A stretch of DNA of 49,048 nucleotides, taken from contig CACDFC010000009.1 of NCBI GenBank assembly GCA_902552035.1, positions 1 to 49,048 of the forward strand, read 5' to 3'. The notes under the pieces were generated by a model that saw only the letters and a list, made by a program, of their open reading frames with translations, was not told the DNA's origin and ran no database searches. Positions 1 to 49,048 of this stretch are shown here, piece by piece (the first letter of the stretch is position 1; each line of letters starts with the position of its first letter). Both the position numbers and the translations under genes were made by a program. This stretch comes from an uncultured Pelagibacteraceae bacterium (GTDB lineage Bacteria; Pseudomonadota; Alphaproteobacteria; Pelagibacterales; Pelagibacteraceae).

Positions 1-1
1 T

Positions 2-530
2 AAATTTTTAGGCGTAGGAGAAAAAATTGATAATCTTGAAGTTTTCCATCCAGATAGAATTGCAAACAGAATTTTAGGTATGGGAGATATAGTTTCTTTA
101 GTTGAAAAAGCCTCAGAAGATTTTGATCAAGAGAAAACTAAAAAAAGGACAGTTTTCTTTAAATGATTATTTGTCTCAATTAAGACAAATGAAAAAAATG
201 GGAGGAATAGAAGGAGTGATGTCATTTTTGCCTGGAGTTTCAAAAATAAAGTCTCAAATGGATCAATCAGGGATAGATGAGAACGTCATAAAAAAAAATG
301 AAGCTGTAATTTTATCAATGACAAAAAAAGAAAGAGAAAATCCAAAGATAATTGATGGCTCAAGAAAAAAAAGAATTGCTAATGGTTCTGGAACTGACAT
401 TGCCACTATCAATAAATTGCTTAAACAATTTAAGATGATGTCTGAAATGATGAAAAAAATGTCAAAAGGAAATATGAAAGGAATGGCAGATAAAGGAATA
501 CCGCCAGAACTTTTTAATCAATTAAAATAA
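2..530 (+). CDS. ffh: Signal recognition particle protein Ffh, C-terminal part (truncated by window edge; frame disrupted near 131-150)
   Basis: Frame starting at base 2 reads [48 protein letters not shown]; it then shifts to the frame of ORF 102..530, [35 protein letters not shown] (Ffh M domain). Confidence 0.9.
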
Positions 531-543
531 ATAAAGGAGAGAT

Positions 544-975
544 ATGTTAAAATTAAGATTATCAATGGGTGGTACAAAAAAAAGACCAGTTTATAAAATT
601 GTTGTTGCCGACAGTAAATTTGCTAGAGATGGTAGGTTTATTGAAAAATTAGGTTTTTTTAATCCATTGTTACCCAAGGAAAAAAAAGAGAGATTGGGAT
701 TAGTAACTGAAAGAATTAAATATTGGTTAGAAAAAGGAGCACAACCAACAATTAGAGTAGCAAGAATACTTGGAGAAAATCAAATAATTCCAATGCCTAA
801 AAAAGGAAATAATCCACAAAAAGCAATACCAAAAAAAGATAGAAAAAAAGATAGTAAAGAGGAAGCACCAAAAGCAGAAACAGCTAAGGAAGCACCAAAA
901 GCAGAAGCAGCTAAGGAAGCACCAAAAGCAGAAGCAGCTAAGGAAGCACCAAAAGCAGAAGAGAAAAAAAAGTAA
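544..975 (+). CDS. rpsP: 30S ribosomal protein S16 with a repetitive K/E/A/P-rich C-terminal extension
   Basis: MLKLRLSMGGTKKRPVYKIVVADSKFARDGRFIEKLGFFNPL is typical bS16; it sits between ffh and trmD. Confidence 0.97.
   Translation: MLKLRLSMGGTKKRPVYKIVVADSKFARDGRFIEKLGFFNPLLPKEKKERLGLVTERIKYWLEKGAQPTIRVARILGENQIIPMPKKGNNPQKAIPKKDRKKDSKEEAPKAETAKEAPKAEAAKEAPKAEAAKEAPKAEEKKK
862..960 (+). repeat. 27-bp tandem repeat (about 3.7 copies) inside rpsP, encoding EAPKAEAAK units
   Basis: Copies at 862-888, 889-915, 916-942 and a partial at 943-960. Copies 2 and 3 are identical; copy 1 differs by one base (gaaaca vs gaagca). Confidence 0.97.
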
Positions 976-1667
976 TGTTTATTTTTCAAATTTTTACGCT
1001 TTACCCAGAGTTTTTTCCTGGCCTTTTTAAAGATGGACTTTATGGAAAAGCTTTAGAAAAAAAAATTTGGAAATTTAAAATAGTAAATATAAGAGAATAT
1101 GCAAATGACAAACACAAAACTGTTGATGATACTCCCTACGGAGGAGGCTCTGGAATGCTTTTAAAACCAGATGTCATTGCAAGTGCTTTAGATCAAAATA
1201 CTTCTATAAATGAAAAAATTTTTTACCTTTCACCTAGAGGGAAAGTATTTAATCAAAATTTAGCTAAAGATTTATCTAAGCAAAAAAAAGTAAATATTAT
1301 CTGCGGTCATTTTGAAGGAATAGATCAAAGAGTTTTAGATCATAGAAAAATTGAGGAAATAAGCATTGGAGATTTTATTTTATCTGGTGGAGAAACAGCT
1401 TCATATGTTTTTCTTGATGCAATACTAAGATTAATTCCTGGAGTAATTGGTAATGAAAATTCTAAAAATGAAGAAAGCTTTGAAAATGGTTTACTAGAGT
1501 ATCCTCAGTATACAAAACCACAAATTTGGGAGAAAATAAGTGTACCAAATGTACTTTTATCAGGAGATCACGCCAAAATTAAAGACTGGCGTTTATCTCA
1601 ATCTGAGGCTATAACTCGCGTCCGAAGACCAGATTTATGGCAAAAATATAATAATAAAAAAAATTAA
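975..1667 (+). CDS. trmD: tRNA (guanine-N1-37)-methyltransferase
   Basis: [18 protein letters not shown]...[17 protein letters not shown]...[12 protein letters not shown]; typical TrmD. Confidence 0.97.
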
Positions 1668-1683
1668 TTTGATAAACTTACAG

Positions 1684-2208
1684 ATGAAAACAATTGAAGA
1701 AATAAACCAGGCTAATGTAAAAAGAATATCTGCTGAAAAAAAATTGCCAGATTTTTTTCCTGGAGATATTGTTAAAATTGGTGTGCGAATTACTGAGGGA
1801 AAAAGAGATCGTATTCAATATTTTGAAGGAGTATGTATTGCTAAAAAAAATAGAGACTTAAATTCGTCATTTACCGTTAGGAAAATTTCATTTGGTGAAG
1901 GAGTTGAAAGGACATTTGCATTGTACAGTCCTATTGTAGATTCAATAAAAGTTGTTAGATCTGGTAAAGTTAGAAGGGCAAAACTTTATTATTTAAGAGA
2001 TAGAACTGGAAAATCAGCAAGGATAGCAGAAAAAATTAAGAAAAAAATTGGTATAGATGTTGATACTAAACCAGAACAACCTACAGAGGAAAATATTATA
2101 AAAGTTGAAGAAGATAATTCTAATCAGAATAACAAAAAAGAGTCTACTGAAAGTAAAGATACCTCTAAAAAAGAAAGTGAAAAAGAGACTCTAGAAAAAA
2201 ATAAATAA
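1684..2208 (+). CDS. rplS: 50S ribosomal protein L19 with an acidic/basic low-complexity C-terminal extension
   Basis: [30 protein letters not shown]...[16 protein letters not shown]. The first ATG in the ORF is 1684; the track starts at TTG 1669. Confidence 0.95.
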
Positions 2209-2219
2209 TCTTTTTCTTA

Positions 2220-3623
2220 ATGCCTAAGACTTTATATGACAAAATTTGGAATGATCACTTAGTTCATCAACAAGATGATGGAACCTCTTTATTGTTTGTT
2301 GATAGACATTTAATACATGAAGTTACAAGTCCACAAGCCTTTGAAGGTTTAAGGAATTCAAATAGAAAGGTTAGACAACCAAAACTAACACTTGCTGTTG
2401 TTGATCATAATATTCCTACAACCGATAGATCAAAAGGAATTGATGATAAAGATTCAAAAATTCAAGTAGAAACTTTAGAAAAAAATTGTAGAGAATTCGG
2501 TGTCAAATTATTTGGAATGGATGATAAAAGACAAGGAATAGTTCATATTGTAGGTCCGGAACAAGGTTTTACTCAACCTGGAACAGTAATTGTCTGTGGA
2601 GATAGCCATACTGCAACTCATGGAGCTTTCGGTTCTTTAGCTTTTGGTATTGGAACTTCAGAAGTAGAACATGTATTGGCAACACAGACTTTGGTACAGA
2701 AAAAAGCTAAAAATTTTAGAATTAATGTGAATGGAAAACTTTCGCTAGGAGTAACGTCTAAAGATGTTATTTTACAAATTATTGGAAAAATAGGAACAGC
2801 AGGCGGAACTGGTTGTGTACTAGAGTATGCCGGCTCAGTAATTTCTAACTTATCAGTAGAGCAGAGAATGACAATTTGTAATATGTCAATCGAGGGAGGA
2901 GCAAGAGCTGGATTAATTCAGCCAGATGAAAAAATTTTTAGCTATTTAAAAGGTAGGCCTATGTCACCAAAAAATGACAAGTGGGAAAGAGCTTTAGAAT
3001 ATTGGAATTCACTTAAAAGTGATAGTGATGCTAAATTTGATAAAGAAATAAATCTAAATGGTGAGGATATTGCCCCAATGGTAACTTGGGGAACATCACC
3101 TGAGGATGTTGTTTCAATAAATGGCAAAGTTCCAAATCCCGATAATGAGAAAAATGAGGACAAAAAAAATTCAATTAATAGATCTCTAAAGTATATGGGC
3201 CTTAAACCAGACGTAAAAATTCAGGATATCAAAATTGATAAAGTTTTTATTGGAAGTTGTACTAATGGAAGAATAGAGGATTTACGTGAAGCTGCTCAAA
3301 TTTTAAAAAATAAAAAAAAAGCGGAACATGTACATGGTATGGTTGTTCCAGGGTCAGGATTGGTTAAAGAGCAAGCAGAACAAGAAGGGTTGGATAAAAT
3401 ATTCATTAAATCAGGATTTGAATGGCGAGAACCCGGTTGTTCAATGTGCCTTGCAATGAATGCGGATAAATTAAAACCTCAAGAAAGATGTGCCTCTACA
3501 TCAAATAGAAACTTTGAGGGTAGACAAGGAAGAGGTGGAAGAACTCATTTAGTCAGTCCAGGAATGGCAGCTGCGGCAGCGATAGCAGGAAATCTTGATG
3601 ATGTTAGAAAATACCAAAATTAA
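2220..3623 (+). CDS. leuC: 3-isopropylmalate dehydratase large subunit
   Basis: [13 protein letters not shown]...[26 protein letters not shown]...[13 protein letters not shown]; followed by leuD and leuB. Confidence 0.97.
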
Positions 3624-4228
3624 TGAAAAAATTTATTTCACTTAAAAGTATCCCAGCATATTTGCCAATTGTGAATATTGATACTGATATGATTATACCT
3701 AAACAATTTTTAAAAACAATTAAACGAACTGGTCTAGGGAAAAATCTATTTCACGAAATGAGGTATGACAATGATGGAAAGGTTATTAATGATTTTGTTT
3801 TAAATACAAAACCATTTGATAGGTCAAAAATTTTAATTGCAGGAAATAATTTTGGTTGTGGATCATCCAGAGAGCATGCGCCATGGGCTCTTTTAGATTT
3901 TGGTATCACTTGCATAATAAGTTCAAGCTATGCAGATATATTTTACAATAATTGTTTTAAAAATGGAATATTGCCAATAATTTTGAATGAAGAAAAAATA
4001 AAAGATCTATCAGAATATGCAAAAAGAAAAGAAGAAATAGAAGTGAACCTAAAAGAAGAAAAAATTATTTATGGAAATAATGAAATAAATTTTAAAATAG
4101 ATCCATTTAAGAAAAAATGTTTGATTGAAGGACTTGATGACATTGCTCTGTCCTTAGAAAAATCTTCTCATATTAACGATTTTGAAAAAAAATTAAAATC
4201 CTCAAAACCATGGATATTTAATGATTAA
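3623..4228 (+). CDS. leuD: 3-isopropylmalate dehydratase small subunit
   Basis: [22 protein letters not shown]...[21 protein letters not shown]. Confidence 0.97.
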
Positions 4229-5330
4229 GGTTAAAAAAAGAAAAATTTTATTGTTAGCAGGTGATGGTATTGGCCCCGAGGTAATTGCTGAAGTTAAAAA
4301 AATTATAAATTGGTTTAATAAAAATCGATCTCTTGACTTTGAAATAGATGAAGATTTAGTTGGAGGTGCAGCTTATGACAAACATGGAATTCCAATTACT
4401 GATGAAGTTTTTTTTAAAGCATTAGAAAGTGAGGCAGTAATGTTGGGTGCTGTTGGAGGTCCTAAATGGGATAATATTGATTTTTCAAAAAAACCAGAGA
4501 GAGCACTTTTAAAACTTAGAAAAGAGTTAAAACTATTTGCAAATTTAAGACCTGCAATTTGTTTTAAACAACTTGTAGATGCTTCAAGCCTTAAACCAGA
4601 AATAGTCTCTGGGTTAGATATAATGCTAGTTAGAGAGTTAACAGGAGGAATTTACTTTGGTGAGCCTAGGGGAATTAAGCCTATTAACAATGGTGAGAGA
4701 AAAGGAATAAATACGCATACTTATACTAGCAGTGAAATCGAGAGAGTTGCTAGAGTAGCTTTTGATTTAGCAAAAAAAAGAAAAAATAAAGTCACTTCTT
4801 GTGAAAAATCAAATGTTATGGAAGCAGGACAGCTTTGGAAGGAAGAAGTACAATCTCTTCATGACAAAGAATTTAAAGAAATCGAGCTAGATCATATGTT
4901 AGCAGACAATTGTGCTATGCAATTATTAAGAAATCCAAAACAATTTGACGTTATTGTTACTGATAATTTATTTGGAGATATATTGTCGGATGAAGCAGCA
5001 ATGTTGACGGGATCTTTAGGTCTTTTACCATCAGCATCTTTAGGAGCAAAAGATAAAGATGGAAACATGAGATCAATGTATGAGCCAGTACATGGATCAG
5101 CTCCAGATATTGAGGGAAAAGGTATAGCTAATCCAATAGCATCAATTTTGAGCTTCTCAATGGCTTTAAGATATTCGTTAAATTTAGATAAGGAAGCTGA
5201 CGAACTTGATAAATCTGTACAAAGTGTACTAGATAAAGGGTTGAGGACTAGGGACATTTTATCTAAAGGAAAAAAGGAAGTTTCTACAAAAGAAATGGGT
5301 GATGCTATTATTGCTTATTTGCAAAAATAA
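4221..5330 (+). CDS. leuB: 3-isopropylmalate dehydrogenase
   Basis: [16 protein letters not shown]...[13 protein letters not shown]...[28 protein letters not shown]; overlaps the leuD 3' end. Confidence 0.97.
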
Positions 5331-5362
5331 CTATTTTAAATATATTTGTAGTATCAAAAAAA

Positions 5363-7129
5363 ATGACTATTTATAATGCACCAGTTGAAGATATGCTTTT
5401 TCTTTATGAAAAGCTAAGAGACAATAAAAACTATAATGAGATCGAAAGGTATAAGGAAGTAACAACTGATTTAGTCAAAAATATTCTTGAAGAAGCAGCT
5501 AAGATAAATAAAAATTTAATATTACCTCTAGCAAAATCTGGTGACGAAAATCCTACAGTCTTAGAAAATGGAGTTGTAAGAACACCCCCAGGTTACAAAG
5601 AAGCCTATAAAAAATTTATTGAAGATGGTTGGACATCCTTATCTTGCGATCCAAAATATGGAGGACAAGGTATGCCAAAAACTGTAAGTGCATTTTTTGA
5701 TGAAATGATTTCATCATCAAGTCTTTCATTTAAGTTATATAGTGAATTAACGTTAGGTGCATATAATTGTATTCATCATCACGCTTCTGATGAAATAAAA
5801 AATAAATATCTTCCAAAAATGGTTGAGGGCAAATGGAGTGGAACAATGTGCTTAACTGAACCTGTATGTGGTACCGATTTAGGAATGCTAAAGTCAAAAG
5901 CGATAGAGCAATCAGATGGAACTTTTAAGATAACTGGTCAAAAAATATTCATTACCTCTGGTGATCACGATTTAACGGAAAATATTGTTCATTTAGTTAT
6001 TGCAAGAGCAAGTGACTCACCACAAGGAACAAAAGGAATAAGTTTATTTCTGGTACCAAAGTTTATTGTTAATCAAGATGGTTCAATTGGTCCAAGAAAC
6101 GGAATTTCTACAGGTTCAATAGAAACAAAGATGGGTATCAAGGGTTCAGCAACTTGTGTTCTTAATTTTGATGATGCAACTGGATATTTAATTGGTCCAA
6201 AAAATAAAGGGTTAAGCCAAATGTTTACAATGATGAATTTAGAGAGAATAGTTGTTGGTATACAAGGTTTAGGATTATCTGAAATTGCTTATCAAAATTC
6301 TTTAAACTACGCAAAAGAGAGAAAACAGGGAAAAAGCAATAATAATAAATCAAAAAATGGTAGTGCAGACTTAATTATAGAGCATGCAGATATAAGAAGA
6401 ACTTTGTTAAATATGAAATCAATTATTGAAGGAGAGAGAGCATTATGTTTTTGGTTGTCCCAACAAACTGAGGTTAGCTTATATCATAAAGACACAAAAA
6501 TTAAGCAAGATGCTTTAGATATGGTCTCATTAATGACACCAGTAGTTAAGTCTTTATTCTCAGATATGGGAATGGAAATTACTAGTGACGCTATGCAGAT
6601 ATTTGGAGGCTATGGTTACACAAAAGACCAAGGAATTGAACAATTATATAGAGATAATAGAATAACACCTATTTATGAAGGAACCAATTCTGTTCAAGCA
6701 ATTGATTTAGTTTTTAGAAAATTAGTAAATAAGAATGGAGATATAATTGATAAGTATATCAGCATGATCAAAAGTGACCTTGATAAAAACAGTGATGAAC
6801 TAAAACCATTTATAAAAACACTAAAAATCTACGTTGATAAGCTAAGTAGCTTTTCAAATTGGATGAAAGATAAAATAGAAAATTCTAGAGATGATGCAAA
6901 TGCAGCATCAAACGATTACTTGAGAGTTTTAGGCTATGTCTCAGTAGGATATGCATGGCTTAAAGTATTAGGAGTATGCTATAAGGAATATTCTAGTAAT
7001 AAAGACTTCTACGAAGATAAAATACAAACTGCTAGTTTTTATTTTAATAGGGTTTTACCGCGAATTGATAGTCATTATTTGTCTGCAACCACCGGAAGTA
7101 GATATATAATGGACTTTAAATTTAATTGA
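5363..7129 (+). CDS. dmdC: Acyl-CoA dehydrogenase, probable 3-methylmercaptopropionyl-CoA dehydrogenase (DmdC-like)
   Basis: 588 aa acyl-CoA dehydrogenase with MCLTEPVCGTDLGMLKSKA and MQIFGGYGYTKDQGIEQLYRDNRITPIYEGTNSVQAIDL; directly upstream of a dmdB-like ligase and dmdA. Confidence 0.85.
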   Translation: MTIYNAPVEDMLFLYEKLRDNKNYNEIERYKEVTTDLVKNILEEAAKINKNLILPLAKSGDENPTVLENGVVRTPPGYKEAYKKFIEDGWTSLSCDPKYGGQGMPKTVSAFFDEMISSSSLSFKLYSELTLGAYNCIHHHASDEIKNKYLPKMVEGKWSGTMCLTEPVCGTDLGMLKSKAIEQSDGTFKITGQKIFITSGDHDLTENIVHLVIARASDSPQGTKGISLFLVPKFIVNQDGSIGPRNGISTGSIETKMGIKGSATCVLNFDDATGYLIGPKNKGLSQMFTMMNLERIVVGIQGLGLSEIAYQNSLNYAKERKQGKSNNNKSKNGSADLIIEHADIRRTLLNMKSIIEGERALCFWLSQQTEVSLYHKDTKIKQDALDMVSLMTPVVKSLFSDMGMEITSDAMQIFGGYGYTKDQGIEQLYRDNRITPIYEGTNSVQAIDLVFRKLVNKNGDIIDKYISMIKSDLDKNSDELKPFIKTLKIYVDKLSSFSNWMKDKIENSRDDANAASNDYLRVLGYVSVGYAWLKVLGVCYKEYSSNKDFYEDKIQTASFYFNRVLPRIDSHYLSATTGSRYIMDFKFN

Positions 7130-7131
7130 TT

Positions 7132-8760
7132 ATGAGTCATTACAATACAAATTTAGACAAAAATAATGCAAATTTTGTTCCATTAACTCCTTTGTCTTTT
7201 CTTCAAAGAGCAAAAGATATTTATCCGAATTATGAAGCAATTGTTTATGAGGATAGGAGATATACATGGAGTGAGGTTTTTAAAAGATGTATAAAATTTG
7301 CGAGTGCACTTGAAAAAATTGGAATTAATAAAGGAGATACAGTTTCATTTTTAGCTTTTAATACTCCTGAAATATTTGAGGCTCATTATTCAGTTCCAAT
7401 GACTGGTGCAGTGTTAAATACAATTAATATTAGATTAGATGCAAAAACTATTGCTTATATATTAGAACATAGTGATGCCAAAGTTCTTGTTGTCGATAGA
7501 CAGCTTCATGTTGAGGTAAAAAAAGCTTTAAGCTCAATAAATAAAAAAATTACCATTATAGATATATTTGATAAATTTGCTGATCAATCAAAGCTAGAAA
7601 AAATCGGTGATTTAGAATATGAAGATTTTTTAAATACTGGCGACGAAAAATATAACTGGAAAATGCCAGAAGATGAATGGCAGGCTATTTCTTTAAGCTA
7701 TACATCTGGTACAACTGGGAACCCTAAAGGAGTTGTTTATCACCACAGAGGCTCATATTTAATGTCAACAGGAAGCGCAACAGCGTGGAATATGCCAAAT
7801 AGATTAAATTTTTTGACTGTTGTACCAATGTTTCATTGTAACGGTTGGTGTTATCCTTGGACAGTTCCAATGTTAAATGGAAGAACAATTTGCCTTAGAA
7901 ATGTTGATGTTAAGAAAATATTTGAGTTAATTGACAAATATGAAGTAACCCATTTTGGAGGTGCACCTATTGTTTTAAATATGATCACTGGAGCGCCGGA
8001 AGCTGATAGAAAAAAACTAAAACATAAAGTTTATGTGTTAACTGCTGGTGCACCTCCTCCAAGTATTATTTTTAAAAAAATGAAAAGTCTTGGTTTTGAA
8101 GTAATGCATGTTTATGGATTAACAGAGACATATGGGCATGTAACTCAATGTGCATGGAATGATTCATGGAATGAATTTGATGAAGATAAATTAAATGAGA
8201 TAAAAGCACGACAAGGAGTAAGATATCCAAATACCGAGGGAGTAACAATAATGGACCCTGAAAGTATGAAAGAGGTTCCAAAAGACGGAAAAACAATTGG
8301 TGAAATAATGATAAGAGGAAATGTTGTAATGAAAGGTTACTTTAAAGATAAAGAAGCAACTGAAAAGGCAATGAAAGGTGGTTGGTTTCATTCCGGTGAT
8401 TTGGCAGTAATGCACCCAGATGGATATGTTAAGATACAGGATAGATCTAAGGATATTATCATTTCTGGAGGTGAAAATATTTCATCTATTGAAATTGAAA
8501 ATACATTAGCTAAGCACCCATCTGTGTCCATAGCTGCGGTAGTTGCGAAGCCTGATGAAAAATGGGGTGAAGTTCCTTGTGCATTTATCGAAATGGTGAA
8601 AGATAAACCAGTTACTGAAAAAGAGTTAATTGCTTTTTGTAAAGAAACTTTAGCTAATTTCAAAGTTCCTAAAAAAGTCGAATTCTGTGAACTTCCAAAA
8701 ACCTCAACAGGAAAAATACAAAAATTTGAATTAAGAAAAAAGGCCAAGGAGATAAACTGA
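7132..8760 (+). CDS. dmdB: Acyl-CoA synthetase, probable 3-methylmercaptopropionate-CoA ligase (DmdB-like)
   Basis: AMP-binding motif SYTSGTTGNPKGVVYHHRG, and GWFHSGDLAVMHPDGYVKIQDRSKDIIISGGENISSIEIE; in the dmdA cluster. ATG 7132 preferred over the track's TTG 7126. Confidence 0.85.
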   Translation: MSHYNTNLDKNNANFVPLTPLSFLQRAKDIYPNYEAIVYEDRRYTWSEVFKRCIKFASALEKIGINKGDTVSFLAFNTPEIFEAHYSVPMTGAVLNTINIRLDAKTIAYILEHSDAKVLVVDRQLHVEVKKALSSINKKITIIDIFDKFADQSKLEKIGDLEYEDFLNTGDEKYNWKMPEDEWQAISLSYTSGTTGNPKGVVYHHRGSYLMSTGSATAWNMPNRLNFLTVVPMFHCNGWCYPWTVPMLNGRTICLRNVDVKKIFELIDKYEVTHFGGAPIVLNMITGAPEADRKKLKHKVYVLTAGAPPPSIIFKKMKSLGFEVMHVYGLTETYGHVTQCAWNDSWNEFDEDKLNEIKARQGVRYPNTEGVTIMDPESMKEVPKDGKTIGEIMIRGNVVMKGYFKDKEATEKAMKGGWFHSGDLAVMHPDGYVKIQDRSKDIIISGGENISSIEIENTLAKHPSVSIAAVVAKPDEKWGEVPCAFIEMVKDKPVTEKELIAFCKETLANFKVPKKVEFCELPKTSTGKIQKFELRKKAKEIN

Positions 8761-9533
8761 TCTTTCGAGTAAATGAAAAGGACGTGTTTGTCTCTACTGC
8801 AGGCTTACAAATAGATATTCAAAAGCCTACTATATTATTAATGCACGGTAGTGGCCTTAGTCATATTGTTTGGTCATTACACGAGCAATTTTATTCATCT
8901 CAAGGTTTTAATGTTTTAGCAGTTGACCTTCCTGGACATGGTGATTCTGAAGGTCCTTCGTTATCCTCGATACAAGAAATATCTGATTGGGTAAAAGATC
9001 TTGCTAATGAATTAAATTTAAAAAAAATAAATTTTATAGGTCACTCCCAAGGTTGTCTGGTTGGCATAGATTTTGCATCTAGATATCCAGAATTAATTGA
9101 AAGACTAGTACTTGTTGCAGGATCATATAAATTGCCAGTAAATCAGGATCTTTTAGACTTAGCGGAAGCTGGAGATGAAAAGGCATTGTTACTTATGATG
9201 AAATGGGGATATGAAGGCTCAAAAGCCTTTATAGGAGGAAACCCAGTAAAAAAAATTATAAACTCAACAAGAGAAATTCGTGAAATTTTGTATGTGGACT
9301 TAAGAGCGTGCAACAACTATAAGTCCGGAAAAGATTCTTTAGAAAAAATAAATTGTTCGACCTTATGTATTTTTGGAGATCTTGATAAAATGGTACCACT
9401 TGAAGTAGGAAATAAAATGGCGGAAAAAATTAAAAATTCAAAAGTTAAAGTTATTACCAACTGTGGACATATGATAATTTTTGAAAGAGCTTTTGAAATG
9501 AGAAAATCAGTAATAGAATTTTTAAAAAAATGA
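8757..9533 (+). CDS. Alpha/beta hydrolase in the DMSP cluster; probable non-canonical CTG start at 8757 (ORF track starts at GTG 8784)
   Basis: [13 protein letters not shown] (oxyanion HG motif), nucleophile elbow [13 protein letters not shown] acid region and NCGHMIIFE histidine. SD-like AAGGAG at 8746-8751, CTG at 8757 overlapping the dmdB TGA. Confidence 0.8.
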
Positions 9534-10642
9534 AAGAATATTTTATATCAAAGTCTAGAAGACTAAGAAGTACTTCGTATACTTCAAGAATAGAAGAACA
9601 GGGAGTTACAGCTTATACAATTTATAATCATATGCTTCTGCCAACAAGATTTGGTGGACCTCTAGAGGAATTATATCATCATTTAAAAGAACATGTTCAA
9701 GTTTGGGACGCAGCTGGTCAAAGACAAGTAGAGGTTAATGGTAAAGACTCTTACAAGTTAGTACAGTTAATGACATGTCGAGATCTTTCGAAAGCAAAAG
9801 TTGGAAGATGCTATTATGCCCCAATTATTGATGATAAGGCCAAGTTGATAAATGATCCTGTAATTTTAAAATTATCAGACCAAAGGTGGTGGATATCATT
9901 ATCAGACTCAGACGTAGAATTATTTGCTAAAGGGCTTGCGATAGGAAATAATTTTGATGTAAATATTTTTGAAGCTAAAATAGATATATTCTCAGTTCAA
10001 GGTCCAAAATCTTTCGACTTAATGGCAAAAGTTTTAGGCCCAAAAATTAGAGAATTAAAATTTTTTGGTTTTGATTATTATGAGTTTGGTGGATCAAAAC
10101 ATTTAATAGCAAGATCTGGATGGTCAAAGCAAGGTGGATACGAAGTTTACATGGAACATACCGAAGCAGGACTAGCACTTTATGACAAGTTGTTTGAAGC
10201 TGGTGTTGAGTTTAATGTAAAACCTGGTGCTCCAAATTTAATAGAGAGACTAGAAAGTTCATTGTTATCTTACGGGAATGATATGGATATAGGTGATAAT
10301 CCGTTAGAATGTGGATTTGACAAATATGTTAATTTAGAAAGTGAAGTTAATTTTTTAGGAAAAGAAGTGCTTAAAAAAGTAAAGTCAGAGGGCGTTAAGA
10401 AAAAACTTATGGGAGTTAAAATAGACTCTAAGAAAATTAACGTGACAGGCTCAATTAATATGTATGACAAAAATAATAAATTAATTGGGGAATTGAGATC
10501 TGGTTCTTTTAATCCAATGTTTAAGCAAGTAATAGGTATTGCAATGGTAAATAAACCTTATTTTAAAGATACACAGGAATTTCAAATATCTATTGATGGA
10601 AATAATTGCACTGGAAAAGTTTGCGATTTACCTTTCATTTAG
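9530..10642 (+). CDS. dmdA: Dimethylsulfoniopropionate demethylase (GcvT-like fold)
   Basis: 370 aa; [71 protein letters not shown] resembles DmdA rather than GcvT; in a cluster with dmdB/dmdC-like genes. Confidence 0.9.
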
Positions 10643-10662
10643 TATAAATCTTAAATAAACTT

Positions 10663-11673
10663 ATGAATATAGCCATAGTAGGAGCAACAGGTAATGTTGG
10701 TAGAAAAATCATAGAAGTTTTGGAAAAAAAAAATTTTCCTACTTCTGAAATTTTTTTAATTGCATCATCTAAAAGCGCAGGAAAAAAAATTAGCTTCAAA
10801 GGCAAAGAATATACTGTTGAAGATCTTGAGACATTCGATTTTTTGAAAGTTAAAATAGCCTTTTTTGCAGCTGGTAGTTCTATAGCAGAAAAATGGGCAA
10901 CAAAAGCTGCAGAAAAAACTATTGTGATTGATAATTCAAAATTTTTTAGAAAAGATAATGATATTCCTTTAATTGTACCTGAGGTGAATTCAAAAGATCT
11001 TATTCATTTTAAAAACAAAAATATTATAGCTAATGCAAATTGTTCAGTTATACCGATTGTAGTAGCATTGAAACCACTTCATGATCTTTATAGTATAAAA
11101 AGAATTGTTATTTCAACTTATCAATCTGTTTCAGGCGCTGGAAAAGCAGCAATGGATGAACTTTTGATACAAACAAAAGATTTCCTAGATAAAAAAAAAT
11201 TGGCACCCATAAACTTTACAAAACAAATAGCATTCAATGCCATACCACATATTGACAGCTTTTTAGCAGATGGATCAACCAAAGAAGAGCAAAAAAATCA
11301 CGATGAAGTAAAAAAAATTTTAGATAAAAAAATTAAAATAACATCAACGTGTGTTAGAATTCCAGTACTAGTATCACATTCTATAAGTACAAATGTGGAA
11401 TTTCACAAAAAATATGATTTAAATGAAATTAAAAAAGTTTTATCTTCTTCACCTGGTTGCAAAGTGGTGGATGAACATAAAGATGGAGGTTATATAACTC
11501 CTGTTGAAGCTGAAAATAAATATGAAACTTTCATTTCAAGAATAAGAGAAGATTTTTCAAATGATAATTCCATTAATCTCTGGATTGTATCTGATAATCT
11601 TTTAAAAGGTGCAGCATTAAATGCAGTTGAGATAGCTGAAAGTTTAATTAAAAATGATTTTTATGGAAAATAA
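10663..11673 (+). CDS. asd: Aspartate-semialdehyde dehydrogenase
   Basis: MNIAIVGATGNVGRKIIEVLEKKNFP...NANCSVIPIVVALKPLHD...ISTYQSVSGAGKAAMDEL. Confidence 0.97.
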   Translation: MNIAIVGATGNVGRKIIEVLEKKNFPTSEIFLIASSKSAGKKISFKGKEYTVEDLETFDFLKVKIAFFAAGSSIAEKWATKAAEKTIVIDNSKFFRKDNDIPLIVPEVNSKDLIHFKNKNIIANANCSVIPIVVALKPLHDLYSIKRIVISTYQSVSGAGKAAMDELLIQTKDFLDKKKLAPINFTKQIAFNAIPHIDSFLADGSTKEEQKNHDEVKKILDKKIKITSTCVRIPVLVSHSISTNVEFHKKYDLNEIKKVLSSSPGCKVVDEHKDGGYITPVEAENKYETFISRIREDFSNDNSINLWIVSDNLLKGAALNAVEIAESLIKNDFYGK

Positions 11674-12046
11674 AAACCCAATATCTCCTCATATTCAAGT
11701 ATATGAGTGGCATATATCCTCTCTTGTATCTATATCTCATAGAATTACAGGTGTGATAAATATTTTGTTTATAACTTTGATTTGTTTTTGGGTTGGTTCA
11801 CTTTTTTTTGGGGAAACAGAATATGAACTCATTCAAAAAATTCTTTTAAGTTCGTTTGGCAAATTCTTGATTATAAGTATTATTTGGTCTTTTAGTTTTC
11901 AAATCTTAAGTGAAATTAGACATCTATTTTGGGATATGGGTTATGGTTTTGATTTAAAAGTATCTAAAATAACTGGACTTATTGTTATTCTCGGATCTTT
12001 TTTAATAACAATAATGGTATACTTGCTTGGGAAGCATATAATTTAA
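11663..12046 (+). CDS. sdhC: Succinate dehydrogenase cytochrome b556 subunit
   Basis: NKNPISPHIQVYEWHISSLVSISHRITGV...EIRHLFWDMGYGFD; start at ATG 11663 likely (alternative 11654). Confidence 0.95.
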   Translation: MENKNPISPHIQVYEWHISSLVSISHRITGVINILFITLICFWVGSLFFGETEYELIQKILLSSFGKFLIISIIWSFSFQILSEIRHLFWDMGYGFDLKVSKITGLIVILGSFLITIMVYLLGKHII

Positions 12047-12376
12047 ATGATAAATGTAACAAAAAAATGGTTATTTCTAAAAATTAGTTCTGTAATTTTA
12101 ATACCATTAATGCTTTGGTTTATAATTAACCTGGTATCAATTTACGATAAAAATTATCTAGAAGTAGTGTTATTCTTCACTACTCAGCCATCAAAATTTT
12201 TGTTCTCTTTTCTTGTCATTTTTGCATTTTTCTATTCTGCATTAAATATAAGTGAAATATTTGAGGATTATCTACATAATGAGAAAATTAAAAATGTCGC
12301 AAATAAAATACTCTTTTTATCTGCTATAGTTATACCTATATTAACAATAATAATGTTACTATTTTTAAAAGTATGA
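12047..12376 (+). CDS. sdhD: Succinate dehydrogenase membrane anchor subunit
   Basis: Small hydrophobic protein ([10 protein letters not shown]) between sdhC and sdhA. Confidence 0.88.
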
Positions 12377-14148
12377 AATCTTATAATATAATCGATCATG
12401 AATACGATGTCATAGTTCTTGGAGCTGGTGGATCTGGATTAAGAGCAGCTGTAGGCCTAAGTGAGGCTGGGTTGAAAACAGCGTGTATTTCTAAAGTATT
12501 TCCGACCAGAAGTCATACCTCTGCAGCTCAAGGTGGCATTTCAGCTGCACTTGGAAATATGGGGGAGGATGATTGGAGATGGCATATGTATGATACTGTA
12601 AAAGGATCTGACTGGCTTGGAGACCAAGATAGTATTGAATATTTGTGTAAAGAAGCGCCTAAAGCAGTATTAGAATTAGAGCAGTATGGTGTTCCGTTTA
12701 GTAGAACTGAGGATGGAAAAATATATCAAAGACCTTTTGGCGGTATGACTAAAAATTATGGCAATGAAACAGTCCAAAGAACTTGTGCAGCTGCTGATAG
12801 GACAGGTCATGCAATACTTCATACTTTGTACGGACAAGCGTTAAAACATAATACAGAATTTTTTATTGAATATTTTGCTCTTGATTTGTTAATGAAAAAT
12901 GGAGAATGCAAAGGTTTAATAGCTTGGAATCTAAATGACGGAACAATACATAGATTTAGATCTCATATAACAATTATTGCCACTGGTGGTTATGGTAAAG
13001 TTTATTATTCTGCAACCTCAGCACACACATGTACTGGTGATGGAAATGCAATGGTTTTAAGAGCAGGTTTACCTTTACAGGATATGGAATTTGTTCAATT
13101 TCACCCTACAGGAATATATGGTCACGGAACTCTTATATCTGAGGGTGTTCGAGGCGAAGGTGGGTATTTATTAAATTCAAAAGGTGAGAGATTTATGGAG
13201 AGGTACGCTCCTAAGGCAAAAGATTTAGCTTCAAGAGATGTAGTTAGCAGATCAATAGCAATAGAGATAAATGAAGGAAGAGGTGTTGGTAAGGAAAAAG
13301 ATCATGTTCATCTTCATTTAGATCATTTAGATCCAAAAGTAATCGAAGATAGATTGCCTGGTATATCCGAGTCATCAAAATTGTTTGCAGATGTTGATGT
13401 TACAAAAGAACCTATACCTGTGGTACCAACAGTTCATTACAATATGGGAGGAATACCAACTAATTACAAAGCTGAAGTTTTAAGTGCTAGTGGATCAAAT
13501 CAAACTGTCCCAGGATTAATGGCTATAGGCGAAGCCGCTTGTGTTTCAGTGCATGGTGCTAATAGGCTTGGGTCAAATTCATTGATAGACCTTGTTGTCT
13601 TTGGAAGGGCAGCCGCTAAAAGAGCATCTGAACTGGTAAAGCCAGGAACTCCTCATGAAGTTATATCTCAGTCAGAAACCGACAAGTGCCTAAAAAGATT
13701 TGATAAATTGAGAAACTCTTCAGGAAAAAACACAACAGCTGAATTAAGAATTTCAATGCAAAAAACTATGCAATCAAAATGTGCTGTATTTAGAACTGAA
13801 AAAACATTGAGTGAGGGAGTAAATGAAATACGAAAACCTTTCGAAGGTATGGATGAAATTTCAGTAAAAGATAAATCTCTAATATTTAATACTGATCTTG
13901 TAGAAACTTTGGAGTTTGATAATTTGATTAGACAGGCAATTACTACAATGGACTCTGCATATTATAGAAAAGAAAGTAGAGGAGCTCATGCAAGAGAAGA
14001 TTATCCAAAAAGAGATGATGAAAAATTTATGCAACATACTTTATCTTGGTGTGATGGAACAAAAACTCAAATAAAATATAGACCAGTTACAAGATCCACA
14101 TTAACAAATGATGTGCAATATTTTCCACCTCAAGAACGAGTTTATTAA
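12373..14148 (+). CDS. sdhA: Succinate dehydrogenase flavoprotein subunit
   Basis: [22 protein letters not shown]...[43 protein letters not shown]. Confidence 0.98.
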
Positions 14149-14921
14149 TGGTACAAATTAGTTTACCAAAAAACTCAAAAGTTCAAAAAGGAAAATACTA
14201 TAAAGATAAAACTGGATCAAAAAATATTAGAAAAGTAAATGTTTATAGGTGGGATCCGTCATCAGGAGAAAATCCAAGAATTGATACCTATGAAGTTGAT
14301 ATGGACAACTGTCCCTCGAAAGTTCTTGACGTTTTAAATAAAATTAAAAATGAAATTGATCCATCTCTAGCTTATAGAAGATCATGTGCTCATGGTGTTT
14401 GTGGTTCATGCGCTATGAATATGGATGGCAAAAATGGTTTAGCTTGTACAAAAGCACATTCTGAGATTAAAGGAGAAATTAATATTTATCCATTACCACA
14501 TTTAAAGGTTTTAAAAGATTTGATAGGCGATCTAAATACATTATATAAACAATATGCGTCTGTAGAACCTTGGCTTAAAACTTCAAAAAAAAATGATAAT
14601 GTTGAAAATATTCAATCAATTAATGATAGATCAAAACTTGACGGATTATATGAGTGCATAATGTGTGCATGTTGCTCAACTTCATGTCCAAGTTATTGGT
14701 GGAATGGTGACAAATACCTCGGTCCTGCAGTTTTATTACAAGCTTACAGATGGATAATGGATAGTAGAGATGAAGATAGAAAAGAAAGACTCAAAAAAGT
14801 TGCAGATGAACTAAAATTATATAGATGTCATACTATTATGAATTGTACTAATTCCTGCCCTAAAGGACTAAATCCAGCAAAGGCTATAGCAGAAATTAAA
14901 AAAATGCTTGTAACAGTTTAA
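14148..14921 (+). CDS. sdhB: Succinate dehydrogenase iron-sulfur subunit
   Basis: [61 protein letters not shown]. Confidence 0.98.
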
Positions 14922-15676
14922 TTTTTATTTTTAAAAAAAAGAATTTTTTTAAGATTTTCAGCTGCATTGAGCATTAGTGGTAAGATTTTTTTTAAATCTT
15001 CAATATTTTTTCTACTTTTTGCAGTATGAGTTGATAAACAAAAATAAAGAGAATTATTATTTGTTATAGGCACAGATAAACCAACCATGCCATTGAACCA
15101 CTCTTCATTATCAAATGCATATCCCTGTTTTTTTATTTTATTTAATTCTTTTTTGAATTGAGAGACATCTATAATTGTATTTTTTGCTGATTTAGGAGTT
15201 TTTATATTTTTAAATATTTGGATAGCATTACTGTTTTCAAGAAATGACAAATAAAGTTTTCCAGATGCTGAGGCGTGCAAAGGTAAATGATCTCCCGCAT
15301 CCAAATTAAGTTGCATAGGCCAATGAAATTGAATTCTATCAAAATAAACTAATTTTGTTCCAATTGGCATTGATAAGCTAACGGTTTCTTGTATATCCTC
15401 AGTTAATTTTCTCAAAAATGATCTTCTCAACGTAAATTTTGGCTCATAAGGCAAACTTTTTAAAATAATTTCTCTTATTTTTGGACCAGGTATAAATGTT
15501 TTGTTAACGTTTTGGATTAAAAACCTTTCCTCACATAAAATTTCAAGTTGACGGTAAACAGTTGCTAAAGGAATTTTTAGTTTTTGTGAAATTTTTTTAG
15601 CAGTAAGGTTGTCTGGATCTGTTAAGATCTCTTCCATTATATTAAGTATTCTCCTAGGAGATGTTCGAGATTTCAT
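14918..15676 (-). CDS. IclR-family transcriptional regulator
   Basis: N-terminal wHTH ([29 protein letters not shown]) and IclR effector domain ([35 protein letters not shown]). Confidence 0.92.
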
Positions 15677-15690
15677 AAAATATTTTAAAA

Positions 15691-17184
15691 TTAAGATAGA
15701 ACTGGAATAGTAAATTCTGGGCCAGCATTATCTTCATTCCAGGTAATAGTAGCAGTTTTAAGTTTTGTATAAAATCTTACCCCATCTGGACCATGAATCG
15801 AGTGATCTCCAAAAAGTGAACGCTTCCAACCCCCAAAACTATGATAAGCGACAGGTACAGGAATTGGAACATTAACTCCTATCATTCCAATTTTAGCATT
15901 TTCAGTGAAATGTTTTGCTATATTACCACTTTTAGTAAACACTGCTGCTCCATTTCCAAGCTCATGATCATTAACCAATTTTAAAGCATCTTCATATTTT
16001 TTAGTTGTCATCATACTTAAAACTGGTCCAAATATTTCCTCTTTATATATTTTCATTTCAGGCTTAACCTCATCAAATATAGTTGGTCCAACAAAATAAC
16101 CGTCTTCATAGCCTTGTTTCTTAAAATTTCTTCCATCAGCTAATAATTTAGCTCCCTCTTTCTCCCCACTATCTATATATCCTAGAACTTTTTTATAATG
16201 TGCTTCGCTACTTAGAGGTCCAAAATCTGTTTTTTCGTCAGTATAAGGTCCAACGTTTAATTTAGATGTTTTTTCTAGTAGAGATTTTTTAATTTTATTA
16301 TTTGTTTCTTTGCCAACACATACTGCAACAGATATTGCCATACATCTTTCACCAGCAGATCCAAAAGCTGAGCCAATAATCGCATCTGTTGTTTTTTCAA
16401 CGTCTGCATCTGGCATTATAACCATGTGATTTTTTGCTCCTCCAAGTGCTTGAATTCTTTTATTGTTTTTTGTTCCTGTATGATAAACATATTCTGCGAT
16501 TGGTGTTGAGCCTACAAAACTAATGGCTTGCACATCTTTATCCTCTAGTAAAGCATCTACAGACTCTTTGTCTCCATTTACACAATTTAATACTCCAGGA
16601 GGAAAACCAGCTTCTATTGCTAGTTCTGCTAATTTTAATGGACAACTTGGATCTTTTTCAGAAGGTTTAAGAACAAAAGTATTTCCACAAGCAATAGCTA
16701 CTGGAAACATCCACATAGGTACCATTGCTGGGAAATTAAATGGGGTTATTCCAGCACAAACCCCTAGCGGTTGACGAAGCGTGTGTGAGTCAACATTAGT
16801 TCCTACGTTTGACGAATGTTCACCTTTTAGGGAAGATGTAATACCAGTTACATATTCAACAACTTCAATACCTCTTTGAATAGATCCTTTTGCATCTGGT
16901 ATTGTTTTTCCATGTTGCTTCGAAACAAGTTCAGCTAGTTCATTCATATTTTGAACTAATAAATCTTTATATTTTGAAAAAATTCTTGCTCTAGTTATTG
17001 GCGTTGTTTTTGACCATTTATCAAATGCTTGCAATGAGTTTTCCACTGCCATTTTTACTATATCTTTACTAGCCAATTCAACATCGGCTATTTGTTCTCC
17101 AGTTGCTGGGTTAAATACTTTGCCTTTTCTAGAATTTTTATCTGAATATAATTTACCGTCAATAAAGTGACTAATGAGTTCCAT
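15691..17184 (-). CDS. mmsA: Methylmalonate-/malonate-semialdehyde dehydrogenase (CoA-acylating; MmsA/DddC-like)
   Basis: FIDGKLY...FNPATGEQIADVELAS...PFNFPAMVPMWMFPVAIACGN...FGSAGERCMAISVAV; typical MmsA. Confidence 0.92.
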   Translation of the reverse strand: MELISHFIDGKLYSDKNSRKGKVFNPATGEQIADVELASKDIVKMAVENSLQAFDKWSKTTPITRARIFSKYKDLLVQNMNELAELVSKQHGKTIPDAKGSIQRGIEVVEYVTGITSSLKGEHSSNVGTNVDSHTLRQPLGVCAGITPFNFPAMVPMWMFPVAIACGNTFVLKPSEKDPSCPLKLAELAIEAGFPPGVLNCVNGDKESVDALLEDKDVQAISFVGSTPIAEYVYHTGTKNNKRIQALGGAKNHMVIMPDADVEKTTDAIIGSAFGSAGERCMAISVAVCVGKETNNKIKKSLLEKTSKLNVGPYTDEKTDFGPLSSEAHYKKVLGYIDSGEKEGAKLLADGRNFKKQGYEDGYFVGPTIFDEVKPEMKIYKEEIFGPVLSMMTTKKYEDALKLVNDHELGNGAAVFTKSGNIAKHFTENAKIGMIGVNVPIPVPVAYHSFGGWKRSLFGDHSIHGPDGVRFYTKLKTATITWNEDNAGPEFTIPVLS

Positions 17185-17253
17185 TTTTTATAATTTTTAT
17201 TAAAGTTATATCAATTAATTTCCATTTTCAACATATTGCTTAAATGAGAAAAA

Positions 17254-17274
17254 TATTATCACCTAAGGATAATA
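17254..17274. promoter_or_regulatory. Inverted repeat TATTATC-N7-GATAATA in the mmsA/Fe-ADH divergent intergenic region (candidate operator)
   Basis: TATTATC (17254-17260) and GATAATA (17268-17274) are exact reverse complements separated by 7 nt. Confidence 0.4.
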
Positions 17275-17344
17275 CGCTATTGACTCTAATTTTTACATAT
17301 AATTAAATTATAACTTAAAGATTAACTTATTGCGGAGGTACTCT

Positions 17345-18532
17345 TTGAGTATTAGGGATAATGTAAGAGTGTGTGTGCCAAGATATCTACAAATTGGCAA
17401 AGGAAGTCTTAGTCAACTTCCAGAAATTATAAAAATTTTAGGATCAATAAAATCACCATTAATTGTTACTGACAAACAAATGGTTCAATTTGGATATGTC
17501 AAAAAATTGCAGGAAGTTTTAAATAAAGCAGGATTAAATTCTAATGTATTTGATGACACAATCCCTGATCCCACAGACAAAGTTGTTTTAAAAGGCATTG
17601 ATATGTTAGAAAAAAATAAGAATGATGCCGTGATAGGCTTTGGAGGAGGAAGTCCAATTGACACAGCTAAAGCCATAGCAGTTCTTTCACAGTATAGTAG
17701 AGACATACAAGACTATAAACCGCCCGGAACTTTTGATAAAAAGGGTTTACCAATTATTGCAATACCAACAACCGCCGGAACTGGATCAGAGGTTACTCAT
17801 CATGCTGTAGTTATTGATAGTAGAACTAATAATTTAGAAAAAATATCATGTAGAGGTGAAGGTTTTGTTCCCATAGTTTCCATTATTGATTATGAATTAA
17901 CTCTATCTAAACCCAGAAGATTAACTATTGATAGTGCGATTGACACTTTGACGCATGGTATAGAAGCTTATGTTAGCAAGAAGGCAACTTTATTCTCAGA
18001 TAGAATGGCACTTGATACAATAAGACTTGTTACTGAAAATATATATGCAGTAGATAAAAACCCTAAAGATATAAAAGCAAGAGAAGGTTTAATGTTAGCT
18101 GCAACTTTAGGAGGTTTGGCTTTTTCAAATGCCTCAATATGTCTAGTACATGGAATGAGCAGACCATTAGGAAGTAATTTTAAAGTTCCACATGGTTTAA
18201 GTAATGCAATGCTATTACCTACAATTACAGAATTTTCAGTTGATCATGCTAAAAGTCGCTATGCAGATTGTAGTAGAGCAGGGAAATTTGCTCTATTAGA
18301 TGATGATGATCAAACTGCGTGTAAAAAATTATTACAAGGACTGTATAAAATTAATAAAGATTTTGAAGTACCATCAATGAAAAATTTTGGTATTGATCAA
18401 AAGAATTTTGAGGACCAATTAGAAAATATGGCAACAGATGCCGAGATATCTGGAGCGCCTGGCCTTAATCCGAGAGTGCCCTCTGTAAAGGAAATGATAA
18501 ATCTTTACGAGGAAGCATGGAGAGCATTTTAA
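17345..18532 (+). CDS. Iron-containing alcohol dehydrogenase (DddB-like candidate)
   Basis: VIGFGGGSPIDTAKAIAVL, PIIAIPTTAGTGSEVT, HGMSRPLGSNFKVPHGLSNAMLLP. TTG start at 17345 preferred because GGAGG lies at 17334-17338. Confidence 0.9.
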   Translation: MSIRDNVRVCVPRYLQIGKGSLSQLPEIIKILGSIKSPLIVTDKQMVQFGYVKKLQEVLNKAGLNSNVFDDTIPDPTDKVVLKGIDMLEKNKNDAVIGFGGGSPIDTAKAIAVLSQYSRDIQDYKPPGTFDKKGLPIIAIPTTAGTGSEVTHHAVVIDSRTNNLEKISCRGEGFVPIVSIIDYELTLSKPRRLTIDSAIDTLTHGIEAYVSKKATLFSDRMALDTIRLVTENIYAVDKNPKDIKAREGLMLAATLGGLAFSNASICLVHGMSRPLGSNFKVPHGLSNAMLLPTITEFSVDHAKSRYADCSRAGKFALLDDDDQTACKKLLQGLYKINKDFEVPSMKNFGIDQKNFEDQLENMATDAEISGAPGLNPRVPSVKEMINLYEEAWRAF

Positions 18533-18534
18533 GC

Positions 18535-18575
18535 AAGAGTTGGAAATGTTCTTTTTTTATTAATTAACAACTCTT
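18535..18575 (+). repeat. 8-bp inverted repeat AAGAGTTG...CAACTCTT in the adh-dctP gap (possible leader hairpin)
   Basis: AAGAGTTG 18535-18542 and CAACTCTT 18568-18575 are exact reverse complements; the 25-nt loop contains T7. Confidence 0.5.
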
Positions 18576-18595
18576 AAAACGAAGAGAGGGAAATA

Positions 18596-19660
18596 ATGAA
18601 AAAACTGATGAAAACATCTGTTAGTCTTTTTGCTGTTTTTGCTTTGATGATTACTTTTTCACTACAGCAAGTAAGTGCAGCAGAAAAGATTAGATGGAAA
18701 GTACAATCTACTTTTAACACTGGTTGGCCTGCTCTAGGAGATCCTGTAGCACGTTTATCAGATACATTGGATAGAGCGACTGATGGTAGAATTAAATTAA
18801 AGGTTTACGAGCCTGGAAAAATTCTTCCACCTTTAGAAATTTCACCTTCAATTAGTAAAGGTGACTTGCCAGCAGCTTATAACTACATGGCGTATGACCA
18901 AGGAAGAATTCCAGCAGCAGTACTTTTTGCGGCTGTACCGTTTGGAATGGAACCATGGGAATATGCTGCATGGTGGTTTGAAGGAGAAGGAGCTAAATTA
19001 GCTAATGAAATATATAATAAACAAAATATTCAAGTTTTGTTATGTAGTACAATTGGACCTGAAACAGCTGGCTGGTATAGAAATCCAATAACTAGCTTAG
19101 CAGATCTTAAAGGTTTAAAAATTCGTTTCTCAGGTTTAGGAGGAATGGTTTTAAACGAAATAGGAGCATCTGCAACTTTAATGGCTGGTGGAGAGATTTT
19201 TGCTGCTCTAGAAAAAGGAACTTTAGATGCAACTGAATATTCTATGCCTGCGATTGATGAAGTTTTAGGTTTTCATAAAATCACTAAGTTCAACCTATTT
19301 CCAGGATGGCACCAAGTATCAACTTCAACTCATTTCATGATCAATTTAGATTTATGGAAAAAAATGGGTGCGGCTGACCAAGCTTTATTCGAAATGGCTT
19401 GTACAGCAGCAGCTATGAGAGCAATTACAACAGGTGAATTTTTACAAGGAAAACAAATTGGAACTTTTCCTTCTAAAGGTGTAACAGCTGCTAGATTGCC
19501 TGATAGTGTATTGAGAGAACTACAAAAAGTTAGTGCTAGAGTCATGGATGAACAATCTGCTAAAGATGCTGACTTTAAAAGAGTATGGGAATCTCAACAA
19601 GCATTCATGAAAGAGTATGATGTTTGGCAAAAATGGGGATATTTACCTAGAAACTTTTAG
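18596..19660 (+). CDS. dctP: TRAP transporter substrate-binding protein (DctP/TakP type)
   Basis: Signal peptide MKKLMKTSVSLFAVFALMITFSLQQVSAA; ETAGWYRNPITSLADLKGLKIRFSGLGGMVLNEIGASATLMAGGEIFAALEKGTLDATEYS; followed by dctQ and dctM. Confidence 0.95.
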   Translation: MKKLMKTSVSLFAVFALMITFSLQQVSAAEKIRWKVQSTFNTGWPALGDPVARLSDTLDRATDGRIKLKVYEPGKILPPLEISPSISKGDLPAAYNYMAYDQGRIPAAVLFAAVPFGMEPWEYAAWWFEGEGAKLANEIYNKQNIQVLLCSTIGPETAGWYRNPITSLADLKGLKIRFSGLGGMVLNEIGASATLMAGGEIFAALEKGTLDATEYSMPAIDEVLGFHKITKFNLFPGWHQVSTSTHFMINLDLWKKMGAADQALFEMACTAAAMRAITTGEFLQGKQIGTFPSKGVTAARLPDSVLRELQKVSARVMDEQSAKDADFKRVWESQQAFMKEYDVWQKWGYLPRNF

Positions 19661-19690
19661 TATTTAATACTTAAAAAGTTGATTATAATA

Positions 19691-19727
19691 ACAAAAGCGG
19701 CCGGTTTTACTGGCTGCTTTTGTTTTT
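19691..19727 (+). terminator. Strong 12-bp hairpin followed by T4 between dctP and dctQ (partial terminator/attenuator or 3'-end stabiliser)
   Basis: ACAAAAGCGGCC (19691-19702), loop GGTTTTACT, GGCTGCTTTTGT (19712-19723); 12 pairs with one G-U, then TTTT. Confidence 0.75.
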
Positions 19728-19740
19728 AAGGAAAATAAAT

Positions 19741-20310
19741 ATGTCTAAAGATTTTACATCTGTTGAAGGTTCTCTTGATAAAAAATTACAGCTTAGACAT
19801 ACCCCTATAACGCAAAAGATAGATAATTTTGTATTACAGATTGGTGAATTTTTTAATTGGTTTTGGGTAATATTAGTTGCAGTTATTATTCTTAATGTAG
19901 TTTTAAGATACGTATTTAAAAATGGAATGATTGAACTAGAGGAGCTGCAATGGCATCTTTATTGTATTGGATGGTTAGTTGGACTTTCATCAACATATAT
20001 TGTGGACTCACATGTAAGAGTTGACGTTTTAAGTGAGAGACTTAGTTATAGAAAAAAATTATGGTTTGAATTATTTGGTATTTTGATTTTATTTTTACCA
20101 TTTGTAATTCTTGTCCTTTATTATGCTGTTCCTTTTTTTGAACTTTCATGGACTACAAGTGAAAGATCAACATCTGCGAATGGTTTACCAGCAAGATGGT
20201 TTGTCAAAGGCTTTCTAGTAATAAGTTTTTTCTTGTTACTAATTTCTGGATTCTCAAGAATCGTAAGAATAATAACAACTTTAAGATTTGGTTTTGAGGA
20301 TAAAAAATGA
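19741..20310 (+). CDS. dctQ: TRAP transporter small permease (DctQ)
   Basis: Hydrophobic; NVVLRYVFKNGMIELEELQWHLYCIGWLVGLSSTYIVDSHVRVDVL. ATG 19741 has AAGGA upstream. Confidence 0.93.
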   Translation: MSKDFTSVEGSLDKKLQLRHTPITQKIDNFVLQIGEFFNWFWVILVAVIILNVVLRYVFKNGMIELEELQWHLYCIGWLVGLSSTYIVDSHVRVDVLSERLSYRKKLWFELFGILILFLPFVILVLYYAVPFFELSWTTSERSTSANGLPARWFVKGFLVISFFLLLISGFSRIVRIITTLRFGFEDKK

Positions 20311-21671
20311 TTTCATTGGTTTCAGAATATTTTTTAGCTATTGCCCTATTTTTTAGTTTTATAACATTAATATTTTACGGTTTCCCTGTTGCTTGGACTA
20401 TGGGTGGTTTGGGTGTTCTGTTTATATTTATTTCAATGCTTTCAGATAATTTATTTGACACTTTTTATGGTGTTGATTTTGGTTTTGCATCTATGGTTGT
20501 TTATCGTCTTTATGGGGTCATGGCAAACTGGGTTTTAGTTGCACTACCTATGTTTATTTTTATGGGAATCATGATGGATAAATCTGGTATTGCAGAGGAC
20601 TTGATGACTGATCTTTCCAAATTGTTCGGTAAAACAAGAGGTGGACTTGCTATCTCAATTGTATTTATCGGAGTTTTGCTTGCAGCTTCTACAGGTATTA
20701 TTGGTGCTGCTGTAGTACTTCTAACTATTTTAGGCGTACCACTAATGTTAAAAAATAATTATAATCCAAATTTAGCCTGTGGAGTTGTTTGTGCTACTGG
20801 GACTTTAGGAATTTTGATACCACCGAGTATTATGCTTGTAATTATGGGAGACCAAGTAAGAATATCAGTTGGTGATTTATTTATGGGTGCTGTATTTCCA
20901 GGATTGTTGCTAGGTTTATTATATACAATTTTTATTGTTGTTTACGCTTATATGAACCCAAAAGCTGCCCCTTTACCAAAAGATGCTGAACCAGTAGATT
21001 TTAAAATAGTCTTAAGAGTTTTAAAATCTATTATTCCACCAGCTCTATTAATTGTTGCTGTTTTAGGAAGTATATTTATGGGGATTGCTACCCCAACTGA
21101 AGCATCTGGGGTTGGAGCATTAGGAGCATCATTATTAGCAATACTTAGGGGAAGACTGTCATTTGCAGATTTAAAAATTGTGATTAGAAAAACAACTCAT
21201 ACTACAGCTTATATCTTTGCACTTTTTGTTGGAGCTACAATGTTCGCATTAATTTTAAGGGGTTTAGGTGGTGATGAACTAATAGAAGGAACTCTCAAAG
21301 CATTACCTTTTGGAACAAATGGAGTTGTAATTGTAGTTTTAATTTTTGCATTTTTATTAGGATTTTTTTTAGATTGGATTGAGATTACTCTAATTATTTT
21401 ACCATTTTTGGCACCAGTAATGGTAGATCTTGGAGTTGATCTAGTTTGGTTTATAGTAATGTTTGCTGTAGTACTGCAAACCTCATTCATAACCCCACCA
21501 GTCGGTTTTGCTTTATTTTATATGAAAGGTGTTGCTCCTCAAGGAATTTCTATAACAAATATATATAAAGGAATAATTCCATTTGTTATCCTTCAAGTAA
21601 TAGCAGTTGCTATAGTATTTAATTTTCCTGAAATAGTCACTTGGTTACCAAAAGTAGCTTATGGACCTTAA
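20307..21671 (+). CDS. dctM: TRAP transporter large permease (DctM)
   Basis: ALPMFIFMGIMMDKSGIAEDLM, GTLGILIPPSIMLVIMGDQ, FITPPVGFALFYMKGVAP; overlaps dctQ by ATGA. Confidence 0.96.
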   Translation: MISLVSEYFLAIALFFSFITLIFYGFPVAWTMGGLGVLFIFISMLSDNLFDTFYGVDFGFASMVVYRLYGVMANWVLVALPMFIFMGIMMDKSGIAEDLMTDLSKLFGKTRGGLAISIVFIGVLLAASTGIIGAAVVLLTILGVPLMLKNNYNPNLACGVVCATGTLGILIPPSIMLVIMGDQVRISVGDLFMGAVFPGLLLGLLYTIFIVVYAYMNPKAAPLPKDAEPVDFKIVLRVLKSIIPPALLIVAVLGSIFMGIATPTEASGVGALGASLLAILRGRLSFADLKIVIRKTTHTTAYIFALFVGATMFALILRGLGGDELIEGTLKALPFGTNGVVIVVLIFAFLLGFFLDWIEITLIILPFLAPVMVDLGVDLVWFIVMFAVVLQTSFITPPVGFALFYMKGVAPQGISITNIYKGIIPFVILQVIAVAIVFNFPEIVTWLPKVAYGP

Positions 21672-21691
21672 TTGAATTATAATTATGTCCT

Positions 21692-22135
21692 ATGAAAAAA
21701 ATTTTTGTTTTAATATTTTCTGTTAGCATTTTATTTTTTATTAATAATGTAAAAGCAAATTTCGATTTTACCTTGAAAGATTATTTAGATAAAAAAGATT
21801 TAGAAGATGGTTCTACCCAAATATACTTATTAAAAAGATGTAGTGCAGTTTACGCATATGCCTCGGGTGTTATTCTCAAATCTGATGCTGTGACTTCAAA
21901 GAGTTTCATAGAAATTTCAAATAATCTGCTATTTAAAGCTGTCGAATTAAAGGTTATTGATGAGAAAAAAAAATTAGAAGACGCTCAAGAGGAGGCAGAA
22001 AAAAGTAGAAAAGAGTTATTCAATAATTACATAACTGATGGCAAAAAAAATTGGGAAAAAAACAAATCTCATTTTAAAGGTTCTTATATATCTGATGATA
22101 TGGCTATATGCTCTAAGTTAACTGAAGATAATTAA
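21692..22135 (+). CDS. Small secreted protein of unknown function
   Basis: Signal peptide MKKIFVLIFSVSILFFINNVKA; 147 aa; cysteines at KRCSAV and MAICSK; no family recognised. Confidence 0.7.
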   Translation: MKKIFVLIFSVSILFFINNVKANFDFTLKDYLDKKDLEDGSTQIYLLKRCSAVYAYASGVILKSDAVTSKSFIEISNNLLFKAVELKVIDEKKKLEDAQEEAEKSRKELFNNYITDGKKNWEKNKSHFKGSYISDDMAICSKLTEDN

Positions 22136-22150
22136 CATAAAGGTCTAGAT

Positions 22151-22182
22151 TTTTATTGAATAATTACTAGTTATCAATAAAA
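22151..22182. repeat. Intergenic hairpin upstream of mdh
   Basis: TTTTATTG-A-ATAATT-ACT-AGTTAT-CAATAAAA: 8 + 6 bp with a single bulged A and a 3-nt loop. Confidence 0.55.
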
Positions 22183-22195
22183 GATAATTTCAATT

Positions 22196-23161
22196 ATGGC
22201 TAAAAAAATTTCTTTAATTGGAGCAGGTCAAATAGGAGGAACTCTTGCACATTTAATCGGTACTAAAGAGTTAGTAAATGAAGTTGTTTTATTTGATATT
22301 GCATGTGGAATTGCAAAGGGAAAAGCTTTAGATATAGCGCAATCTTCATCAGTTGACGGTTTTAATGTAAAATTTTCTGGTACGGACGATTATAAAGATA
22401 TTAAAGATTCAGATGTAATCATTATTACAGCAGGAGTACCAAGAAAACCGGGCATGAGTAGAGATGATCTACTAGGTATAAATTTAAAAATTATCAAACA
22501 AGTAGCTAAAGGAATAAAAGAAAATGCTCCAAACGCATTTATAATATGCATTACTAATCCATTAGACGTCATGGTGATGGCTCTTCAAAAATTCTCTGGT
22601 CTTCCTGCTAATAAAATTGTTGGTATGGCAGGAATTTTGGATAGTTCACGATTTAAACTATTTCTATCATTAGAACTAAATGTTCCTGTAAAAGAAATAG
22701 ATGCAATGGTAATGGGCGGACATGGAGATACTATGGTTCCAATGCCAAGATTTACAAAAGTTTCTGGAAAACCTTTGCTAGATTTAATTAAAGAAGGAAA
22801 AATAACCAAAGAAAGATTAGAAGAAATAAATCAAAGGACCAGGGATGGTGGTGCAGAAATTGTTAAGTATTTAGAAAAAGGTTCAGCATTTTACGCTCCA
22901 GCAGCATCGGGCGTTCAAATGGCAGAAGCATATTTAAATAATGAAAAAAAACTACTACCATGTGCAGTACAATTAAATGGTGAATATGGTGTCAAAAATG
23001 TTTATGCGGGTGTACCAGTAATTGTGGGTAAAGACGGTGTTGAAAAAATAGAGCAAATTGATCTAGATGAGAAAGAAAAAAAAGAATTTATGCACTCTAT
23101 TGATGCAGTAAAGGCTCTTTGGGAAGCTGCATGTAAAATTGATCCTGATTTAGAAAAATAA
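22196..23161 (+). CDS. mdh: Malate dehydrogenase
   Basis: [19 protein letters not shown]...[18 protein letters not shown]...[21 protein letters not shown]. Confidence 0.97.
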
Positions 23162-24321
23162 TGAATATTCACGAGCATCAAGCTAAAGAATTACTTAAAA
23201 AATTTGGAGCAAATGTACCTTTTGGAGTATTTGGATTATCTGTTGAAGAGGTTTTGGAAAAAGCAAAATTATTAAAAACAGAAAAATTTGTTTTAAAAGC
23301 TCAAATTCATGCTGGAGGAAGAGGAAAAGCAGGAGGAGTAAAAATATTAGAAACACTCGATGAATTAGAAAAATCATCGAGAGAGTTATTTGGCAAGAAG
23401 CTAGTGACTCATCAAACTGGTCCAGAAGGTAAAGAGGTAAAAAGACTTTATGTTGAAGAGTCGTCAAATATTGAAAAAGAATTTTATTTATCATGCTTAG
23501 TCGATAGGGCAAGTTCTAAAATAGCATTTATATCAAGTGATCAAGGAGGTATAGATATTGAAGAAGTAGCTAGTAAATCACCAGAAAAAATAATCACAAC
23601 CAAAATAGATTTAAAAGATCAAATTTCAAATGATGAATGTGAAAAAATTATTAAAATTTTTAATTTAAATGGAAATTTAAAAAATCAAGCAATATCTTTA
23701 ATTAAATCTATCTATAAAATGTTTGTAGACACTGATGCAAATATGGTTGAAATTAATCCACTTATATTAACAAAAGAAAATAAAGTTTTGTGTTTAGATG
23801 CAAAAATTAATTTTGATGATAATGCATTATTTAAACATCCAGAGATATTAAATCTCAGAGATTTAAATGAAGAGGATCCATCAGAAATTGAAGCTAGCCA
23901 ATATGGTTTATCTTATATCAAATTAAATGGAAGTATTGGTTGTATGGTTAACGGGGCAGGACTAGCAATGGCAACTATGGATATAATAAAATTATATGGA
24001 GAGGAGCCTGCAAACTTTTTAGATGTTGGAGGCGGAGCATCAAAAGAAAAAGTTTCTGCTGCATTTAAAATAATTTTGTCAGATAAAAATGTAAAAGGAA
24101 TATTAATAAATATTTTTGGTGGTATAATGAGGTGTGATGTATTAGCCCAAGGCATGGTTGATGCAGCTAAAAAAATGAATATCCATATTCCACTAGTTGT
24201 TAGACTTGCTGGTACAAATTTTAAAGAGGGAAAAAAAATACTTGATAATTCGGGACTCAAATTAATTTCAGCTGAAAATTTAGAGGATGCTGCAAAAAAA
24301 ATAGTAAAGGCTATTAGTTAA
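23161..24321 (+). CDS. sucC: Succinyl-CoA synthetase beta subunit
   Basis: [22 protein letters not shown]...[14 protein letters not shown]...[17 protein letters not shown]. Confidence 0.98.
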
Positions 24322-25196
24322 TGTCTGTCTTAATTAATAAAAATACAAAAGTTATCTGTCAGGGTTTCACAGGCTCACATGGATCTTTTCACTCAGAACA
24401 AGCAATTAAGTATGGGACAAACTTAGTAGGTGGAGTAACGCCTAAAAAAGGCGGTCAAATACATTTAGATAGACCAGTGTTTAACACAGTTAAAGAAGCG
24501 AAAGATAAAACTGGAGCAAATGCTACAATGATTTATGTTCCTGCTAAATTTGCTTATTCTGCTATTATTGAGGCAATAGAGGCATCTGTAGAACTTATAG
24601 TTTGTATCACTGAAGGAATCCCAGTTTTGGATATGTTAAAAATAAAAAAAAAATTAAGAAATTCTGGTTCAAGATTAATAGGTCCAAATTGTCCAGGAAT
24701 AATTACGCCCAATGAATGTAAAATTGGAATAATGCCTGGAAATATTCATAAGAAAGGCTCTGTTGGTATTGTTTCTAGATCGGGCACTCTAACATACGAA
24801 GCTGTTGCACAAACTACTGAAAATGGTCTAGGTCAATCGACTTGTATTGGTATTGGCGGAGATCCTATTAATGGAACAAGCTTTGTTGATTGTTTAGATT
24901 TATTTTTAAAAGATCCAGAAACAAAGTCAATTTTAATGATTGGAGAAATTGGGGGAACTGCCGAAGAGGAGGCGTCAGAATTTGTTAAAAATCATAAGAT
25001 TAAAAAACCAATCGTCGGCTTTATTGCAGGTCTAACAGCCCCACCCGGAAGAAGAATGGGTCATGCTGGGGCAATAATTTCTAAAGGAAAAGGAGGTGCT
25101 GAGGAGAAAATAAAAATTATGAATGAAGCTGGAATTATAGTAGCAAAATCACCCGCAGATATTGGAAAAACACTGCTAGAAAAATTGTCACTTTAA
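24321..25196 (+). CDS. sucD: Succinyl-CoA synthetase alpha subunit
   Basis: [19 protein letters not shown]...[10 protein letters not shown]...[18 protein letters not shown]. Confidence 0.98.
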
Positions 25197-25231
25197 AATT
25201 ATTAACTACATATTATAATAAAGATAATTTA

Positions 25232-28105
25232 ATGAATTCATCAAAAAATCTAAACTATCAAAAAACATCTTTTCTAAGTAAGGCAAATATCAAATTCATA
25301 GAGGATATGTATGTAAAGTATATTGAAAATGACCCAACATTACCCGAGAGTTGGAAAAGCTACTTTGGAAGTCTTAAAGAAGATTTAAATTCTGTTGCTA
25401 GGGAAATAAAAGGTCCAACTTGGAATCCAAATAAGATAAAAATTGAAATTAATAAAACTCAAAATTTTGAAAATAAAAATGGATCTATTGGGTCAGACTT
25501 AGAGTCACAAAAAATCGAGTCAATTAAATTAATCGCTTTAATAAGGGCCTATAGGATTAGAGGTCATCTAATTGCAAACTTAGATCCTCTTGGTCAAATG
25601 AAAAGAGAGTATTTACATGAGCTTCATCCTTCAGACCATGGTTTTAAAAAAGAGGACTATGATAAAAAAATATTTCTAAGCTCTTATTTAGACACAGACT
25701 ATGCATCTATTAATGAAATTTTAAACAGACTAAGAAAAATTTATTGTTCAACAATTGGTGCAGAGTATATGCATATTTCTGATCCTGTTGAGAAAGTATG
25801 GTTTAGAGAAAGGATGGAAAAAAAAGAAAATCAAATTAATTTTACTTTAAATGGTAAAAAGGCAATTCTAAACAAAATAATTCAAGCAGAAGGTTTTGAG
25901 AAATTTTTAGCAAAAAAATATGTCGGTACAAAAAGATTTGGTTTAGATGGCGCTGAGTCGTTAATTCCTGCACTTGAACAAATAATCAAAAGAGGTGGTC
26001 AATTGGGGGTTAAAGAAGTTAAAATAGGAATGCCCCATCGAGGAAGATTGAATGTTTTAGCTAATGTTTTGCAAAAATCTTATAAAAGAATATTCAATGA
26101 ATTCGCAGGTGAACAAATATTGTCAAAAGAAGACTCTGCTGGAGATGTAAAATATCATTTAGGTGCTTCATCTGACAGGGAGTTTGACGGCAACTCAGTG
26201 CATGTTAGCTTAACAGATAATCCCTCTCATCTAGAGGCTGTAAACCCTGTAGTTTTGGGGCAGACAAGGGCTAAACAATTTTTTCATAAAGATAAAGAAA
26301 GAAAAAAAGTGATTCCAATTTTAATCCATGGAGATGCATCATTTGCAGGACAAGGTGTAGTAGCAGAATGTTTTGCTATGTCAGGTCTTAAAGGGCACAA
26401 TACTGGCGGAACAATACATATAATAGTAAATAATCAAATTGGATTTACAACAAGTCCCGAATTTGCAAGATCAAGTCCTTACCCATCGGATCTTGGAAAA
26501 ATTGTTGATGCTCCAATTCTTCATTGTAATGGAGATGATCCTGAAGCTGTAGTTCATTGTGCAAAAATCGCTATTGAATTCAGACAAAAGTTTAATAAGG
26601 ATGTTGTTATAGACATCATTTGTTATAGAAGGTTTGGTCATAATGAGGGAGACGAGCCATCATTCACTCAACCTTTAATGTATAAAAAAATAAGATCTCA
26701 CCCAACCACTCTTAATATTTATGGGAATAGGCTAATTAAAGAAAATTTAATTAGTGAGAATGATTTTAAAACTCAGATTGATAATTTTAAATTATTATTA
26801 GAAGATCAATTTAAAAATGCCAAAGATTATAAACCTAAACTAAATTGGTTTGAGGGCACATGGTCTAGATATCAACCTAAAAAAGGAAAGGATAGAAGAG
26901 GTGATACTGGTGTTGATTTAGATATAATTACTCGAATTTCAGAAAAAATTAATAAACTTGAGACAAATTTAAATGTTCATAAAACTATTCATAGAATTTT
27001 CTCTAAAAGACATAAGTCTATTTTAGAAAAAAAAAATATAGATTGGTCGAGTGCTGAGGCTTTAGCTTTTGGTTCTCTTTTAAAGGAGGGTTTTCCAGTA
27101 AGATTAGTAGGCCAAGATTCAGGAAGAGGAACATTTAGTCAAAGACATTCTGTACTTAGAAATCAAAACGATAATTCTAGATACATACCACTAAACAATA
27201 TATCAAGTAATCAAAAAAGCTTTGAAGTAGTCGATAGTTTATTGTCTGAATTAGCAGTTCTTGGTTTTGAGTATGGTTATAGTTTAGTTGAGCCAGAAAC
27301 ATTAACAATTTGGGAAGCACAATTTGGTGACTTTGCAAATGGAGCACAGGTTGTTATCGATCAATTTATAGCTTCGGGTGAAAGAAAATGGTCTAGAGCT
27401 TCAGGACTTGTATTATTATTACCTCACGGATATGAAGGACAAGGTCCTGAACATTCGTCAGCAAGATTAGAACGATTTCTACAGCTTTGTGGACAAGAAA
27501 ATTTACAAGTAATGAATTGTACAACGCCCGCAAATTATTTTCATGCGCTAAGAAGACAAATACATAGAGATTTTAGAAAACCATTAGTTATAATGACGCC
27601 AAAATCATTATTAAGAAATAAGTATTGTGTTTCAAATTTAGATGATTTTAGTAAAGATAATTCTTTTCATAGAATTTTAGGAGATCATGCTAATGAGTCA
27701 GGTTATAATTTTATAAATTTAAAGAAAAAAGATAAAATAAAAAAAGTGATTTTGTGTTCGGGGAAAATATATTTTGATTTACTTGAAGCGAGAGAGAAAT
27801 TCAAAAAGGATGATGTTACATTAATAAGAATCGAACAACTTTACCCTTTTCCAGCAAAATCTTTAGCTAACGAGCTAAAACCATATAAACAAATCGCTAA
27901 ATTTTATTGGTGCCAAGAGGAACCAAAAAATATGGGGGCGTGGTTTTCAGTGAGAGATTATATACAATGGACATTGGACTATATAGGAGCTAATAATAAT
28001 CAAATTTCTTATATTGGAAGAAATCCTGCGGCATCCCCAGCAACTGGATATGCAAAAAGGCATCTTTCTCAACAAGAAGAAATTATTAAAGAGGTATTTA
28101 AATAG
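25232..28105 (+). CDS. sucA: 2-oxoglutarate dehydrogenase E1 component
   Basis: 957 aa; GMPHRGRLNVLANVLQK, LTDNPSHLEAVNPVVLG, GDASFAGQGVVAECFAMS, LLPHGYEGQGPEHSSARLERFLQLC. Confidence 0.98.
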   Translation: MNSSKNLNYQKTSFLSKANIKFIEDMYVKYIENDPTLPESWKSYFGSLKEDLNSVAREIKGPTWNPNKIKIEINKTQNFENKNGSIGSDLESQKIESIKLIALIRAYRIRGHLIANLDPLGQMKREYLHELHPSDHGFKKEDYDKKIFLSSYLDTDYASINEILNRLRKIYCSTIGAEYMHISDPVEKVWFRERMEKKENQINFTLNGKKAILNKIIQAEGFEKFLAKKYVGTKRFGLDGAESLIPALEQIIKRGGQLGVKEVKIGMPHRGRLNVLANVLQKSYKRIFNEFAGEQILSKEDSAGDVKYHLGASSDREFDGNSVHVSLTDNPSHLEAVNPVVLGQTRAKQFFHKDKERKKVIPILIHGDASFAGQGVVAECFAMSGLKGHNTGGTIHIIVNNQIGFTTSPEFARSSPYPSDLGKIVDAPILHCNGDDPEAVVHCAKIAIEFRQKFNKDVVIDIICYRRFGHNEGDEPSFTQPLMYKKIRSHPTTLNIYGNRLIKENLISENDFKTQIDNFKLLLEDQFKNAKDYKPKLNWFEGTWSRYQPKKGKDRRGDTGVDLDIITRISEKINKLETNLNVHKTIHRIFSKRHKSILEKKNIDWSSAEALAFGSLLKEGFPVRLVGQDSGRGTFSQRHSVLRNQNDNSRYIPLNNISSNQKSFEVVDSLLSELAVLGFEYGYSLVEPETLTIWEAQFGDFANGAQVVIDQFIASGERKWSRASGLVLLLPHGYEGQGPEHSSARLERFLQLCGQENLQVMNCTTPANYFHALRRQIHRDFRKPLVIMTPKSLLRNKYCVSNLDDFSKDNSFHRILGDHANESGYNFINLKKKDKIKKVILCSGKIYFDLLEAREKFKKDDVTLIRIEQLYPFPAKSLANELKPYKQIAKFYWCQEEPKNMGAWFSVRDYIQWTLDYIGANNNQISYIGRNPAASPATGYAKRHLSQQEEIIKEVFK

Positions 28106-28111
28106 AGAGAC

Positions 28112-29425
28112 ATGAGTGAAAAAATTTTAGTACCAGTTTTAGGAGAAAGTATAACAGAGGCATCTATAGCACGATGGATAAAAAATAAAGGTGAGTCCGT
28201 ATCTGCAGACGAGCCAATTGTTGAATTAGAAACAGATAAAGTTAATTTAGAAGTCCCGTCTCCTGTAAATGGGGTAATTTCTGAAATAAATTTTAAAGAT
28301 GGTGATACTGTAGAAGTCGGTGCTATTCTTGGTACAATTTCAGAAAATAAAGAATCTACTGATAAAAAAGAAGAAAGTGCAAAAATCCAAAAAATTATTC
28401 CAAAAGAAATAAAAAAAGAAAATATAGATAATAAAGATACTAAAATTGAAAAAAAAGCTGATAAAACTCAAGCAGAAATAACTATAAATTCACAAACTTC
28501 AATTCAGCCTGATGATGAAGAAATATTAGTTTTGTCTGATGAAATAGCTGGAGAAAAAAATGGTAAGTCAAATCATTTTTCTCCTGCAGTCAGAAAAATT
28601 ATTGAAGAGAAAAAAATTGATACAGATAAAATTCAAGGCACAGGAAAAGACGGACGTATATTAAAAGGTGATTTACTTGGCGCTATGGGTATCAATCCTA
28701 AGCCAAATGAAAGAAAAGAAAAATATGGTCCTGAGGAAAGAATTCAAATGACAAGACTTAGACAAACTATTGCAAAAAGATTAAAAGAGGCACAAGAAAA
28801 TGCAGCAATGCTTACCACATTTAATGAAGTTGATATGAGCAATATAATTTCAATGAGAAATGAGAATCAGGAAGAATTTAAAAAAAGATATGGAATTAAA
28901 CTAGGGTTTATGTCTTTTTTTGTTAAAGCATCGGTTGTTGCTTTAAAGTCATTTCCTGCAATTAATGCTGAGATTGACGGTCAAGATATAGTTTACAAAA
29001 ATTACTATAACATAAGCTTTGCAGTAGGAACTGAAAAAGGTTTAGTAGTCCCTGTGTTAAGAAATGCTGATGAGCTCTCATTTGCAGAAATCGAAAAGGG
29101 TATTAAAGATCTATCTGATAAGGCCAATTCAAGCAAAATTGGAATTAATGATCTCCAAGGTGGAACTTTTACTATAAGTAATGGAGGTGTTTATGGATCG
29201 ATGTTATCAACACCAATAATCAATCCTCCTCAGTCAGCAATTTTAGGAATGCATAACATTGTTGAGAGACCAATTGTAGTTGATGGTGATGTTAAAGTTA
29301 GACCAATTATGTATTTGGCATTATCTTATGATCATAGAATTATCGATGGAAAAGATTCCGTCTCTTTTCTTAAGACTATAAAAGAAAGTTTAGAAGAACC
29401 AAGCAGATTACTTTTGGATATTTGA
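28112..29425 (+). CDS. sucB: 2-oxoglutarate dehydrogenase E2 (dihydrolipoyl succinyltransferase)
   Basis: Lipoyl motif [18 protein letters not shown]-terminal catalytic [17 protein letters not shown]. Confidence 0.97.
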
Positions 29426-30826
29426 ATGTCAGAAAAATTTGATGCAGTTATTATAGGAGGTGGTCCTGGTGGATATGTATGTGCTATCAGATTGTCTCAA
29501 CTTGGATTTAAAACTGCTTGTGTTGAATCTCGAGACACATTGGGAGGAACTTGTCTAAATATTGGATGTATTCCATCTAAAAGTCTATTAAATTTATCGG
29601 AAAACTATCATAAAGCAAAAAATTTTGAAAAAATTGGAATAGAGATTGGCAATCTGAAGCTAAATTTAGAAAAAATGATGAAAAATAAAGATAAGGCTGT
29701 TACGATTTTAACTAAGGGCATAGAATTTTTATTTAAAAAAAATAAAGTTTCATACTTTAAAGGTACTGGAAGTTTCAAAAATAAAAACCAAATTATAGTT
29801 ACCGATAAAGATAAAAAAGAAACAATAATTGAGACGAAATATACAATAATTAGTACTGGATCTGAGCCTTCTTCAATTCCGGGTATTCAATTTGATGAGA
29901 AAACTATAATTTCGTCTACAGGAGCTTTAAAAATACCAAAAGTCCCAAAAAAAATGATTATTGTTGGTGGAGGTTATATAGGTTTAGAGATGGGATCAGT
30001 ATGGTCTAGGTTAGGATCTAATGTGGAAGTTATTGAATTTTTAGATCATATCACACCAGGAATGGATAGAGAAATTTCAAACGAGTTTATGAAAATATTA
30101 GTTAAGCAAGGAGTAAATTTTAATTTGAAAACTAAAGTAGAGAGTATAACGAAGTCAAGTAATGGAGTTTTAATCGAAGTTTCTCGTCCAGATGGAAAAA
30201 AAGAAAAAATTGAGTCCGATGTTGTTTTAATTTCTGTTGGAAGAAAGCCTTATACAAAAAATCTTAATTTAGATAAAATTGGTGTTAATTTGGATAAAAA
30301 AGGAAAAGTAAAAGTTGATAAAAATTTTCGAACAAATGTTCAAGACATTTATGCTGTTGGAGATGTTATTGATGGTCCGATGCTTGCTCACAAGGCTGAA
30401 GAAGAGGGTATTGCAGTTGCTGAAATTATATCAGGACAATCTGGTCATGTTAATTATGATGTAATACCATCGGTAATTTATACCTCCCCTGAAGTAGCTG
30501 CTGTAGGCAAAACTGAAGAACAATTAAAAAATGACAAAATAAGTTATAAAGTTGGTAAATTCCCTTTTATGGCAAATTCTAGAGCTAAAGCTATAAACGA
30601 ACCTGAAGGATTTGTAAAAATATTAGCAGATAGCAAAACTGATAAAGTTCTAGGTGTCCATATTATTGGACCTCACGCTGGTGAAATGATAGCAGAGATG
30701 TCAGTTGCAATGGAATTTGGAGCAAGTTCTGAAGATATAGCACGTACATGTCACGCACATCCTACTTTTTCGGAGGCTATAAAAGAAGCAGCTTTATCAG
30801 TGGATAAAAGACAAATACACTCGTAA
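29426..30826 (+). CDS. lpd: Dihydrolipoyl dehydrogenase
   Basis: GGGPGGYVCAIRLSQLG...GGTCLNIGCIPSKSLL...AHPTFSEAIKEAAL. Confidence 0.97.
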   Translation: MSEKFDAVIIGGGPGGYVCAIRLSQLGFKTACVESRDTLGGTCLNIGCIPSKSLLNLSENYHKAKNFEKIGIEIGNLKLNLEKMMKNKDKAVTILTKGIEFLFKKNKVSYFKGTGSFKNKNQIIVTDKDKKETIIETKYTIISTGSEPSSIPGIQFDEKTIISSTGALKIPKVPKKMIIVGGGYIGLEMGSVWSRLGSNVEVIEFLDHITPGMDREISNEFMKILVKQGVNFNLKTKVESITKSSNGVLIEVSRPDGKKEKIESDVVLISVGRKPYTKNLNLDKIGVNLDKKGKVKVDKNFRTNVQDIYAVGDVIDGPMLAHKAEEEGIAVAEIISGQSGHVNYDVIPSVIYTSPEVAAVGKTEEQLKNDKISYKVGKFPFMANSRAKAINEPEGFVKILADSKTDKVLGVHIIGPHAGEMIAEMSVAMEFGASSEDIARTCHAHPTFSEAIKEAALSVDKRQIHS

Positions 30827-30845
30827 TATCTTTTCATATTCAAAT

Positions 30846-32801
30846 ATGAAAATACCAGTTCTATTACCAAATATTTTTAATCATCCCTTTACTTATATTA
30901 CAGAGCTTAAATTAAAACCTGGAGACTATGTATCAGTACCATTTGGAAAAACTGAGATGACAGGAGTAGTTTGGGATGAATTTGAGAAATCAGAAAATAA
31001 AGATTTTGTATTAAAAAAAATAATTAAAAAACATTCTGTTCCAGCTATGAATTTAAACACTTTAAAATTTATAAATTGGTTTTCAAATTACAATCTAGTC
31101 CCCAAAGGTATGAGTTTAAAATTACATATGCTAAGTAACCAAATAGTAGAAAATTTTAGCGATAAAGAGTACCAATTTTATAATAAATTAACAAAACCTA
31201 TAAAATATACTTTATCTGAAGAACAAAAAAATTCGTTAGATGAAATGATTAATAATACAAAAAATTTTAATGTCCATCTACTTCAAGGTACAACCGGTTC
31301 TGGCAAAACAATTGTTTACTTTAACGTTATAAAACATTTCATTGAAAAAAAATTTCAAGTTTTAATTCTTCTTCCTGAAATAGGTCTAACAAGTGAATTT
31401 GAGAAAAAATTTAAAGATTTTTTTGGTTTCGAGCCAGCCGTATGGCATTCCAGTATTTCAAAAAAAAAGAAAAAAATTATATGGAGTGGGCTTTCTTCAG
31501 GCAAAATTAATATTGTTATAGGTGCTCGTTCGGCTTTGTTTCTTCCCTTTAAAAAACTTGGCATTATAATTGTGGATGAAGAGCATGATCAATCCTATAA
31601 ACAAGATGAAGGAGTAACTTACCATGCTCGAGATATGGCAATTGCTAGAGCAAAATTTGAAAATATTCCAATCAACTTAGTTACGGCTATACCGTCAATA
31701 GAAACCTATCAAAATGTAAAAGAACACAAATATTTTCACTCACGGCTTATTAAAAGGTTTAAAAATGCAGAATTACCAAAACATGAACTTATAGACTTAA
31801 AAAAATATAAATTAGGAAAGCAATCATGGATATCTTCAAAAACTGTTGAGAGAGTTAAATTTCATTTAAAAAAAGGAGATCAGGTACTTTTTTTTTTGAA
31901 TAGAAGAGGCTTTTCACCTTTTGTATTATGTAAAAATTGTTTACAAGTTTTTTCATGTCCAAATTGCTCAATTAATTTAGTTTATCACAAAAAAATCCAG
32001 CGTTTGCTTTGTCATTATTGTGGTTTTAAATCAGGTTTAAACAGAAGCTGCAATAGAGAAGAAAAATGTGAATTTGTTTTTAGTGGACCAGGTGTTGAAA
32101 AAATCTCTGAAGAAGTTAAAAAAATTTTTCCTGAGTACAAATCATTTATTTTTTCAAGTGATACAATGAATAAAAAATCCTCAAAAGACTATTTAAAGAA
32201 AATAATTAATAATGAAATAAATATATTGATTGGAACACAATTAATTTCTAAAGGATATCATTTTCCTAATTTAAATTGTATTGTTGTTTTAGATATTGAG
32301 CTTTCATCTCTTGGACACGATCTTAGGGGAGCAGAAAAAAATCTTCAACTTTATCATCAGTTATCCGGCCGTGCCGGTAGAACAGGAGAACCTGCAACTG
32401 TATATTTTCAAACATACAATCTTAAATCGGATTTGATTAATAAAATAGTCAATCAAGATCCTTTAAAATTTTTAGATAATGAGCTTGATTTGAGAAAAAG
32501 GAATAATCTACCACCTTATGAAAGGTTTATTAGCTTAATAATTACTTCGAGTGATGAAAAAAAATTAGAAAAAGAAGCTCTAAGATTAAAGGATCAATTA
32601 ACAAAAGGAATTGATGCCAAAATTTTAGGTCCAGTAAATGCACCAGTTTATAAAATTAAAAAGAAATTTAGAAATAGATTGTTGATAAGATCAAAAAAAG
32701 CATCAACAATCCAAAAAAAACTTTCATTTATACTTAAAAGTTTTAATTTGAGTCCTGGAATAAAACTGACAGTTGATGTTGATCCAATTAACTTTAATTA
32801 A
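30846..32801 (+). CDS. priA: Primosomal protein N' (PriA helicase)
   Basis: LLQGTTGSGKTIVYF, IIVDEEHDQSYKQDEG, CxxC zinc motifs (CKNC, CPNC, CHYC), LIGTQLISKGYHFPNL, QLSGRAGRTGEP; upstream of atpH. Confidence 0.95.
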   Translation: MKIPVLLPNIFNHPFTYITELKLKPGDYVSVPFGKTEMTGVVWDEFEKSENKDFVLKKIIKKHSVPAMNLNTLKFINWFSNYNLVPKGMSLKLHMLSNQIVENFSDKEYQFYNKLTKPIKYTLSEEQKNSLDEMINNTKNFNVHLLQGTTGSGKTIVYFNVIKHFIEKKFQVLILLPEIGLTSEFEKKFKDFFGFEPAVWHSSISKKKKKIIWSGLSSGKINIVIGARSALFLPFKKLGIIIVDEEHDQSYKQDEGVTYHARDMAIARAKFENIPINLVTAIPSIETYQNVKEHKYFHSRLIKRFKNAELPKHELIDLKKYKLGKQSWISSKTVERVKFHLKKGDQVLFFLNRRGFSPFVLCKNCLQVFSCPNCSINLVYHKKIQRLLCHYCGFKSGLNRSCNREEKCEFVFSGPGVEKISEEVKKIFPEYKSFIFSSDTMNKKSSKDYLKKIINNEINILIGTQLISKGYHFPNLNCIVVLDIELSSLGHDLRGAEKNLQLYHQLSGRAGRTGEPATVYFQTYNLKSDLINKIVNQDPLKFLDNELDLRKRNNLPPYERFISLIITSSDEKKLEKEALRLKDQLTKGIDAKILGPVNAPVYKIKKKFRNRLLIRSKKASTIQKKLSFILKSFNLSPGIKLTVDVDPINFN

Positions 32802-32836
32802 TGGGCTAAATTGAGGTGTTTTTACAAATCTGCCGC

Positions 32837-32865
32837 TTGAAGAGGCTTTGTTGTTATGCTAATTA
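32837..32865 (+). promoter_or_regulatory. Predicted sigma70-type promoter upstream of the atp operon
   Basis: TTGAAG (32837-32842), 17-nt spacer ending in TGC, TAATTA (32860-32865), i.e. an extended -10-like TGn. Confidence 0.45.
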
Positions 32866-32906
32866 AAATCAATTTTTTAAAATCTTCAAAATAACAAGGA
32901 TTTAAA

Positions 32907-33461
32907 TTGACTAATTCAAACTTTTCTATATCAGCTTATAACAGCTATTCACTAGCTCTGTATGAGCTAGCTGAAGAAAGTAAAATATTAGATCAAATAG
33001 AAGATCAAGTTTCTGCACTAAATAAGCTAATTTCTGAAAGTAAAGATTTCATTTTAACTATAAAAAATCCAACCTTAAAACAAGAAGATCAATTAAATAT
33101 TATTTCTTTAATATCAGAAAAATTTGGGTTTAACCAATTGTTTAAAAAATTCATTAATTTTTTAATTTTTAAAAGAAGAATTTTTTATATTGAAAATATA
33201 TTAAATGATTTTTTAAGCATTTGTTCAAATAAAAGAGGAGAGATTGAAGCAAAACTTATCTCCGCAAAAAAACTTGATAGCTCAGAAATTGTTAAAATTA
33301 AAAGTGAACTTTCAAAAAATTTTGGGAAAAATATAAAATTAAATTTTAAACACGATGAAAGTATAATTGGTGGATTAATAGTTCAAGTTGGCAGTATAAT
33401 GATTGATAGTTCAATAAAAAATAAATTGCAAAAAATTCAAAATAAAATGGTAGAGGCGTAA
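32907..33461 (+). CDS. atpH: F1F0 ATP synthase delta subunit (TTG start)
   Basis: YSLALYELAEESKILDQIEDQVSALNKLI...DESIIGGLIVQVGSIMIDSSIKNKLQKI; AAGGA upstream of TTG 32907. Confidence 0.95.
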   Translation: MTNSNFSISAYNSYSLALYELAEESKILDQIEDQVSALNKLISESKDFILTIKNPTLKQEDQLNIISLISEKFGFNQLFKKFINFLIFKRRIFYIENILNDFLSICSNKRGEIEAKLISAKKLDSSEIVKIKSELSKNFGKNIKLNFKHDESIIGGLIVQVGSIMIDSSIKNKLQKIQNKMVEA

Positions 33462-34997
33462 ATGGAAATTAATCCTTCTGAAGTAACAAAAATTCTTAAA
33501 GAACAAATTAAAAAATTTGGAGATAAAACAGAAGTTTCAGAGGTTGGACAAGTTCTTTCCGTAGGAGATGGTATTGCTAGAATATATGGTTTAGACAATG
33601 TTCAAGCAGGAGAAATGGTAGAATTTTCTGACGGATCAAAAGGCATGGCTCTAAATCTAGAAAGTGATAATGTAGGAGTTGTAATATTTGGTGATGACAA
33701 AGCCGTTAAAGAGGGTGATAATGTCAAGAGAACAGGTGCAATTGTTGACACTCCAGTCGGTAAAGAATTATTAGGAAGAGTAGTCGATGGATTAGGTAAC
33801 CCGATCGATGGAAAAGGAGCATTAGATAAAGGAGCTAAAAGAAGCAGGGTTGAGGTAAAAGCTCCAGGTATAATACCGCGTAAATCAGTTAGCGAACCTA
33901 TGCAGACAGGACTTAAATCTATTGATAGTTTGGTTCCAATCGGCAGAGGCCAAAGAGAATTGATTATTGGTGATAGGCAAACTGGTAAAACTGCTGTTGC
34001 GATAGATGCAATAATAAACCAGAAAAAAATTAATGAGTCTAATGACGAAAAACAAAAATTATATTGTGTTTATGTAGCAATAGGTCAAAAAAGATCTACC
34101 GTCAGACAAATTGAGAAGACTTTAGAAGAAGCTGGTGCAATGGAATATACTACCATTGTTGCTGCAACTGCGTCTGATGCAGCACCTCTTCAGTTTTTAG
34201 CACCATATACTGGTTGTGCAATGGGAGAATATTTTAGAGATAATGGTATGCATGCTTTAATCATTTATGACGATCTATCAAAACAGGCTGTAGCATATAG
34301 ACAAATGTCACTTTTATTAAGAAGACCTCCTGGTAGAGAGGCATATCCAGGAGATGTATTTTACTTACATAGTAGATTGCTTGAGAGAGCAGCAAAACTT
34401 GGTGACGAGCATGGCGGAGGTTCTTTGACTGCTTTACCAATAATAGAAACACAAGGAGGTGACGTCTCTGCATTTATACCTACAAACGTAATATCTATTA
34501 CTGATGGTCAAATATTTTTGGAAACGGAATTATTTAATCAGGGAATTAGACCAGCAATAAATGTAGGATTATCAGTTTCAAGAGTTGGATCATCTGCACA
34601 AACAAAAGCAATGAAAAAAGTTTCTGGATCCATGAAACTTGAACTTGCTCAATATAGAGAGATGGCTGCATTTGCTCAATTTGGATCTGATTTAGATGCC
34701 TCAACTCAAAAATTGTTAAATAGAGGTTCAAAATTAACTGAGCTATTAAAACAAAAACAATATTCACCTATGACAGTAGCAGAACAAGTAATTTCAGTTT
34801 ACTGTGGTGTTAAAGGACATTTAGATGATATTGAGCAAAAAAATATTGCAGAATTTGAGAAAAAAATAATAGACAAGTGTAAGTCTGAAAAACCAGAAAT
34901 ATTAGATTCTATAAAGAGCTCTGGAAAGCTTGAGGAAAATGTAGAGAAATTATTAACCGAGATTATAACTGAACTAAAAAAAAACTTTAAATCTTAA
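33462..34997 (+). CDS. atpA: ATP synthase alpha subunit
   Basis: [68 protein letters not shown]. Confidence 0.99.
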
Positions 34998-34998
34998 A

Positions 34999-37297
<2,299 letters not shown>

Positions 37298-37298
<1 letters not shown>

Positions 37299-37696
37299 TG
37301 AGTGAAACTTTTAATATTGAAATAGTAAACCCGGAAAAATCTTTTTTAAAAAAAGAAAATGTTTCAGAAGTTGTAGTGCCTGCTTTCGAAGGTGAACTAG
37401 GAATTTTGAAAGATCATATTTCAATTATTTCTTTTTTAAAACCAGGTATAATAAAAATTTTTAGTGGAGCAGAAGAAGAAAGATTTTATATTGATGATGG
37501 AATAGTTGAATTTAAAGATAATTCTCTTTCAATTCTTACAAGCTCAATCTTTGATATTAAAAATCTAGATAAAAATCATATAAGTAATTCAATATCAGAA
37601 GCTGAAAAAGAATTATCAAGTAACGAAATTGATGATCAAAAAAGATTTTTATTAAATCATAAAGTTGAAGTTTTAAAATCTTTATCTCTAAATTAA
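37298..37696 (+). CDS. atpC: ATP synthase epsilon subunit
   Basis: FNIEIVNPEKSFLKKENVSEVVVPAFEGELGILKDHISIISFLKPG; last gene of atpHAGDC. Confidence 0.96.
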
Positions 37697-38166
37697 ACAA
37701 TTTTTATTAATTCTTTTTGTATATGACGATATACATCAAGTTTAAAATCTACAACTTTGTCAGAAAGATTTTCAATATTTATCCATTTCCACTCTAAAAA
37801 TTCTGGCTTTTTTGTTTTAATATTAATTTCTGTTTCTTCTCCATTGAATTTTGTAATAAACCATTTTTGTTTTTGGCCCTTATATTTACCTTTCCAAATA
37901 ATACCTAATAAATGATTTGGAAGATAATAAGTTAAAAATCCATCAACTTCTTTTATTAGAGTTACATTCTTAATACTAGTCTCTTCCTCCAACTCTCTAA
38001 GAGCCGCATTAAAAAAATCCTCTCCCTCATCTATTCCGCCTTGTGGCATTTGCCAAAAATTTTTTGGGTTATCTATTCTTTTTGCAACAAAAACTTTATT
38101 AAACTTGTTTAATACAACAATTCCAACACCATGTCTTAGAGGTAAATTTTTATATTTGTCTTTCAT
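37693..38166 (-). CDS. rppH: RNA pyrophosphohydrolase (Nudix)
   Basis: LPLRHGVGIVVLNKFNKVFVAKRIDNPKNFWQMPQGGIDEGEDFFNAALRELEEETS (Nudix box). Confidence 0.95.
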   Translation of the reverse strand: MKDKYKNLPLRHGVGIVVLNKFNKVFVAKRIDNPKNFWQMPQGGIDEGEDFFNAALRELEEETSIKNVTLIKEVDGFLTYYLPNHLLGIIWKGKYKGQKQKWFITKFNGEETEINIKTKKPEFLEWKWINIENLSDKVVDFKLDVYRHIQKELIKIV

Positions 38167-39306
38167 TTAACCATTAAGCATTTTAATAGCAAATTCTAAT
38201 TGGTTATCACTTTCTGTATTAATTCTAAAATCATCGCTGCCCTCAGCAATTTCAAAGTCAGGTGTTACTCCTATTTCAGAAATTGACTCACCTGATGGTA
38301 AGTAATATTTCGAAACTGTTAATCTAATCGCTCCTTTGTTATCTAATGGTATTATTGACTGCACTGATCCTTTACCATATGTTGTTTCACCAATTAATAT
38401 AGATCTTTTATGATCCTTAAGTGCGCCAGCAACAATTTCGGCTGCAGATGCAGAACCATAGTTAATTAAACATATAAGTGTACTTCCATCTAAAATATCC
38501 CCATCTTTTGCAAACCATTTTCTATTTTCAAAACTCTTTCTACCCTTAGTAGATACAATTTCTCCATCATTTAAAAAAAAGTCTGAAATTTTAATTGCTT
38601 GAGAAAGTAGACCTCCTGGATTATTTCTTAAGTCTAAAATATAATTTTTAATATCTCTATTATTCTTAAATTTTTTAATTTCCTTTTTAATTTGACTACT
38701 ACTGTTTTCATTAAAAGATGTAAGTCTTAAATATCCAATATTTTTATTAATAATTTGAGATTTTACAGAGCTTACTTGTATTATCTCTCTTGTAATTTTA
38801 AATATTAATGATTTTTTTACTCCTATTCTTCTAACTGTGATTTTTATATCTGAACCGACTGGCCCTCTCATTAATTCAACTGCTTCGCCAAGAGTTTTAC
38901 CTTGTACTTGGGTCTCATTAATTTTAATTATATAGTCTCCGGCTTTAACACCGACTTTATCAGCCGGAGAGTTATCAATTGGGGTTATAACCTTTACTAC
39001 ACCTGCCTCCATACTAACTTCAATTCCTAATCCACCAAACTCACCGCTTGTTTCAGTTTGCATTTCCTTATACATTTCAGGAGACATATATGCTGAATAA
39101 GGATCTAAAGATTGAAGAACACCATTTATTGCGGCATCCATAATTTTACTTTGATTTACATCATCCACATATTCCTTATTTATTTTACTTAAAACTTCAC
39201 TGAATAAATCTATTTTTTCGTAAATATTTTCTTTATTCTCAGAACGTAGATTTTCTGGAAAAAATATTGAAAAAAAGAACAAGTAGAGAATTAGATTTTT
39301 TTTCAT
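38167..39306 (-). CDS. S41-family C-terminal processing peptidase
   Basis: PDZ domain and S41 protease (LRNNPGGLLSQAIKISDFFL, NYGSASAAEIVAGALKDHKRSILIGETTYGKGSVQSIIPL). Start at ATG 39306 (overlapping the rsfS TGA) followed by a signal-peptide-like sequence. Confidence 0.95.
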   Translation of the reverse strand: MKKNLILYLFFFSIFFPENLRSENKENIYEKIDLFSEVLSKINKEYVDDVNQSKIMDAAINGVLQSLDPYSAYMSPEMYKEMQTETSGEFGGLGIEVSMEAGVVKVITPIDNSPADKVGVKAGDYIIKINETQVQGKTLGEAVELMRGPVGSDIKITVRRIGVKKSLIFKITREIIQVSSVKSQIINKNIGYLRLTSFNENSSSQIKKEIKKFKNNRDIKNYILDLRNNPGGLLSQAIKISDFFLNDGEIVSTKGRKSFENRKWFAKDGDILDGSTLICLINYGSASAAEIVAGALKDHKRSILIGETTYGKGSVQSIIPLDNKGAIRLTVSKYYLPSGESISEIGVTPDFEIAEGSDDFRINTESDNQLEFAIKMLNG

Positions 39307-39653
39307 ATAGTAACTCTTTCTTGGGGAATTAGCTCTGACCACATTTTTTCTAATTCATAAAATTTTCTTTTTTCTGGATTGAAGATATGAACTATTAAAT
39401 CAATACCATCAACAAGTTTCCAATCTAAGCTATCCTTACCCTCAATTTTTGTATCAGCAACTCCATTTTTTTTAAATTGATCAAGAACCTGCTCTGATAA
39501 TGCCTGAATATGCCTTGAAGATGTCCCACTAGCAATAATCATGTAATCTGCTACAGATGATTTTCCAGCTAAATCAATTGCTACAATATCTAAGGCTTTG
39601 TTATAATCTAGAGTTTTTATAATTATTTTTTTTAAATCAGAGATTTTGTCCAT
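39303..39653 (-). CDS. rsfS: Ribosomal silencing factor RsfS
   Basis: DYNKALDIVAIDLAGKSSVADYMIIASGTSSRHIQALSEQVLDQFK...DSLDWKLVDGIDLIVHIF. Confidence 0.95.
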   Translation of the reverse strand: MDKISDLKKIIIKTLDYNKALDIVAIDLAGKSSVADYMIIASGTSSRHIQALSEQVLDQFKKNGVADTKIEGKDSLDWKLVDGIDLIVHIFNPEKRKFYELEKMWSELIPQERVTI

Positions 39654-40199
39654 TTATTGATTTTTAATTATCAAATTTTTCCTTAATTGAGAAGATGAAA
39701 TATTGATTTTTTTAATATTGATAAATTCTAACCCTTTATTAAAAAATTTCCTATATGAAACTGATTTTTGCGATTTTGCTTTATATTTATTTCTGTCAAA
39801 AACTAGAATTGTACACTTTGATGAAATTTCTTTATGATTTTTCCATTTATGAAAATTTATTAAGTTATCAGCACCCATAATGAAATAAATCTTATAATTT
39901 CTATTTTTCTTTTTTAAATATTTTAGTAAATCAATTGTTCGATTAGATTTAATTTTATCTTCAAAAAACATTATTTTTATAAATTTATTTTTAATATTTA
40001 TTTTTTTTGCATATAAAATTCTTTCTTTTAAATTTTTATTTGTTTTTTTTTTAAATGGATTCTTTTTGGTAATTGCCCATATAACTTTTTTAAGAGCAAA
40101 TCTTCTTTTTGCCTCTTTAGAAATCTTTATATGTCCAATATGAGCTGGATCAAATGTTCCACCTAGTATGCCAATTTTATTCAATTTTTTTTTTTTCAA
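39654..40199 (-). CDS. nadD: Nicotinate-nucleotide adenylyltransferase
   Basis: KIGILGGTFDPAHIGHIKISKEAKRRF; FIMGADNLINFHKWKNHKEI. Confidence 0.95.
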   Translation of the reverse strand: MKKKKLNKIGILGGTFDPAHIGHIKISKEAKRRFALKKVIWAITKKNPFKKKTNKNLKERILYAKKINIKNKFIKIMFFEDKIKSNRTIDLLKYLKKKNRNYKIYFIMGADNLINFHKWKNHKEISSKCTILVFDRNKYKAKSQKSVSYRKFFNKGLEFINIKKINISSSQLRKNLIIKNQ

Positions 40200-40200
40200 A

Positions 40201-41451
40201 TTATTTTCTTATCTGCCCAGATCCAAAAACTTCGTATTTGTAACTGACAAGTTGATTTAGACCCACTGGTCCTCTTGGAGGTAAACTATTTGTTGATATT
40301 CCTACTTCTCCTCCAAAACCGAATTCGCCGCCGTCAGCAAATTGAGTCGAAGTATTAAGCATTGCAATTGAGCTTTTCACATTTTTTAAAAAAAACTTTG
40401 AAGCGTTTTTATTTTTAGTGATTATAGAATCAGTATGCATAGTTCCATATTTATTGATATGATCAACAGCTTCTGAAACGTTTTTAACTGATTTAACGGA
40501 TATTTTTGCAGATAAGTATTCAGTAGACCAATTTTGTTCTAAAGCAATTCTACATTTACCCTTATAAATTTTTCTAATTTTTTTATCAGCATAAATTATA
40601 CAATTATTTTTTTCCAATTCTTGCAGAATAGGGTTAGTAAATTTTTTTAAGCATTTTTCATGAATTAGAACAGTTTCGGTCGCGCCACAAATACTAGTGT
40701 TTCTTAATTTTGCATTTATTATTATTTTTTTTGCTAGATTGATATCAGCATATTTATCAACATAAGTATGACAAATTCCTTCCAAATGACCAATTGTTGG
40801 TACAATTGATAAATCTTGAACTTTTTTTACTAAACTTTTTCCTCCCCTAGGTATAATTACATCTAAATACTTTTCCATTTTAGATAATAGTAAGTCAACT
40901 ACTTTCCTGTCTTTTAGTTTTATAAACTGAACGTAATTTTTATCTATTTTGTATTCTTGTAATGATTTTCTAAATAAGTTTGATATTATTTTATTACTAA
41001 AATATGCTTCGGATCCACCCCTCAATATTACACAATTTCCTGACTTAAAACATAAACTTGATACATCTGAAGTAACATTGGGTCTACTTTCATATATAAC
41101 CCCCACCACTCCTATTGGTATCGTTACTTTTTTTATTATTAATCCGTTTGGACGCTTCCATTTTTCTTTTGTTATATTTACAGGATCTTTGAATTTACTT
41201 ATAGCAACAACAGACTTAATTATTTGATCTATTTTATTGTTATTTAACTCTAGCCTCTTAATTAAATTTTCTTTTAAGCCCTTCTTTTTGGCGAAGGTGA
41301 TATCTTTAGAATTTTCTTTGAGAATATTTTCTTTATTAATTTCTATCAACTTAGCAAACTTTTTTAATACTTTATTTTTTAATTTATTATTTAATTTTTT
41401 TGAAAAAGCTTTTCTAGCATTTCTACCAATTTTATTAAGATTTTTTTGCAT
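40201..41451 (-). CDS. proA: Glutamate-5-semialdehyde dehydrogenase
   Basis: PIGVVGVIYESRPNVTSDVSSLCFKSGNCVILRGGSEA; NTSTQFADGGEFGFGGEVGISTNSLPPRGPVGL. Confidence 0.97.
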   Translation of the reverse strand: MQKNLNKIGRNARKAFSKKLNNKLKNKVLKKFAKLIEINKENILKENSKDITFAKKKGLKENLIKRLELNNNKIDQIIKSVVAISKFKDPVNITKEKWKRPNGLIIKKVTIPIGVVGVIYESRPNVTSDVSSLCFKSGNCVILRGGSEAYFSNKIISNLFRKSLQEYKIDKNYVQFIKLKDRKVVDLLLSKMEKYLDVIIPRGGKSLVKKVQDLSIVPTIGHLEGICHTYVDKYADINLAKKIIINAKLRNTSICGATETVLIHEKCLKKFTNPILQELEKNNCIIYADKKIRKIYKGKCRIALEQNWSTEYLSAKISVKSVKNVSEAVDHINKYGTMHTDSIITKNKNASKFFLKNVKSSIAMLNTSTQFADGGEFGFGGEVGISTNSLPPRGPVGLNQLVSYKYEVFGSGQIRK

Positions 41452-41455
41452 AAAT

Positions 41456-42562
41456 TTATAATATTACCATATCATCTTTATGAATAACTTCAGACTTTGA
41501 AATATATCCCAACAATTCACTAATTTTGTTTGAATGTTGTCCTTGTATTTTAGAAATTTCTTCAGATGTAAAAGAACTAAGACCTCTTGCATATTCTTTC
41601 ATATTTTTATCCAATATCTTAATATGATCACCTTTGCTGAATTTACCATTAACTTTTTTTACTCCTGCTGCTAATAGACTCTTGCCTTTTTTTAGAGCAC
41701 TAATTGCCCCTTGGTCTATAATCAATTCGCCTTTAGGAGATATTGAACTGATAATCCATTTTTTTCTTGCATCAAGTTTTGATAATCTGGGTAAAAACCA
41801 AGTACAAAAATTCTTCTTTATAATTTCTTTAATTGGTCTTAAATTTAGACCATTTGCTATGCACATATAACATCCAGAAAATTGACAAATTTTTGCAGCA
41901 TCGATTTTTGTTTTCATTCCTCCCGTACCATATTGCCCTGTGCTCTTTGTTGCAATTTTTTCAATATTACTGTCGATATTTTTGATTTCTTTTATTAGTT
42001 TTACGTTTTTATTTAATCTGGGATTCTTTGAATAAAGTCCATCAACATCTGATAATAATATTAAACAATCAGCACCTGAAATTTGAGCAACACGTGAAGC
42101 CAATCTGTCATTATCACCATATTTTATCTCAGATGTAGCAGTACTATCGTTTTCATTTACAATAGGAACGAATCCTAGACTAAATAAATTTTCAAAAGTT
42201 CTTTTTGCATTAATCGCTCTTCTTCTTTTCTCAGTATCCTCTAAAGTTATTAAAATTTGTGATAAATTTATTTTTTTAGAAGACAAATTTTTTTTAAACA
42301 AATTCATTAATTCTATTTGTCCTATAGATGCAACTGCTTGACTTTTATCTAATTTTAAATTTTTTTTATTTAAATTTAACTTCTTACATCCCAATGCTAT
42401 GGCTCCAGAACTTACTATAATAATATTTTTTTTTTGATCTATTAATTCTTTAATATCTTTACCAAATTCAGATAACCATTTTTTACGAATTACTCCTTTG
42501 TCATTTATTAACAAAGAAGAACCAATTTTAATTACAATTGTTTTAGATCTATTAATGTACAT
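41456..42562 (-). CDS. proB: Glutamate 5-kinase
   Basis: IVIKIGSSLLINDKG...IVSSGAIALGCKKL...IVNENDSTATSEIKYGDNDRLASRVAQ; PUA domain at the C-terminus. Confidence 0.97.
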   Translation of the reverse strand: MYINRSKTIVIKIGSSLLINDKGVIRKKWLSEFGKDIKELIDQKKNIIIVSSGAIALGCKKLNLNKKNLKLDKSQAVASIGQIELMNLFKKNLSSKKINLSQILITLEDTEKRRRAINAKRTFENLFSLGFVPIVNENDSTATSEIKYGDNDRLASRVAQISGADCLILLSDVDGLYSKNPRLNKNVKLIKEIKNIDSNIEKIATKSTGQYGTGGMKTKIDAAKICQFSGCYMCIANGLNLRPIKEIIKKNFCTWFLPRLSKLDARKKWIISSISPKGELIIDQGAISALKKGKSLLAAGVKKVNGKFSKGDHIKILDKNMKEYARGLSSFTSEEISKIQGQHSNKISELLGYISKSEVIHKDDMVIL

Positions 42563-43535
42563 ATTTTAATAATTTAGATTTAATTTCAGATACTAACTTT
42601 TTATTTTTTGTTGATAAAACTAAAACTTCTTTTTTAATTTTATTTTTAAATTCTTTTTTTTTTTCAATTAATTCATTATTTCCAACTAAGTCTATCTTAT
42701 TAAAGACTATTAGTTCATCTTTTTTCAATAAATTTTTACTATATTTTCCTAATTCGTTTCTTACCTGTTTATATGATGTGACTAAATTTTGTTCAGTTAC
42801 ATCCACTAAATGTAACAAAGTTTTACATCTTTCAATGTGTTTTAAAAACTTAATTCCTAATCCCACTCCTGAATGAGCACCCTCAATTAAACCTGGAATA
42901 TCAGCTAAAGTAATCTCTGTATCATCATATAAAGCTACTCCAAGATTTGGATTCAGTGTTGTAAATTTATAATTTGCAATTTTTGGATTTGCACTTGTTG
43001 CTGCAGCTAGTAAGCTTGATTTTCCTGCATTAGGTAATCCAATAATACCAATATCTGCAATTGTTTTTAATTGTAACCAAATCCAAAATTCTTCACCTAT
43101 TTTTCCTTTAGTGATCTTCTTTGGTGCTCTATTTGTGGAAGACTTAAATTTTATGTTACCAAAACCCCCTTTTCCTCCAATAGCTGCAACAAACTCTTCA
43201 TTCTCTTTTTTAAAATCATAAATAAGTGTTTTGTTATCTTCTTCGAAGACTTGTGTGCCTAATGGTACTTTTAAATATAAATCTTTTCCCCCTCTACCTG
43301 TTTTTTGTTTACCCATTCCATCCTGACCTCTCTCAGCTTTAAAATGCTGTTGGTACCTATAATCGATTAAGGTATTTAAGTTTCTTTCAGATTTTAAAAT
43401 TATTGACCCACCTTTGCCTCCATCTCCTCCATCAGGTCCACCAAATTCTATAAATTTTTCTCTTCTAAAACTAGGAGATCCAGAACCTCCATTACCTGCT
43501 TTTATATATATTTTTACTTGATCTAAGAATTTCAT
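42552..43535 (-). CDS. obgE: GTPase ObgE
   Basis: MKFLDQVKIYIKAGNGGSGSPSFRREKFIEFGGPDGGDGGKGGSIIL; IIGLPNAGKSSLLAAAT. Confidence 0.98.
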   Translation of the reverse strand: MKFLDQVKIYIKAGNGGSGSPSFRREKFIEFGGPDGGDGGKGGSIILKSERNLNTLIDYRYQQHFKAERGQDGMGKQKTGRGGKDLYLKVPLGTQVFEEDNKTLIYDFKKENEEFVAAIGGKGGFGNIKFKSSTNRAPKKITKGKIGEEFWIWLQLKTIADIGIIGLPNAGKSSLLAAATSANPKIANYKFTTLNPNLGVALYDDTEITLADIPGLIEGAHSGVGLGIKFLKHIERCKTLLHLVDVTEQNLVTSYKQVRNELGKYSKNLLKKDELIVFNKIDLVGNNELIEKKKEFKNKIKKEVLVLSTKNKKLVSEIKSKLLKYVH

Positions 43536-43566
43536 TTTTCAACAGAATTTATTTTGTTGTATTTGA

Positions 43567-43821
43567 TTAATTGGGTTTTACAGAGACGTAAGTTCTATCT
43601 GACTTACTTTTTTTAAAAACCACTTTGCCTTTTATTACTGAGAAAATTGAATGATCTTTTCCAATTCCTACATTTTCTCCAGGGAATATTTTTGTTCCTC
43701 TTTGTCTAACTATTATGTTTCCAGGAATAACTTTTTCTCCTCCATACTTTTTGACACCAAGTCTACGACCAGCACTATCTCGACCATTTCTTGATGATCC
43801 ACCTGCTTTTTTTGTTGCCAT
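43567..43821 (-). CDS. rpmA: 50S ribosomal protein L27
   Basis: [60 protein letters not shown]. Confidence 0.98.
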
Positions 43822-43833
43822 AAGTAACCTAAA

Positions 43834-44232
43834 CTATTTATCTTTCTCTATTATTTTTTTTTCATTATTAGCAGATTGAATTTTTTTATCTGCCTCAGAA
43901 ATTAATTTTCCATCTTTTGAAAAAATTTTCTCTATTTTTATTAATGAATATTGCTGTCTATGTCCATTTTTTCTTCTAGAATTTTTTCTTCTTCTTTTTT
44001 TAAATATTAATATTGTTCTTTCTTTGCTATTTTTAATAATATCAGCCTCAACTTTTGCTCCAGTCACAACTGGGGAACCTAATTCAATTGTCTTATCATC
44101 TCCATAAGCCAATACTTCTTTAAACTCTATTTTTGAATGAGGTTTTGATTTTTCTATTTTCTCAATTTTAAGGATTTCCCCTGCTTTGACTTTATATTGT
44201 TTCCCACCAGTTTGTATTATTGCAAATGACAT
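43834..44232 (-). CDS. rplU: 50S ribosomal protein L21 with K/E-rich C-terminal extension
   Basis: MSFAIIQTGGKQYKVKAGEILKIEKIE...KKRRRKNSRRKNGHRQQYSLIKIEKI. Confidence 0.96.
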   Translation of the reverse strand: MSFAIIQTGGKQYKVKAGEILKIEKIEKSKPHSKIEFKEVLAYGDDKTIELGSPVVTGAKVEADIIKNSKERTILIFKKRRRKNSRRKNGHRQQYSLIKIEKIFSKDGKLISEADKKIQSANNEKKIIEKDK

Positions 44233-44273
44233 TGTAATTTATTTTTTTTAATCAGCAATATAGTTGTAGAGCT

Positions 44274-44279
44274 ATTATA
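44274..44279 (-). promoter_or_regulatory. Exact -10-like TATAAT upstream of rplU
   Basis: + strand ATTATA at 44274-44279, about 42 nt upstream of the rplU ATG; no good -35 at 16-18 nt spacing. Confidence 0.3.
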
Positions 44280-44294
44280 GTCAAGATCAATAAA

Positions 44295-45014
44295 CTAGAA
44301 ATTATCCTTTAAATCTCTTAGTTTTGAAAAACCTTCTAAGTTTTTTGTTCTCAAAAAAATATTACAGTCTAGTTCTTCCTTAACAGTGGTTGGAATAGAT
44401 GGAAGGTTTTTTTTAAGCTTTTCTTTTACAGAAAATATTTTATTTTTTAAATTAATATTTTCACTGTCATAAGCAGAGCAAAATTCCGAATTTTTAAGAG
44501 TATATTCATGGCCACAATAAATTTTAGTTTCAAGAGGAAAGGATTTAATTAAGTTTATAGATTGGTACATTTCTTCATACGTGCCCTCAAAAATTCTTCC
44601 ACATCCCAACGAAAAAAGTGTATCTCCAGTAAACAAAATTTTTTGTTTATAAAAATGAAAACATATATGTCCTGAAGTATGTCCAGGAACGTGGAAAATT
44701 TTAAATTCAAAATTATTATGTTTCCATATTTCTCTATCTTTTAAGGATATATCAATTTCTGGAATTCTATGTTTATCGTTGCAAAATCCTATTACTTTAG
44801 AATTATATTTTTTTTTTAATTCTTTATTGCCGCCAACATGATCATAATGATGATGTGTATTTAGAATGAATTTGAGATTTATACTTTTTTTTTCAATAAA
44901 TTTTATTAAAGGTTTGCTTTCACTAGGATCAATCACACAAGCTGAATTATTTGATTCATCTATAACTAGATAAGAATAATTGTCTTGAAGACATTTTATA
45001 ATTTCAATCTTCAT
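44295..45014 (-). CDS. gloB: Hydroxyacylglutathione hydrolase (glyoxalase II)
   Basis: LNTHHHYDHVGGNKELKKKY; HVPGHTSGHICFHF; GDTLFSLGCGRIFEGT; YCGHEYTLKNSEFC. Confidence 0.95.
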   Translation of the reverse strand: MKIEIIKCLQDNYSYLVIDESNNSACVIDPSESKPLIKFIEKKSINLKFILNTHHHYDHVGGNKELKKKYNSKVIGFCNDKHRIPEIDISLKDREIWKHNNFEFKIFHVPGHTSGHICFHFYKQKILFTGDTLFSLGCGRIFEGTYEEMYQSINLIKSFPLETKIYCGHEYTLKNSEFCSAYDSENINLKNKIFSVKEKLKKNLPSIPTTVKEELDCNIFLRTKNLEGFSKLRDLKDNF

Positions 45015-45015
45015 T

Positions 45016-45570
45016 TTATTTTTCTAACACAAAAATTCCTAATTCAGAAAAAAAATTATGAAATTTCAAATTTTTTAAGTTAATTTTTATGTTTCTATGT
45101 CTACAATAATTTTCAAAATCTTTAATTGTGCACATATGTAGGTTTGGTGTGTTGTACCATTCATTTGGTAAATTTTCCGTAACTGGCATTGTACCTTTAA
45201 AAAGCAAATGCAGCCTAACTTTCCAGTGCCCAAAGTTTGGGATTGATACAATAGCTTTTTTACCGATTCTTAATAATTCATTCAACACATTTTCAGGATC
45301 TAAAAAAGCTTGCAAAGTTTGACTAAGAATTACATAGTCGAAAGAGTTATCTGGAAACTGCTTTAAATCTTTTTCTGCATCACCCTCGATGACTGTTAAA
45401 CCTTTTTCAACGCATTTTTGTACATTTGATTTTGATAATTCAATTCCTCTGATATCTTTACTAATATTTTCGTTAATATATTTCATTAACTCACCATTTC
45501 CACATCCAACGTCTAATATTTTAGAATTTTCAATTACTAGTTTTGCAATATTATAAAATTCTTTTTTCAT
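45016..45570 (-). CDS. metW: Methionine biosynthesis protein MetW (SAM-binding)
   Basis: ILDVGCGNGELMKYINENISKDIRGIEL...SFDYVILSQTLQAF...NEWYNTPNLHMCTIKDFENYC; overlaps metX by 4 nt. Confidence 0.95.
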   Translation of the reverse strand: MKKEFYNIAKLVIENSKILDVGCGNGELMKYINENISKDIRGIELSKSNVQKCVEKGLTVIEGDAEKDLKQFPDNSFDYVILSQTLQAFLDPENVLNELLRIGKKAIVSIPNFGHWKVRLHLLFKGTMPVTENLPNEWYNTPNLHMCTIKDFENYCRHRNIKINLKNLKFHNFFSELGIFVLEK

Positions 45571-46688
45571 TTAATATTTTCATAAGAAGTATTTAAAAAA
45601 TTCTTAACGGTGTTTAGAAAGTCTGGAACATCAAGTAAAAAAGAGTCGTGACCTTTATCAGATGAAATTTCAACAAATCCAACATTTTTACCAATGGCAT
45701 TAAGAGCTATTACTATATCTCTATTTTCAGAAGTTGGATAAAGCCAATCTGAGGTAAAAGATATTATAAAAAATTTTGTATGACTTTTTTCAAATGCTTT
45801 TGATAAATTACCACCAAATTTTTTTGTAAGGTCAAAATAATCCATTGCTCTAGTAATATATAAATAGCTATTCGCATCAAATCTATCAACAAAAACTGAT
45901 CCTTGATATCTTAAATAACTCTCTATTTGAAAATCAGCATCAAAACTAAATTTTAAATCATCCCTTTCTTGCAGCTTTCTTCCAAATTTTTCTTGAAGAC
46001 CTACTTTAGATAAATAAGTTATATGTGCTGCCATTCTTGCAACTGCAAGTCCTTTATCGGGTTGTTTGTTTTGCTCTTGGTAAAATCCTTCCTGCCAATT
46101 TCCATCAGCCATTATTGATTGTCTTCCAAGTTCATTTAGAGCTATATTTTGAGCAGAATGGCTTGCGGTACAAGCAATTGGAATAGCTGTTAAAGCTTTA
46201 TTGGGAAAATTTGAGACAAACTGAAGTACTTGCATTCCACCCATAGATCCTCCAATAACACTAAACAACTTTTCAATTTTAAAATACTCTAAAAGATTAT
46301 ATTGAGCATTAACCATATCGTTTATTGTGATTACTGGGAAGTTTGTGCCGTAAGGTTTTTTAGTATTTGGGTTAATATCACTTGGCCCAAAAGATCCCAT
46401 ACAACCACCTATAACATTTGCTGCAATTACGAAATATTTTTCTGTATCAATAGCTTTTCCTGGCCCAAGAGCGTAACTCCACCAACCATCTTTTTTTGTA
46501 ATTGGATTTGTTCCTGAGGCAAATTGGTCTCCAGTCAGTGCATGAAAAATTAATATAGCATTATTTTTTTCACTATTTAGTTTTCCGTATGTTTCATAAG
46601 CCAAAGGAAAATTATTAATTGTTTGACCACAATCTAACTTTAATGGTTTTTCAATAATTATTTTCTTAATATCTTTAAATTTATTCAT
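45567..46688 (-). CDS. metX: Homoserine O-acetyltransferase
   Basis: LDCGQTINNFPLAYETYGKLNSEKNNAILIFHALTGDQFASG...VIGGSMGGMQVLQF...SSDKGHDSFLLD. Confidence 0.96.
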   Translation of the reverse strand: MNKFKDIKKIIIEKPLKLDCGQTINNFPLAYETYGKLNSEKNNAILIFHALTGDQFASGTNPITKKDGWWSYALGPGKAIDTEKYFVIAANVIGGCMGSFGPSDINPNTKKPYGTNFPVITINDMVNAQYNLLEYFKIEKLFSVIGGSMGGMQVLQFVSNFPNKALTAIPIACTASHSAQNIALNELGRQSIMADGNWQEGFYQEQNKQPDKGLAVARMAAHITYLSKVGLQEKFGRKLQERDDLKFSFDADFQIESYLRYQGSVFVDRFDANSYLYITRAMDYFDLTKKFGGNLSKAFEKSHTKFFIISFTSDWLYPTSENRDIVIALNAIGKNVGFVEISSDKGHDSFLLDVPDFLNTVKNFLNTSYENIK

Positions 46689-46717
46689 ATATTTTTGCTG
46701 ATGAATTGGAGAAAAAA

Positions 46718-46774
46718 AACTTATTTAGCGGTTTTTTTTAAGCGCTCGCAATTCAGTTTAAATCAGCGCAAGTT
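46718..46774 (-). ncRNA. SAM-II riboswitch in the metX leader
   Basis: Minus strand ACTTGCGCTGATTTAAACTGAATTGCGAGCGCTTAAAAAAAACCGCTAAATAAGT keeps SAM-II landmarks: CGCTGATTTAA, TTGC, AGCGC (P1 3' strand) and GCTAAA-AAG 3' pseudoknot segment; located directly upstream of metX. Confidence 0.9.
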
Positions 46775-46775
46775 A

Positions 46776-46804
46776 TGTCTACAATAAAGATTTTTATATG
46801 TCAA
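46776..46804 (-). promoter_or_regulatory. Predicted metX promoter just upstream of the SAM-II aptamer
   Basis: Minus strand perfect -35 TTGACA (46804-46799), 17-nt spacer, TAGACA (46781-46776) as a weak -10; predicted start falls at the 5' edge of the aptamer P1. Confidence 0.5.
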
Positions 46805-46822
46805 ATTTTATGAGAATTTTAC

Positions 46823-46847
46823 TTATTTAATTTAAATAAATTATAAT
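46823..46847 (+). promoter_or_regulatory. Predicted hisC promoter -10 (TATAAT 46842-46847) with an adjacent 17-bp palindrome (46823-46839)
   Basis: TTATTTAA-T-TTAAATAA is a perfect palindrome with 8-bp arms, immediately 5' of an exact TATAAT. Confidence 0.35.
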
Positions 46848-46878
46848 TTTACTATATATACCAGAAATATATAAAATT

Positions 46879-47970
46879 ATGAATTTAACCAAATTTAAAA
46901 AACTAAAATTTCAATCTTATAAACCAGGAAAATATGAAATTCCAAATTTGAAGGAAACTAGAAAAATAATTAAATTGTCTGCAAATGAGTCTGCGTTGGG
47001 TACAAGTTTAAGAGTTAAAAAAATTTTAAAAAATAATATAAGTACTTATAAATATCCAGATTATACTTCTAAATTATTAAGAAAACAAATTTCAATTAAA
47101 TTTAAATGTAACACAAACAAAGTAATTTGTGGATCTGGATCGGACGAGATTATTCAAATGCTATGTCAATTATTTTTGAGCAAAGGTGACCAAGTCATTG
47201 TTCCAGAATTTAGTTTTTTAATGTATAGAATTTATGCATCTATTTCAGGAGCTAATGTTATTTATTCAAAAGAGAAAAACTATAAGATCTCAGTAGATAA
47301 TATAATTAGCAAGGTAAATAAAAAAACTAAAATTGTCTTTTTAGCAAATCCTAACAATCCTACTGGTACTTATCTTTATAGAAATGAATTAATCAATCTA
47401 AGAAAAAGATTAAGAAAGGATATTTTATTGGTAATAGACGATGCATATTACGAATATATGAAGGATAAAAATTATGCATCAGGATTAAAGATTTTTAAAA
47501 ATTTTAAAAATGTTTTTATATTGAGAACTTTTTCTAAAATTTATGGATTAGCTGCCTTAAGAATTGGATGGGGCTATGGTGATAAAAATATTATTGACGC
47601 TCTAAATTTTATTAAACCACCTTTTAATGTCAACGAAATTGCACAATTATGTGCGATTGAAGCACTAAAAGATAATAAATTTATTAATAAGTCAGTTAAA
47701 CATAATTTATATTGGAGTAAAAAAATAAAAAAGAATCTGGAAAAATTTGATATTTACTCAAATAAAACGAGTGCTAATTTTCTTTTATTGAATTTCAATC
47801 GATGCAAACTGTCAGCAGTAAAAATTGAAAAAAAATTAGAAAAAAAAGGGATTATACTAAGAGAAATGAATACCTATGGAATTGATAATCATTTAAGATT
47901 AACAATTGGAAATAGTGCAGAAAATAAATTATTTCTAAAACAAATTAAAAAAATATTTAAAAATGTTTAA
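46879..47970 (+). CDS. hisC: Histidinol-phosphate aminotransferase (class I/II aminotransferase)
   Basis: IIKLSANESALGTS...ICGSGSDEIIQMLCQLFL...LANPNNPTGTYL...FSKIYGLAALRIGWGYGD. Confidence 0.92.
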   Translation: MNLTKFKKLKFQSYKPGKYEIPNLKETRKIIKLSANESALGTSLRVKKILKNNISTYKYPDYTSKLLRKQISIKFKCNTNKVICGSGSDEIIQMLCQLFLSKGDQVIVPEFSFLMYRIYASISGANVIYSKEKNYKISVDNIISKVNKKTKIVFLANPNNPTGTYLYRNELINLRKRLRKDILLVIDDAYYEYMKDKNYASGLKIFKNFKNVFILRTFSKIYGLAALRIGWGYGDKNIIDALNFIKPPFNVNEIAQLCAIEALKDNKFINKSVKHNLYWSKKIKKNLEKFDIYSNKTSANFLLLNFNRCKLSAVKIEKKLEKKGIILREMNTYGIDNHLRLTIGNSAENKLFLKQIKKIFKNV

Positions 47971-48862
47971 TAAAATTCTAATTATTGGATGTGGCTTAAT
48001 TGGCTCTTCAATCTTAAGAGCTGTAATAGATAAAAAAATATCAAAAAAAATTTATATTTTAGAAAAATCAAAAAAAAATATATCTAAAATTAAAAAAATA
48101 AATTCAAATTTAAATTTTTTAAATAAAGTCGATAAAAATGTTTCTGGTATTAATTTTGTTATTTTATGTACACCAATGAGTGAATATGAGAAAATTATTT
48201 TAAAATTAAATAATTTTCTATCTCCCCATACGCTTTTAACAGACGTTGGATCTACTAAAAAAAACTTACTAAAACTAAAAAATAAAAAATTAAATAAAAA
48301 ATTAAACTGGATTATGAGTCACCCAATATCTGGATCTGAAGTAAGTGGTCCAGAATATGGAAATAAAAATTTATTTAAAAAAAAATGGTGTATTATTATT
48401 GAAGATAAAAATAAAAAAGCACTTCTTAAAATTTCAAAATTTTGGAAAAAAATCGGCTCAAAGATAGTTTTTATGCAAAGCGATGAGCACGATAAAATAT
48501 TTTCAATGACTAGTCACTTACCTCATTTAATAGCTTATAATTTGATTAAAACTGCTCAAGATTTTCAGAAAAAAAATAAAAAAAATATAATTAAGTTCAG
48601 TGCTGGAGGATTAAGGGATTTTTCTCGAACTGCTGCATCTAATGAAATAATGTGGCGGGATGTTTTCTTTAGTAATAAAAGTAATATGATAAAAGTTATA
48701 GAGATGTTTACTAAAAACCTTAATGGATTAAAAAAAAATATTAAATTTTCAGAAGACAAAAAATTAATAAAAATTTTAAAAAATTCAAAAAAAGTAAGAA
48801 AACAAATTATAGAGTTAAAACAAGATGTTTCAAAACCTGACTTTGGAAGAAAAAATATTTAA
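47963..48862 (+). CDS. tyrA: Prephenate/arogenate dehydrogenase
   Basis: ILIIGCGLIGSSILRAV...LTDVGSTKKNLL...MSHPISGSEVSGPEYGNKNLF...SHLPHLIAYNLI; follows hisC. Confidence 0.92.
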   Translation: MFNKILIIGCGLIGSSILRAVIDKKISKKIYILEKSKKNISKIKKINSNLNFLNKVDKNVSGINFVILCTPMSEYEKIILKLNNFLSPHTLLTDVGSTKKNLLKLKNKKLNKKLNWIMSHPISGSEVSGPEYGNKNLFKKKWCIIIEDKNKKALLKISKFWKKIGSKIVFMQSDEHDKIFSMTSHLPHLIAYNLIKTAQDFQKKNKKNIIKFSAGGLRDFSRTAASNEIMWRDVFFSNKSNMIKVIEMFTKNLNGLKKNIKFSEDKKLIKILKNSKKVRKQIIELKQDVSKPDFGRKNI

Positions 48863-49048
48863 ATAGAAATTATTTTCTTTACTTTAAGATTCGCAGTTTT
48901 TTCAATTAATCTAATAGTTTTTTTAATTGGCATAATGACAACTTTTTTCCTTGGGCCATATGCATGAATTAGGTCTTTTGAGTTTAAGCAAGCTGCTACG
49001 TGTCCTTTCCAAAAAATTAAATCTCCTTTTTATATATTTTTTTATAAT
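48859..49048 (-). CDS. Partial CDS, C-terminal end of an NlpC/P60-like peptidase (truncated; frame disrupted near the window edge)
   Basis: Minus strand reads GDLIFWKGHVAACLNSKDLIHAYGPRKKVVIMPIKKTIRLIEKTANLKVKKIISI*, resembling the NlpC/P60 GDLIFW.GHV motif; an in-frame TAA lies just upstream at 49032-49030. Confidence 0.6.

Follow-up and report, generated by a model that had tools for sequence, protein, structure and literature searches.

A candidate anti-aptamer expression platform of the metX SAM-II riboswitch in a genus of Pelagibacteraceae

The window analysed here is the whole stretch of 49,048 nucleotides from an uncultured Pelagibacteraceae bacterium. Its metX gene is preceded by a leader with SAM-II features, which raises the question of how SAM binding could be passed on to the gene. 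Terminator prediction gave no intrinsic terminator in positions 46500-46950, also none at the run of U residues (U-run) that follows the aptamer. No Shine-Dalgarno (SD) sequence was found before metX; the leader reads GCUAAAUAAGUUUUUUUU, without a purine-rich SD ahead of the ATG. The candidate considered here is a strand downstream of the aptamer that can pair back onto it.

The metX leader and its aptamer

All coordinates given for the metX locus refer to the minus strand. The gene for homoserine O-acyltransferase (metX, 45567..46688, start ATG at 46688; NCBIfam PRK00175, 509 bits) is followed consecutively by metW (45016..45570; TIGR02081, 229 bits), which overlaps the end of metX, and by gloB, while hisC is found in the opposite orientation. 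The nearest named matches of the metX protein are from uncultured Pelagibacteraceae single cells and from 'Ca. Pelagibacter', in line with a Pelagibacterales (SAR11) origin. A well-conserved promoter precedes the leader. Its -35 box is TTGACA (46799..46804, columns conserved at 97-99%), and its -10 box is TAGACA (46776..46781; genus pattern TAnAnn at -12 to -7, with T-12 at 97%, A-11 at 97% and A-9 at 94%). In 162 of the 167 leaders from the genus of the window, the distance from the first T of TTGACA to the first G of P1 is exactly 35 nt. Standard promoter spacing would thus place the transcription start at that G (46769). A transcript that starts at P1 has been noted for SAM-II generally (PMC1273637).

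The initial annotation had assigned the leader to SAM-II, and this is borne out by a covariance-model scan. A full-length alignment to RF00521 (model positions 1-79) covers 46704-46779 with 29.3 bits (E 1.5e-4 in a scan of 801 bases, 4.2e-5 against the whole genome). The RF01726 match places the SAM-II aptamer at 46715..46775. The RF00521 gathering score (36 bits) is not reached, so that the leader is unlisted at the default Rfam threshold, and the metX leaders of relatives from the same genus are likewise below it. This cut-off is strict for the order, since even L170, a g8 locus with the SAM-II sequence that was crystallised, scores no higher than 34.1 bits.

The P1 helix, the L1 element GAUUUAA, UUGC and the GCUAAA core are all present in order. 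The strands of P1 are GCGCU (46765..46769) and AGCGC (46742..46746), according to the RF00521 alignment. The 3' strand of the P2 pseudoknot is GCUAAAUAAG (46720..46729; from the same alignment and the sequence), and the U-run, here U8 (46712..46719), follows directly. On inspection, P2 pairing is possible as ACU/AGU in the window and is weaker in some relatives, which have UCU/CCU and AUG variants. Among the 157 distinct leaders, aptamer positions 1-11 and GAAUUGC are invariant, and GCUAAA is kept. The context also fits, with the aptamer upstream of metX-metW and the promoter just before P1. By these aptamer features, the metX leader is predicted to be a SAM-II riboswitch. The aptamer itself is not new, because SAM-II before metX of 'Ca. 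Pelagibacter ubique' was already reported in 2009 (Meyer et al., PMC2704228).

A separate SAM-II/SAM-V-like motif, GUCCUGAUUUA-n-CUUGCURGGAC-n-GCUAAAGGAG-n-AUG, occurs in the same genome (locus L002, C7:30516-30590, minus strand) and also at L223, L229 and L231. In this motif, the SD comes straight after GCUAAA, and small frames follow (in L002 a frame of 57 aa, near the tmRNA). Rfam does not list the L002 copy at E 0.5. L002 is the second RF00521 hit in this genome. With no long gene after it, it first resembled a false positive; it is in fact located before the 57-aa frame, and it was set aside.

The downstream strand and its conservation

The initial annotation had described a 12-pair helix in which CAAUUC (46708-46703) and AUCAGC (46702-46697) pair with GAAUUG (46754-46749) and GCUGAU (46767-46762), leaving a bulge of 7 nt. 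These coordinates are exact, and the bulge corresponds to 46761-46755. The helix is real and is part of a larger one of 24 bp; its outer AUCAGC half is kept in only 85 of the 167 leaders. In the minimum free energy (MFE) fold, the optional outer part UCAGC (46697..46701) pairs with GCUGA (46767-46763), the core CAAUUCA (46702..46708) with UGAAUUG (46755-46749), CUC (46709..46711) with GAG (46747-46745), and AAAAAAAAC with GUUUUUUUU. The pairs beyond those already described are thus CUC/GAG, U46755/A46702 and 9 bp in which the U-run, together with G46720, pairs with the A-run and C at 46739-46731. No base between G46720 and A46702, both included, is left unpaired. As had been proposed, RNA folding makes this helix mutually exclusive with P1, and it also excludes the 5' strand of P2.

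For the window leader, the MFE fold has -17.9 kcal/mol, versus -8.3 kcal/mol when P1 is held and the pseudoknot strands are open. When the spacer was dinucleotide-shuffled and the aptamer and U-run were left unchanged, 3 of 1000 shuffled sequences folded as stably. Over the 157 distinct leaders, the median z of such spacer shuffles is -4.5, and in 90% of the leaders at most 5% of the shuffles are as stable. In full-length folds without ligand, the anti-aptamer fold beats P1 in 99% of the leaders, by a median of 5.4 kcal/mol. Any control must therefore be kinetic, with SAM acting before the strand emerges. Folding along the growing transcript agrees with this order of events: P1 remains the best fold up to the synthesis of the A that follows CAAUUC, at which point the anti-aptamer hairpin takes over. 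On these folding predictions, it is very probable that two competing folds exist.

Conservation was analyzed in 167 leaders of the genus of the window, 157 of them distinct. These were gathered from metX matches (L010-L038, L039-L118 and further searches), and the aptamer was sought without requiring the downstream strand. A U-run of at least 5, mostly 7-8, followed by AAUUC is present in all 167. The full arrangement of U-run and CUC-n-CAAUUC is also found in all of them, with small variants in a few. By column in the 157 distinct leaders, CUC is conserved at 94-96%, the C before AAUUC at 99%, AAUUC at 100% and the next A at 93%; thereafter, conservation is 36-54%. The CUC columns are paired at 97-99%. 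The base between CUC and CAAUUC varies and may be A, U, C or none. The downstream complement is thus conserved in related leaders, with an inner part that is universal; the lack of conservation that the initial annotation had named as a refutation is not observed. Changes in the outer GCUGA/UCAGC helix (UUAGC, UUGGC, AAUCAGU) are mostly of the kind that G-U pairing tolerates.

Such conservation could also reflect a signal for a protein or a small RNA, with the complementarity to the aptamer as a by-product. This is improbable. U5-CUC-n-CAAUUC has a single occurrence in the genome and is therefore not a general protein site, and each of the three elements CUC, CAAUUCA and U-run has a matching partner in the aptamer. 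In addition, some variants have changed in sequence and kept their pairing. The variant in L014, CUAGCAAUUC, forms 7 contiguous pairs with GAAUUGC, so that pairing is kept in another way. L027 and L249 read CUCGC-AU-AAUUC, with 5 pairs to GCGAG and 5 to GAAUU, and their U-run is only U5. That spacer shuffles are seldom as stable also speaks against a by-product. What can be said in favor of a protein or RNA signal is that covariation is neither possible nor seen. Covariation of 46697-46708 with the aptamer, which the initial annotation had proposed as a check, was not found in the genus: the RNAalifold consensus is the anti-aptamer fold, without a covariation bonus. No such support is possible, because the aptamer side is invariant. 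A correlation between the lengths of A-run and U-run is weak (r 0.27) and was not used as covariation.

Some further observations concern the genes behind these leaders. In two single-cell genomes (L090 and L109), ATA or ATT is found in place of the metX ATG, with leader and frame otherwise intact; this is possibly a non-standard start. The metX matches from G283 (L253), G262 (L256), G073 (L258) and G035 contain one or two in-frame TAA codons and may be pseudogenes or matches that extend past the stop. Most genus members without a SAM-II match are also without a metX match (G110, G199, G206, G224, G237 and others), and a metX match is lacking in 3 of the 40 more complete genomes. As the two matches are absent together, metX and its leader seem to have been lost together.

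Possible effects on metX expression

We favor a SAM-II riboswitch that has the downstream anti-aptamer strand as its expression platform. As a whole mechanism, this is tentative, and we hold it with slightly less than even confidence. RNA polymerase would cross the U-run and pause on it, and SAM may capture the pseudoknot meanwhile. The SAM-bound pseudoknot would directly abut the U-run, and metX mRNA would be lost. The most likely cause is that polymerase is released within the U-run; alternatively, Rho or an RNase could act on the U/C-rich strand, which is then exposed. When SAM is scarce, polymerase would continue, CAAUUCA would emerge, and the aptamer would be drawn into the long anti-aptamer hairpin. 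In this state, SAM could not bind, the U-run would be buried, and metX would be made. If the strand is functional, this would be a minimal switch of about 80 nt that uses neither terminator nor SD.

SAM is probably the OFF signal. This sign requires an effect at the mRNA level, because the aptamer state gives the ribosome, if anything, the better access. In 79% of the leaders, the region from -20 to +13 opens less in the anti-aptamer state than in the aptamer state, which points against SAM as an OFF signal at the level of translation. The same figure leads to a translational switch of opposite sign, in which the anti-aptamer hairpin, 6-15 nt before the start, would block initiation by burying the U-rich stretch to which ribosomal protein S1 could bind on an mRNA without an SD, while SAM would free it and turn metX on. 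Among the 85 leaders that carry an equivalent of the outer helix, 82 have its end 6-10 nt ahead of the start codon, and metX has no SD, both of which fit such a switch. However, the opening differences between the states are modest, SAM-II is regarded as repressing methionine genes, and in the same organism metY, the gene of the partner enzyme, is repressed by SAM-V. As activation of metX by SAM also makes little metabolic sense, we regard the opposite sign as unlikely.

It is very improbable that the freed strand masks the start codon. This is attractive in single folds (AUUCAU/AUGAAU in the window, and L028 and L085), but native starts are no more masked than 38 donor gene starts substituted for them (mean rank 0.498, 157 leaders), and the idea was rejected. 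The anti-aptamer state leaves the start codon more open in just 53% of the leaders, and the beginnings of the metX proteins vary (MN, MS, MD, MG, MI).

For the favored mRNA-level platform with SAM as the OFF signal, termination at the U-run itself is a possibility that we find somewhat doubtful. P2b has only 2-3 bp, and no classical terminator is predicted at the U-run, both of which count against it. Judged by the sister genera g9 and g10, where it is the loop of an antiterminator hairpin, the U-run may by descent not be a termination tract. An output by termination only would also not need a strictly conserved strand that is made after the U-run. Concerning Rho, it is encoded in all six complete relatives that were tested, and no convincing match was found in the present assembly, which is 80% complete. 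A more specific variant, in which the SAM-bound pseudoknot on the U-run is the terminator stem itself and is cancelled by the anti-aptamer strand beyond the U-run, would imply that the whole genus, whose members are very abundant in the ocean, swapped the classical terminator/antiterminator for this arrangement; we consider it rather unlikely.

The strand might also be a folding clock or lock only, which limits the time for SAM binding and then inactivates the aptamer without any output, like the bhmT linker. The crossover right after CAAUUCA in the folding trace is consistent with this, and inactivation of a SAM-II by a downstream linker has been published (PMC11508383). However, a lock without an output in the SAM-bound state would protect nothing, and the degree of conservation suggests a direct effect. 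We judge a mere lock to be quite unlikely.

Control of metX may be mild in any case. In HTCC1062, the genes with a sixfold change under sulfur limitation include bhmT and metY but not metX (PMC5069961). The absence of strong regulation by sulfur limitation, the score below the Rfam gathering value and the dominance of the anti-aptamer fold could be taken to mean that the aptamer no longer binds SAM and that the leader has decayed or is constitutive. This is most improbable, as the invariant first 11 positions and GAAUUGC and the retained GCUAAA (157 leaders) argue that the aptamer is maintained genus-wide.

Sister genera and known SAM-II platforms

In the family f2 and the genera g8, g9 and g10, a hairpin and U8-9 come after the SAM-II aptamer of metX. 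Folding of examples from these groups gives an antiterminator, weak in g10, between the 3' strand of P2 and the 5' side of this hairpin. SAM-II in the sister genera thus seems to work as an OFF switch that terminates transcription. Most of the SAM-II aptamers before bhmT-like and metF genes of the family have a terminator as well. The metX leaders of g5 and g7 have GAGG or AAGGG in P2, then a hairpin without a U tract that moves this element near the start codon, which suggests translational control. The bridging hairpin in g5 (L201-L204) and g7 (L196, L198 and L200) resembles the distant SD of S. meliloti metA. Only the genus of the window has neither terminator nor SD at metX, among the genera in which this leader was seen (for g6, the only SAM-II seen was at a different gene). 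This comparison indicates that the platform has been replaced within the family. Fusion of an ancestral U9 to P2 by deletion of a terminator was considered and is weakened, as the nearest genera (g9 and g10) already have the U-run after P2, there as the antiterminator loop, with the terminator intact. Riboswitch expression platforms usually evolve too fast for tracing.

One of the sister genera bears on the structural work. We take the SAM-II-WT sequence used there to be that of 2QWY. Two g8 genomes (L170 and L171) contain SAM-II-WT, as printed in PMC8494917, without a single difference. Three bases (GAU) past the aptamer, both have the terminator GCCCAG-UUUAG-CUGGGC-U9, and the GCUAAAAAGGGG tail and CCC...UUUAG fold as an antiterminator before the 3' arm of the hairpin is made. 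The Sargasso Sea metX SAM-II is described in reviews as acting by SD occlusion (PMC10907184, PMC9373788). The genomic context speaks for transcription attenuation, be it alone or alongside SD occlusion. In its host genomes, the crystallised 'translational' SAM-II thus has a strong terminator behind it, and this matters for the way in which the structure has been interpreted. It shares the gene and the aptamer fold with the window, and the identical sequence belongs to a sister SAR11 genus.

The initial annotation had seen the window as going beyond the usual SD sequestration. This wording understates the known coupling to terminators, which is found in most sister genera and in the literature (PMC1273637, PMC2258182). 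In alpha- and beta-proteobacteria, SAM-II is found with terminators at an unusually high frequency (PMC2258182). Compared with terminator-type SAM-II (the Agrobacterium metA family, Corbino 2005, PMC1273637, and sister SAR11), the window shares the promoter just before P1, the aptamer core and the expected OFF logic. In the sister genera, however, the antiterminator arm is formed by the 3' strand of P2 (GCUAAA...GG), and a GC hairpin and U9 come next. The window leader lacks such a hairpin; there, the strand that competes is complementary to P1, to the 5' strand of P2 and to the A-rich loop. By sequence comparison, its platform matches neither of the known SAM-II expression platforms in its defining features.

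The closest case by gene, aptamer class and genus is the metX SAM-II of Pelagibacter ubique HTCC1062, for which the accessible part of PMC2704228 lists the aptamer only, without an expression platform or an anti-aptamer strand. A genus-wide anti-aptamer strand was not found described in the SAM-II literature that was searched. The tandem SAM-II/SAM-V of Pelagibacter bhmT has a likewise downstream block: sequence behind the aptamer abolishes the SAM-II response in the full-length RNA, and a poly(U) is near the aptamer (PMC11508383). It differs in having its own terminator hairpin, a SAM-V aptamer and an unlike blocking-linker sequence. We predict that the anti-aptamer strand is a genus-specific replacement expression platform. 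With it, metX and SAM-II carry at least three platforms in one order, namely a terminator, an SD bridged by a hairpin and an anti-aptamer strand, the latter in 167 leaders.
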